Of a DNA stretch of 54,918 bases, positions 1-54,918 are shown in pieces (position 1 is the first letter of the stretch; every line of letters starts with the position of its first letter). The stretch is from Allostellaceae bacterium (lineage in GTDB: Bacteria; Pseudomonadota; Alphaproteobacteria; ATCC43930; CGMCC-115725): the NCBI GenBank assembly GCA_025451725.1, contig JANWJX010000011.1, positions 1 through 54,918 of the forward strand, read 5' to 3'. The position numbers were made by a program, and so were the translations under genes. Under the pieces are notes generated by a model. The model was not told the origin of the DNA. It made no database searches and saw only the letters and a program-made list of their open reading frames with translations.

Positions 1-1
1 C

Positions 2-220
2 TTCAAGGGCCTCGGCGAAATGCCCTCGGCCCAGCTACGCGACACCACCATGCATCCGGCGAAGCGCACGCTGGAGCGCGTGAAACTGCCGCCGCCGGAA
101 GACCGGTCAAATACCAAAAAGACGGCGGCGCTGGTGGAAAGCCTGATGGGGCGCAAGCCGGAACTACGCTACGAGTTCATTCAGGCCCGCGCCCAGTTCG
201 CCAAGGAACTGGATATTTAG
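2..220 (+). CDS. parE: DNA topoisomerase IV subunit B, C-terminal end (partial)
   Basis: This is the last 72 codons of a gene that starts before the window. The open frame runs from base 2 to a TAG stop at 220. The visible protein begins FKGLGEM and continues with TMHPAKRTLERV and LVESLMGRKPELRYEFI. This matches the end of the TOPRIM/C-terminal region of type IIA topoisomerase B subunits, where KGLGEM is the highly conserved stretch. The tail ending in FAKELDI is typical of ParE (compare 'ELDV' in other proteobacteria) and differs from GyrB tails. With ParC it decatenates replicated chromosomes. The stop overlaps by 4 bases the end of the convergent tfoX-like gene. GyrB is the only realistic alternative. 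Confidence 0.88.
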   Translation, partial: FKGLGEMPSAQLRDTTMHPAKRTLERVKLPPPEDRSNTKKTAALVESLMGRKPELRYEFIQARAQFAKELDI

Positions 221-567
221 CGCTTCGCCTTCTTCTTTTTTCCCGGCAGCGTCAGGGCGAAATCCACGCCGCGCCCCACCCATTTCGTGAGCGCCGCGTC
301 GGTGCGGTAGCCATCGGGATCGACGCGGATGAATCCCGACATCGCCTTGGCGCCCATCTTCATCTGGTTCGCGTGCGGCTCCTTGAGGGCTGCCGTCACC
401 CCATCCGGGCCGACGCGGATCAAGATACCGCCGCGGGCGCTGACCGAGCAGGCCATGTTGCCGCCGACCATGAAACACAGGCCGCCCATCAGCCTGGTTT
501 CGGTGACGTCGCGGCGCCCGGCGAGAATTTGCCGGACCCGCGCCGCCGTAAGTTCGTCGTAGGACAT
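217..567 (-). CDS. TfoX/Sxy N-terminal domain protein
   Basis: This 116-residue protein consists of a single TfoX N-terminal domain. Recognisable parts are RLMGGLCFMVGGNMACSV (the conserved 'MFGG..' core of the family), a GILIRVGPD segment and a lysine-rich end (GKKKKAKR). Gamma-proteobacterial TfoX/Sxy is a competence regulator. Short stand-alone versions like this one are common in Alphaproteobacteria and have no established function. It is the third gene of a minus-strand unit: it starts 9 bases after the DUF1398 gene, so it is probably transcribed from the marR promoter. Its end overlaps the convergent end of parE by 4 bases. Confidence 0.75.
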   Translation of the reverse strand: MSYDELTAARVRQILAGRRDVTETRLMGGLCFMVGGNMACSVSARGGILIRVGPDGVTAALKEPHANQMKMGAKAMSGFIRVDPDGYRTDAALTKWVGRGVDFALTLPGKKKKAKR

Positions 568-576
568 GCCGGCAGA

Positions 577-996
577 TTAATTGCTGCCGGGAAACTTCTC
601 CACATAGACTTGGCCGGCGCGGCCGAAATAGAGCGCGCGTTTGCCGCCGATGCAGACCTGATAGCCGACGCAGCCCGCCTTCATGATATCGCGCAGGAAT
701 TCGACATAGGTGATGGCGCCCGTCTGCACCGCGCGCAAGGCCGCTACGATCTGCGCCTCGTCGAAGGCGGCGGCGATATGCGCGCCGTTGAATTCCGCCG
801 GGTCGAGTTCGGGTTCCGCTTCGACGTGGCTGCGTCCATCCGGCATGTAGTACGTCTTTTCGCGGCGGTACAGGTCGCAGTGATAGCCTTCCGCCCCAAT
901 CTCGATCAGGCTCTTCACCACGGCCGGAAAATTCACCGTTTCGGCGATCGAGCCGGCGCTGGCTTTGTGGAAAACCGTCGTCAAATCCTGGTCCAT
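577..996 (-). CDS. DUF1398 family protein
   Basis: This 139-residue cytoplasmic protein matches the DUF1398 (YbcV-like) family. Key stretches are GAEGYHCDLYRREKTYYMPDG, a middle AAFDEAQIVAALRAVQ helix, and the C-terminal YVEFLRDIMKAGCVGYQVCI with GGKRALYFGRAGQ. No catalytic role is established for the family. The ATG lies 1 base after the marR stop codon, so the two are almost certainly co-transcribed and perhaps translationally coupled. The context (marR regulator, tfoX-like gene) gives no clear function. The family assignment is firm; the role is unknown. Confidence 0.75.
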   Translation of the reverse strand: MDQDLTTVFHKASAGSIAETVNFPAVVKSLIEIGAEGYHCDLYRREKTYYMPDGRSHVEAEPELDPAEFNGAHIAAAFDEAQIVAALRAVQTGAITYVEFLRDIMKAGCVGYQVCIGGKRALYFGRAGQVYVEKFPGSN

Positions 997-997
997 G

Positions 998-1456
998 TCA
1001 CTCTCCTCTCGTTGAAATTTTGACCGCGTCGAGCAAGGTACGCAGATCGCGCCGCAGCCGTGCGATATCGACCGCCTCCATTGCCGCGGCCAGGTCTTCT
1101 TGTCCGGCGCGCGCGCTCCGGGTGAGGCGCGCCAGGGCGTCGCGGCCCGCCTTGGTCAGAACCAGATGCGGCGACGATTTATGATCGGGATTGTCCGCGT
1201 AGGCGGCGAACCCTTCGTCCGTCAGCAGGTCCGCGATGCGTTGCACCGCCTGACGGGTGATGCCGAGACGACGCGCGATCTGCGGCACCGACAGAGGATC
1301 GCCGGATGCGGCGCTCAGCACCTGCCAGCGCGCTTGGGTCTGGCCCACCGTGGCGGCGATGCCGTCGCCGCGTGCGCGCAATCGGCCAGCCAGTTCGTAT
1401 ATGTCGGCGACAATCAGAGGCATCAGCGCGGCGTCGGCGGCGGTTCGTTTGCTCAT
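998..1456 (-). CDS. MarR-family transcriptional regulator
   Basis: This 152-residue protein has a winged helix-turn-helix of MarR type. An N-terminal dimerisation helix (LIVADIYELAGRLRARGD) is followed by QARWQVLSAASG. The recognition region is SVPQIARRLGITRQAVQRIADLL, and the wing is around DNPDHKSSPHLVLTKAG. A C-terminal dimerisation helix completes the fold. It begins with ATG 14 bases from a perfect 26-bp palindrome (1470-1495), the expected operator type for a homodimeric MarR. Autorepression and control of the divergent permease are therefore likely (inference). It heads the unit marR, DUF1398, tfoX-like. The ligand cannot be read from the sequence. Confidence 0.85.
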   Translation of the reverse strand: MSKRTAADAALMPLIVADIYELAGRLRARGDGIAATVGQTQARWQVLSAASGDPLSVPQIARRLGITRQAVQRIADLLTDEGFAAYADNPDHKSSPHLVLTKAGRDALARLTRSARAGQEDLAAAMEAVDIARLRRDLRTLLDAVKISTRGE

Positions 1457-1469
1457 ACAAGCACCATGT

Positions 1470-1495
1470 CATATTGACAATATATTGTCAATATG
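1470..1495. promoter_or_regulatory. Perfect 26-bp palindrome, probable MarR operator
   Basis: The two 13-base arms are exactly complementary. The core 1473-1492 reads ATTGACAATATATTGTCAAT and the palindrome extends by CAT/ATG on the outside. It sits between the divergent marR (start 1456) and permease (start 1644) genes and stands out as AT-rich in a GC-rich sequence. Its size and position fit a MarR dimer site. It contains the -35 hexamer and the whole spacer of a plus-strand promoter, so binding would block RNA polymerase. Confidence 0.7.
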
Positions 1496-1501
1496 GATAA
1501 T
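1474..1501 (+). promoter_or_regulatory. Sigma70-type promoter inside the MarR palindrome, facing the permease gene
   Basis: A consensus -35 TTGACA (1474-1479) is separated by 16 bases from GATAAT (1496-1501) on the plus strand. The predicted transcript would start near 1508 and run into the permease gene at 1644 with a leader of about 136 bases. The -35 box and spacer lie within the palindrome. The mirror TTGACA on the minus strand has no good -10 partner, so the marR promoter is less clear. Confidence 0.5.
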
Positions 1502-1643
1502 CGCCGGCCGGAAGCCCACCCGCCCACGCCGCCCACGAAGCTTCGCCAGGCTGAGAATTTGGTAGCAAATCACTCTCCCCCTGGGCGGCGAAGGTTCCTA
1601 TGATGCCGCCCCGCTCCCGTACACGCCGACCCGTTCCGTCCCC

Positions 1644-2909
1644 ATGCCGAATGCAATCATCCTGGCGGTTTTCTTCCTGACCTACCTTGGTCTGGCGGCG
1701 GGACGTTTGCCTTGGTTCCGGGTGGACCGCACCGGCATCGCGCTCCTCGGCGCGATCGCGCTGCTTGGGACCGAGACCATCACCATCGACGACATCAGCG
1801 GCAGCATCGACATCTCGACGCTGGTCCTGCTGTTCGCGCTGATGATCATTTCGGCGCAGTTCCTGTCGGCGGGCTTTTACGATCTGTGCGCCGACTGGAT
1901 CACCGCGAAACATAGCGGCCCGGTTTCGCTGCTGGCGCTGACGGTCGCGGTGTGCGGCGCACTGACCGCGCTGCTCGCCAACGACATCGTGGTGTTCGCG
2001 ATGGCGCCGCTGCTGATCGCCGGGGCGCGGGCGCGCGGCTACGACCCGAAACCGTTCCTGATCGGCCTGGTGGCGGCGGCCAACACCGGATCGGCGGCGA
2101 CGCTGATCTCGAGCCCCCAGAACATCTATCTCGGCCAGATCGGCAATCTCAGCTTCCACCGGTTCGTTCTGGCCTGCGGCATCCCCGCGTTATTCGGCCT
2201 GGTCGTGGTGTTCGGCGTCATTTGGTTCCAATGGCGCGACCGGGTGATGGACCGCTCGCCGGAGCTAATTCCCGACATGCCCGAAGTGCCGCGCCATCCC
2301 TTCGACCGCGCCCAGACCATCAAGGCGCTGGTTGCGCTGGCCGCGTTGCTGGTTCTGTTCACCACCTCGCTGCCCCGCGAGGTCGGCGGCCTCGTCATCG
2401 CCGCTCTGCTTCTCGCCAGCCGTAAGATCACCAGCCGCACCATGATCGCGGCGGTGGACTGGCCGCTGCTGCTGTTGTTCGTGTGCCTGTTCGCGGTGAC
2501 GGGCGCGCTGGCGCAGTCGGGCCTCGCCTATCCGTTCATCGCGTCGCTCGGAGACGCCGGTACGCTGCCCGATCATCTCGACGTGCTGGCGCCGCTGACC
2601 CTGTTCATGAGCAACGTGTTCGGCAACGTACCGTCGGTGATCCTGCTGCTCCAGGTCTGGCCCAACCCGCCCGAGGGCGCGTTGTACGGCATGGCGCTGT
2701 TGTTCTCGTTCGCAGGCAATTTCCTGCTGCTCGGCAGCTTCGCCAATCTCATCGTCGCCGAACGCGCCACGCAGTTCGGCGTGCATCTGAGCTTCCGCGA
2801 ATATGCCCGCGCCGGCATCCCCATCACGATCCTATCGATGCTGTTCGGGATGCTGTGGCTGCATTGGACCGGCTGGCTGCACTGGTCGGCGCCGTCGTTC
2901 GCGGAGTGA
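1644..2909 (+). CDS. SLC13/ArsB-type anion transporter (ion transporter superfamily permease)
   Basis: This is a 421-residue inner-membrane protein with about ten to eleven hydrophobic segments and no signal peptide. Two inverted-repeat motifs typical of the ArsB/NhaD/SLC13 fold are visible: LTALLANDIVVFAMAPLL near residue 110, and FMSNVFGNVPSVILLLQ near residue 325. The latter is followed by a SFAGNFLLLGSFANLIV segment. The family exports or imports anions (arsenite, dicarboxylates, sulfate) or exchanges Na+/H+; the substrate cannot be fixed here. No arsenic genes are adjacent. The ATG at 1644 has no clear ribosome-binding site, but no other in-frame start lies nearby. Transcription probably begins at the MarR-overlapped promoter. 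The thioesterase gene follows after 1 base. Confidence 0.8.
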   Translation: MPNAIILAVFFLTYLGLAAGRLPWFRVDRTGIALLGAIALLGTETITIDDISGSIDISTLVLLFALMIISAQFLSAGFYDLCADWITAKHSGPVSLLALTVAVCGALTALLANDIVVFAMAPLLIAGARARGYDPKPFLIGLVAAANTGSAATLISSPQNIYLGQIGNLSFHRFVLACGIPALFGLVVVFGVIWFQWRDRVMDRSPELIPDMPEVPRHPFDRAQTIKALVALAALLVLFTTSLPREVGGLVIAALLLASRKITSRTMIAAVDWPLLLLFVCLFAVTGALAQSGLAYPFIASLGDAGTLPDHLDVLAPLTLFMSNVFGNVPSVILLLQVWPNPPEGALYGMALLFSFAGNFLLLGSFANLIVAERATQFGVHLSFREYARAGIPITILSMLFGMLWLHWTGWLHWSAPSFAE

Positions 2910-2910
2910 G

Positions 2911-3384
2911 ATGAGCGTCGTCCTGCCCACGCTCGAGATCGCCGTGCGGCCGGAATGGATCGACTATAACGGCCACACCAATATGGCCTACTACGTCGTC
3001 ATGTTCGACAAGGCGACGGACGTGCTGTTCGACGCCATCGGCTGTGGCCAAGCCTATCGCGGCGACACCGGCTTCACCATGTACGCGATGGAAAGCCACG
3101 TCACCTATGCGCGCGAGACCAAGCTCGGCGACCAGCTCAAAATTGAGTGCCGGCTGATCGACGCCGACGCCAAGCGGTTCAATTTCTTCTGCCGCATGGC
3201 GATGGCCGAAAGCGGCGAGCAGGTCGCGACCTTCGAGATGCTTGCGCTCCATATCGATCTTTCCGGGCCGCGCGCCGCGCCTTTCCCGGCCGCGATCCAG
3301 TCACGCCTCGACGCGATGCTGGCCGAGCACCGCGCGTTGCCGCTGCCGCCGGAAGTCGGCCGCAAAGTCGGGATCAAGCGGTGA
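2911..3384 (+). CDS. Hotdog-fold acyl-CoA thioesterase (4HBT type)
   Basis: This 157-residue protein has a single hotdog domain. The active-site loop WIDYNGHTNMAYYVVMFDKATD near residues 17-38 carries the aspartate and the N-G-H-x-N pattern of the 4-hydroxybenzoyl-CoA thioesterase/FadM group. The helix and strands that follow (HVTYARETKLGDQLKIECRL) fit the same fold. Such enzymes hydrolyse acyl-CoA thioesters in the cytoplasm. The substrate is unknown; members resembling this one are found in carnitine/betaine metabolism. The start is ATG 2911, 1 base after the permease stop. An in-frame extension upstream would lie inside the permease gene and adds no homology. The stop overlaps the GTG start of the next gene. 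Confidence 0.82.
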   Translation: MSVVLPTLEIAVRPEWIDYNGHTNMAYYVVMFDKATDVLFDAIGCGQAYRGDTGFTMYAMESHVTYARETKLGDQLKIECRLIDADAKRFNFFCRMAMAESGEQVATFEMLALHIDLSGPRAAPFPAAIQSRLDAMLAEHRALPLPPEVGRKVGIKR

Positions 3385-4292
3385 TCGGCATTGTGCGGGC
3401 TTCGGGACGCCCGCTTTTACTAACGATGCTGTTTTGTTGTGTCGCTGCCGCCGCGCACGCCGCGCCGATCTGCAAACGGCTTGCCGCGACGAACCAAAGG
3501 TTTGTTCCCGTCAACGGCTTCGTCGAGAACCCGCCGCCTCTTCCCCTCGACACGGCGCGGGCGCATTGCGCCTGGGGTATCGGGCTTGCCATTCCGTCGA
3601 GCGGCAGCGGCACCGCCTTCATTATCGGCAACCGCCGCGAGGTGATGGCCAATCTGCATGTCGTTGACCGGCATTGCCGTGGCGACCGGCGTTTCACCTT
3701 CGCCCACGGTTTCAACGGCCGCGCCGGCCTGAGCAGCATCGGCGCCACGGTGGTGGCGCGCGGCGATTATTGCGCCAAGTTGCGCCGAGGTGGTCACGAC
3801 TATGGCGGCGACTGGGTGATTGCCGTGTTGGACGAGGACCCGCTCGCCGTCGAGGAAATCGCCCCGGGCACCGACATCCGCCCGATGCAGCCGCGCGCCG
3901 ACCGGTCCTGGCTGCGCGACAACGGGCGGTATGTCCTCCTCGGTTACGGCATGAGCTACCGGGCCGGCCTGTTCCCGTACCGCTCCGCACCGTGCCGTTT
4001 CGGCCGGCTGTTCGAGCAGGATGTCGTCGAGCACGATTGCGACGCCAGCGCCCGCACCTCCGGCGCCCCCATCGTCAGCAACGACGTGGGCGGCAATTGC
4101 GTCGTCTCAGCGCTTCATGTCGGCGAAATCAAGCAGATGGCTGGCCGGCCCGCCTATATCGACGACGTCGACGCCAATGTCGCGGTGCTGTCCGAGCGCT
4201 TCGCCGCCACGGTACGCGCCGTCGCGCGGGAGCTGGAACGCGGCCGCGACGCGGCTGAAATTGAGGCTGAATTGGCCCGCCGCCGGCCTTAG
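3381..4292 (+). CDS. Secreted trypsin-like serine protease
   Basis: This is a 303-residue protein. A Sec signal peptide (arginine-containing n-region, LLLTMLFCCVAAAA core, cleavage near AHA|AP) is followed by a trypsin-like peptidase domain. The likely triad is His93 (MANLHVVDRHC), Asp144 (GGDWVIAVL) and Ser227 (ASARTSGAPIVS). The serine motif is S-G-A-P rather than the usual G-D-S-G-G-P. Several cysteines suggest disulfides in the periplasm. The GTG start at 3381 overlaps the thioesterase stop by 4 bases and gives a good n-region; ATG 3426 is an alternative that still leaves a hydrophobic signal. The substrate is unknown. Confidence 0.78.
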   Translation: MIGIVRASGRPLLLTMLFCCVAAAAHAAPICKRLAATNQRFVPVNGFVENPPPLPLDTARAHCAWGIGLAIPSSGSGTAFIIGNRREVMANLHVVDRHCRGDRRFTFAHGFNGRAGLSSIGATVVARGDYCAKLRRGGHDYGGDWVIAVLDEDPLAVEEIAPGTDIRPMQPRADRSWLRDNGRYVLLGYGMSYRAGLFPYRSAPCRFGRLFEQDVVEHDCDASARTSGAPIVSNDVGGNCVVSALHVGEIKQMAGRPAYIDDVDANVAVLSERFAATVRAVARELERGRDAAEIEAELARRRP

Positions 4293-4301
4293 CCGGCACT
4301 C

Positions 4302-4330
4302 TTGCGCCGCCGGGGCCACCCCCCTATAGT
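4302..4330 (+). promoter_or_regulatory. Probable promoter of rpsF-rpsR-rplI
   Basis: TTGCGC (4302-4307) and TATAGT (4325-4330) are separated by exactly 17 bases, downstream of the protease stop and about 110 bases before rpsF. The GC-rich stretch between this promoter and rpsF (4337-4441) could form hairpins and would be the natural place for autogenous control by S6:S18, but I could not identify a specific motif. Confidence 0.5.
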
Positions 4331-4441
4331 CCGCCGCCTCCTTGCCGGCATTGGGCCGGCTAGGCCCGGGCGGCTGGCGGTTTGGGCGAGAGCCTCGACC
4401 AGCGCCGGGCCACTAACAGCCATAAGGGGAAACGACGCTTC

Positions 4442-4921
4442 ATGCCGTTGTACGAAACCGTTTTCATTGCGCGCCAGGATATTTCCGGCCCGCAAGTCGA
4501 TGCCTTGGCGGATCAATTCGCCGGCATCGTCGCCGCCCAGGGCGGTGAGGTGAAAAAGCGCGAAAGCTGGGGTCTGCGCAACCTGTCCTTCCGCATCAAG
4601 AAGAACCGCAAGGGTCATTACGTGCTGTTCAATCTCGACGCGCCGCCCGCGGCCGTGTCGGAGATGGAACGCAACATGCGCATCAACGAAGACATTCTGC
4701 GCTACCTTACAGTGCGGGTGGACGCGCTGGAGGAAGGGCCGTCGGCGGTGCTGCAAAACCGCGGCCGCGAGGGTGACCGCGATCGGGATCGCGGGTATGG
4801 CGATCGCGATCGGGGTTATGGCGACCGCGGCTACGGCGACCGGGATCGCGGGCCACGACGCGACCGCGACGCGGATGCGCCGCCCGCCGCGATAGCCGGT
4901 AGCGAGGGAGCCGAGCGATGA
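4442..4921 (+). CDS. rpsF: 30S ribosomal protein S6
   Basis: This 159-residue protein has the S6 fold in residues 1 to about 100 (start [63 protein letters not shown]). After residue 106 comes a roughly 35-residue Arg/Asp/Gly/Tyr tail of repeated D-R-D-R-G-Y-G units, then an Ala/Glu-rich end. E. coli S6 has about 131-135 residues, so the tail is an enlarged disordered extension. S6 pairs with S18 on the 30S platform. ATG 4442 was chosen because homology begins at MPLYET; the frame is open upstream but lacks similarity. It overlaps rpsR by ATGA (4918-4921), implying coupled translation. Confidence 0.95.
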
Positions 4922-5052
4922 GCGACACGAGCTTTGGCGATCGGGATCGTAGCGGCTTCGGCGGCGGCGACCGGGGTGGTTTCGGTGGCGGCTTTGGCGG
5001 CGATCGGGGCGATCGCGGGGGCCGCAGCGGTGGCAGCGGCGGTCGCCGGCCG
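4760..5052 (+). repeat. Low-complexity Arg/Asp/Gly coding repeat across the rpsF-rpsR junction
   Basis: From 4760 (S6 residue 107) to about 5052 (S18 residue 45) the DNA consists largely of degenerate copies of short blocks such as GGCGATCGCGATCGGGG and GGCGACCGGGATCGCGG. These encode D-R-D-R-G-Y-G in S6 and G-G-D-R-G in S18. The similarity spans two genes in different reading frames. Confidence 0.7.
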
Positions 5053-5265
5053 TTCTTCCGGCGGCGCAAATCCTGTCCATTCTCCGGCCCGAACGCGCCG
5101 AAAATCGATTACAAGGACGTGAAGCTGCTCCAGCGCTATATCTCCGAGCGCGGCAAGATCGTGCCGAGCCGCATCACCGCCGTGTCGGCCAAGAAGCAGC
5201 GCGAGTTGGCGCAGGCGATCAAGCGGGCCCGTTTCCTCGGGCTCCTGCCCTACTCGATCCAATAG
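4918..5265 (+). CDS. rpsR: 30S ribosomal protein S18 with long glycine/arginine-rich N-terminal extension
   Basis: This 115-residue protein has the S18 core in about its last 70 residues: [41 protein letters not shown] and [21 protein letters not shown]. The usual length is about 75-85 residues. Here the first 45 are a Gly/Arg/Asp low-complexity segment ([19 protein letters not shown]) that resembles eukaryotic RGG boxes and the tail of the neighbouring S6. S18 binds 16S rRNA as a heterodimer with S6. The ATG at 4918 overlaps the rpsF stop and is the natural start. A later start would have to be non-ATG, because no Met codon follows before the core. rplI follows after 9 bases. Confidence 0.93.
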
Positions 5266-5274
5266 GGGCCGGCC

Positions 5275-5940
5275 ATGATCGAACTCATCTTGTTGGAGCG
5301 CGTCGAAAATCTTGGCCAAATGGGCCAGGTGGTGAAAGTACGCCCTGGTTTTGCACGAAATTTTCTGCTGCCTCAGAAAAAGGCGCTGCGCGCGACCAAG
5401 GACAATCTCGCTTTCTTCGAAAAGCAGCGCACCCAGCTCGAGGCGCAGAACCTCAAGAAGAAGGGAGAGGCCGAACAGGTTGCGGGTAAGCTCGAAGGCG
5501 TCCACGTCGTCGTCATCCGGCAGGCCGGCGAAAGCGGCCAGCTCTACGGCTCGGTCTCGGCGCGCGACATCGCCGACGCCGTGACCGCGGCGGGCTTCAC
5601 GGTCGGCCGCTCCCAGATCGTGCTCGACAAGCCGATCAAAAGCCTCGGCCTCTATAAGACGCGCGTCGTTCTGCATCCCGAAGTTTCGGCCACCGTGACC
5701 GCCAATGTCGCGCAGTCACCGGAAGAGGCGGAAATGCAGAAGCAAGGCGTCGATCCGTTGAGTCTCGCCCGCGCCGCGGCCGAGCGCGAAGCGGCGGAGC
5801 GCGACGCTGCGGTAGAAGTCGTCGAGGAAGCGGCCCCCGCCGCCGAAGCGGCACCCGAGAAGGCCGACGCCGAAGCGGCGCCTGCCGCGGAAGAAAAGCC
5901 CAAAGCCAAAAGAGCAAAGAAGGCCAAGGCGGAGAAGTAA
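5275..5940 (+). CDS. rplI: 50S ribosomal protein L9
   Basis: This is a 221-residue protein. The N-terminal 23S-binding domain ([33 protein letters not shown] pattern) is followed by the long connecting helix and the C-terminal domain ([45 protein letters not shown]). The typical bacterial length is about 149. The extra 55-60 residues are an Ala/Glu-rich segment ending in a lysine cluster ([12 protein letters not shown]). Charged L9 tails are common in Alphaproteobacteria, though this one is long. It is the third gene of the rpsF operon and is followed after 9 bases by the aldo/keto reductase, which may be read through. Confidence 0.95.
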
Positions 5941-5949
5941 CCGCCGGCC

Positions 5950-6783
5950 ATGCGCTTCCTTCCCCTTCCCGATGGGACAATGGTGCCGGCCCTCGGTCTG
6001 GGCACCTGGGGGATGGGCGAGCGCGGTTCCAGTGCCGGCGACGAGGCCGCGGCCTTACGGCTCGGCCTCGATCTCGGCATGTCGCTGATCGATACGGCGG
6101 AAATGTATGGCGACGGCGGCGCCGAGGAAGTTGTCGGACAAGCGGTGAAGGGCCGCCGTGACGAAGTCTTGATCGTCAGCAAGGTCTATCCGCACAATGC
6201 CGGCCGGAAAAAGATGGCGGCGGCCTGCGAGCGCAGCTTGAAGCGGCTCGGCACCGACTGCATCGATCTTTATCTCCTTCATTGGCGCGAGAATGTGCCG
6301 CTGCTCGAAACCGTGGAGGGATTCGACGCGCTACGCCAGGCAGGCAAGATTCGCCGCTGGGGCGTCAGCAATTTCGATGTTGCCGACATGGAGGAGTTGT
6401 GGCGCCTGCCGGGCGGCACGGCGTGCGCCGCCAACCAGGTGCTTTACAATTTGATGCGGCGCGGCATCGAGACCGGCCTCGCGCCGTGGTGCCGCGAACT
6501 GCATGTGCCAATCATGGCCTATTCGCCCATCGAGCAAGGCAAGCTCCTCGCCAAGCCGGCGCTCAAGGAGATCGCGGCAACGCACAACGCGACGCCGGCG
6601 CAAGTCGCGCTGGCCTGGCTCTTGCGGCATGACGGCGTCATCGTGATTCCCAAAGCGTTCCACCAAAACCACGTCCGCGAGAATTGCGGCGCGCTGGATC
6701 TGGAATTGACGGCGGGCGACATTGCGGCGCTGGACCGCGACTTTCCCCGACCGCGCGGTAAACGCCGATTGGAAATGCTCTAA
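5950..6783 (+). CDS. Aldo/keto reductase family oxidoreductase
   Basis: This is a 277-residue (alpha/beta)8 NADPH-dependent reductase. The expected catalytic tetrad is present: Asp and Tyr in [14 protein letters not shown], Lys in [11 protein letters not shown], and His in DLYLLHWRE. The cofactor-binding region near the C terminus includes the [20 protein letters not shown] stretch. The physiological substrate is unknown; this subgroup includes broad-range aldehyde reductases such as the YeaE/DkgA-like enzymes. It starts 9 bases after rplI on the same strand, so it may share transcription with the ribosomal operon. Confidence 0.87.
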
Positions 6784-6850
6784 TCCCCTGCTTGCGCGAC
6801 GGGTCGGGCCTGTCGGATATTGCAGCGAACGACCGAACCAGGGGTAGGCA

Positions 6851-8092
6851 ATGTTACTCGGCTTGTTGCTGCGCCATCTCGTCACCAAGGGCACGTTGCG
6901 GCTGATCGACCCGCAGGGCACGACGCACAGTTTTTCGGGTGATATCGCCGGCCCGACCATCACCATCAAACTGCACGATCCGGCGCTGTTGCGTCGGCTG
7001 TTCTTTAATCCGCGGCTATATCTCGGCGAAGCCTATATGGACGGCACGCTGACCATCGAGGATGCCGACGTGTTCGATTTCCTGATGTTCGTCGGCGAGA
7101 ACCAGGCGATCGCGCCGCCGAGCATAATGACCCCTCTTTATGCCGGCTTCGGCCACGCGCTGCGCGTGTTCCAGCAATACAATCCGGTCGGCAAGTCACA
7201 AAAGAACGTGGCGCATCACTATGACCTGTCCGACACGCTCTACGACCTGTTCCTCGACAACGACCGGCAATATTCCTGCGCCTTCTGGCCGACCACAGAC
7301 ATTTCGCTCGAAGAAGCGCAGGCCAATAAGAAGCGCCATCTCGCCTCGAAACTGTTGTTGAAGCCGGGACAGAAGGTTCTCGACATCGGCTGCGGCTGGG
7401 GTGGCCTCGCGATCTATCTCGCCAAGGAAGCCAACGTCACGGTAACCGGCCTCACCCTGTCGATCGAACAGCTCAAGGTCGCTGAGCGTCGCGCCGTCGC
7501 GGCCGGCGTCGCCGACCGGGTCAAGTTCGTGTTGCGCGACTATCGCGAAGAAAAGGAAACCTACGATCGCATCGTGTCAGTCGGCATGTTCGAGCATGTC
7601 GGGGTGCCGCATTACAAAGAATTTTTTCGCAAGGTGAAGGAGTTGCTGCCGGACGACGGCGTCGCCCTGCTCCACTCCATCGGCCGCATCGACGGACCGG
7701 CAACCACCAATCCGTGGCTGCGCAAATACATCTTCCCGGGCGGCTATTCGCCGTCGCTGTCGGAGGTCGTACCGGTGGTCGAGAAAGTCGGAATGTGGAT
7801 CACCGATATCGAGATTCTTCGGCTGCACTATGCCGAGACGCTCAAGCAATGGCGCGCGCGCTTCGCCGCGAACCGCGAGCGCGTGAAGGCGCTGTACGAC
7901 GAGCGCTTCTGCCGGATGTGGGAATTTTATCTATCCGGCTCCGAGGTCGCGTTCCGCTGGGGCGGGCATCTGAATTTCCAGATGCAGCTCGCGAAGCAAG
8001 TCGATGCGGTGCCGGTGACGCGCGACTACATGGTCGATTGGGAGCGCAGCCACAATCCCCCGATAGCCGAGCGCGTCGAGCGCGCCGCCTGA
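6851..8092 (+). CDS. Cyclopropane-fatty-acyl-phospholipid synthase family methyltransferase
   Basis: This 413-residue protein belongs to the CFA synthase/mycolic acid cyclopropane synthase family. An N-terminal lipid-binding part (FFNPRLYLGEAYMDG) precedes the SAM-dependent methyltransferase core. Signature stretches are VAHHYDLSDTLYDLFLD, QYSCAFW, the SAM glycine motif VLDIGCGWGGLA, TGLTLSIEQ and VSVGMFEHVGVPHYKEFF. It transfers a methylene group from SAM to unsaturated acyl chains of membrane phospholipids, or methylates them. ATG 6851 follows an AGGGGTAGG ribosome-binding region. It is a stand-alone gene between the ribosomal cluster and dnaB. Cfa versus an Ufa-type methyltransferase cannot be separated from sequence alone. 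Confidence 0.88.
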   Translation: MLLGLLLRHLVTKGTLRLIDPQGTTHSFSGDIAGPTITIKLHDPALLRRLFFNPRLYLGEAYMDGTLTIEDADVFDFLMFVGENQAIAPPSIMTPLYAGFGHALRVFQQYNPVGKSQKNVAHHYDLSDTLYDLFLDNDRQYSCAFWPTTDISLEEAQANKKRHLASKLLLKPGQKVLDIGCGWGGLAIYLAKEANVTVTGLTLSIEQLKVAERRAVAAGVADRVKFVLRDYREEKETYDRIVSVGMFEHVGVPHYKEFFRKVKELLPDDGVALLHSIGRIDGPATTNPWLRKYIFPGGYSPSLSEVVPVVEKVGMWITDIEILRLHYAETLKQWRARFAANRERVKALYDERFCRMWEFYLSGSEVAFRWGGHLNFQMQLAKQVDAVPVTRDYMVDWERSHNPPIAERVERAA

Positions 8093-8183
8093 TCGGTTTC
8101 TCCCCGATATCCCCATTGTGAAGGGGATCGACGAGTCGGATTCCATCTGACGCGCGGCCCGTTGTCTTGCTACCATCACAATC

Positions 8184-9710
8184 ATGGTGGACGCCGCGCC
8201 CTCGAACGTCACGCCGCTTCGCGATAGCGACGCAATTTACCGCACCCCGCCTCAGAATCTCGAGGCCGAGCAGGCGCTGCTTGGCGCGATCCTCGTTAAT
8301 AACGAGGCATATCGCCGAGTCGCCGAGTTCCTGCTGCCCGAGCATTTCGCCGAGCCGGTGCATCAGCGCATTTATGGCGCTATACGCACGCTGATCGAGC
8401 GCGCGCAGATCGCCAACCCGGTAACGCTGAAGAATCTGTTCGACCAGGACGGCGCGTTGGCCGAGATCGGTGGCGCGCAATATCTGGCGCGTCTCGCCGC
8501 GAACGTCGTCACCATCATCAACGCTGCCGATTATGGGCGCCAGATCTACGATCTGCATCTGCGCCGCCAGCTCATCAATATCGGCGAGGACGTCGTTAAC
8601 GATGCCTATTCCTACGATCTCGAGCGCGAGGCGAAGCTCCAGATCGAGGCCGCCGAGAAGAAACTGTTCGACCTCGCGACGCTTGGCGAATACGGCAGCG
8701 GGTTCCAGGCCTTCAACGTCGCGCTCAAACAAGCCATCGACTTGGCCGAGGCCGCTTTCCAGAAAGGCGGCAAGACCATCGGCGTCGGCACCGGTTTTGC
8801 CGATCTCGACAAGACGCTGGGCGGACTGCACCCATCCGATCTGATCGTGCTTGCTGGCCGGCCGTCGATGGGCAAGACCGCCCTCGCAACCAACATTGCG
8901 TTCAACGCCGCCCGTGCCTATCGCGCGGGCAAGGCCGCCGACGGCCGCACCATCGCGGAGGATGGCGGCGTGGTCGGGTTCTTCTCGCTGGAAATGTCGG
9001 CTGAGCAGTTGGCGACGCGCGTTCTTTCGGAACAGTCCGGTGTCTCATCGGACCGCATCCGGCGTGGCGACGTGTCAGGCGCCGATTTCGATAAATTCGT
9101 TCAGGCCGCGCAGGCGTTATCGTCAATGCCGTTCTATATCGACGACACGCCCGCCCTGAGTATCACGGGGTTGCGTACGCGGGCGCGCCGCCTCCAGCGC
9201 TCGCACGGTCTCGACATAATCGTGATCGACTATTTGCAGTTGCTGCGCGGCAGCGGCGACGGGCCCGGGAGCGACAATCGCGTGCAGGAAGTGTCGGAAA
9301 TCACCCGCGGCCTCAAGGCGCTGGCAAAGGAACTGAATGTTCCGGTGCTTGCCCTGTCGCAATTGTCGCGGCAGGTCGAGGCGCGCGAGGACAAACGCCC
9401 GATGCTGTCGGACTTGCGTGAATCCGGTTCGATCGAGCAGGATTCCGACGTCGTGATCTTCATCTACCGCGAGGAATACTATTTGAGCCGCGGTCAACCA
9501 ACGCAGCGGCCCGAGGAAGCCAACGACAAGTTCAACGAACGCTATGAGCGGTGGCGCAAGCGGCTCGAAGAGGTTCACGACACCGCCGAGCTGCTGATCG
9601 CCAAGCAACGCCACGGCCCGATCAACAACATCACGCTACGGTTCGACAGTCACACCACCCGTTTCGACAATTACGTCCGCAGCGACCATCACGCCGAAGA
9701 GCGGTTTTGA
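8184..9710 (+). CDS. dnaB: Replicative DNA helicase DnaB
   Basis: This is a 508-residue hexameric helicase. The N-terminal domain starts with YRTPPQNLEAEQALLGAILVN. A linker helix region leads to the RecA-like domain with Walker A (AGRPSMGKTALA), Walker B (LDIIVIDYLQLL) and LALSQLSRQVEARE, then DLRESGSIEQDSDVVIF. No intein is present. It unwinds DNA at the replication fork and recruits primase. It heads a long run of co-directional genes, and its stop overlaps the presumed TTG start of alr. The region 8093-8183 upstream holds no clear promoter, only a weak GGGGAT/ATCCCC hairpin. Confidence 0.96.
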   Translation: MVDAAPSNVTPLRDSDAIYRTPPQNLEAEQALLGAILVNNEAYRRVAEFLLPEHFAEPVHQRIYGAIRTLIERAQIANPVTLKNLFDQDGALAEIGGAQYLARLAANVVTIINAADYGRQIYDLHLRRQLINIGEDVVNDAYSYDLEREAKLQIEAAEKKLFDLATLGEYGSGFQAFNVALKQAIDLAEAAFQKGGKTIGVGTGFADLDKTLGGLHPSDLIVLAGRPSMGKTALATNIAFNAARAYRAGKAADGRTIAEDGGVVGFFSLEMSAEQLATRVLSEQSGVSSDRIRRGDVSGADFDKFVQAAQALSSMPFYIDDTPALSITGLRTRARRLQRSHGLDIIVIDYLQLLRGSGDGPGSDNRVQEVSEITRGLKALAKELNVPVLALSQLSRQVEAREDKRPMLSDLRESGSIEQDSDVVIFIYREEYYLSRGQPTQRPEEANDKFNERYERWRKRLEEVHDTAELLIAKQRHGPINNITLRFDSHTTRFDNYVRSDHHAEERF

Positions 9711-10801
9711 GCGCTCAGCCGGACTCTGTCCTCGAGATCGATCTCGGCGCCATCGCGGCCAACTGGCGCCTTTTGCGCGGGCGCCTCAAGCGCGGCTGCG
9801 AGGCGGCCGCCGTGGTCAAGGCCGATGCCTACGGGGTAGGCATGGCCCAAGTGGCGCAGCGCCTGTGGCGCGCCGGTTGCCGGCTGTTCTTCGTCGCGGA
9901 TGCCGGCGAAGGGCTAGCGCTTCGGCGTCTATTGCCCGAAGCTCGCATCGCCATTCTCAACGGGTTTGAGGCAGGCGCGGCGCGGGAATTCGCGCGGGGA
10001 CGGCTGATCCCGGTGCTGAATCATCTTGGCCAGGTTGCGGATTGGCGCAAAGCCGGCCGGGCCGCGCCGGCGATGCTCCATCTCGATACCGGCATGTCCC
10101 GCCTAGGCCTGCCGCCGGACGAGGCAAGGCGCCTGATGGACAATCCTGCCCTGCTCGGCGGTTTTCCGCTGGAGGGCTTGCTCAGCCACCTCACGACCGC
10201 CTGGAATCGGAAGGCCGGCACCAACCGAACGCAGCTTGACGCGTTCCGCGCCCTGCTCAAGAGTCTGCCGCCCGCGCCCGCCAGCCTCGCGTCGAGCTCG
10301 GGCATTTTTCTGGGGCCAGCCTATCAGTTCGATTTCGTCCGTCCCGGCGCCGCTCTTTACGGCGCCAATCCCTTGCCGGGACACAACAACTTGATGAAAC
10401 AAGTGATTACACTTAAAGCAAAAATTCTTCAGGTCCGCGAACTGGAAAAAGGCCAGTCGGTGGGCTATGACGGCAGCCATCGCATGACCAGACGAGGACG
10501 AGTCGCGACCCTGGCGGCGGGCTATGCCGACGGCTTCTTGCGCTCGGCCAGCAACAAAGCCAGCGTCGGCATCGCCGGCAAGCGCGCGCCGGTGGTGGGG
10601 CGCATCTCGATGGATTTGATCACGATCGATGTCACCGGCATCGACCCGAAACGGACCCGGCCCGGCGCCTACGCCGATCTGCTCGACGACGAATATGGGA
10701 TCGACGACTTCGCGCGCGACGCCGGCACCATCGCCTATGAGGTCCTGACTTCGCTCGGTGGCCGGCATCATCGCGTCTATCGCGGCGGCGCCGATGCTTG
10801 A
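9707..10801 (+). CDS. alr: Alanine racemase
   Basis: This 364-residue fold-type III PLP enzyme interconverts L- and D-alanine for peptidoglycan. The PLP lysine lies in AAVVKADAYGVGM near residue 35. MLHLDTGMSRLG and the second-domain catalytic tyrosine region (QSVGYDGSH..., LAAGYADGFLR) with VGRISMDLITIDVT are also present. Homology begins with VLEIDLGAIAANW. The only suitable start is TTG 9707, which overlaps the dnaB stop; the frame is open further upstream within dnaB but that part has no similarity. The stop overlaps the start of mlaE by 8 bases. The dnaB-alr order is conserved in Alphaproteobacteria. Confidence 0.93.
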   Translation: MSAQPDSVLEIDLGAIAANWRLLRGRLKRGCEAAAVVKADAYGVGMAQVAQRLWRAGCRLFFVADAGEGLALRRLLPEARIAILNGFEAGAAREFARGRLIPVLNHLGQVADWRKAGRAAPAMLHLDTGMSRLGLPPDEARRLMDNPALLGGFPLEGLLSHLTTAWNRKAGTNRTQLDAFRALLKSLPPAPASLASSSGIFLGPAYQFDFVRPGAALYGANPLPGHNNLMKQVITLKAKILQVRELEKGQSVGYDGSHRMTRRGRVATLAAGYADGFLRSASNKASVGIAGKRAPVVGRISMDLITIDVTGIDPKRTRPGAYADLLDDEYGIDDFARDAGTIAYEVLTSLGGRHHRVYRGGADA

Positions 10802-11567
10802 TTTCCTCGCCAGCGTCGGCCGCATTTTCATCGGCTTTCTCGATGGCACCGGGCGTTTCGCGCTGTTCACCGTCGAAGGCGTCAGCCACTGCTTCCGGCC
10901 GCCCTTCTATCCGCGCCTCATCGGCCGGCAGCTCATCGACATGGGGTTCTATTCCCTGCCCGTCGTCGGCCTGACCGCCTTGTTCACCGGCATGGTGCTG
11001 GCGTTGCAGGCCCATACCGGATTCAGCTTCGCGGCGGAGACCGGCGTCGCCATCATCGTGGTGCTGTCGGTGACGCGCGAGTTGGGGCCGGTAATCGCCG
11101 GCCTGATGGTCGCCGGCCGCATCGGCGCCGCGATCGCGGCCGAAATCGGGACGATGCGCGTCACCGACCAGATCGACGCGCTATCGACCCTGTCGACGAA
11201 CCCCTACAAATACCTGGTGGTGCCACGGCTGATCGCAGGCACCATCGCCCTGCCCTGTCTGGTGTTCGTCGCCGACGTTATCGGCATTTTCGGCGGCTTC
11301 CTGGTTGGCACCTACTCGCTCGATTACAACCCGAGCAGTTTCCTCGGCGTCATGATGGACAATGTCGCGACCGACGACGTCGCCTCGGGCCTTGTGAAAT
11401 CGGCGGTATTCGGCTTCATCGTCGCACTCATGGGCTGCTATCACGGCTATCATTCCAAGGGCGGCGCGCAAGGCGTCGGTGCGGCGACCACCTATGCGGT
11501 GGTATCGGGCTCCATCATGATCCTGCTGACCGACTATCTGATGACGGCGCTGTTCTTCTCGTCATGA
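10794..11567 (+). CDS. mlaE: MlaE-family ABC transporter permease
   Basis: This 257-residue integral membrane protein belongs to the MlaE/TrbC permease family, which moves phospholipids between the inner membrane and MCE (MlaD) proteins. Characteristic stretches are GLTALFTGMVLALQA, VVLSVTRELGPVIAGLMVAGRIGAAIAAEIGTMRVTDQIDAL and the C-terminal YHSKGGAQGVGAATTYAVV. ATG 10794 overlaps the alr stop and gives MLDFLASVGR; an in-frame ATG at 10758 lies inside alr and is less likely. It overlaps mlaF by 4 bases. No MlaD, MlaB or MlaC gene is adjacent. Confidence 0.9.
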   Translation: MLDFLASVGRIFIGFLDGTGRFALFTVEGVSHCFRPPFYPRLIGRQLIDMGFYSLPVVGLTALFTGMVLALQAHTGFSFAAETGVAIIVVLSVTRELGPVIAGLMVAGRIGAAIAAEIGTMRVTDQIDALSTLSTNPYKYLVVPRLIAGTIALPCLVFVADVIGIFGGFLVGTYSLDYNPSSFLGVMMDNVATDDVASGLVKSAVFGFIVALMGCYHGYHSKGGAQGVGAATTYAVVSGSIMILLTDYLMTALFFSS

Positions 11568-12340
11568 ACGACAAGATCAAAATCGCCGTTCGCGGCCTCA
11601 AGAAATCCTTCGGCCCGAAGGTTGTGCTCGACGGCGTCGATTTCGACCTGCAGGAGGGCGAGAGCCTCGTCATCATCGGCGGCTCCGGCACCGGCAAATC
11701 GGTGACGGTGAAATGTATTCTCGGCTTGATGGAGCCGGATGCCGGCTCCATCAAGATTGACGGCGTCGAGGTCACTACCCTGTCGTCGGGCGAGCGGTTC
11801 AAGCTGCTGCGCAAGTTCGGCATGCTGTTCCAGGGCGCGGCGCTGTTCGATTCATTGCCGGTCTGGGAGAACGTGGCGTTTGGGCTGATCCAGGGTCACG
11901 GCATGGCGCGCGCCAAGGCCCGCGACATCGCGATCCAGAAGCTTGCGGCGGTCGGGCTTGCGCCGGAAGTGGCCAAGCTCAGCCCCGCCGAGCTGTCGGG
12001 CGGCATGCAGAAGCGCGTCGGCCTCGCCCGCGCCATCGCCGCCGAACCCGAAATCATCGTGTTCGACGAGCCGACCACCGGCCTCGATCCGATCATGGCG
12101 GACGTCATCAACGATCTGATCGTGAAGGTTGTGAAGGATCTCGGCACGACCGCGATCTCGATTACTCACGACATGGCATCGACTCGGAAGATCGCCGACC
12201 GGGTCGCCATGATTTACAAAGGCCGAATCATCTGGTCCGATACGGTCGATCGCATCGACCGCTCCGGCAATGAATTCGTCGAGCAATTCATTCATGGCCG
12301 GGCCGACGGTCCGATCCGGATGGAAATCAGGGCGTTGTAA
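11564..12340 (+). CDS. mlaF: MlaF-family ABC transporter ATP-binding protein
   Basis: This is a 258-residue ABC ATPase. It has Walker A (IIGGSGTGKSVTVK), a Q-loop (FGMLFQGAALFDSLPVWENV, the phrase typical of the MlaF/Mkl group), signature SPAELSGGMQKRVGLARA, Walker B (IIVFDEPTTGLDPI) and H-loop (SITHDMAST). It energises phospholipid transport with the permease encoded just upstream (overlap ATGA). The stop shares one base with the radA start (TAATG). Confidence 0.92.
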   Translation: MNDKIKIAVRGLKKSFGPKVVLDGVDFDLQEGESLVIIGGSGTGKSVTVKCILGLMEPDAGSIKIDGVEVTTLSSGERFKLLRKFGMLFQGAALFDSLPVWENVAFGLIQGHGMARAKARDIAIQKLAAVGLAPEVAKLSPAELSGGMQKRVGLARAIAAEPEIIVFDEPTTGLDPIMADVINDLIVKVVKDLGTTAISITHDMASTRKIADRVAMIYKGRIIWSDTVDRIDRSGNEFVEQFIHGRADGPIRMEIRAL

Positions 12341-13743
12341 TGGCACGCGCGCAGTCACGTTTCGTCTGCCAGCAATGCGGCGCCGTTCATCCCAAATGGG
12401 CGGGACGCTGCGAGGCATGCGGCGGCTGGAACTCGCTGGTTGAAGAGGCCGTCCAGTCATCAGCGCCGAAGGGTCTCGCGGCCGGCAAGGCGAAGAAGCT
12501 GGAACTGGCCGGGCTCGGCGACGGCGGCGAAAAACTGGTGCGGCGGACGACAGGCGTCGGCGAGTTCGATCGCGTCTGCGGCGGCGGACTGGTGCCAGGC
12601 TCCGCGCTGCTCATCGGCGGCGATCCCGGCATCGGCAAGTCGACCGTGTTGCTCCAGATCGTCGCCGGACTCGCGACGTCCGGCCTCGACTGCCTCTATG
12701 TCTCGGGCGAGGAATCGCTCGATCAGGTGCGGCTGCGCGCCGCGCGTCTCGGCGTGACCGGCGCGCCGGTTCAGCTCGCGGCGGCGACCAGCGTGCGCGA
12801 CATGGCGGCGTCGCTGGACCAGGCCGGCGGGCCGAAGATCGTCGTGATCGATTCCATCCAGACCGCCTATATCGACAATATCGACGTCGCGCCCGGCACC
12901 GTCAGCCAGGTGCGCGCCTCCGCGCAGGAACTGATCCGTCTCGCCAAGGCGCGCGGCTTCACCCTGTTCCTGGTCGGCCACGTCACCAAGGAAGGCATGA
13001 TCGCCGGCCCGCGCGTGCTCGAACACATGGTCGATACCGTGCTGTATTTCGAGGGCGATCGCGGCCACCAGTTCCGCATCCTGCGCGCGGTGAAGAACCG
13101 CTACGGCCCGACCGACGAGATCGGCGTGTTTGAAATGACCGACCGCGGCCTGGCCGAAGTCACCAACCCGTCAGCCCTGTTCCTCGCGCAACGGCAAAGT
13201 CCGGTCAGCGGCACGGCCGTATTCGCCGGCATGGAAGGCACGCGCCCGGTTCTCGTCGAGATCGAAGCGCTGGTCGCCCCCTCGCCTCTCGGAACGCCGC
13301 GCCGGGCGGTGGTGGGTTGGGACGGCAACCGTCTCGCCATGCTGCTGGCGGTGCTGGAGGCGCGCTGTGGGGTACAGATCGGCGCGCGGGACGTTTATCT
13401 CAATGTGGCGGGCGGTTTTCGCATCAGCGAGCCGGCGGCCGACCTCGCGGCGGCGGCGGCGCTGCTGTCGGCGCTGAGCCACGAGCCGGTCGCCGACAAG
13501 ACGGTGATTTTCGGCGAAATCGGCCTGAGCGGCGAAGTGCGGCCGGTCGGCCAGACCGAGGCGCGGCTGCGCGAAGCGGCGAAGCTCGGCTTTCTTAATG
13601 CCTATACGCCGCCACGGAATGGCGGCGATGCTATTCTCCGCGTCGCCGAGATTCGCCATGTACGCCAACTGGTCGAGCGCTTCATGGAACGCGGCGACGG
13701 CGGCGCGACAGTGACGCCGGTGCGGCAGCGCCAAGCAAGGTGA
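12340..13743 (+). CDS. radA: DNA repair protein RadA (Sms)
   Basis: This is a 467-residue protein. An N-terminal C4 zinc finger (CQQCGAVHPKWAGRCEACGGW) precedes the RecA-like ATPase with Walker A GGDPGIGKSTVLLQ and the RadA-specific VKNRYGPTDEIGVFEM motif. A Lon-protease-like C-terminal domain follows (YLNVAGGFRISEPAADLAAAAALLS, GEIGLSGEVRPV). RadA is a helicase that promotes branch migration in recombinational repair. It shares a TAATG junction with mlaF and is followed after 10 bases by cvpA. Confidence 0.96.
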   Translation: MARAQSRFVCQQCGAVHPKWAGRCEACGGWNSLVEEAVQSSAPKGLAAGKAKKLELAGLGDGGEKLVRRTTGVGEFDRVCGGGLVPGSALLIGGDPGIGKSTVLLQIVAGLATSGLDCLYVSGEESLDQVRLRAARLGVTGAPVQLAAATSVRDMAASLDQAGGPKIVVIDSIQTAYIDNIDVAPGTVSQVRASAQELIRLAKARGFTLFLVGHVTKEGMIAGPRVLEHMVDTVLYFEGDRGHQFRILRAVKNRYGPTDEIGVFEMTDRGLAEVTNPSALFLAQRQSPVSGTAVFAGMEGTRPVLVEIEALVAPSPLGTPRRAVVGWDGNRLAMLLAVLEARCGVQIGARDVYLNVAGGFRISEPAADLAAAAALLSALSHEPVADKTVIFGEIGLSGEVRPVGQTEARLREAAKLGFLNAYTPPRNGGDAILRVAEIRHVRQLVERFMERGDGGATVTPVRQRQAR

Positions 13744-13753
13744 GCCTGATCGT

Positions 13754-14431
13754 ATGAGTACGTTGGACATCGTCGTCATCGTCGTCGTGTTGCTGTCGGC
13801 AGGCTTCGCCTATATGCGCGGTTTCGTGCGAGAGCTACTCGCCATCGTCGCGTGGCTCGGCGCCGGCCTGATCACCTATTACGGCTATATCTATCTCGTG
13901 CCATTCGCCGAGGGTTTCCTGCCGAAGGGTCCGATCGCCAATATCGCCGCCGGCGGGATCCTGTTCCTGGTCGCGCTCATCATCCTCTCGATCCTGACCG
14001 CCGGCATTTCCAGCCGTGTGTCGCAAAGTGGCATGTCTTCGTTCGACCGGTTGTTCGGATTGCTGTTCGGCCTGATGCGCGGCGCGGTACTGGTGTCGCT
14101 CGGTTTTATCGCGCTGAGCTGGTATTTGCCGCCTGACAAGCCGCAACCCGACTGGATGACCAAGTCGCACAGCCGCCCGTTGTTGCAGGCGGGCGCCAAT
14201 ATGCTGGAGTCGCTGATCCCCGCGAAATGGCGGGATCACGTCAAGACGACCACGGCGGTGCGCGAACCGGCGAAGCCCAATGCCGCGGCCGATGCCGACA
14301 GCGCCGTCCGCGCCTTGACCGCCCCCAAACCAAGCGACAAAGCGGCAAATCCCGCGCCCGCGTATCGCCCACAGGACCGCGCCGACATGGATCGGCTGAT
14401 CAATCAGCAGCAGGGGCAGCAGCAACAATGA
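13754..14431 (+). CDS. cvpA: CvpA family membrane protein
   Basis: This 225-residue protein has four hydrophobic segments in its first 125 residues (TLDIVVIVVVLLSAGFAYMRGFVREL, GAGLITYYGYIYLV, ILFLVALIILSILTAGI, RGAVLVSLGFIAL). The family's G-F-x-R-E pattern is present, as is FDRLFGLLFGLMRG. The last 100 residues are Ala/Pro/Gln-rich and probably disordered, ending in a glutamine run. CvpA is needed for colicin V production in E. coli and contributes to envelope stress resistance; its molecular role is unclear. Overlap ATGA with purF is the usual arrangement. Confidence 0.85.
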   Translation: MSTLDIVVIVVVLLSAGFAYMRGFVRELLAIVAWLGAGLITYYGYIYLVPFAEGFLPKGPIANIAAGGILFLVALIILSILTAGISSRVSQSGMSSFDRLFGLLFGLMRGAVLVSLGFIALSWYLPPDKPQPDWMTKSHSRPLLQAGANMLESLIPAKWRDHVKTTTAVREPAKPNAAADADSAVRALTAPKPSDKAANPAPAYRPQDRADMDRLINQQQGQQQQ

Positions 14432-15936
14432 CCGATGCTGCAAATCCCGCGGGCAATGCCCATATCCCGCCCGGCGGTATCATGCTGACCAGCAACCCCT
14501 TCGACGATGACAAGCTGCATGAGGAATGCGGCGTGTTCGGCGTCTATGGCCACAGCGACCCGGCCGCGCTGACGGCGCTCGGCCTTCACGCCTTGCAGCA
14601 TCGCGGCCAGCAGGCGGCGGGCATCGTCACCTACGACGGCGAGCAGTTCCACGCCCATCGCGGCCTCGGTCAGGTCGGTGAGAATTTCAGCTCCCGGGAT
14701 GTGATTCAACGCTTGCCCGGCAAAGCCGCGATCGGGCACTGCCGCTATGCCACAACGGGCGAGGTCGCGCTGCGCAACGTCCAGCCGCTGTTCGCCGATT
14801 TCGAATTCGGCGGGCTCGCCATCTGCCACAACGGCAACCTGACCAATTCCTATCATCTGCGACGCCAACTCGTGCGGCGCGGCAGCCTGTTTCAGTCGAC
14901 GTCAGATACCGAAGTCATCGTTCATCTCATCGCGACCAGTCTCAAGGACAATGTCGAGGACCGTGTCATCGATGCGCTGCGGCAGGTCGAGGGCGCGTAT
15001 TCGCTGGTGGCGCTCACCCAGACCGGGCTGATCGGCGTACGCGATCCGCTCGGCGTGCGGCCGCTGGTGCTCGGCCGGCTCGGCGATGCGTGGATACTTG
15101 CCTCGGAGACCTGCGCGCTCGACATTATCGGGGCCAATTTCGAGCGCGACGTCGAACCCGGCGAGTTGATCGTCATCGACGCCGCCGGCCTGCACAGCCG
15201 TAAGCCGTTCGAACCGGTGCGCAAGCGGCTGTGCGTCTTCGAGTACATCTATTTCGCGCGGCCCGACAGCGTGGTCGACGGCATCGGCGTCTACGAGACC
15301 CGCAAGCGTATCGGCGCGGAGCTCGCGCGCGAAAGTCACGTCTCCGCCGACATCGTGATCCCGGTACCGGATTCCGGCGTGCCCGCTGCGATCGGCTATG
15401 CCGCGGAATGCAAGCTGCCGTTCGAGCTCGGCATCATCCGCAACCACTATGTCGGCCGCACCTTTATCGAACCGACGGATCAAATCCGCCATCTCGGCGT
15501 CAAGCTCAAGCACAACGTCAACAAGAACGAGATCAAGGGCAAGCGCGTCATCCTGGTCGATGATTCGATTGTGCGCGGCACCACCTCGACCAAGATCGTC
15601 GAAATGTTCCGGCACGCCGGCGCCGCCGAGGTGCATATGCGCATCTCCAGTCCGCCGACCGGCCATTCGTGCTTCTATGGCATCGCGACGCCGGAACGCC
15701 AGGATCTCCTTGCATCGCACATGAATGTCGACGAGATCGCGAAATTCATCGGTGTCGATTCACTGGCATTCGTCTCAATCGATGGCCTCTATCGTGCGAT
15801 GGGCGAAGCCAAACGCGACGCGATGGCGCCGCGTTTCTGCGACGCCTGTTTCACCGGCGACTATCCGATCCCGCTGATCGATCGCGACGCCGGCAAGGTC
15901 TCGACCCAGTTGTCGCTGCTGACCGAGACGGCGTGA
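14428..15936 (+). CDS. purF: Amidophosphoribosyltransferase
   Basis: This 502-residue enzyme carries out the first committed step of purine synthesis: PRPP plus glutamine gives phosphoribosylamine. The glutaminase nucleophile is the Cys of LHEECGVFGVYGH, exposed after propeptide removal. ALGLHALQHRGQQAAGI and GHCRYATTG belong to the Ntn-hydrolase domain. The PRPP loop is in KRVILVDDSIVRGTTSTKIV. The start is ATG 14428, overlapping the cvpA stop; ATG 14482 would shorten the propeptide. Cysteines consistent with the Fe-S-containing PurF class are present but were not mapped. It is followed by an overlapping SDR gene. Confidence 0.95.
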   Translation: MTDAANPAGNAHIPPGGIMLTSNPFDDDKLHEECGVFGVYGHSDPAALTALGLHALQHRGQQAAGIVTYDGEQFHAHRGLGQVGENFSSRDVIQRLPGKAAIGHCRYATTGEVALRNVQPLFADFEFGGLAICHNGNLTNSYHLRRQLVRRGSLFQSTSDTEVIVHLIATSLKDNVEDRVIDALRQVEGAYSLVALTQTGLIGVRDPLGVRPLVLGRLGDAWILASETCALDIIGANFERDVEPGELIVIDAAGLHSRKPFEPVRKRLCVFEYIYFARPDSVVDGIGVYETRKRIGAELARESHVSADIVIPVPDSGVPAAIGYAAECKLPFELGIIRNHYVGRTFIEPTDQIRHLGVKLKHNVNKNEIKGKRVILVDDSIVRGTTSTKIVEMFRHAGAAEVHMRISSPPTGHSCFYGIATPERQDLLASHMNVDEIAKFIGVDSLAFVSIDGLYRAMGEAKRDAMAPRFCDACFTGDYPIPLIDRDAGKVSTQLSLLTETA

Positions 15937-16634
15937 GCCGGCTTCAAGGACGTTTAGCGCTGATCACGGGGGCGACGCGCGGCATCGGCGCCGCCGTCGC
16001 GAAGCGCTTCGCGGCCGAAGGCGCGCACGTCATCCTGGTCGGACGCACCCAGGGCGCACTGGAAGAGCTCGATGACGAGATCGGCGATTCCGGCGGCGCG
16101 GCGACTTTGGTGCCGCTCGACCTGCGCCAGTTCGACGACATCGACCGGCTGGGCCTTGGGCTGCACGAGCGCTTCGGCAAACTCGATATTCTGGTCGGCA
16201 ATGCGGCGGGTCTGCCGCAACTGTCACCGACCGCGCAGATCGACCCCCAGGTCTGGCAGGAAATCATCGACGTCAACCTGACCGCGAACGCGCGCCTGAT
16301 CCGGTCGCTCGATCCGTTGCTGCGCCGCTCCGACGCCGGCCGCGCCGTTTTCACGACCTGCGCCGCGGCGCGTGACGCGGGCGCCTATTGGAACGCCTAT
16401 GCGGCATCCAAGGCAGGACTTGAGGCGCTGGTGCGCTCTTATGCGGCGGAGATCGCGAGCACGCCGGTGCGCGCCAATCTGGTCGATCCCGGTCCCGTCC
16501 ATACCCGCCTGCGCAACAACGCCTTCCCGGGCGAGAGCAAGGCTTCCCTGCGCAAGCCCGAGGACGTGACCGGGCCGTTCGTCGCGGCCGCGTCGGCCGA
16601 TTGCACACGGAACGGAGAAATCTTCACCCTCTAG
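15933..16634 (+). CDS. Short-chain dehydrogenase/reductase
   Basis: This is a 233-residue Rossmann oxidoreductase. The cofactor motif is TGATRGIGAAVAKRF near residue 10. DILVGNAAGLP takes the place of NNAG. The active-site Tyr and Lys are in AYAASKAG. The residue 13 before that Tyr, normally the catalytic Ser, appears to be Cys (FTTCAAARDAG). The GTG start at 15933 overlaps the purF stop by 4 bases; the frame is open far upstream inside purF but without similarity. An SDR gene after purF is a common alphaproteobacterial arrangement. The substrate is unknown. Confidence 0.83.
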   Translation: MSRLQGRLALITGATRGIGAAVAKRFAAEGAHVILVGRTQGALEELDDEIGDSGGAATLVPLDLRQFDDIDRLGLGLHERFGKLDILVGNAAGLPQLSPTAQIDPQVWQEIIDVNLTANARLIRSLDPLLRRSDAGRAVFTTCAAARDAGAYWNAYAASKAGLEALVRSYAAEIASTPVRANLVDPGPVHTRLRNNAFPGESKASLRKPEDVTGPFVAAASADCTRNGEIFTL

Positions 16635-16657
16635 GCTTGCTGCCGTATGCTCGGCTC

Positions 16658-17056
16658 ATGGCGCGCCACGAGCCCGTTCCCCTGCCCGGCCTGCCGCCGA
16701 CCATCGGCCCGTTCTCCCGGGCGGTGCGGGTCGGCGACCTGCTCTACATCGCCGGCACCACTGCGCTGAGCAACATGACGGGCGATTATCACGCGCGCAA
16801 AATCCCCGGCACCATCGAAGAACAGACGCGGATGACGCTCGACAATATCCGCGCCGTGGTCGAGGGCGCGGGCGGGAAAATGAGCGACATTTTCAAGGTC
16901 GTGATCATGCTCAAGAACCCGGCCGACTACGCCAGGCTCAACGCGGTGCGCGCCGAATATTTCCGCGACAAGCCGCCGGTCAGCACCTGTTTTCAAGCCA
17001 ATCTGATGCGCGACGACGTTCTGGTCGAGATCGAGGCCGTTGCCGCGCTGACATAA
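16658..17056 (+). CDS. RidA (YjgF/UK114) family protein, likely non-deaminase subgroup
   Basis: This is a 132-residue Rid-fold protein: GPFSRAVRVGDLLYIAGTTAL, a central helix TRMTLDNIRAVVEGAGGKMSDIFKVVIML, NAVRAEYF, and a C-terminal VLVEIEAVAAL. Canonical RidA needs an arginine in the P-x-R-S stretch to hydrolyse reactive imines. The equivalent stretch here reads PPVSTCFQ, so the arginine appears replaced while the EIEA glutamate is kept. This places it with Rid subgroups lacking demonstrated imine deaminase activity. The start ATG 16658 gives MARHEPVPLPG; an upstream in-frame ATG at 16601 falls in the SDR gene. Confidence 0.82.
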   Translation: MARHEPVPLPGLPPTIGPFSRAVRVGDLLYIAGTTALSNMTGDYHARKIPGTIEEQTRMTLDNIRAVVEGAGGKMSDIFKVVIMLKNPADYARLNAVRAEYFRDKPPVSTCFQANLMRDDVLVEIEAVAALT

Positions 17057-17075
17057 CAAAGTTCGGGGAGGATTC

Positions 17076-18398
17076 ATGGTCGTCGTTCCGGATGCCGCCA
17101 TAGCGCTCGACCCGCGCGAGCAAGCGCGCAAGCATCGCCGCCTCCTCGGCTCGGCGCTCTCCGGATCGGCCATCGAATGGTACGATTTCGGCCTCTACGG
17201 CCTGCTCGCGCCGATCATCTTCAACAAGATTTTCTTCGCCGCGACGATGTCGCCGTGGGTGAAGAACATCTTTGTCATGGTAATTTTCGGCATCGGCTTT
17301 TTCGGCCGCCCTGTCGGCGGCCTGATCTTCGCCCATTTCGGCGACAAGATCGGCCGCAAGCCGATGATGGTGCTGACCATGTCGCTGATCGGCGTCGCCT
17401 CGACGCTGATCGGCTGCATCCCGAGCTACGAGCAAATCGGCCTCGCCGCGCCGATCATTCTCACCTTTCTTCGCTTCATCCAGGGCTGTGCGCTCGGCGG
17501 GGAATCCACCGGCGCGCCGATCCTGACGATGGAAAGCGCGCCGCCGGGCCGACGCGGCCTGTTCGCGTCGATCGCGCAAATGGGCGCGGCCGGCGGCGCC
17601 ATCCTGTCGTCGATCGCGGTGCAGTCGGTGTTGCAATTGCCGACAGACCAGCTCGTGTCCTGGGGCTGGCGCCTGCCGTATCTTGCCAGCGTCATCATTG
17701 TCGGCATCGGCCTGTACATTCGCGTCAAGGTCGACGAATCCCCGGCCTTCGTGAAGCGCACCAAGGAGGCGGGCGTGTCGCGCCTGCCGTTGCTCGATGT
17801 GCTGCGTTACGCACCGAAGGCGGCGCTGATCGTGTTCCTCTGCGCCCTAGCGGAATCCAGCATCGCCTTCCTGCCCGGCGTTTACGGCCTGCAATACGGC
17901 ACCCAGACGCTGCACATTCCTGCCATCCTCCTGATTCAAGGCGGCCTGATCGGTGTGGTGATCTGCCTGTTCCTCGGCCCCTTCATGGGCTGGCTGTCGG
18001 ACCGGATCGGACGGCGGCCGCTGATGATCGCCGGCTTCGTCATCGCGATGATCCACATCGTGTTCATCTTTTTCACGCTGCTCGAAACGCGCGATCCGGC
18101 GCTGATCATGATCGCGGCGGCGTTCTCGCCGGCCATCCTCACGCCGCTGACGCTATGCGTCGAAGGCAGTTTCTATGCCGAGCTGTTCGAGGATGCGCGG
18201 CTGCGCTACACCGGCAACACGCTCGGCCGGCAGTTCGGCACGGCATTCGGCGGCGGCTTGATCCCTACTATCGCCACCACCCTCGTGGCGGCAATGGGCG
18301 GTAGCCTGTGGGGCATCAAGGCCTATTTCTGCTTCCTCGCCGGCATGGCGGTGATCGCCGTGCTGGTTGCACCGGAGACCAAGGACCGAAAAGTCTAA
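17076..18398 (+). CDS. MFS transporter, metabolite:H+ symporter (MHS) family
   Basis: This 440-residue protein has about 12 transmembrane segments. The opening GSALSGSAIEWYDFGLYGLLAPIIF and the loop GHLSDRIGRR-type sequences (FAHFGDKIGRKPMM; GWLSDRIGRRPLMI) are typical of the MHS group, which includes ShiA, KgtP, ProP and citrate carriers. The central charged loop (VKVDESPAFVKRTKEAGVSRLP) also fits. It imports an organic acid or zwitterion with protons. The substrate cannot be told from sequence. It follows the Rid gene after 19 bases and is convergent with the zeta gene, 2 bases apart. Confidence 0.88.
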   Translation: MVVVPDAAIALDPREQARKHRRLLGSALSGSAIEWYDFGLYGLLAPIIFNKIFFAATMSPWVKNIFVMVIFGIGFFGRPVGGLIFAHFGDKIGRKPMMVLTMSLIGVASTLIGCIPSYEQIGLAAPIILTFLRFIQGCALGGESTGAPILTMESAPPGRRGLFASIAQMGAAGGAILSSIAVQSVLQLPTDQLVSWGWRLPYLASVIIVGIGLYIRVKVDESPAFVKRTKEAGVSRLPLLDVLRYAPKAALIVFLCALAESSIAFLPGVYGLQYGTQTLHIPAILLIQGGLIGVVICLFLGPFMGWLSDRIGRRPLMIAGFVIAMIHIVFIFFTLLETRDPALIMIAAAFSPAILTPLTLCVEGSFYAELFEDARLRYTGNTLGRQFGTAFGGGLIPTIATTLVAAMGGSLWGIKAYFCFLAGMAVIAVLVAPETKDRKV

Positions 18399-18400
18399 TC

Positions 18401-18718
18401 CTATTTTGGTGCCCCTAATTCCACCTTCGCCTGCTGCAGCGCTTTTTCAAGCTGGGCGACGACGCGCGCCCGGTCGATGCCTTTCGGCGCCAGGTCCTTG
18501 ACCAGCTTTTCGATGACGTGCTCTTCGCCCTGCTTGCCGAATTCGGCGGCGACCACGTCGGCGGCATAAGCATCCGCGTCGGCCCCTTTCTTGCCGAGCA
18601 GTTCCGCCGCCCAATGGCCGACAATCTTGTTGCGCCGGGATTTTACCTTGAAGGCAAATTCCTGGTCGTTCTGGTATTTACGCTCGAAACTCTGTTCACG
18701 ATCGTCAAAACCGCTCAT
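18401..18718 (-). CDS. DUF1476 protein: F1-ATPase inhibitor, zeta subunit type
   Basis: This is a 105-residue protein: MSGFDDREQSFERKYQND, FKVKSRRNKIVGHWAAELLGK, YAADVVAAEFGKQGEEHVIEKLVKDL. DUF1476 is an alphaproteobacterial family whose Paracoccus denitrificans member is the zeta subunit, which inhibits ATP hydrolysis by F1FO-ATPase through its N-terminal segment. The N-terminal DDREQSFERKY stretch is retained, so inhibitory function is plausible (inference). The gene lies near purC, as in many alphaproteobacteria, but here on the opposite strand with an NRDE gene between. An AAAGGGG sequence precedes the ATG. Confidence 0.85.
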   Translation of the reverse strand: MSGFDDREQSFERKYQNDQEFAFKVKSRRNKIVGHWAAELLGKKGADADAYAADVVAAEFGKQGEEHVIEKLVKDLAPKGIDRARVVAQLEKALQQAKVELGAPK

Positions 18719-18759
18719 AGAAGACCCCTTTCGCGGCCTCTATAACCCAAGCGAATGCG

Positions 18760-19506
18760 ATGTGCACGTTGATCCTGCTGCGTCGTCCCGGGCACGATTG
18801 GCCCGTCCTGGTCGGCGCCAACCGCGACGAAGCGAAAGCGCGGCCTTGGCGGCCGCCGGCGCGTCATTGGGCAGACCGGCCCGACGTGGTGGCGGGGCTC
18901 GACGAATTGGCCGGCGGCTCCTGGCTCGGCATTAACGATCACGGCGTCGTGGCCGGCATCCTCAACCGGCACGGTTCGCTCGGCCCGGCGCCGGGCCAGC
19001 GTTCGCGCGGCGAACTGGTGCTCGAGGCGCTCGACCACGCCGATGCAACGGACGCTGCGAAGGCCATCGCCGCAATCGATCCCAGAGCCTACCGCACCTT
19101 CAACATGATCGTGGCGGACTCCCGCGATGCGATCTGGCTACGTCACGCGGATGATGGCGGCAAGGTTCCGGTCGAGATGCGCCCCGTCAAGGCGGGGCTG
19201 TCGATGATCGCGTCGGGCGAAATCGATGATTCCGGCATGCCGCGGCTGCTCAAATATCGACCATTCTTCGAGACCGCCGCCGCGCCCGATCCCGTCGCCG
19301 GTGACTGGAGCGCCTGGCAGAACTTGCTGAGCGAGGATGGCGGCGGGCCGGAGGACGCCTTGCGTTTCGACACGGGCCGCGGCTTCGCCACCGTGTCGAG
19401 CGCGCTGATCGCGGTGCCGTCGCATGACAACCCCGAATTAAAACCGCGCTTTCGCTTTCGCTCCTACTATCCGACTCTAACGGACTGGACGGATGTCCCG
19501 TTATAG
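18760..19506 (+). CDS. NRDE family protein (TANGO2-like)
   Basis: This 248-residue protein starts directly with MCTLILLRR and contains GANRDEAKARPWRPPARHW, the N-R-D-E hallmark of the family. GGSWLGINDHGVVAGILNR and a central FNMIVADSRDAIWLRH follow. Animal homologues (TANGO2/HRG-9) have been linked to haem handling and lipid metabolism; the bacterial function is not established. The N-terminal Cys at position 2 is compatible with an Ntn-hydrolase-like fold. It is divergent from the zeta gene, with only 41 bases between the starts. purC follows with its own promoter. Confidence 0.8.
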   Translation: MCTLILLRRPGHDWPVLVGANRDEAKARPWRPPARHWADRPDVVAGLDELAGGSWLGINDHGVVAGILNRHGSLGPAPGQRSRGELVLEALDHADATDAAKAIAAIDPRAYRTFNMIVADSRDAIWLRHADDGGKVPVEMRPVKAGLSMIASGEIDDSGMPRLLKYRPFFETAAAPDPVAGDWSAWQNLLSEDGGGPEDALRFDTGRGFATVSSALIAVPSHDNPELKPRFRFRSYYPTLTDWTDVPL

Positions 19507-19515
19507 TTGCGGCGA

Positions 19516-19544
19516 TTGTTTCGCCGGAGCCTGCTTGCTATAGA
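19516..19544 (+). promoter_or_regulatory. Probable promoter of the purC-purS-purQ-purL cluster
   Basis: TTGTTT (19516-19521) and TATAGA (19539-19544) are separated by 17 bases, between the NRDE stop and purC (19574). The predicted start of transcription lies near 19551, leaving a leader of about 23 bases. No operator-like palindrome was seen. Confidence 0.5.
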
Positions 19545-19573
19545 ATGAATTCCACGTCGAGCGAGGACCGGCC

Positions 19574-20338
19574 ATGACTCGTCGCAAGCAAATTTACGAA
19601 GGCAAGGCCAAGGTCCTGTTCGAAGGTCCCGAGCCCGGCACCATCGTCCAATATTTCAAGGACGACGCCACCGCCTTCAACAACCAAAAGCGCGGCACCA
19701 TCACCGGCAAGGGCGTGCTCAACAACCGCATCAGCGAATTCCTGATGATGCGCATCGCCGAGATCGGCGTGCCGACCCATTTCGTGCGGCGCCTCAATAT
19801 GCGTGAGCAACTGGTGCGCGCGGTCGAGATCATTCCGCTCGAAGTCGTGGTGCGCAACGTGGTCGCGGGCTCCCTGGCAAAACGGCTTGGAATGGAGGAA
19901 GGGGCGCCCCTCGCACGCTCCATTGTCGAATATTATTACAAGAGCGACGCGCTCGGCGACCCGATGGTCTCCGAGGAACACGTCACCGCGTTCTCCTGGG
20001 CCTCGACGCACGAACTCGACGAGATCATGCAGATGGCGCTGCGGATCAACGACTTCCTCAGCGGCCTGTTCGTCGGCATCGGCATTCGTCTCGTCGATTT
20101 CAAGCTCGAGTTCGGCCGCCTCTATGACAAGGGCGAACCACGCATCGTTCTCGCCGACGAAATCAGCCCCGACAATTGCCGGCTTTGGGACAGCAAGACC
20201 AACGAGAAGCTCGACAAGGACCGGTTCCGCCGCGACCTCGGCCGCGTCGAGGAAGCGTATCAAGAGGTGGCGCGCCGCCTCGGCATCCTGCCGGAGAGCG
20301 GCCCGGTCGATATCCGCGCGACCGACACGTTGCAGTGA
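19574..20338 (+). CDS. purC: Phosphoribosylaminoimidazole-succinocarboxamide synthase (SAICAR synthetase)
   Basis: This 254-residue ATP-dependent ligase joins aspartate to CAIR in purine synthesis. The conserved start [38 protein letters not shown], the [17 protein letters not shown] strand and [10 protein letters not shown] with [16 protein letters not shown] are diagnostic. ATG 19574 is preceded by GAGCGAGGACC. It is the first gene of the cluster with purS 10 bases downstream. Confidence 0.96.
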
Positions 20339-20348
20339 GGATTGGGCA

Positions 20349-20591
20349 ATGAAGGCGCGCGTTCACATCATGCCCAAGCAGGGCGTGCTCGATCCGCAAG
20401 GCAAGGCCGTCGCGCAGGCGCTCGCATCGCTGGGTTTCAAAGGCGTCGGCGAGGTGCGTCAAGGCAAGGTGATCGACCTGGAGCTCGCCGAGACCGATCC
20501 GGCCCGCGCCAAGGAAACCGTGGACGCGATGTGCCGCAAGCTCCTGGCCAACACCGTGGTTGAAAGCTATCGAATCGAGCTAGAAGCCTGA
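20349..20591 (+). CDS. purS: Phosphoribosylformylglycinamidine synthase, PurS subunit
   Basis: This 80-residue protein is the small subunit of the three-part FGAM synthase (PurS, PurQ, PurL). It starts [21 protein letters not shown], continues with [19 protein letters not shown], and ends [12 protein letters not shown]. PurS dimers bridge the glutaminase PurQ and the synthase PurL. The length matches the usual 80-85 residues. The position between purC and purQ (4-base gap) is conserved. Confidence 0.93.
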
Positions 20592-20595
20592 GGAG

Positions 20596-21285
20596 ATGCA
20601 GGCGGCGATCGTCATTTTCCCGGGCTCCAACCGCGAGCAGGATGTGTTCGACGCCCTGCGGCGCGCCACCGGCAAGGCGCCGCGCAAAATCTGGCATCGC
20701 GACACCGAACTGCCGAAGCTCGACCTGATCGTCATTCCCGGCGGGTTTTCCTACGGCGACTATCTGCGCTGCGGCGCGATGGCGGCGCACTCGCCGATCA
20801 TGCGCGAGGTCGCTGCTCGGGCGCGGGAAGGCACGCCGGTTCTCGGTATCTGCAACGGGTTCCAGATTCTGACCGAGGCTCGTCTCCTGCCCGGCGCGCT
20901 GCTGGTCAACCGCACGCTCAAGTTCCATTGCAGGGACGTGCATCTCCGGGTCGAGACCAGCGAAAGCGCGTTCACCCGCGGCTACAATGCGGGTCAGGTG
21001 ATCCGCGTGCCGGTCGCGCACCACGACGGCAATTATTTCGCCGACGATGCAACGCTCGACCGGCTGGAAGGCGATGGCCGCGTCGCGTTCCGCTATTGCA
21101 ACGACAATGGCGATCTCACCGACGACGCCAACCATAACGGCTCGGTCCGAAACATCGCTGGCATTTTCGACGAACGCAAACGCGTGCTCGGCCTGATGCC
21201 GCATCCCGAGGACGCCACCGACTCGCTGCTCGGCGGCACCGACGGCATAGGTTTTTTCAAAGGCATTGCGGAGGCCTTGGGTTGA
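20596..21285 (+). CDS. purQ: Phosphoribosylformylglycinamidine synthase, glutaminase subunit PurQ
   Basis: This is a 229-residue class I glutamine amidotransferase: [39 protein letters not shown], and the nucleophile Cys in [17 protein letters not shown]. The C-terminal His and Glu are in [13 protein letters not shown]. It supplies ammonia to PurL. The usual purQ-purL closeness is interrupted here: a palindromic repeat of about 180 bases follows the stop. Confidence 0.95.
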
Positions 21286-21469
21286 ACGCAAAAGAAAAAA
21301 ACTTAGAACGCCAAGACGCCAAGACACCAAGAAATTCTTGCAACCACCCCGGCGAAAGCCGGGGTCCATGGTGCGGCGTCGCGATGGATACCGGCTTGCG
21401 CCGGTATGGCTCCGAGTTTTACTTGGTGCCTTGGCGCCTTGGCGGTTCATTTCTTTGGTTTTTTCCCGC
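21286..21469. repeat. Mosaic palindromic intergenic repeat (MITE/REP-like) between purQ and purL
   Basis: The outer arms 21307-21331 (three direct CGCCAAGA/ACCAAG units) and 21422-21447 (CTTGGTGCCTTGGCGCCTTG) are near-perfect inverted repeats. Inside are two perfect 8-bp stem-loops: ACCCCGGC-GAAA-GCCGGGGT (21346-21365) and ATACCGGC-TTGC-GCCGGTAT (21388-21407). A/T-rich ends flank the arms. The GCCGGGGTCCAT type of stem is a widespread alphaproteobacterial intergenic repeat unit, and the CGCCAAG triplet arms are a different dispersed class, so this looks like one element nested in another. It contains no gene, but its frame is open into purL. Confidence 0.75.
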
Positions 21470-23647
<2,178 letters not shown>

Positions 23648-23657
23648 GGACGAATTC

Positions 23658-23894
23658 ATGGCTTTGGACGCGGCGACAATCGAACGGCTCATCAAGGCGG
23701 GCCTGCCCGACGCGCAAGTCACCATCGAGGATTTGCGCGGCGACGGCGATCATTACGCCGCGCTGGTCATCTCGCCCGCCTTCAAAGGCAAGAGCCGCGT
23801 TCAGCAACATCAGATGGTCTACCAGGCGCTCGGCGGCCATGTCGGCAATGCGCTTCATGCGCTCGCGCTCCAGACCTCGGCCCCACGCGATTAG
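23658..23894 (+). CDS. bolA: BolA family protein
   Basis: This 78-residue protein has the BolA fold: IERLIKAGLPDAQVTIEDLRGDGDHYAALVIS with SRVQQHQMVYQALGGHVGNALHALAL. The conserved C-terminal histidine of the QHQMVYQAL/H-x-LAL region is present for Fe-S ligation. BolA proteins form [2Fe-2S]-bridged heterodimers with CGFS glutaredoxins; the gene for such a glutaredoxin is 21 bases downstream. The purL-bolA-grxD order is common in Alphaproteobacteria. Confidence 0.9.
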   Translation: MALDAATIERLIKAGLPDAQVTIEDLRGDGDHYAALVISPAFKGKSRVQQHQMVYQALGGHVGNALHALALQTSAPRD

Positions 23895-23915
23895 TTTCCC
23901 CGGAAAGGAACTCCG

Positions 23916-24260
23916 ATGAGCACCGCCACCAATGCCCCGGCCTTCGACCGCATCAAGGACGACATCGCCCAGAATCCGGTCACGCTGTTCATGAAGGGCA
24001 CCCCCGTGTTTCCGCAGTGCGGTTTTTCCGCCGCGGTGGTGCAGATCCTCACCCAGATGGGCGTGAAGTTCAAAGGCGTCGACGTGCTGGCCGATCCGGA
24101 AATCCGCCAGGGCATCAAAGAATTTTCCCAGTGGCCGACCATTCCGCAGCTCTACGTCAAGGGCGAGTTCGTCGGCGGCTGCGACATCATCCGCGAGATG
24201 TACGAAGCGGGCGAGCTTCAGGACTTCCTGAAGGAAAAGGGCATCCCGACCCGCGGGTAG
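23916..24260 (+). CDS. grxD: Monothiol glutaredoxin (Grx4/GrxD type)
   Basis: This is a 114-residue monothiol glutaredoxin with active site [19 protein letters not shown] (C-G-F-S) and the [19 protein letters not shown] glutathione-binding strand. It binds and transfers [2Fe-2S] clusters, alone or with the BolA encoded just upstream. A GGAAAGGAA ribosome-binding site precedes the ATG. The gene is convergent with prfB (10 bases apart) with no clear terminator between them. Confidence 0.94.
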
Positions 24261-24270
24261 CCACCGGCCG

Positions 24271-25411
24271 TTACTTCTTCGCTTCGTCCGTCGCGGCGTC
24301 GGCGCCCTGGATGCGGGCGGCGAGCGCCGCTTCGAGAAACTTGTCGATATCGCCGTCCAGCACCGCGCTCGGGTTGCCGGTTTCCACGCCGGTACGCAGG
24401 TCTTTGACCATCTGATAGGGCTGCAAGACATAAGAGCGGATCTGGTGGCCCCAGCCGATATCGGTCTTGCTGGCGTTCATCGCCGCGGTCGCGGCTTCCT
24501 GCTTCTGTAGCTCGATCTCGTAGAGCCGCGCTTTGAGCATCGCCATCGCGTGCGCGCGATTCTGGTGTTGCGAGCGTTCGCTCTGGCACGCCACCACCAC
24601 CGGATCGCTGCCTGGCGGCTGGTAAGTGAGGCGCACCGCGCTGTCGGTCTTGTTGACGTGTTGGCCGCCGGCGCCCGACGAACGGTAGGTGTCGGTGCGC
24701 AGATATTTGTCTTCGATGGTGACTTCGATCTTGTCGTCGACCACCGGATAGACCCAGACCGAGGCGAAGCTGGTCTGGCGCCGCGCGTTGGCGTCGAACG
24801 GCGAAATCCGCACCAGCCGGTGCACGCCGCTTTCGGTCTTAAGCCAGCCATACGCATCCTCGCCGAGCACGCGGATGGTCGCGGATTTGATTCCGGCGCC
24901 CTCGCCCGCGCTTTCCTCGATCCATTCCACCTTGTGGTCGTGCGCTTCGGCCCAGCGCGCATACATGCGCAGCAGCATCTCGGCCCAGTCCTGCGCCTCG
25001 GTGCCGCCGGCGCCCGAGTGAACTTCGAGATAGGCGTCGTTGCCGTCGGCTTCGCCCGACAGCAGGCTCTCGGTCTCGCGCTTGCGAGCCTCATCGCGCA
25101 GCTTGGCGAGATTGGCCTCGGCCTCGGCGACGATGGCCTTGTCGCCTTCGGCCTCGCCCATCTCGATCAGGCCGATCGCGTCGTTAAGCTCGTTCTCGAT
25201 CCGCCGATAACTCTCGATGCCGCGCTCGAGGCGCGACTTTTCGCGCATGATCGACTGCGCGCGCCGGGAATCGTTCCAAAGATCGGGTGATTCGGTGAGA
25301 GCCTTCAGCTCATCGAGGCGTTTGACGGATTTGTCCCAGTCAAAGATGCCTCCTCAGCAAGCCGAGCGACTTGCCGATGTCATCCGTCATTGCCTGAATT
25401 TCAGCGCGCAT
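24271..25411 (-). CDS. prfB: Peptide chain release factor 2 with programmed +1 frameshift
   Basis: RF2 terminates translation at UGA/UAA. The gene is read as 23 codons from ATG 25411 ([13 protein letters not shown]...) to CTT (25345-25343), followed by an in-frame TGA at 25342-25340. Skipping one base (T 25342) continues as [15 protein letters not shown] and gives about 379 residues in total. The slip site is AGG AGG CAT CTT TGA C, with the internal Shine-Dalgarno AGGAGG at 25354-25349, which matches the classic RF2 autoregulatory site. Functional motifs are [14 protein letters not shown] (S-P-F anticodon mimic) and [16 protein letters not shown] (GGQ). It lies 11 bases downstream of the PBP1A gene. 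Confidence 0.95.
25339..25354 (-). promoter_or_regulatory. prfB +1 programmed frameshift site
   Basis: Read on the minus strand the site is AGGAGGCATCTTTGAC: a strong internal Shine-Dalgarno, 3-base spacing, the slippery CTT codon and a UGA stop followed by C. Low RF2 levels favour slipping into the downstream frame, so RF2 controls its own synthesis. Each element is in the canonical position. Confidence 0.93.
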
Positions 25412-25422
25412 AATCCGATCTT

Positions 25423-27948
25423 TTAGTATAGCCCGCCGGTGCCGGTCGAGGGCGCCGCTTGCCGCGGCCCGATCTGCTGTACGGGCTGCGGTAAGCCGGT
25501 TTCGCCCGGGTTGGCCGCCGCGGTCGTCGGCAGCGGGTTGATCGTGTCGTCGCCGCCGGCGGGCGCCAGCGAAGCGGCATCTTCGTCGTCGACGAAGTGC
25601 TGCGGCCCACCTTCTTCGTTTGCCACGACGGTCGGCTGGGTGCCGGGCTTGAACGCTTCGAGGATCACGGCCTTATCGCCGGGATAGGGCAGCTCGCCGG
25701 TCGCATGATCGACGCGCACGAGCGTGATGCCCGGCGGAATGCGGAACGGCACCGGCGGCTTATCTTTGAGCGCCGCCGCCATGAAATCGCGGAAGACGGG
25801 CGCCGCGACGCTGGCGCCTGTCTCATGGCCGCCTAACGTGCGCGGATTGTCGAAACCGACGAACACGCCAGCCACCAAGTCCGGCGTGAAGCCGACGAAC
25901 CACGTGTCCTTGGAATCGTTGGTGGTGCCTGTCTTGCCCGCGACCGGGCGGTTGAGCGAGGCGACGAGATGGCCGGTGCCGTACTGCACCACGCCCTGCA
26001 TCACCGACACGATCTGATAATCGCTTTGCGGGTCGACGATCTGCTTGCGCTCGTCCGGCAATTCGGGCGGCGCCTGGCCGTGATAGTCGATGTTCGCGCA
26101 GTTTTCGCAATTACGCTGGTCGGCGCGATAGATGGTGGTGCCGTTGCGGTCCTGCACCCGGTCGATCAGGGTCGGCGAAATCTGCTTGCCGCCATTGTCG
26201 AGCATCGCGTAGGCCGTGGTCAGGCGCAGCGGCGTGGTCTCGCCCGCGCCCAGCACCATCGAATAGACGCGGGGCATGTGATCCATGATGCCGAAGGCTT
26301 CGAGCGAATGGCCGACGGCGTCGAGACCGATCGTCTCGCCGAGCCGCGCGGTGATGAGGTTGCGCGACTGCTCGACGCCAACCCGTAACGTCAGCAGCCC
26401 GTAGAATTTGTGGGTGTAGTTGCTCGGCGTCCATTTCGGCAGGCCTGGCCCCTGGTCGATCACCACCGGCTCGTCCATGAGCTGGCTCGAGGGCGTAAAG
26501 CCGTGCTGGAACGCCGCGATATAGACAAACGGCTTGATCGCCGAGCCGATCTGACGATAGGCCTGCGTCGCCCGGTCGAACTGGCTGATCTCGTAGGAGA
26601 ACCCGCCCGAGATCGCGAGTACGCGGCCGGTATGCGGGTCCATGACAACGATCGCGCCGGACACTTCCGGAATCTGTTCCAGCGCGTAGCCGCCTTTCGC
26701 TCCTTCGCCCACCAGCACGACGTCGCCGGCCTCGATCACGTCGCTTGGGCGGCGTGGGACCGGGCCGAGCCCCTTGTCGTGGTTCAACTCCTTGCGCGCC
26801 CATTTCATTTCGGACATCGGAATGACGCCCTTGGTGCCGTCAACCAGTCCGATCCGCGCGCCTTCCGCGTCCGTGGCGAGGACATAGGCGAGCTGCCAGC
26901 CCGCGACGTCGGCACCCGGCACGGCGGGAACCTTCGATAGCCGGACCTGCCATTCGGCAGTCGGGCCGATCTTTTGCACCGCGCCGCGCCAGCCATGCCG
27001 CCGGTCATAGGCGATCAACCCGTCACGCAGCGCCTTGCTCGCCTCGCCTTGCAGCTTCGGATCGAGGCTGGTGCGGACGGTCAGGCCGCCCTGATAAAGC
27101 GCCTTCTCGCCGTAGCGCGCGACCAGCGTGCGGCGGACCTCCTCGGCGAAATAAGGCGCGCGCACCGTGTCGGAGATGCTGCGCTTCGCCACCACCAGCG
27201 GCTCGGCCTTGGCGGTCGTCGCCTGCTCCGGGGTGATGAACCCGTCATCCTTCATCCGGTCGATCACCCAGTCGCGGCGATCTTTGGCCGCGGTCGGGAA
27301 CCGGTCGGGATTGTAGCTGCTCGGCGCCTTGGGCAGCGCCGCGAGGAATGCGGCCTCGGCGACATCGAGCTGATCGAGCGGCTTGTTGAAGTAGGTCAGC
27401 GCCGCCGCCGCCACGCCGTAGGAGCCACGGCCAAGGTAAATCTCGTTGAGATAGAGTTCGAGGATGCGCTGTTTGGATAGCACCTGCTCCATGCGCAGCG
27501 CGACCAGCGCCTCCTTGATCTTGCGCTTCAGCGAGACCTCGTTGCCGAGCAGGAAGTTCTTGGCGACCTGCTGGGTGATGGTCGAGGCGCCGATCGGCCG
27601 GCGGTTCTCCCGCAGCCGCGCCACGTCCGTCAGGGCGGCGCGCCCCATCGACAGGAAATTGACGCCGGGGTGGCTATAGAACTCCTTGTCCTCGGCGGCG
27701 ACGAAGGCGTTGGTCAGCAGCTTTGACATCGCCTTGACCGGGACGAAGATGCGCTTTTCGGTCGCGTACTCCGCCAGTAGGCGGCCGTCGCCGGCATAGA
27801 CCGCCGACACGATCGGCGGCTGGTAGTTGGCGAGCTGTTTGTAGTCAGGCAGGTCGCGGCCAAAATACCAGACGGTGATGCCGGCTACCCCCGCGACGAC
27901 GATGCCGGCGAGGATGATCAGCGAGAACAATAAGCGGACGATATGCAT
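25423..27948 (-). CDS. mrcA: Penicillin-binding protein 1A (bifunctional transglycosylase/transpeptidase)
   Basis: This is an 841-residue class A PBP. An N-terminal membrane anchor (LLFSLIILAGIVVAGVAGITVWYFG) is followed by the GT51 glycosyltransferase (AAEDKEFYSHPGVNFLSM, RPIGASTITQQVAKNFLLG, LNEIYLGRGSYGVAAAA). An OB-like insert leads to the transpeptidase with the nucleophile in QIGSAIKPFVYIAAF, an SRN-type motif in VEQSRNLITARL and VAGKTGTTNDSKD. The C terminus is Ala/Pro-rich. It polymerises and cross-links peptidoglycan. prfB lies 11 bases downstream and probably shares its transcript. Confidence 0.94.
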   Translation of the reverse strand: MHIVRLLFSLIILAGIVVAGVAGITVWYFGRDLPDYKQLANYQPPIVSAVYAGDGRLLAEYATEKRIFVPVKAMSKLLTNAFVAAEDKEFYSHPGVNFLSMGRAALTDVARLRENRRPIGASTITQQVAKNFLLGNEVSLKRKIKEALVALRMEQVLSKQRILELYLNEIYLGRGSYGVAAAALTYFNKPLDQLDVAEAAFLAALPKAPSSYNPDRFPTAAKDRRDWVIDRMKDDGFITPEQATTAKAEPLVVAKRSISDTVRAPYFAEEVRRTLVARYGEKALYQGGLTVRTSLDPKLQGEASKALRDGLIAYDRRHGWRGAVQKIGPTAEWQVRLSKVPAVPGADVAGWQLAYVLATDAEGARIGLVDGTKGVIPMSEMKWARKELNHDKGLGPVPRRPSDVIEAGDVVLVGEGAKGGYALEQIPEVSGAIVVMDPHTGRVLAISGGFSYEISQFDRATQAYRQIGSAIKPFVYIAAFQHGFTPSSQLMDEPVVIDQGPGLPKWTPSNYTHKFYGLLTLRVGVEQSRNLITARLGETIGLDAVGHSLEAFGIMDHMPRVYSMVLGAGETTPLRLTTAYAMLDNGGKQISPTLIDRVQDRNGTTIYRADQRNCENCANIDYHGQAPPELPDERKQIVDPQSDYQIVSVMQGVVQYGTGHLVASLNRPVAGKTGTTNDSKDTWFVGFTPDLVAGVFVGFDNPRTLGGHETGASVAAPVFRDFMAAALKDKPPVPFRIPPGITLVRVDHATGELPYPGDKAVILEAFKPGTQPTVVANEEGGPQHFVDDEDAASLAPAGGDDTINPLPTTAAANPGETGLPQPVQQIGPRQAAPSTGTGGLY

Positions 27949-27974
27949 GGCCGGCCGGTTTCGAGCGGGAGAGT

Positions 27975-28069
27975 GGCGACGTTTTGTGTCGCCTTCAAGG
28001 CGGGAATGCCCGCTCCGAACGAGAATTCATGTGGGCGCCGTCCCCCGGTTTCGCCAGGGGACGGGTGCC
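27975..28069. repeat. Three consecutive hairpins between the decarboxylase and mrcA genes
   Basis: Within the 126-base gap are GGCGAC/GTCGCC (27975-27993), GCGGG-AATG-CCCGC (28000-28013), and a longer one with arms 28034-28045 and 28057-28069 (CGTCCCC/GGGGACG core plus flanking GGC/GCC). The last begins 6 bases after the decarboxylase stop (minus strand) and may act as its terminator or 3'-end stabiliser. There is no T-run, so it is not a classic Rho-independent terminator. The cluster resembles REP-type intergenic repeats. Confidence 0.5.
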
Positions 28070-28074
28070 AATCG

Positions 28075-29331
28075 TCAGATGCAGTACGTCTTGAGCGGCT
28101 CGAAGCCGTTAAATCCGACGGACGCGTAGGTCGAGGTGTAGGCGCCGGTCGCCATTATCCGCACCCGGTCGCCGACCTTGAGCGCCAGCGGCAGCCGGTA
28201 CTCGGTCTTCTCGTAGAGAATGTCGGCGCTGTCGCAAGTCGGGCCGGCGATAATTACTGCGCTCGTCGGTCCGCCATCGGCGGGCGTCTCAATGCGGTAC
28301 TTGATGCTCTCGTCCATCGTCTCGGCGAGACCGTTGAATTTGCCGACATCGAGATAGACCCAGCGCTTGTTGTCCTTCAGCCCCTTTTCGGCGATCAGGA
28401 CAACTTCGCTTTCGATCACCCCGGCATCGCCGACGATCGACCGGCCCGGCTCGACGATGATCTCGGGCAGATCGTTGCCGAAATGTCGCGTGATCGCGGC
28501 CATCACCGCGTTGCAGTAACGCTCGACGCCCGGGACATCGCCCCGGTAATGCGCCGGGAAGCCGCCGCCGATATTGACCATCTTGAGGTTGATGTCGGCC
28601 TCAGCCAGCAGCGAGAACATCTTGGCGGCGCGGCCGATGGCGTTGTCCCACTGGTCGAGCTTGGTCTGCTGCGACCCGACGTGGAACGAGACGCCGTGCG
28701 GCTCGAGGCCCGCCGCCTTGGCCCGGCGCAAAAGCCCCACCGCCATTTCCGGCGAGCAGCCGAACTTGCGCGACAGCGGCCATTCGGCCCCGTCGCTCTC
28801 GACGAGGATGCGGCAGAAGACCCGCGCGCCGGGGGCGACGCGGGCAAGCTTTTCCAGTTCCGCGGCGCTGTCGAACGCGAACAGGCGCACGCCCTGCCCG
28901 AAGGCATAGGCGATGTCGCGCTCCTTCTTGATCGTGTTGCCGAACGAGATGCGGTCGGCCGCCACGCCGAGATGGAGGCACATATCGATTTCGCCAGGGC
29001 TCGCGACGTCGAAGCTTGATCCCATCTGGTCGAGCATCGCCAGTATCTCACGGGCGGGATTGGCCTTGATGGCGTAGAACACCTTCGCCAGCGGCAGGTA
29101 ATGCCGCAGCATTTTATAGGCGTCCGCCACGACCTCGAGATCGACCACCAAACACGGCGTCGCCGGCTGTTGCTCGGTCAGGAAGCGGACGGTTTTTTCA
29201 CTGATGCCGCCTCGGCGCACCGTACGCTTACGGCGCGGGCGGACGGGGATGTCAGGCGCGGCGGCGGGTGCGCGCGTTCCATCGGCGGGGCCAACGCGCC
29301 CGCCTGCGGAATGCCCGGAAGCTTCCGTCAA
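28075..29331 (-). CDS. Ornithine/lysine decarboxylase-like fold-type III PLP enzyme
   Basis: This is a 418-residue (if started at TTG 29331) eukaryotic-type ODC/DAP-decarboxylase-fold enzyme. The PLP lysine is in KVFYAIKANPAREIL, followed by HVGSQQTKLDQW, VNIGGGFPAHY, the phosphate-binding EPGRSIVGDAG, and the catalytic cysteine region GPTCDSADILYE typical of ornithine (or ornithine/lysine) decarboxylases. It makes putrescine or cadaverine. Homology starts at about SEKTVRFLTEQQPATPCLVVD. The first roughly 40 residues are Pro/Arg-rich, so GTG 29220 could be the real start. A long structured leader with a small ORF precedes it, which suggests polyamine or ornithine control. Confidence 0.87.
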   Translation of the reverse strand: MTEASGHSAGGRVGPADGTRAPAAAPDIPVRPRRKRTVRRGGISEKTVRFLTEQQPATPCLVVDLEVVADAYKMLRHYLPLAKVFYAIKANPAREILAMLDQMGSSFDVASPGEIDMCLHLGVAADRISFGNTIKKERDIAYAFGQGVRLFAFDSAAELEKLARVAPGARVFCRILVESDGAEWPLSRKFGCSPEMAVGLLRRAKAAGLEPHGVSFHVGSQQTKLDQWDNAIGRAAKMFSLLAEADINLKMVNIGGGFPAHYRGDVPGVERYCNAVMAAITRHFGNDLPEIIVEPGRSIVGDAGVIESEVVLIAEKGLKDNKRWVYLDVGKFNGLAETMDESIKYRIETPADGGPTSAVIIAGPTCDSADILYEKTEYRLPLALKVGDRVRIMATGAYTSTYASVGFNGFEPLKTYCI

Positions 29332-29554
29332 CGCCGTTACAGTACAGGTAGGCGGCGACCGCAGCCGCGGACGCCCTGTTGAACCACCACCTCTTTAGAG
29401 GCGTCGTCGTAGGGCATCGCGGCCCTGCGCAGGAACACAACCATATCGACCTCCCTCTCGGGACCGGCCCACAATGACCGGATCTGCCAAAAAGGACGCG
29501 TTACGTCGTTGCATAACCACGATGGGCCATAGGCACGTGCGAGTGCGTCGCGAG
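29332..29554 (-). promoter_or_regulatory. Structured 5' leader of the decarboxylase gene (possible speF-type element)
   Basis: About 220 bases lie between the predicted transcription start (near 29554) and the coding region. Read on the minus strand they contain several hairpins: TCGCG-CCT-CGCGA near its start, an imperfect CCGGTC...GGCCGG, TCCC-GAGA-GGGA overlapping a Shine-Dalgarno, CCTC-TAAA-GAGG, and GCGGC...GCCGC. An RNA motif named speF has been described in front of alphaproteobacterial decarboxylase genes of this family. I cannot confirm a match without a covariance model. Confidence 0.4.
29337..29444 (-). CDS. Candidate leader peptide (35 codons) upstream of the decarboxylase gene
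   Basis: On the minus strand ATG 29444 is preceded at 5 bases by a near-perfect ribosome-binding site GGGAGG (29455-29450). The frame runs 35 codons to TAA (29339-29337) and ends 5 bases before the TTG proposed as the decarboxylase start. The peptide starts MVVFLRRAAMPYDDA and ends CGRRLPVL, with five arginines. The site is partly held in a TCCC-GAGA-GGGA hairpin, and a CCTC-TAAA-GAGG hairpin lies inside the ORF. By analogy with SpeFL in enterobacteria, it could sense ornithine or polyamine through translation. No homologue is known to me, so this is inference from structure. Confidence 0.45.
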   Translation of the reverse strand: MVVFLRRAAMPYDDASKEVVVQQGVRGCGRRLPVL

Positions 29555-29560
29555 GCGCGA

Positions 29561-29588
29561 TAAATAGTCTTTTGCGTTCAGGACGCAA
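29561..29588 (-). promoter_or_regulatory. Probable promoter of the leader-decarboxylase transcript
   Basis: On the minus strand TTGCGT (29588-29583) is followed after 16 bases by TATTTA (29566-29561). The -35 box also forms one arm of a TTGCGT-CCTGA-ACGCAA hairpin. The surroundings are the most AT-rich stretch in this part of the window. Confidence 0.45.
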
Positions 29589-29633
29589 GAAAAAATTCAC
29601 GCAACGGCAAAATTTTTTCTGAAAAACGCGTTC

Positions 29634-29666
29634 GAGACCCGCTCAGGGAGTCAAAAATACGGTCTC
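29634..29666 (-). terminator. Possible terminator of the hybrid histidine kinase gene
   Basis: GAGACC (29634-29639) and GGTCTC (29661-29666) can pair, with a smaller CTC/GAG stem inside. The structure starts 2 bases after the kinase stop codon. On the minus strand a TTTTT run follows about 7 bases after the hairpin, farther than in a classic terminator. Confidence 0.3.
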
Positions 29667-29668
29667 GA

Positions 29669-32224
<2,556 letters not shown>

Positions 32225-32356
32225 TGTTTTCCTTCCTTGGGGCACTTTTTGGTTAAGGCGCGTTATCCAAAGAATACGCGCCATTGTTAACAAAACCGTA
32301 AAAACGGGTGCCCGCGTATGGAAGAAACGTCCGGTTGCTGCCGCGTTTTGGGTTTC

Positions 32357-33070
32357 TCAACCTTGGGGACGCAAAGTCCAGAGACGCTTTCTTGCCGTGC
32401 CGACATCGCCCAACTGGAAAATACCGCCGCCCTCGACAGTGAATGAGAACGGCGTGAACGGCTCGGCCAGCAGCGCCGCAACCGCATTGGCGTTGCCAGC
32501 GCCGGCGGTAACATGCGGACTGAATTTCGGCCCGCTGGAATTGGCGAGGAATTTGTCGACGTATCCGACCGTCCAGCCGATCGTCGCGCTGCGCGGCATG
32601 CCGACGAAGGCTGCCGCGGTTCCGCCATGCCGGATGAAGGGCGTGACGGCGTCGACAATATTCCGGTGCAACGAGGCAAGCGGCTCCGTTGTCGCGACGA
32701 CGATCCCGGTGGCGTTCACCGGGCCGACCGGGCCGTTGAAATACCCTGTCGCCGTCAAGCGCATGTCTTTCAGCGAAGCATGCCGGAACACATCCTCGAC
32801 CGCGCGACGCACCGCACCGAGATCGGCTTCGCGCACGTAGCATTGCAGCAGCGTCATGTGCGGGATATGCGTCGCGTCGAGTGCGAACCCGCCGGGCGAT
32901 TCCTTCAACAGGCGTCGATTGACCGCCTCGACGCGTTGAACCATCGCCGCGTCGGGCAGCAGCAGAATATCGATCGCGACAAGCCGGCCCGTGTCCGCGG
33001 TCTTCGTCACGGCGCTAGGGCCGGCGAAAAGCGCGATCAGGACCGCGAAACAAATTGCGATATTCCTCAT
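32357..33070 (-). CDS. Exported 2H-phosphoesterase-like protein (2'-5' RNA ligase fold)
   Basis: This 237-residue protein has an N-terminal signal-like segment (RNIAICFAVLIALFAGPSAVT). The two H-x-T motifs of the 2H phosphoesterase superfamily follow: HIPHMTLLQCY near residue 70 and FSPHVTAGAG near residue 190. LigT/ThpR-type members act on 2'-5' or cyclic phosphodiesters in the cytoplasm. An exported form would act on periplasmic or extracellular nucleotides (inference). It lies 37 bases after bcp on the same strand. The substrate is unknown. Confidence 0.7.
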   Translation of the reverse strand: MRNIAICFAVLIALFAGPSAVTKTADTGRLVAIDILLLPDAAMVQRVEAVNRRLLKESPGGFALDATHIPHMTLLQCYVREADLGAVRRAVEDVFRHASLKDMRLTATGYFNGPVGPVNATGIVVATTEPLASLHRNIVDAVTPFIRHGGTAAAFVGMPRSATIGWTVGYVDKFLANSSGPKFSPHVTAGAGNANAVAALLAEPFTPFSFTVEGGGIFQLGDVGTARKRLWTLRPQG

Positions 33071-33107
33071 CGCCGCCTCTTGCCGCCGGCCTGTTCGCGC
33101 CGCGGCG

Positions 33108-33572
33108 TTACAGTTCCTTCGCGGCCTTCAACACTTCCTCGGCGTGGCCCGGCACTTTCACCTTGTGCCAGATGCCGCGGATTACGCTCTTGCCGTCGAT
33201 CAGGAACGTGGCGCGCTCCATGCCCATGAACTTGCGGCCCATGAAGCTCTTTTCCACCCACACGCCGTAGGCCTTGGCCGTGGTCAATTCCTTGTCCGAG
33301 CCGAGCGTGAACGGCAGGTCGTATTTCTTCTTGAACTTGTCGTGACTGGCGACCGTATCCTTCGACACGCCGATCACCACGGCATCCGACTTCTTGAACT
33401 GGGCGAAATCGTCGCGGAACTGGCAGGCTTCCTTGGTGCAGCCCGGCGTGTCGTCGCGCGGATAAAAATAGAGCACGACTTTCTTGCCTTTGAGTTTGGC
33501 AAGATCGACGGTGCCGTCGCCATCGGTCGGCAGGCTGAAACTCGGCGCCTTGTCGCCCACTTTAAGTGCCAT
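33108..33572 (-). CDS. bcp: Thioredoxin-dependent peroxiredoxin, BCP type
   Basis: This 154-residue peroxiredoxin starts MALKVGDKAPSFSLPTDGDGTV, with the active site YPRDDTPGCTKEACQFRDDF. The first Cys is peroxidatic and the second, five residues later, is the BCP-alpha type resolving Cys. Others: VIGVSKDTVASHDKFKKKYDLPF. It reduces H2O2 and organic hydroperoxides using thioredoxin. The ATG directly follows the glnE stop (TAGATG), so translation is probably coupled. The bcp/glnE pairing is frequent in this class. Confidence 0.94.
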   Translation of the reverse strand: MALKVGDKAPSFSLPTDGDGTVDLAKLKGKKVVLYFYPRDDTPGCTKEACQFRDDFAQFKKSDAVVIGVSKDTVASHDKFKKKYDLPFTLGSDKELTTAKAYGVWVEKSFMGRKFMGMERATFLIDGKSVIRGIWHKVKVPGHAEEVLKAAKEL

Positions 33573-36521
33573 CTATCCGTCCCTCCCGATGATGCCGCGA
33601 TAGCGCGCATAGGCGCGCGCCGCCTTGTCGTCCATATCCCGCTTGAGCGCCGCGAAGTCAACGGCGCCCGACGCCCGGGCAATCAGCGCCAGCAGCGACG
33701 GCGCGGCCTCACCTTCGTCGATCTCCTGATCGAGCGTCGTCAGCTTCAGCATCTGCTGCACGTTGTGCCACAGCCGGAGCGCACCCGTCAGGTCGCTCGC
33801 GTCGTCGGGCGTCAGCGCGCCCGCCTCCGCCAGCTTTTCCAGCGCCGCCATCGTGTTCTGTTGCAGCACGTCCGGCCGCGCATGCGCCTCGCGCAGTTGC
33901 AGATATTGCGCGACGAATTCGATATCGACCAGGCCGCCGCGCCGATGCTTGACGTTCCAGAAGCTCGGCGAGCGATGCGCGTCGGCCATCTTATCGCGCA
34001 TCTCGGCAACATCGGCGCGAAGCTTGTCGGGGTCGCGCGCGGCGGTCAGCGTCGCGCGGATCGTCGCCTCGATCGCGCTTTGCAAACCGGGCGGCCCCGC
34101 GACAACCCGCGCGCGCGTCAACGCCATGTGCTCCCAGGTCCAGGCCGCTTCCGAGTGGTATCGGCGGAATGCGGCAAGGCTCGATGCCGCCGGGCCGGCA
34201 TTGCCAGACGGCCGCAGTCGCATATCGACCTCGTAGAGATTGCCCTCGCGGGTCGTCGCGGTTAGCGCCGTGACCAAGCGTTGCGACAGGCGCGCGAAAT
34301 ACCCCGCGACCGACAGCACGCGCGGCCCGGTCGAGCCCTCGACGCCTTCCGGTGCGTCGTAGACCAGCACCAAATCGAGATCCGACGTGGCCGACATTTC
34401 ACGGCCGCCCAGTTTACCGAACCCAAGCACCGCGACACTGCCCTCCGGGATGACGCCGTGCGTTTGCGCGAAATTCGTTGCGATGCGCGGCATCAGGCCC
34501 GCGATCGCGGTTTCGGCGGTCGCGGCAAATGCCCTGCCCGCGTCCTCGCCGCCGACGCGCTCGCGCAAGACGGCGACGCCGGTGCGGAACTTTCGGTCGC
34601 CAACCCAGCGGCGGGCGCGGTCGTACAGTTCCTCCTCGTCGCGCGGCTCGCCGAGCGCGCGGTCGATATCCGCGAGCAGCGCCGCGCGGTCGGTTTGCGG
34701 CGGCCCCTCCTCGCCCAACAGCGCCTCGACCAGCACCGGGTATTGGCTGAGTTGATCCGCCATGCGCGGGCTGACGCTCATGATTTCCGCGATGACGTCG
34801 ATCAGATGCGGGTTGCGGTAGAACAGCGACAGAAGCTGCACCCCGGCCGGCAATCCGGCGAGGAACCGATCGAAGCGCCGCAGCGCGGCGTCGGGCGCCG
34901 GCGACTTGCCGAACGACGCGAGCAGCACCGGCACCAACTCTGTCAGCAATTCGCGCGCCCTTTGGCTCTGCATCGCCCGATAGCGGCCGTGGTGCCAGCT
35001 TCGCACCATCGCCGCGACCGCGGGCGCATCGGCAAATCCCAACTGGCGCAGCGTCGCCAGCGTATCGGGATCGTCCTCGGCCCCGGTAAAAACCAAATTG
35101 CCCTGCGGCGACAACGACGGCGCTTCCTCGAACAGTCGCGCATAATGACTTTCGACGATGCCGAGCTGGCGCAAAAGCGCCGCGGAAAACGCCTCCGTGC
35201 CGTCGAATCCGGAAAAAATCGCGATGCGCCACAGCCCGTCAGCGTCCTTCGGCAACGTATGGGTCTGCGCGTCGTCGATCATTTGCAGCCGATGTTCGAC
35301 GCGCCGCAGGAATCCGTACGCCTCCGTCAGATCGCTCGCGGCTTCCGGCGTGATCCGTCCCGCTTTCGCCAGCGCGGTCAGCGCGGCGACCGTGCCGCTC
35401 GCCCGAAGCTCCGGCATGCGGCCACCCCAGATAAGTTGCTGGGTCTGGGCGAAGAACTCGATCTCGCGGATACCGCCGCGTCCCAGCTTCACGTTGTGCC
35501 CCGCGACCGCGATCTTGCCGCCGCCGCGATGCGCGTTGATCTGCCGCTTGATCGAGTGAATGTCCTGGATCGCCGCGAAATCGAGATTGCGCCGCCACAG
35601 ATACGGTCCAAGTTCGGCGAGAAAGGCGCGGGCCGCGTCACGGTCGCCCGCGATCGGCGAGGCCTTGATAAGCGCGGCGCGCTCCCAATTCTGCCCCGCG
35701 CTTTCGTAATAGTGCAGCGCCGCCTCGGTCGACAGCGCGGCCGGCGTCGAGCCGGGGTCGGGCCGCAGCCGCAGATCGACCCGAAACACGTAGCCGTCGC
35801 CGGTCCGGTCGGCGAGTATCCGCACCATCTCCTGGGTCAGCCGGGAATAGAACTGCGACGGACTCTGCCGGCCGCGATAAGCGACGCGCTCGGCATCGAA
35901 AAAGCAGATCAGGTCGATGTCGCTCGAATAGTTAAGCTCGCTTGCGCCGAGCTTGCCGAGAGCCAGCACGAAAAAGCCGCTTCCCTGTTCCGGCTGGGCG
36001 TCATCCGGCAATTGAATTTCCCCCATGGCTGCGCCGTTCAACAAGAGATGATGCAGTGCGGTTTCAATCGATATTTTGGCAAAGGCGCTCAGGGCGCCGG
36101 TCACACGTTCAAGCGGCCAGCCATCGGTCAAGTCGGCGACGGCGACCGTCAGGGCGACGCGGCGGCGCGCGATCCGCAGGCGGCGCATGATCCCTTGCCG
36201 GTCGGTCGCAGAGTCGCGTTCGCGATTGAGGCCCTGCATGATCTCGGCGAAAGTGCCGTCAGGCCCCACTGTCGCCAGCTTTATCAAGGTTTCCGGTTCA
36301 TTGACGCAGATCTGGCCAAGGAACGGGCTATTGCCGAACAACGCCGTGAGCAGGCGGCTCCCTGCATCGCTCTCCGCCAGCGCACGCATGTCTCTGGCGA
36401 GCGTCGAGCCCGCCGCGGCGGCGGCTTCGCGCCAGTGCGACAAGCCGACTTCCGCCTGCTGCGCAGCGGCGGGTGCCGGCAGCGCGCAATAGGCGCCGGG
36501 CGGCAGAAGCGGCAGGGTCAT
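33573..36521 (-). CDS. glnE: Bifunctional glutamine synthetase adenylyltransferase/adenylyl-removing enzyme
   Basis: This 982-residue enzyme controls GlnA activity by adding and removing AMP in response to PII. It contains both nucleotidyltransferase domains: the N-terminal deadenylylase (FVLALGKLGASELNYSSDIDLICFFD) and the C-terminal adenylyltransferase (AVLGFGKLGGREMSATSDLDLVLVYD), each followed by a GlnD PII-uridylyltransferase-like helical part (VEHRLQMIDDAQTHTLPKD; HRRGGLVDIEFVAQYLQL). ATG 36521 gives MTLPLLPPG. The frame is open further upstream, but that region overlaps the divergent AsmA-like gene. bcp follows directly. Confidence 0.94.
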   Translation of the reverse strand: MTLPLLPPGAYCALPAPAAAQQAEVGLSHWREAAAAAGSTLARDMRALAESDAGSRLLTALFGNSPFLGQICVNEPETLIKLATVGPDGTFAEIMQGLNRERDSATDRQGIMRRLRIARRRVALTVAVADLTDGWPLERVTGALSAFAKISIETALHHLLLNGAAMGEIQLPDDAQPEQGSGFFVLALGKLGASELNYSSDIDLICFFDAERVAYRGRQSPSQFYSRLTQEMVRILADRTGDGYVFRVDLRLRPDPGSTPAALSTEAALHYYESAGQNWERAALIKASPIAGDRDAARAFLAELGPYLWRRNLDFAAIQDIHSIKRQINAHRGGGKIAVAGHNVKLGRGGIREIEFFAQTQQLIWGGRMPELRASGTVAALTALAKAGRITPEAASDLTEAYGFLRRVEHRLQMIDDAQTHTLPKDADGLWRIAIFSGFDGTEAFSAALLRQLGIVESHYARLFEEAPSLSPQGNLVFTGAEDDPDTLATLRQLGFADAPAVAAMVRSWHHGRYRAMQSQRARELLTELVPVLLASFGKSPAPDAALRRFDRFLAGLPAGVQLLSLFYRNPHLIDVIAEIMSVSPRMADQLSQYPVLVEALLGEEGPPQTDRAALLADIDRALGEPRDEEELYDRARRWVGDRKFRTGVAVLRERVGGEDAGRAFAATAETAIAGLMPRIATNFAQTHGVIPEGSVAVLGFGKLGGREMSATSDLDLVLVYDAPEGVEGSTGPRVLSVAGYFARLSQRLVTALTATTREGNLYEVDMRLRPSGNAGPAASSLAAFRRYHSEAAWTWEHMALTRARVVAGPPGLQSAIEATIRATLTAARDPDKLRADVAEMRDKMADAHRSPSFWNVKHRRGGLVDIEFVAQYLQLREAHARPDVLQQNTMAALEKLAEAGALTPDDASDLTGALRLWHNVQQMLKLTTLDQEIDEGEAAPSLLALIARASGAVDFAALKRDMDDKAARAYARYRGIIGRDG

Positions 36522-36589
36522 TGACCAGCTCTCAAGACAACGGGGAAGCGAGGTTGCGCGGCGGCGCAAGGCGGGTCAAGCTGCCGCTA

Positions 36590-39500
36590 ATGTATTTCCG
36601 CAGCATCATTAAGGTCGGCGAATGGATCGGCGCCGTTCTTGCTGGACTGGCACTCGTGCTCGGCGGCTGCGCATGGCTGCTTTCGCGCGGCCCGCTGTCG
36701 CTCGACTGGCTGGCGCCTTACGTCGCGACAACCTTCTCGCAAGCCGAAACCGGTATGACCGCGCAGGTCGACCACACGTTCGTCCGGCTAGGCGAAGGGC
36801 CAAGTCTCGAGATCATCGCCAGCGGCCTGCATCTCCGGCGCGCGGACGGCGGCGCGGAGCTGGCGCTGCCGGAGGTCGGTCTGTCGCTGTCGCCGCAGGC
36901 GGCGCTGCACGGCATGATCGCGCCGACGCGCATCGTGCTTCACGGCGCGCGCCTGCGTCTGTTGCGTTCGGCGGACGGTTCATTTCATATCGGCATCGCC
37001 GGCGAGCAGCTCACCAATGACGATTGGGCCGAGACGCTGTTGCGCGAACTGGCGCACCCGCCCAACCGCCACAGCCCGTTCGGCTATCTAAACGAAATTC
37101 GGGTCATCAACGCGGCGCTGACCGTCGCCGACAAGAAGCTCGGCGTCACCTGGGAAGCGCAACGCCTCGATGCCGCCTTGCGGCGCGGCGGCGAAGGCTT
37201 TGCCGGGGACCTCGCCCTCGTGGCGTACCGCGGCGGCCATACCGCCCAGCTCCACGGCGATTTCCAGTTCGAGGCGGCGACGAGCCGCCTCCGAACGGAA
37301 TTGAGCTTCGACGACCTTCGGCCTTCCCTCTACGCGGCCGCGGTGCCGGCGCTGGCGCCCTTCGCCGCCTTCGATCTTCCGCTCGGCGGACAGATCAGCA
37401 TGACGCTGGATGCCGGCGCGCGGCGGGTGGTGGATTTTTGGTGCGACCTGCAACTCGGACAAGGCCGGATCGTCAATGACCGGTTCGAGGGCGGTGCGCT
37501 CCAGATCATCAAGGGCAGCTTGCGCGCCGTCTACGACCCGACGACGGAACGTCTCGACCTCGAACGCTTCAAGGCCGATCTCAACGCGCCGGGCGGCCCC
37601 AAACTCGAATTCGCCGGCACGATCTTCCATTTCGATCCGCTCGCCACCACGCCGCTCAATTTTTCCGGCCGGGGACAGGTTTCCGATCTGTCCGACGGCG
37701 ATCTCATCAAACTTTGGCCCGAACAAGTCTCGATCCATGCCCGCGAGTGGATCGTCAAACACTTGCTCCAAGGCGTGATCACTCGAGCGGAGATCGCCGT
37801 TGGAGGCACCGTGACGCTGGGCTCGCCCGCCGGCCTGGTGGCGAAGCTCGACAAGCTCGACGGCAATCTTTCCTACCGCGACGTCGCAGTTCAGTATTTT
37901 CCACCGCTCGCGCCGGTGAGAAACATCGACGGCACGGCTCATTTCAATCGTAAGGAATTCGACGTTTCGCCGAACGGGGGCATCGACCGCGACGTCAAGG
38001 TGACGGCCGGGCGGATTCTATTGACCAAGCTCGATACCGACGACGAAGAGGCGACCATCGACGTCAAGTTGGCCGGGTCGCTGTCCACGATCCTCGACGA
38101 GCTCAATGCCAAACCGCTGCGCTATGCCCATGCGCTCGGTGTCAATCCGGCGGGGGTGAAGGGCGCGGCCGAAGGTGAGGTGCATTTTCATCTGCCGATG
38201 AAAAAGAATTTGCGCTTCGCCCAAGTCGACTATTCGGGTAAAGGCACGCTCAATGGCGTCAGCATCGACAAGATTCTGTTCGGCAGAGATATTGCCGAAG
38301 GCGCGTTCCGTCTGACCGTCGAGCGCGGCTCGCTCGATCTCGACGGCACCGGCAAACTGGACGGCGTGCCGGTGACGCTCGATTGGAAGGAGAATTTCGC
38401 CGGCGATCCGACGCGCACGCTCTATCGGCTTGTGGGAACGTTCGACGAGGCGGCCCGCCATAAACTGGGCGTCGATTGGCTGCCGAAGATGATCGCCGGC
38501 CCGGTCGGCATCGACCTTACTTTCCGGCGTCACCGCAACAACTTCGCGGAATCGGACGTGACGCTCGATCTCACCAACACGGCGCTGACGATCGACAAAC
38601 TCGGCTGGAGGAAGACAGCCGGCACGCCTGCGACCTCGCACCTCATCATTTTATCGCGCAACGAGTTGTCGACGCGGATCAGCAATCTGAGCATACATGG
38701 CGGCGGCCTCGATGCGCGTATGGACATGACGCTGACGGGCGGCGACATCGACGCGCGGATCGCTCATGTCGACCTTTACCGATTGACGGTCGGAAAAACC
38801 GATATTTCCGGCATGGTTTCCCGCCGTGCCGACGGCGGCTGGGCGGTCGACGTGCGCGGTAAGAGCTTCGACGCTTCGCGTCTCATCGACGATATGCAAA
38901 AAACGACGCCGGACACCGAGCGCGGGCCATCGCTGTCGATCGACGCGAACCTCGACCGGATGCTGCTGTCGCCTGACCGCTACGTCGACCGGGTTCACGC
39001 GAAACTGTACAGCGACGGCGTCCATTGGCAGACGGCGCAGGTCGACGCGGTTCCGGCGCCGGGCAAAAAATTGGCGTTGCGTCTCGGCGGCGCGGCCGGC
39101 GACCGGAATTTTACGCTCGTCAGCGACGACCTCGGCGCTGTGCTGAAGCTGCTCGACATCTCCACCAAGGTCGAAGGCGGCAACCTGACCGTGACCGCCC
39201 GCGCCGAAGACATCGGCTCCCGGCGAATTCTGCGCGGCAAATTCGACGGCGAAAATTACCGCCTGGTGGATGCGCCGGCCTTCGCCAAGCTGTTGTCGCT
39301 GGCGTCGTTCACTGGGCCCGCCTCGCTCATGGGTGGGAAAGGGATTCCGTTTAGCCGCATGCAGGCCGATTTCGTGCTCGACGACGGCACGGTCGACCTG
39401 CGCAACGCCCGCGCCTACGGCGAGGCCATCGGCATCAACGCCAGCGGTCAATTCGACTATCGCCACAACAAGCTCGATATGAGCGGCACGCTGGTGCCCG

Positions 39501-39742
39501 CCTATCTGCTCAACAGCCTGCTCGGCAACATCCCGGTGCTCGGCGATTTGCTGCTCGGCGGGCGCGGCGAAGGCATTTTCGCAGCCAAGTTCCGGGTCGC
39601 GGGGTCGACAACCGATCCCGGCATTTCAGTCAATCCGCTGAGCGCGCTCGCACCGGGTTTCCTGCGCGGCCTGTTCCTGTTCGACGCCGGCAATCCGAAC
39701 CAGGACAATGCGAAATCCACCACCGTGCCGAAGGGCGGTTGA
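36590..39742 (+). CDS. Large AsmA-like/DUF3971 (YhdP-type) envelope protein
   Basis: This is a 1050-residue protein with one N-terminal transmembrane anchor (VGEWIGAVLAGLALVLGGCAWLLS) and a very long, beta-rich periplasmic part. The C terminus ends in an AsmA-like domain: LRNARAYGEAIGINASGQFDYRHNKLDMSGTLVPAYLLNSLLG followed by LGDLLLGGRGEGIFAAKFRVAG. Proteins of this group (YhdP, TamB relatives) are thought to form hydrophobic grooves that carry phospholipids across the periplasm. ATG 36590 is used; TTG 36521 would add 23 residues and share its first base pair with the divergent glnE start. It is convergent with tyrS (adjacent stops). Confidence 0.82.
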   Translation: MYFRSIIKVGEWIGAVLAGLALVLGGCAWLLSRGPLSLDWLAPYVATTFSQAETGMTAQVDHTFVRLGEGPSLEIIASGLHLRRADGGAELALPEVGLSLSPQAALHGMIAPTRIVLHGARLRLLRSADGSFHIGIAGEQLTNDDWAETLLRELAHPPNRHSPFGYLNEIRVINAALTVADKKLGVTWEAQRLDAALRRGGEGFAGDLALVAYRGGHTAQLHGDFQFEAATSRLRTELSFDDLRPSLYAAAVPALAPFAAFDLPLGGQISMTLDAGARRVVDFWCDLQLGQGRIVNDRFEGGALQIIKGSLRAVYDPTTERLDLERFKADLNAPGGPKLEFAGTIFHFDPLATTPLNFSGRGQVSDLSDGDLIKLWPEQVSIHAREWIVKHLLQGVITRAEIAVGGTVTLGSPAGLVAKLDKLDGNLSYRDVAVQYFPPLAPVRNIDGTAHFNRKEFDVSPNGGIDRDVKVTAGRILLTKLDTDDEEATIDVKLAGSLSTILDELNAKPLRYAHALGVNPAGVKGAAEGEVHFHLPMKKNLRFAQVDYSGKGTLNGVSIDKILFGRDIAEGAFRLTVERGSLDLDGTGKLDGVPVTLDWKENFAGDPTRTLYRLVGTFDEAARHKLGVDWLPKMIAGPVGIDLTFRRHRNNFAESDVTLDLTNTALTIDKLGWRKTAGTPATSHLIILSRNELSTRISNLSIHGGGLDARMDMTLTGGDIDARIAHVDLYRLTVGKTDISGMVSRRADGGWAVDVRGKSFDASRLIDDMQKTTPDTERGPSLSIDANLDRMLLSPDRYVDRVHAKLYSDGVHWQTAQVDAVPAPGKKLALRLGGAAGDRNFTLVSDDLGAVLKLLDISTKVEGGNLTVTARAEDIGSRRILRGKFDGENYRLVDAPAFAKLLSLASFTGPASLMGGKGIPFSRMQADFVLDDGTVDLRNARAYGEAIGINASGQFDYRHNKLDMSGTLVPAYLLNSLLGNIPVLGDLLLGGRGEGIFAAKFRVAGSTTDPGISVNPLSALAPGFLRGLFLFDAGNPNQDNAKSTTVPKGG

Positions 39743-40996
39743 TTATTTCGGGCGGACCAGCGCGTGACGCTTCCGACCCGCCGACAATTTGATCACGCCG
39801 TCCCCGTTGAGATCGCCAACACCGAGTTTGCGCATTTCGTCCGCGACCGCCTGATCGTTCACGCGCACGCCATTGCCGCGAACCAGGCGCCGCGCCTCGC
39901 CGAGGCTGGCCGCCAGCCCGGCGCGATGCAGCAGGCCGATGAGCGGCGCGCCGGCTTCGAGTTCCCCGCGCTTGACCTCGCACACCGGCAGATCGCCGCC
40001 GATGCCGCCTTCGGCGAACACTTTTCGCGCCGTCTCCGCGGCGGCCTTCGCCGCGTCCGCGCCGTGGCACAGCGTCGTCGCCTCAGTGGCGAGAATTTCC
40101 TTGGCGCGATTGATGGCCGCGCCCTCGCCTGCTTCGAGCCGCGCGATCTCATCCATCGGCAGATCGGTAAACAGGCGCAGGAAGCGCCCAACATCGCCGT
40201 CCTCGGTGTTGCGCCAGAATTGCCAGTAATCGTATGGCGACAGTCTTTCCGCGTTGAGCCACACCGCGCCGGCCGCGGTCTTGCCCATCTTCGCGCCCGA
40301 TGCCGTCATCAACAGCGGCGCCGTCAGGCCGAACAGCGACCGGCTTTCGATGCGCCGCCCGAGTTCGACGCCGCACACGATGTTGCCCCATTGGTCGGAG
40401 CCGCCCATCTGCAAGGAACAATCGTGCCGCCGCGCCAGTTCGAGGAAATCGTAGGCTTGCAGCACCATGTAATTGAATTCGAGGAAGCTCAGCGGATGCT
40501 CGCGCTCGAGCCGCAACTTCACGCTGTCGAAAGTCAGCATTCGGTTGACCGAGAAGTGCCGACCGACGTCGCGCAGAAACGGAATATAGCTCAGCCCGTC
40601 GAGCCAGGCGGCGTTGTCCGCCATGATCGCGTCGTTCGGCCCGTCGCCGAATTTGAGGAAGCGGGAGAACACGCGCTGGATGCTTGCCTTGTTACGCGCG
40701 ATCTCATCCTTCGACAGAAGCTGGCGCGTCGTGTCCTTGCCGGACGGATCGCCGATCTGCGACGTGCCGCCGCCCATCAGCACGATCGGCTTGTTCCCCG
40801 TACGCTGCCAGTGGCGCAGCATCATGATCGAAATAAGGTGGCCGACATGCAGCGAATCCGCCGTACAGTCGTAGCCGACATAGGCCGTCAGCGGGCCCAC
40901 GACGAGGCGCGCATCGAGCCCGTCGCGGTCGGTGCAATCGTGAACGTAGCCGCGTTCATAAACGGCGCGCAAAAAGGGGGAAGTGCCTTGGGTCAT
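39743..40996 (-). CDS. tyrS: Tyrosine--tRNA ligase
   Basis: This is a 417-residue class I aminoacyl-tRNA synthetase. The HIGH-like motif is [18 protein letters not shown]. The tyrosine/ATP pocket contains [15 protein letters not shown] and [13 protein letters not shown]. The KMSKS equivalent is [15 protein letters not shown]-terminal S4 RNA-binding domain ([17 protein letters not shown]) closes the protein. It is divergent from anmK with 41 bases between the start codons. Confidence 0.96.
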
Positions 40997-41037
40997 TGCG
41001 CTTCGTCTAGCATGAAGCCGCCGGTTTTCACCAGCCC

Positions 41038-42111
41038 ATGAGCACGCGAATCCTGCGCGCGATCGGCCTGATGAGCGGGACCTCGCTCGACGGCATCGAC
41101 GCGGCGCTGATCGAGACCGACGGCCTCGCCCAGGTGCGGACCGGTCCCTGGCTGACGGTGCCCTATGACGAGACGATGCGCACGCAGCTACGCGGCGTGG
41201 CCGGCGGCCGGGGCGACGTGTCGGCCGCCGACTGGTCCTTCACGATGGCGCTGTCCGCTGCGGCGGCGAAGTTGCGCGAGCAACATCGGATCGATCATGT
41301 CGACGTTATCGGCAGCCACGGCCACACCATCCTCCACCGGCCGCGCGACGGTAACACCTGGCAAATCGGCAACGGCAAGCTGCTCGCCGAACTGGCGCAT
41401 GTCGACGTGGTGTGCGATTTCCGCGCCAACGACGTCGCCAACGGCGGCGAAGGTGCGCCGCTCGCGCCGCTGTTCCACGCCGCCCTCGCGGCGAACTTGC
41501 CGCGTCCGCTCGCGGTGCTGAATATCGGCGGCGTCGCCAACGTGACGTGGATCGGCGAGCGGCCTGACGATATCCTGGCGTTCGATACCGGGCCGGGCAA
41601 TGCGCTCATCGACGACTGGTCCTTGCGTCACACCGGCAAGCCGATCGACCAAGACGGCGCGCTGGCGCGGCAAGGCAACATCGACGGCCCCGCCATCGAG
41701 AACTTCCTCGCCCATCCCTATTTCTCGCGCCGCCCGCCAAAATCGCTCGATCGCGATGAGTTCGCTCAATTTGCGCCGGAGGGATTATCGGCGGCGGACG
41801 GGGCTGCGACGCTCGCCGCGATGACGGTCGCCGCCGTCAAGCGGGCAGCCGACTATTTTCCGGCACCGGCGACGCGATGGCTGGTCACAGGCGGCGGACG
41901 GCATAATCCGGTGCTGATGAGCGGGTTGGAACGTGCGCTCGGTGTTTCGGTCGCGCCGGTCGAAAACGTGGGCTGGCAGGGCGATGCCCTCGAAGCGCAG
42001 GCTTTCGCCTATCTGGCGGTGCGATCGTTGGCGGGCCTGCCGCTAAGCCTGCCCGCCACGACCGGTGTCTCTCGCCCGATGGCGGGCGGGAGACTATTCC
42101 GCGCCGGCTGA
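41038..42111 (+). CDS. anmK: Anhydro-N-acetylmuramic acid kinase
   Basis: This 357-residue ASKHA-fold kinase cleaves and phosphorylates 1,6-anhydro-MurNAc to MurNAc-6-phosphate in cell-wall recycling. Diagnostic stretches are [16 protein letters not shown] at the N terminus, [39 protein letters not shown] and [14 protein letters not shown]. The tyrS-anmK divergent arrangement is widespread in Alphaproteobacteria. A strong hairpin overlaps its stop. Confidence 0.95.
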
Positions 42112-42128
42112 GGAAGAAGCCGGCGCGG
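42099..42128. terminator. Bidirectional terminator-like hairpin between anmK and the DUF3300 gene
   Basis: A perfect 11-bp stem (CCGCGCCGGCT at 42099-42109 with AGCCGGCGCGG at 42118-42128) with an 8-base loop overlaps the anmK stop and lies 13 bases beyond the convergent DUF3300 gene. Short AT-rich stretches flank both sides. It probably ends transcription in both directions. Confidence 0.55.
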
Positions 42129-42140
42129 TTCTAGTCATAC

Positions 42141-43325
42141 TCAGCGGTGATGGCGCGTGCCGCCGCCGCCCCCGCCTCCGCCGCCGCCGCCGTGGTGTGT
42201 GCCGCCCGTGCCGCCGGTTCGCGGATGCAACGTCCCTGCGCCGCGGTGCGTCCCGGTGCCCCTGAGCGTTCCGGTGCCGCGATGCGTTCCGGTGCCCCTG
42301 AGCGTTCCAGTACCGCGATGCGTTCCGGTGCCCCGCAACGTTCCAGTACCGCGATGCGTTCCGGTGCCCCGCAGCGTTCCAGTGCCGCGATGCGTTCCGG
42401 TGCCACGCAGCGTTCCAGTGCCGCGATGCGTTCCGGTGCCGCGTACGCCGCTACGGAACGTCGTGCGACGAAAGCCGCCGCGATGCGCCCAATGGCCGCG
42501 GCCGACCCAGCCGCGATGACCGTAGGAGATCCGGGAATAGCCGACGCTATTGATGAAGACGCCGCCGCCGAAGCCCCAGTGCACGCCGTACCAGCCCCAC
42601 AGCGGGCCGTAGATCGGCCACGCCGGACCCCAGCCCCAGCCGACGCCGATGGCGAGCGGACCGATGCCGAAATAGACCGGCGGGAAGAACACCGGCGGAT
42701 AAGCCGGGTACAACCACGGACCATAGACAACGGCCGGGTTGTAATAAGGCACCGTCAGCACCAGTGGATCGGCCGGCGCAATCACGATACTCGGCCCGTC
42801 GTTTGTGACGACGATGTGGTTGTCGGACTTGAGGTTGCCGGCCCTTTGCGCTTGTGCGCGCAAGACCTGCACCTCCGCCCACACCTCATCCTGCTGCGAC
42901 GAGAACGCTTGGCCGAGGCCCTGCGTCAGATCCATATTCTCGTTGAGCAACTTGACGATCTGTGGGAACGCCGTAATCGACTTGACGCTGGGATCCCAGT
43001 CCAGCGGCTGCAGTGCGACGACTAGCGCGTCGCCCTTGAGGGCCGCGTTGCCGGGATTTTGCAGCCAGGTGTTCGCCGCCTGGATCTGATCCGGGAAGGT
43101 CGAGGCCATCAAAATCTGGGCCACGAGCTGGTCAGGATACAGCGCGATCGGCGCCAGCATCTGACCGAGTTCTTCCTTACTGTAACGGTCTTGCTCCTTA
43201 ATCGCAGACGGCGGGACCGTCCCCGGCGCTGGCGCTCCGGACTGAGCCGAAGCATCAGTCGCCAACATCGGAACCACCAGCAGCAGCGGCAAAAGCCAGG
43301 CTACCGCGTGACGCCCGATATTCAT
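42141..43325 (-). CDS. DUF3300 family exported protein with tandem repeat tail
   Basis: This is a 394-residue protein. It has a signal peptide (VAWLLPLLLVVPMLATDASAQ) and a DUF3300 domain (SKEELGQMLAPIALYPDQLVAQILMASTFPDQI, VKSITAFPQIVKLLNENMDLTQGLGQAF). A Trp/Tyr/Pro/Gly-rich section (YYNPAVVYGPWLYPAYPP) follows. Then come six copies of a 12-residue unit R-G-T-G-T-H-R-G-T-G-T-L and a final Gly-run flanked by histidines. The function of DUF3300 is unknown; the location is probably periplasm or outer surface. The His/Gly tail could bind metal or a surface (inference). It is divergent from erpA. Confidence 0.82.
   Translation of the reverse strand: MNIGRHAVAWLLPLLLVVPMLATDASAQSGAPAPGTVPPSAIKEQDRYSKEELGQMLAPIALYPDQLVAQILMASTFPDQIQAANTWLQNPGNAALKGDALVVALQPLDWDPSVKSITAFPQIVKLLNENMDLTQGLGQAFSSQQDEVWAEVQVLRAQAQRAGNLKSDNHIVVTNDGPSIVIAPADPLVLTVPYYNPAVVYGPWLYPAYPPVFFPPVYFGIGPLAIGVGWGWGPAWPIYGPLWGWYGVHWGFGGGVFINSVGYSRISYGHRGWVGRGHWAHRGGFRRTTFRSGVRGTGTHRGTGTLRGTGTHRGTGTLRGTGTHRGTGTLRGTGTHRGTGTLRGTGTHRGTGTLRGTGTHRGAGTLHPRTGGTGGTHHGGGGGGGGGGGTRHHR
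42228..42443 (-). repeat. Six tandem 36-bp units inside the DUF3300 gene
   Basis: Six back-to-back 36-base units encode R-G-T-G-T-H-R-G-T-G-T-L; the last has Ala for one Thr. Each unit is itself two related 18-base halves. Third-position changes between copies (CCC/CCG/CCA in the plus-strand view) show that the units have diverged a little. Copy number probably varies between strains. Confidence 0.88.
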
Positions 43326-43415
43326 CGTATTTCTCCCGTTGGTTTAGAGGGGTCGAGACTACCAAATGGGCGCGAAGGCAGATACTTTAATCCGTTGAAG
43401 CAATCGCACACCGGT

Positions 43416-43443
43416 TTGACAAAGCAACGATCCTGCCTAAATA
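43416..43443 (+). promoter_or_regulatory. Strong promoter of erpA, likely leaderless transcript
   Basis: Consensus TTGACA (43416-43421) and TAAATA (43438-43443) are separated by 16 bases. Transcription would begin about 7 bases downstream, at or within a base or two of the erpA ATG (43450). No Shine-Dalgarno sequence lies before that ATG. Confidence 0.55.
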
Positions 43444-43449
43444 GATGAT

Positions 43450-43806
43450 ATGCCTGAAGCATCCCTTGCATCCCCATTAGGTGTGACTCTGACCGAAAAC
43501 GCGGCCCGCCGGGTCGCCTTCCTTCGGACGCAAGAGAGCGCGCCCGGCGCCTTTCTCCGCCTGGCGGTGTCGGGCGGCGGCTGCTCCGGATTCCAGTACG
43601 GTTTTACCTTCGACGATTCCCGCCAGGACGACGACGCCGTGTTCGAGCGCGACGGCGTCACGCTGGTGATCGACAATGTGTCGTTGGAGCTGGTGAAGGG
43701 CGCCGAGATCGATTTCGTCGAAGACATGATGGGCGCGTCGTTCCAGGTGCGCAATCCGAACGCCGCCTCTTCCTGCGGCTGCGGCAACTCCTTCTCGGTC
43801 GGCTGA
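43450..43806 (+). CDS. erpA: Iron-sulfur cluster insertion protein ErpA
   Basis: This is a 118-residue A-type Fe-S carrier. The three conserved cysteines are in SGGGCSGFQYGF and SSCGCGNSF, with LVIDNVSLELVKGAEIDFVEDMMGASFQV between. It delivers clusters to apo-proteins. The ATG 43450 gives MPEASLASPLGVTLTENAARR; a GTG 14 codons... further inside (VTLTEN) is an alternative that would leave room for a 5' leader. xthA follows after 6 bases. The window also encodes the Fe-S partners BolA and GrxD, but no isc/suf operon. Confidence 0.93.
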   Translation: MPEASLASPLGVTLTENAARRVAFLRTQESAPGAFLRLAVSGGGCSGFQYGFTFDDSRQDDDAVFERDGVTLVIDNVSLELVKGAEIDFVEDMMGASFQVRNPNAASSCGCGNSFSVG

Positions 43807-43812
43807 CGCGGC

Positions 43813-44580
43813 TTGAAAGTCGCGACCTGGAACGTCAACTCGGTCAAGGTCCGTCTTCCGCTCTTGCTCGACTGGCTCGACGCGGCGAAGCCCGACGTAG
43901 TGTGCCTTCAGGAAATCAAATGTCTTGCGGCGGACTTTCCGCTGATGGAGTTGCGCGGTCACGGCTACCGCGCCGAGATCGTCGGCCAGAAGAGCTATAA
44001 CGGGGTCGCGCTGTTGTCGAAGGAACCGGCGCGCGACGTGATTACCGCGCTGCCCGGCGATGGCGGCGACAGCCAGGCGCGCTATCTCGAAGCCAGCTTC
44101 GGCGATATCCGCATCGCGACCATCTACTTGCCCAACGGCAATCCGGTCGACAGCGACAAATATCGCTACAAGCTCGCCTGGCTGGAGCGTCTGCGCGCGC
44201 ACGCGGTAACGTTGCTTCATCAGGAACGCCCGTTCGTGCTCGCCGGGGACTACAACGTGATTCCCGAACCGGAAGATGTCTACGACCCGGTCGCGTGGCG
44301 CGAGGACGCGTTGTTCCGAACCGAGACCCGGCGGGCCTATCGCGGCCTGGTCAATCTCGGCCTGACAGATGCGTTCCGCGCGTTCCATGCCGAGCCGCAC
44401 CGCTACAGTTTTTGGGATTATCAGGCGGGCCGCTGGCAGCGCGACGAGGGCCTGCGCATCGACCATCTTCTTCTGTCGCCGCAAGCCGCCGACCGCCTCG
44501 TGGCCGCCGACATCGACAAGACGCCACGCGACAAGGACAAGGCCTCGGACCACACGCCGGTCTGGTGCGAACTAAATTAG
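43813..44580 (+). CDS. xthA: Exodeoxyribonuclease III
   Basis: This 255-residue AP endonuclease/3'-exonuclease acts in base excision repair. It starts MKVATWNVNSVKVRLPLLLDWL from TTG 43813 and contains VVCLQEIKC (metal-binding Glu), YNGVALLSKEPA, IYLPNGNPVDSDKYRYKLAWLERL, VLAGDYNVIPEPEDVYDP, and a terminal RIDHLLLSP...KASDHTPVWCEL with the catalytic Asp-His. No ATG is available at this position; homology starts at this TTG. It is probably co-transcribed with erpA. Confidence 0.94.
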   Translation: MKVATWNVNSVKVRLPLLLDWLDAAKPDVVCLQEIKCLAADFPLMELRGHGYRAEIVGQKSYNGVALLSKEPARDVITALPGDGGDSQARYLEASFGDIRIATIYLPNGNPVDSDKYRYKLAWLERLRAHAVTLLHQERPFVLAGDYNVIPEPEDVYDPVAWREDALFRTETRRAYRGLVNLGLTDAFRAFHAEPHRYSFWDYQAGRWQRDEGLRIDHLLLSPQAADRLVAADIDKTPRDKDKASDHTPVWCELN

Positions 44581-44666
44581 AATCGCGAGCAAGTGCGAGC
44601 GCGCGCCGTTAGGCGCGAAGCCAAGCGACGCGGACGCGCCGTGCCCGGCGTCTGAGGGTAAAAAAG

Positions 44667-45281
44667 CTAAAACTTCGTTCCGAAGCGGAGCAGGAAATTG
44701 TCCGACGCCTCGGAACCGGGGCCACGCGACGCCGGCGCCACACTTTGATCGATCGCGAATTGCACGCTGTTCTGCTGATCGAGGCGGTAGCCGAATTCGA
44801 GCGCGCCGTGGAACATCAGCGGCGCCTGGTCGCGCCTCGCCTCGACACCGCCCATGCCGGGATCGAAGCTGCCTGCGATGCCGAAATTGCCGTACAGCGA
44901 TTTGAAATTGAATAACTGCCACGTCAAGCCGGCATAGGCGCGATTGGTTCCGGACAACGGATCGTAGCCGACGCCGAACTGCGCGCGCGGCGAGAACATG
45001 AAACGGAACACGGAATTGTTCGGCGCGGTGAGCGAGATTTCGAGATCGCGCGTCGTACCCAGCGGCGTCGCGCTCATGCGGCGCGCGTCGTCGAGCAGAA
45101 AATTCATGTGAAACGCCGACGAGGAATTCGACGCGGGCAGCGGATTGCCGGTATTGCCGTCGAAGGTCAGGGTGACGCTGTTGTTCAGCGCAGCGCCGTT
45201 GTTCTGCGCCCGTGCGACCGGAGCGACCGCGAGGCCCATCGCGATCGTCAACCCCACCGCCGAAATTCGCGCAGCCGTCAT
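44667..45281 (-). CDS. Small outer-membrane beta-barrel-like exported protein
   Basis: This is a 204-residue protein with signal peptide (ARISAVGLTIAMGLAVAPVARAQN). Amphipathic strands follow, such as NSVFRFMFSPRAQFGVGYDPL and ALEFGYRLDQQNSVQFAIDQS. It ends with an alternating hydrophobic strand terminating in Phe (NFLLRFGTKF), the usual signal for BAM-assembled barrels. The size would suit an 8-stranded barrel; a PagL/acyloxyacyl-hydrolase-like role is possible but I see no proof. ATG 45281 is used, with GGAGAG about 10 bases upstream; GTG 45299 is an alternative. Confidence 0.6.
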   Translation of the reverse strand: MTAARISAVGLTIAMGLAVAPVARAQNNGAALNNSVTLTFDGNTGNPLPASNSSSAFHMNFLLDDARRMSATPLGTTRDLEISLTAPNNSVFRFMFSPRAQFGVGYDPLSGTNRAYAGLTWQLFNFKSLYGNFGIAGSFDPGMGGVEARRDQAPLMFHGALEFGYRLDQQNSVQFAIDQSVAPASRGPGSEASDNFLLRFGTKF

Positions 45282-45355
45282 CCGCGACAATCTCTCCACC
45301 AGCCGAAATTATGTAGCGTTCTTGCGGCGGTAAAACAATATCGTGGCGCGATTCG

Positions 45356-46411
45356 TTAACTCAGCTCCGCATCCGGCGGGTAGGCATGGACCCGGCCGCC
45401 CGGATCGCGCACCCGCCAGCGTCCCGGCACCTCGCCCGGTTCGGCATGGCTCGGGGTCAGCGGCACTTTGCCGTAGCCGCCCGGAATATCGAGCACATAG
45501 CTCGGCTGGCACAGGCCGGACACCCGCCCGCGCAAACGCTGGGTCAAGGCGACGCCGGCGGCGATGTCGATCCGGAAATGCGACGTACCGCGGGCCAGAT
45601 CGGGATGATGCAGGTAATACGGCTTGACGCGATGGGCGACCATTGTCCGAAACAGCCTTTCGAGCGAGGCCGCGTCGTCGTTGACGCCCGCGAGCAGCAC
45701 GGTCTGGCCAACCAGCGGAATGCCGGCGCGCGTCAGCCGCGCCAGCGCGGCGCATTGCGCCGGGCCAAACTCCTTGGCGTGATTGGCGTGGATCGCGACC
45801 CACAGCGCCTTGTCGGTTGCTAGCGCGTCAATCAGCCCTGCCGTGACGCGGCGCGGCGCAACCATGGGGACGCGCGTGTGGATGCGGATTACCGCGACAT
45901 GCTCGATGTTCGATAGCGCTGCGATCAGTTCCGCCAGCCGCCGCGGCGACAGCATCAGCGGATCGCCGCCGGTGAGGATGACTTCCCAAATCTCCTCATG
46001 GCTTCGGATATAGTCGAGCGCCGCGCGTAACTCCGCCGGCGTGAGCGCCTGCTTGCCCGGCCCGACCGTCTCGCGCCGAAAACAAAAGCGGCAATAGACA
46101 GCGCAGGCATGCAGCGGCGCCAGCAACACGCGGTCGGGATAGCGATGGACAATGCCCTTCACCGGGGACCACCGTTCGTCGCCGATCGGGTCGGCACGCT
46201 CCTCCGGCGTCGAGTCCAGTTCGGCCACGGTCGGCAGATATTGGAGCGCGACGGGGTCATCGGCATCGTCGCGGTCGATCAGTTCGGCAACGTCGCTCGT
46301 CACCGCGATGGCGTAGCGCGCGGCGACCTCGTCGATTTCGGATTCGCGCTCGGGAGAAAGCAAGCCGGCGGCGATCAGATCGCCGCCGTTGCGCATCGTG
46401 TCATTGGCCAT
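45356..46411 (-). CDS. Lysine-2,3-aminomutase-like radical SAM enzyme (KamA/EpmB family)
   Basis: This is a 351-residue radical SAM, PLP-dependent enzyme. The cluster motif C-x3-C-x2-C is in HACAVYCRFCFRRETVG. EVILTGGDPLMLS and IRIHTRVPMVAPRRV form the SAM barrel, and the PLP lysine is in DIPGGYGKVPL. The length matches EpmB (about 342 residues), which makes beta-lysine for elongation factor P, rather than longer clostridial KamA (about 415 or more). No epmA or efp gene lies nearby, so the assignment as EpmB is open. Confidence 0.85.
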   Translation of the reverse strand: MANDTMRNGGDLIAAGLLSPERESEIDEVAARYAIAVTSDVAELIDRDDADDPVALQYLPTVAELDSTPEERADPIGDERWSPVKGIVHRYPDRVLLAPLHACAVYCRFCFRRETVGPGKQALTPAELRAALDYIRSHEEIWEVILTGGDPLMLSPRRLAELIAALSNIEHVAVIRIHTRVPMVAPRRVTAGLIDALATDKALWVAIHANHAKEFGPAQCAALARLTRAGIPLVGQTVLLAGVNDDAASLERLFRTMVAHRVKPYYLHHPDLARGTSHFRIDIAAGVALTQRLRGRVSGLCQPSYVLDIPGGYGKVPLTPSHAEPGEVPGRWRVRDPGGRVHAYPPDAELS

Positions 46412-46453
46412 GCCGCCTGATTAAAGCGGCACGGCCCGCGGTACAAGCCCTGC

Positions 46454-47023
46454 TTACATCATGCCGCCGGCCATCATGCCGGCGCCTGCGATCGCGCCGA
46501 CCAGGGCGAAGATCACGATGTAAACGACGATGACCGCGACGATCAGCGCGATCAGATAGCCGATGACGCGGCCGCTCGGCACGTTCATCACCGGGGTGAC
46601 GCCGGTATAGAACAGGTAGATGCCGTAGATCGCCGCCAGCAGGCTCAGGATGCCGAGCGCGGGAATGATATGGAACACGCCGCCGACCCAGCCCGCGGTC
46701 GAGCCGAACGCGACCAGTTTGAGGCCGGCCTCCGTGCTGTCGTTGCCGCCGAACATCGGCGCCAGCTTCCCGGCGATGAACGCGACGACATAGACGCCGA
46801 TCAGGCCGAGGATGTAGGTCACGATCGCGATTAACAGCGCGCCGCCAAACCCGATATGGCGGAACAGCAACGTGCCGATCAACGTCGCGACAGGCGGGAT
46901 TGCCGCCAGCTGGATGATGTAGCCCTGATACAGGCTTCCGACCGTGTACGATTCACTCGCGACCACCGGCCATTCGGCGGCCGGCGACATGATCATGTTT
47001 TTCGCGCGCGAGACGATGTCCAT
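46454..47023 (-). CDS. Yip1 family membrane protein
   Basis: This 189-residue protein starts MDIVSRAKNMIMSPAAEWPVVA, the typical opening of bacterial Yip1-domain proteins. It has about five hydrophobic helices (IIQLAAIPPVATLIGTLLF; ALLIAIVTYILGLIGVYVVAF; IIPALGILSLLAAIYGIYLFY; VIGYLIALIVAVIVVYIVIFALVG). The end is Gly/Met-rich. Its role is unknown. It lies downstream of valS on the same strand with an 85-base gap that holds a small GC-rich hairpin after valS. Confidence 0.82.
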   Translation of the reverse strand: MDIVSRAKNMIMSPAAEWPVVASESYTVGSLYQGYIIQLAAIPPVATLIGTLLFRHIGFGGALLIAIVTYILGLIGVYVVAFIAGKLAPMFGGNDSTEAGLKLVAFGSTAGWVGGVFHIIPALGILSLLAAIYGIYLFYTGVTPVMNVPSGRVIGYLIALIVAVIVVYIVIFALVGAIAGAGMMAGGMM

Positions 47024-47108
47024 GTTTCCCCCTTCGGCTCGAACCCGGGCTTTACCCTATTTGCCCGACACCAAACTAGCATTGTTGGCGGCCGCTTGCG
47101 AGCGTCGC

Positions 47109-49730
<2,622 letters not shown>

Positions 49731-49775
49731 GGCGGGGAAAGTAAGGCACAAGCGCGCGCCCGCAAAGGGCGGGAC

Positions 49776-50450
49776 TCAGCGCTCCTGCGCCTCGCGGACC
49801 AGGCGGTTGATCTCGTCGCGCACCAGCCGCTCGACGAGACGCGGCAGGTTGGCGTCGAGCCATTCCTTGAGAGGAGGGCGCAGCAGTTCGCGCACCATTT
49901 CCTCCAGCGTGCGACCGGCATCGCCGAGCGGCAATTCCGATTGCCGCGAGGCTTGCCCGATGCTGGCGATCTTGGTCAGCGCGGCGATCGACGCGGCGGC
50001 ATCGCCGGATAGGCGCTGCGCGCCGCTATCGGGCGTGCCGCCCTTCAACGGCGGCGGGCGATTGAGCCGGCCGGGAACCGCCGGCGGTACCGGCGCCGGC
50101 TCGGCGGCGCGCGATGGCGATTTCAGATCGTCATCGTCGATGCGGTCGGTCAGGTCGAGGATCGCTTCCTGCACTGGCGGCACGCGATTGGGTTGCGCCG
50201 CCGCCATGTTCGGCGGAGCCGCCGGAAACGGACGGATGGATGGATCGGCCCCGGCGACTCGGAAGGGGTCGGCGATGCCGCCGCCGCGCGATGCCGGCGC
50301 GATGCCCGCATTCCTGGCGCCTGGCTGAATCACGGTCGCCTGGTTCGGCGAATCCGCGTTACGCGGGCCATTATCCTCGACAATGATGCGGCGGATGGAG
50401 GCGAGAATCTCCTCCATCGACGGCTCGCTGGGATTACGTATTTCCGCCAT
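49776..50450 (-). CDS. popZ: PopZ-type polar organising protein (DUF2497)
   Basis: This 224-residue protein has the PopZ architecture. A short N-terminal helix (PSMEEILASIRRIIVEDN) binds client proteins. The centre is Pro/Ala-rich and disordered (about residues 30-150). The C-terminal helices LEEMVRELLRPPLKEWLDANLPRLVERLVRDEINRLV drive oligomerisation. In Caulobacter PopZ forms a polar matrix that anchors ParB-parS and signalling proteins. A tolC-popZ-valS neighbourhood is also found in Caulobacter, which supports orthology. The linker here is not strongly acidic (few Asp/Glu), unlike the Caulobacter Pro/Glu/Asp linker. Confidence 0.85.
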   Translation of the reverse strand: MAEIRNPSEPSMEEILASIRRIIVEDNGPRNADSPNQATVIQPGARNAGIAPASRGGGIADPFRVAGADPSIRPFPAAPPNMAAAQPNRVPPVQEAILDLTDRIDDDDLKSPSRAAEPAPVPPAVPGRLNRPPPLKGGTPDSGAQRLSGDAAASIAALTKIASIGQASRQSELPLGDAGRTLEEMVRELLRPPLKEWLDANLPRLVERLVRDEINRLVREAQER

Positions 50451-50519
50451 TCGGACGCCTCGGCGTTACTGGCGAAAGAGTAAGGGAAAGTGCGGGCGAT
50501 TTCCAGTTATCGCGACCCG

Positions 50520-51977
50520 TCACTCGCCCGAGCCAAAGCCGATCCATTTGCCGCGCACTTCATTGTAGTGCCGCGTGGCGTCGTAAGGCGTCACTTTGAG
50601 TTGGAGGTCGGCGACGGTCAGCCGCCCGATTTGCTGCGCGAGGTTGAACTCGGCGAGCGCCAGATCGTGCTCGGTCGCGACCAGTTGCACCCGTGCGGTA
50701 AACAATTGCTGCTCCGTGATCAACACATCGAGGATGGTGCGGGTGCCGACGCGCTGCTCGGCCTGGGTGCCTTCGAACGCAACCTCGGCGGCTTTCACCG
50801 TTTGTTGCAGCGACTGGCGCTGCGCGCGCGTCGAGGCGATGGTTTCCCAGGCTTGCGTCGCCGCCTGAACCGCCGCACGGCGCGCATCGTCGGTCACGCC
50901 CTGAAGCTGGCCGACCGTCTGGATCGCCTGACGCGTCTGCGAATAGATCGCACCGCCCTCGTACAGCGGCATCGTCATGCGCGCCTCGACCGATGCGACG
51001 GTCTGATCGGATTTCGGAAAGGCGACGTCGTTGAGGCGCTGATAATCGCCCACCACCGACAACGTCGGCAGTAACTGGCCTCGGATCACCTTGACCTGGT
51101 CGCGCGCGGCATCTTCCGAGAACAACGCCGCGATCACGTTAGGGTTTTTGGCGGACGCCATGCTCAGCGCCTCTTCGCGGGTCGCCGGCAGCACCGGCCG
51201 CACCTTCGTCGAGGAAAGCTTGGGGGGGACATGGCCGACCGCGCGCTGATAATTCGCGCGGCTGACCTGGAGGTTGCCTTCCGCCTGATTGCGGCTCGCG
51301 ACCGCGCTGGCATATTGCGCTTGCGCCTGCGCGACGTCGGTGCGGGTCAGCGTGCCGACGCGAAACTGTTCTTGAGTCGACTCGAGCTGCTTCCGCAAAA
51401 GCTGCTCGTTGGCGATGCTCAGTTCCAGCGTCGCTTGATCGCGTACAACATCAAGATAGGCTTGTATTACACTGAAAAATACAGATTGTTCGGTGACGTC
51501 AAGCCTCGCTCTTTCGGCTTCGACGGTCTTTTCGGCGACCGCGGTCTGAGCAATAGTCCGACCGCCCCGGAACAACGGCTGGGTAATGTTGATGTCGATC
51601 GTATTCGGCGTGGTGTTGTTGACCGACCGGAAAGTCGACGGGATAGTGAAGACGCAGGGCGGCACGCCGCAACCCGGTGTCGTGAAGGGCACGAACACAG
51701 GCAAGTTGGGCGCATAGGGCGAGTTGGTGGTGCGCTCCGCGCCCGCCGCACCATTGAACGTAACGCTCGGCCGCCAGTTCGCCAGCGCCTGCGGCACGCC
51801 TTCGTCGACCGCGCGCAGATGCGCCCGTTCAGACAAGAGTTGCGGATTGCTCTGATACGCATCGGCCAGCGCGTCTTGCAGTGTTTCCGCCCGGGCAACG
51901 CCGGCAAACGCCAGGAACGCGACGCTGAGCGCCAGGACACGGAAACGAAGCAACGAGGGGGCGGCCATCGGCGTCAT
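50520..51977 (-). CDS. tolC: TolC family outer membrane efflux protein
   Basis: This is a 485-residue outer membrane factor. A signal peptide (LLRFRVLALSVAFLAFAGVARA|ET) precedes two repeated alpha-helical/beta domains, e.g. ETLQDALADAYQSNPQLLSERAHLRAVDEGVPQALANWRPSV and TLTRTDVAQAQAQYASAVASRNQAEGNLQ. NVIAALFSEDAARDQVKVIRGQLLPTLSV and VGTRTILDVLITEQQLF start the second half. It forms a trimeric exit duct for efflux pumps or type I secretion. ATG 51977 (GAGGAG just upstream) starts 7 bases after pcm. The frame is open further upstream inside pcm but without similarity. Confidence 0.93.
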   Translation of the reverse strand: MTPMAAPSLLRFRVLALSVAFLAFAGVARAETLQDALADAYQSNPQLLSERAHLRAVDEGVPQALANWRPSVTFNGAAGAERTTNSPYAPNLPVFVPFTTPGCGVPPCVFTIPSTFRSVNNTTPNTIDINITQPLFRGGRTIAQTAVAEKTVEAERARLDVTEQSVFFSVIQAYLDVVRDQATLELSIANEQLLRKQLESTQEQFRVGTLTRTDVAQAQAQYASAVASRNQAEGNLQVSRANYQRAVGHVPPKLSSTKVRPVLPATREEALSMASAKNPNVIAALFSEDAARDQVKVIRGQLLPTLSVVGDYQRLNDVAFPKSDQTVASVEARMTMPLYEGGAIYSQTRQAIQTVGQLQGVTDDARRAAVQAATQAWETIASTRAQRQSLQQTVKAAEVAFEGTQAEQRVGTRTILDVLITEQQLFTARVQLVATEHDLALAEFNLAQQIGRLTVADLQLKVTPYDATRHYNEVRGKWIGFGSGE

Positions 51978-51984
51978 ATGCTCC

Positions 51985-52638
51985 TCAAAACACAAAACGC
52001 GGCGCCGCCTCGAAACCGGGCAGCATCGGGCAGGCTGCATCGAACAGCGGACGGCGGGACAACACGCCGTCGGCACGGGTCATAAGCATGGCGCGCCCCA
52101 CGGCGCCGCCGGCCTTGACCACGGCGAGCAGCCGGCCGCCTTCGGCCAGCTGATCGGCGATTGCGTCGGGAATGGCGGCGACCGCGCCTTCGATGACGAT
52201 GACGTCATACGGCGCGCCGGCGCGATGCCCGTCGGTCAACTTGCCCTCGACGATTTCGGCGTGAAGCACGCCGAGTTCCGCGAGGCGCGCGCGGGCCTGG
52301 GCGACGAAATCGCTGTTGTCCTCGATGCCGGTCACTTGCCGTGCCAATCGCGCCATGATCGCGGTGCCATAGCCGGTGCCGCTTCCGACATCCAGCACGC
52401 GGTCGCCCGAGCCGATCTTCGCGACGGCAAGCATCCGCCCCAGAATCATCGGTTCCAGGAGACTCCGTCCGCCGCCGAGCGGCAGGTCGTCGTCGGAATA
52501 GGCCGCGTCGTGAAACAGGGTCGGCACGAAACGCTCGCGCGGCACCGCGAGAAACGCCGACAACAGTCCCTCATCCGCCACCTTGTTCGGACGGAGCTGG
52601 CTCTCGACCATGTTGAGACGCGCGGCCGCGTAATCCAT
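51985..52638 (-). CDS. pcm: Protein-L-isoaspartate O-methyltransferase family protein
   Basis: This 217-residue protein resembles Pcm: ARLNMVESQLRPNKVADEGLLSAFLAVPRERFVP, the SAM motif VLDVGSGTGYGTAIMARLARQVTGIE, and YDVIVIEGAVAAIPDAIADQLAEGGRLLAVV. It would methylate isoaspartyl residues for repair. This tolC-linked alphaproteobacterial form has diverged from E. coli Pcm (the active-site loop reads LLEPMILGRML), so its substrate may differ. AGGAGG lies upstream of the ATG. A promoter about 55 bases upstream drives pcm-tolC and perhaps popZ-valS. Confidence 0.85.
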   Translation of the reverse strand: MDYAAARLNMVESQLRPNKVADEGLLSAFLAVPRERFVPTLFHDAAYSDDDLPLGGGRSLLEPMILGRMLAVAKIGSGDRVLDVGSGTGYGTAIMARLARQVTGIEDNSDFVAQARARLAELGVLHAEIVEGKLTDGHRAGAPYDVIVIEGAVAAIPDAIADQLAEGGRLLAVVKAGGAVGRAMLMTRADGVLSRRPLFDAACPMLPGFEAAPRFVF

Positions 52639-52692
52639 GACCCCTCGGGTCGCCTCCTAATTTATCTTGGCGACTGAAATAATTTCCGCCGT

Positions 52693-52721
52693 TTTATAAG
52701 GGGCGCGCGACGCGATGACAA
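52693..52721 (-). promoter_or_regulatory. Strong sigma70-type promoter upstream of pcm-tolC
   Basis: On the minus strand TTGTCA (52721-52716) is followed after 17 bases by TATAAA (52698-52693). Transcription should start near 52686 and reach the pcm ATG at 52638 after a leader of about 48 bases. It lies in the 146-base gap between boxB and pcm, which otherwise shows no gene. Confidence 0.6.
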
Positions 52722-52784
52722 TGGCGGATCGCCGTAGGGCAGTGCGCCCAGCCGCGCGACCCGCGCATGGCAAGGCGACTCTCT

Positions 52785-54206
52785 TCAATTCAACCGAACG
52801 TAATCGTAATCCAGCGGCAACTCGTTGACCCCGCGGTCGGGAGGCGCGATCCAGGCCGCGACTTTCCCCGGCTCGGTCACGCGCTGCATCAGGCTGTGGA
52901 CAAAGGCGCGGTCGGCGTCGCTCGGCAGCCAGCGCGGCAACCCCTTGGCGTAGGCATCCGCCGGGATGAGGTTGCCCGCCGGGTCGACCGGCTGATTGGC
53001 CCAGACGCCCTGGTTGCGGTGAAAGCGCGGGCTCGGCAGGGCGAGTTCTGTCTTGAATCCGCCGGCCGCGATAAAGCTGTTCCAGCGCCGCACGCCGATG
53101 GCGCATTCATGGACATAGGCGCCGCGCACCGCTTCGTTCATGGCATTGCGCAACGGCACATTCTCGGAGGTGACGCCGCCCTTCCCGTCCGGCTGGTCGA
53201 TCGCCATGACGCCGTCGCGGCACAGATGATCCTCGAACTTGGCTTCGTCGGGCCGGCCCTTCACCCCGGCGGCGAAATAGAGCGCGGCGTTGGACGAACT
53301 TTCCGCTCCGAACAAATCGAGCGACGACGCGAACCAGAAATTGAGATAGCGCTGGATGGTCGGGAGATCGATCGCGCCCGCCGCCCGCACCTTGTCCGGT
53401 TCCTCGCCGACCTCCCTCATCACCTCGACGGTGCGGCGGATGACGCGCGCGATGCCGCTGTCGCCGACGAACATGTGATGACCTTCCTCCGTCAGCATGA
53501 AGCGCGTCGTGCGCGCCAACGGATCGAAGCCGCTTTCGGCAAAGCTCTTGAGCTGGAACTTGCCGTCGCGATCGGTGAAGAAGGTGAACATGAAAAAGCT
53601 GAGCCAGTCGGCGATCGGCTCGTTGAAGGTAGTGAGAATGCGCGGCTTGTCGGTGTCGCCCGAGTGGCGCTCGAGCAAGGCTTCGGCTTCCTCGCGGCCG
53701 TCGCGGCCGAAATAGGCGTGGAGCAGATAGACCATCGCCCACAGGTGACGGCCTTCCTCGACATTGACCTGAAACAGATTGCGCAGATCGTAGAGCGACG
53801 GCGCGGTGTGGCCGAGCAGGCGCTGCTGCTCGACCGAGGCGGGCTCCGTGTCGCCCTGCGTCACGATGAGGCGGCGCAAGGTCGAGCGCAATTCGCCCGG
53901 CACTTGCTGCCATACCGGCTTGCCGAACTCGTCGCCGAACCCGATGCGGCGGTCGGGCTCCTGCTCGGCGAGGAAAATGCCCCACCGATAGTCCGGCATT
54001 TTGACGTGGCCGAACGTCGCCCAGCCGGCGCGATCGACCGAGATCGCGGTACGCAGATAAGGCTCCGACTGGAGGAAATCGCTCGGCCCCATCTCGCGCC
54101 ACCAGTTGAGGAACGCCGGCTGCCAATGTTCGAGCGCGCGCTGGAGCGTCTTGTTGCTCGCGAGATCGACGTTATTGGGAATCCGTTCCTGGTAGTCGAT
54201 GGACAT
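52785..54206 (-). CDS. boxB: Benzoyl-CoA 2,3-epoxidase, oxygenase component BoxB
   Basis: This is a 473-residue di-iron oxygenase that epoxidises benzoyl-CoA in the aerobic box pathway. It starts MSIDYQERIPNNVDLASNKTLQRALEHWQPAF and contains WWREMGPSDFLQSEPYLRTAISV. The metal-ligand patterns are NVEEGRHLWAMVYLL and FMLTEEGHHMFVGDSGI (E-x-x-H type). The C terminus has RRWNSFIAAGGFKTELALPSPRFHR. The length matches known BoxB (about 470-475). The start ATG 54206 follows a GGAGCGGGGG stretch; an open frame upstream inside boxC is not used. It is downstream of boxC on the same strand. Confidence 0.94.
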   Translation of the reverse strand: MSIDYQERIPNNVDLASNKTLQRALEHWQPAFLNWWREMGPSDFLQSEPYLRTAISVDRAGWATFGHVKMPDYRWGIFLAEQEPDRRIGFGDEFGKPVWQQVPGELRSTLRRLIVTQGDTEPASVEQQRLLGHTAPSLYDLRNLFQVNVEEGRHLWAMVYLLHAYFGRDGREEAEALLERHSGDTDKPRILTTFNEPIADWLSFFMFTFFTDRDGKFQLKSFAESGFDPLARTTRFMLTEEGHHMFVGDSGIARVIRRTVEVMREVGEEPDKVRAAGAIDLPTIQRYLNFWFASSLDLFGAESSSNAALYFAAGVKGRPDEAKFEDHLCRDGVMAIDQPDGKGGVTSENVPLRNAMNEAVRGAYVHECAIGVRRWNSFIAAGGFKTELALPSPRFHRNQGVWANQPVDPAGNLIPADAYAKGLPRWLPSDADRAFVHSLMQRVTEPGKVAAWIAPPDRGVNELPLDYDYVRLN

Positions 54207-54226
54207 GTCCCCCGCTCCTATTACTT

Positions 54227-54918
54227 CTACACCCGCTCCCAATCGAATTTCGGTTTGGTGCCGGTGCCGAACAGTTTGAGCGCGCCTTGCGCGCCGGTCG
54301 CGTTCGACCGATTGAAGATCCAGTTCTGCCAGGCGGACAGACGCCCGAACACGCGCGTCGCCATCGTCTCCGGGCCGGCGAAGCGCAGGCTCGCTTCCAA
54401 TCCGGTCAGCGCGTCCGGCGACAGGCTGGCGCGCTCTTCGATGGCGAGACGTATTTCGTCGTCCCAATCCAACTCGTCCGGCGTCACCGTAACGAGACCC
54501 AACGCCAGCGCGGTCTCGGCGTCGAGCGGCTTGCCGACATGCTCCGCGATCTTGCCGAGCGGCGCGGCGTCGCCGCCGAACCGGTTGGCGAGGCGCGCAA
54601 GGCCGTTGGCCATCGGATAAAGATCGAGATTGGCTTGCGACACGACGAGGCGCGGCGGGTCGTTGTCGCCCTCCTCCGCCGCCAGCATGTAGGTGCGGTC
54701 GGCGGCGAGCGCCAATTCCAACAGCGTGCCGGCAAAACACGAGCCGGGCTCGACGATAGCGAACAGGCTGCGCGACGAAACGTCGAGCCGTGACAAAGTG
54801 CGGCGCAGAAAACCGATCGTCTCGCGCACCAGCCAGTCGTCGCGATGCGCCAGCAGATGCGAGTCCGCGTCGAGCACGGCCTGCGCGTCGCCGCGCGTCT
54901 TGAGCAAGATGGTGCCGA
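54227..54918 (-). CDS. boxC: Benzoyl-CoA-dihydrodiol lyase BoxC, C-terminal part (partial)
   Basis: About 230 C-terminal residues of a roughly 550-residue crotonase-fold enzyme lie here; the gene continues past the right edge. BoxC hydrolytically opens the ring of 2,3-epoxybenzoyl-CoA and releases formate. Visible parts are HRDDWLVRETIGFLRRTLSRLDVSSRSLFAIVEPGSCFAGTLLELALAADRTYML, a crotonase-like oxyanion-hole region, then LALGLVTVTPDELDWDDEIRLAIEERASLSPDALTGLEASLRF and RLSAWQNWIFNRSNATG near the end. boxB starts 20 bases downstream. The remaining box genes (boxA, ligase, regulator) presumably lie beyond the window. Confidence 0.92.
   Translation of the reverse strand, partial: GTILLKTRGDAQAVLDADSHLLAHRDDWLVRETIGFLRRTLSRLDVSSRSLFAIVEPGSCFAGTLLELALAADRTYMLAAEEGDNDPPRLVVSQANLDLYPMANGLARLANRFGGDAAPLGKIAEHVGKPLDAETALALGLVTVTPDELDWDDEIRLAIEERASLSPDALTGLEASLRFAGPETMATRVFGRLSAWQNWIFNRSNATGAQGALKLFGTGTKPKFDWERV

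Follow-up and report, generated by a model that had tools for sequence, protein, structure and literature searches.

Locus and leader organization

The window, the whole stretch of 54,918 nt that was analysed, carries on its minus strand an ornithine/lysine-type decarboxylase gene preceded by a promoter, a structured leader and a small open reading frame (ORF; Table 1). The decarboxylase (418 amino acids) matches Pfam PF02784 (2.8e-55) and PF00278, and its closest solved structures are the lysine/ornithine decarboxylases 5gjm, 5gjo and 2plj. It is flanked by a hybrid histidine kinase gene upstream and a class A penicillin-binding protein gene downstream. The genome is 61% complete and consists of 70 contigs. 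Among named records, the relatives of the window are alphaproteobacterial (Rhodospirillales-labelled) metagenome-assembled genomes, with Vineibacter and Reyranella next.

A preliminary description of this DNA had noted a minus-strand promoter-like pair with a 16-nt spacer, a hairpin-rich leader whose Shine-Dalgarno (SD) sequence GGGAGG lies in a hairpin 5 nt before an ATG, and a 35-codon ORF followed, 5 nt past its stop, by a TTG that opens the decarboxylase frame. All of these features are present, and the promoter is conserved in aligned relatives. The predicted transcription start lies about 7 to 12 nt past the -10 box and coincides with the 5' end of the RNA element described below, so that the leader would run from about 29549.

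Table 1. Positions of promoter, RNA and coding features in the window
Feature	Position	Strand	Basis
-35 box TTGCGT	29583..29588	(-)	Sequence; CTTGC kept in aligned relatives
-10 box TATTTA	29561..29566	(-)	Sequence; promoter conserved in aligned relatives
Conserved RNA element, model R1, 112 nt; 3' end is the AUG of the leader ORF	29438..29549	(-)	R1 143.5 bits; covariation in 93 homologues
P1 5' strand GACGC; partner GCGUC 29499-29495	29545..29549	(-)	5/5 pairs with double changes in homologues
Core GCAACGACG, 3' strand of P2/P3; also complementary to GUUGU just past the AUG	29504..29512	(-)	P3 pair GC/GU/AU; start-region complementarity suggestive
Box CUUUUUGG (with preceding C), complementary to CCGAGAGGG of the SD hairpin	29487..29494	(-)	Duplex energy; no covariation beyond permutation
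P5 hairpin CCGGUC...GGCCGG	29464..29481	(-)	6/6 pairs with double changes
P6 hairpin UCCC-GAGA-GGGA, holding most of the SD sequence GGGAGG (29455-29450)	29452..29463	(-)	4/4 pairs with double changes, 88% of cells paired
Leader ORF, 35 codons, MVVFLRRAAMPYDDASKEVVVQQGVRGCGRRLPVL; ATG 29444, stop TAA at 29337	29337..29444	(-)	Start conserved in family, frame kept, pN/pS
Ornithine/lysine-type decarboxylase, fold type III, putative TTG start	28075..29331	(-)	Pfam, solved relatives, genus comparison

A conserved RNA upstream of polyamine genes

The 112 nt up to the ATG of the small ORF are 85 to 98% identical between genera, and the DNA on either side diverges. Used as a query in 41 related genomes, the leader was found in 28. 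The covariance model R1, built on this stretch (window 29549-29438), matches 41 of the 43 genomes of the order, including 25 of 25 complete ones. It also matches at least 58 of 385 sampled alphaproteobacterial genomes, from 29 families, a lower bound because few candidates per genome were scored in the class sample. A phylum-wide sample of 299 gave six R1 matches, all inside the same class.

From 5' to 3', the element consists of P1, a compact core, a U-rich box, P5, the SD hairpin P6 and the AUG, and the core motifs CGCACGUGCC and GCAACGACG are nearly invariant. Across an alignment of 93 R1 matches, 95% of cells pair (32 to 50% for slid control structures) and 17 of 23 base pairs show double-sided, compensatory changes (6.7 expected in shuffles), counts that lean toward the model because the alignment was fitted to it. 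Every pair of P1, P5 and P6 covaries. Judged by these comparisons, the most strongly conserved, covarying object at the locus is the RNA.

We classed the genes downstream of 116 element loci by tblastn of the downstream DNA. The best match was a type A decarboxylase in 74 loci, a type B decarboxylase (about 30% identical to type A) in 23, a homospermidine synthase in 10, SpeD in one (L135) and a glutamine amidotransferase-like gene in one (L093), the last three labels having been given from reading the sequences, not by family search. No match was found in seven, six of which end at a contig edge. Homospermidine synthase directly follows the element in five loci (L097, L103, L117, L121 and L122); in the other five it lies 1.4 to 1.7 kb further on, and a type B decarboxylase ORF comes first in at least one of these (L125). 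The reverse test agreed: of 79 decarboxylase loci retrieved by their protein sequence, 76 have the element upstream. As the downstream genes were read here, the element sits almost only before polyamine genes, namely two decarboxylase types, homospermidine synthase and SpeD.

Some individual loci deserve mention. At L135, the element (501-638) stands before a SpeD-like S-adenosylmethionine decarboxylase gene, named from its sequence. The glutamine amidotransferase-like gene at L093 (element 1501-1610) is the sole non-polyamine neighbour seen, and the AUG frame of the element continues into it (294 amino acids). A second subtype (L104-L107, L140, L145, L150 and L152-L156), with a different P1 and a CUUCCC-like box, precedes a type A decarboxylase; its ORF begins AUGUUCGCUGUU or contains GUUGUUGU. 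Genomes of family f2 hold both subtypes, each on different genes.

An RNA motif named speF was expected here from the preliminary description. The Rfam speF model (RF00518, cut-off 37 bits) gave no match in the region at the gathering threshold or at E ≤ 10, and none of the 43 genomes of the order exceeded its cut-off. The order's lone sub-threshold speF match (L031, 26 bits) belongs to a different locus and was dismissed, as it looks like a GC-rich chance match. The whole of Rfam, run on the window at gathering and permissive thresholds, returned chance-level matches alone, and in 13 decarboxylase-fetched loci no family reached its cut-off apart from a neighbouring tRNA. The ar45 model (RF02347, cut-off 40 bits) stayed below its threshold and is absent from the window's matches; in three relatives, the motif UCGCACGUGCC...GCAACGACG scores 22.6 bits.

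This family nevertheless provides the connection. At almost every ar45 locus, speF starts about 8 nt later, partly below cut-off, and a decarboxylase 55 to 60% identical to that of the window follows in 20 of 20 orientable Rhizobiales ar45 loci. The adjacency and the following decarboxylase indicate that ar45 and speF together make up what Corbino et al. 2005 described as the 'extended speF element', with conservation beginning at the transcription start (PMC1273637). The adjacency, as well as separate ar45 expression, has been reported in Bartonella (PMC7717549). Note that at the Rhizobiales-type loci L032-L053, Rfam's ar45 sRNA gene and its separate speF leader are adjoining halves of one decarboxylase leader, which Rfam could merge. 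R1 finds some of the Rhizobiales loci weakly (E 0.02-0.9) at the same positions, and a bridging sequence (L158) scores 30 bits. Invariant motifs shared in the same order, together with this bridging sequence, argue that the window's element is kin to the 5' domain of the extended speF element. The earlier suggestion that a speF motif is combined with a leader peptide holds in part: the locus joins a folded, speF-related RNA to a leader ORF that is translated, and translation may be coupled at the TTG. The RNA does not match Rfam speF itself; its kin would be the other half, ar45, recognized by shared motifs and architecture alone.

The leader ORF and its possible coupling to the decarboxylase

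In about 11 loci (for example, L088, L096, L128, L132 and L144), the decarboxylase itself starts at the AUG of the element. Elsewhere, that AUG mostly opens an ORF of about 10 to 59 codons. A small ORF with a ribosome-binding site is not improbable on its own, as the window holds four and shuffled windows about 15. Despite this chance expectation, we take the leader ORF to be real because of its conservation, the conserved promoter, the covariation and the coding-type substitutions; the coding signals in relatives reject a chance ORF.

These signals come from a comparison of the small ORF in relatives, where its start is conserved in the family and its frame is kept. In the window's family, two genera each give a pN/pS of 0.06 (2.7 in shifted frames for the first of them), and a third group gives 0.39 (1.8 and 1.3 in shifted frames). 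Across sister groups, in-frame values of 0.06 to 0.39 stand against 1.3 to 2.8 in shifted frames. The signal is weaker in the window genus (0.58 versus 2.25 and 0.84), and in some other groups pN/pS revealed no peptide-level selection on the leader ORF. In close relatives, the leader ORF is, by its substitution pattern, protein-coding.

The ends of the peptides share a further feature. Ser-Ser occurs within the last 14 residues in 92 of 113 distinct peptides of at least 25 residues, compared with 14 expected after shuffling, in peptides that are 30 to 59 residues long and keep their frame. Six codons are used for the first serine, and the second is AGU in 85 of the 92. This AGU bias, visible in the leader-ORF ends of L005-L026, L073-L115 and L185-L238, suggests a codon or RNA constraint. 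The window genus is without the Ser-Ser end, and its peptide closes with CGRRLPVL.

Such a conserved end would be expected if the leader peptide were the sensor, that is, an arrest peptide like SpeFL or TnaC that stalls near its stop on ornithine, arginine or a polyamine, with the RNA serving only as an expression platform. A leader ORF that is coding in several groups fits this reading, as do the precedents of SpeFL and orf34 (PMC6386406). However, the window genus has lost the Ser-Ser end, some groups are without peptide-level selection, and the near-constant AGU codon suggests a constraint on codon or RNA. Furthermore, lineages in which the AUG lies directly on the gene have no leader peptide. 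A search of the window's peptide against solved chains, which should include SpeFL, gave no match at E ≤ 10, although a 35-residue query has little power. We consider it unlikely that the peptide is the sensor. The preliminary description was correct about the gene family and about the existence of the leader ORF, but it picked the wrong half of the known motif and overstated the peptide-sensor analogy.

As for the link between leader ORF and gene, all three species of the genus whose sequence is known retain the TTG 5 nt past the stop. Downstream of it, the genus shows coding-type change (pN/pS 0.43 versus 1.65 and 1.29 in shifted frames) and indels in multiples of three. These comparisons support TTG 29331 as the putative start of the decarboxylase, and the kept TTG followed by coding sequence fits coupling or reinitiation in the window genus. 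The distance from leader ORF to gene ranges from 5 to about 240 nt (roughly 60 to 240 nt in other genera), so coupling cannot be the same everywhere.

A candidate switch on an embedded start codon

Two parts of the element have predicted partners around the start codon. The core GCAACGACG is complementary to the start region (GUUGC/GUUGUU past the AUG), with a mean duplex energy of -6.8 kcal/mol compared with -5.1 kcal/mol for shuffled starts. With all sequences, 0 of 2000 permutations reach the observed core-start covariation; with one sequence per family, P is about 0.01 to 0.17 and not significant in most draws, which makes this pairing suggestive. A duplex of the box CCUUUUUGG with CCGAGAGGG around the SD sequence is also predicted (-13.2 kcal/mol in the window; shuffled-box mean of -7.2 over all loci), and a permutation test found no covariation for the box-SD pairing beyond that of permuted data. 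The minimum free energy of the lone strand (-46 kcal/mol) favours other pairings, such as the box-SD type, over the model fold (-32 kcal/mol).

We regard it as reasonably probable that an orphan cis-acting RNA switch of polyamine genes gates initiation at the embedded AUG, and that translation of the leader peptide is coupled to that of the decarboxylase. An RNA that ends in the start codon of the small ORF probably acts as a switch on polyamine production, and the SD sequence in the covarying P6, together with the core and box pairings with the start region, favours a translational switch. The promoter would start an mRNA whose first ~105 nt fold into the conserved RNA ending in the AUG. Both GCAACGACG and CUUUUUGG could pair either inside this fold or with the start codon and SD region, and through these alternatives a signal would change access to the AUG. 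To judge from gene context alone, that signal would most likely be a polyamine or polyamine status. In the window lineage, the AUG would start the translated leader ORF, and coupling or reinitiation at the TTG would bring ribosomes on to the decarboxylase. The proposal builds on conservation, covariation and gene context, on an ORF that is coding in relatives and on an AUG that elsewhere serves as the decarboxylase start. From these we infer the switching, the ligand, the sign of regulation and the coupling.

A more elaborate scheme, which we offer as speculative, is a two-stage sensor. The RNA switch would control whether translation of the leader peptide begins. Expression of the polyamine gene would then depend on a pause at the Ser-Ser(AGU) end, caused either by the nascent chain or by specific codons. 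Lineages would have kept both stages, kept the RNA only, on the gene's own AUG, or lost the peptide end, as in the window genus.

Regulation might instead act on transcription, with P1 and the U-rich box acting as a terminator, a short RNA being released (like ar45 in Rhizobiales) and the decarboxylase being controlled by read-through. Here the separate expression of ar45 and speF in Bartonella, and earlier in S. meliloti (PMC7717549), is pertinent, as is the Rhizobiales P1, which is followed by UUUUUUGG. In the window, however, P1 has only 5 bp and the tract is five U followed by GG, and several homologues have a CUUCCC-like sequence in place of U. Intrinsic terminators between leader ORF and gene were predicted in 19 of 109 loci compared with 17 after shuffling, and this lack of excess rules out a general intrinsic attenuator past the leader ORF. 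Attenuation as the general mechanism therefore seems distinctly unlikely. The first copy in family f2 differs: in all four genomes (L021, L024, L027 and L028), a covarying hairpin with UUUU or similar begins from the leader-ORF stop, and this is likely an attenuator limited to that group. A protein-binding or processing/stability element that involves no metabolite sensing by the RNA is improbable: protein binding would fit near-invariant stretches such as CGCACGUGCC, and S. meliloti ar45 co-precipitates with Hfq (PMC7717549), but restriction to polyamine genes suggests a specific signal, one that a polyamine-responsive protein could still convey.

The element is a new form of an orphan regulatory RNA that is widespread and carries an additional leader-peptide layer. 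As a candidate riboswitch, the speF leader has been an orphan since 2005, and its neighbour ar45, listed as an 'sRNA', is an orphan as well. Corbino et al. observed no binding of ornithine, lysine, diaminopimelate, putrescine, cadaverine or spermidine by the tumefaciens speF leader (PMC1273637). With 29 families in this sample, the 5' domain shared with the extended speF element reaches far beyond its coverage in Rfam. It is a mark of polyamine genes as a class, homospermidine synthase and SpeD among them, and can lie immediately at a start codon. The element thus offers a small, well-defined RNA for ligand tests, and the leader peptides allow RNA-based and peptide-based control of the same enzyme to be compared.

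Three known systems are close enough for comparison. As with SpeFL and orf34, the leader upstream of the ornithine decarboxylase gene contains a short ORF that may be coupled to that gene (PMC6386406). In contrast to them, a conserved RNA precedes the window-type ORF; the search of the peptide against solved chains, of little power at this length, gave no match. The enzymes also differ in fold, as the window's decarboxylase (PF02784/PF00278) is of fold type III and E. coli SpeF of fold type I. With translational riboswitches that sequester the SD sequence, the element shares a covarying core, an SD sequence in a hairpin and predicted alternative pairings; unlike in a typical one, a small coding ORF often stands between the candidate switch and the gene.

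The third system is the extended speF element. Both types lie upstream of a COG0019 decarboxylase and begin where transcription is predicted to start, and both have a P1 stem with a variable apical hairpin, CGCACGUGCC, GCAACGACG, a U-rich box and a CCGG hairpin in the same order. Past the CCGG hairpin, the extended element continues with a speF domain of ~80 nt, whereas the window type has the SD hairpin and the AUG instead. The Rhizobiales type has no conserved leader ORF, a candidate ruled out by differing lengths and ends, whereas the window type often has one. Unlike the extended speF element, the window type also precedes homospermidine synthase and SpeD.
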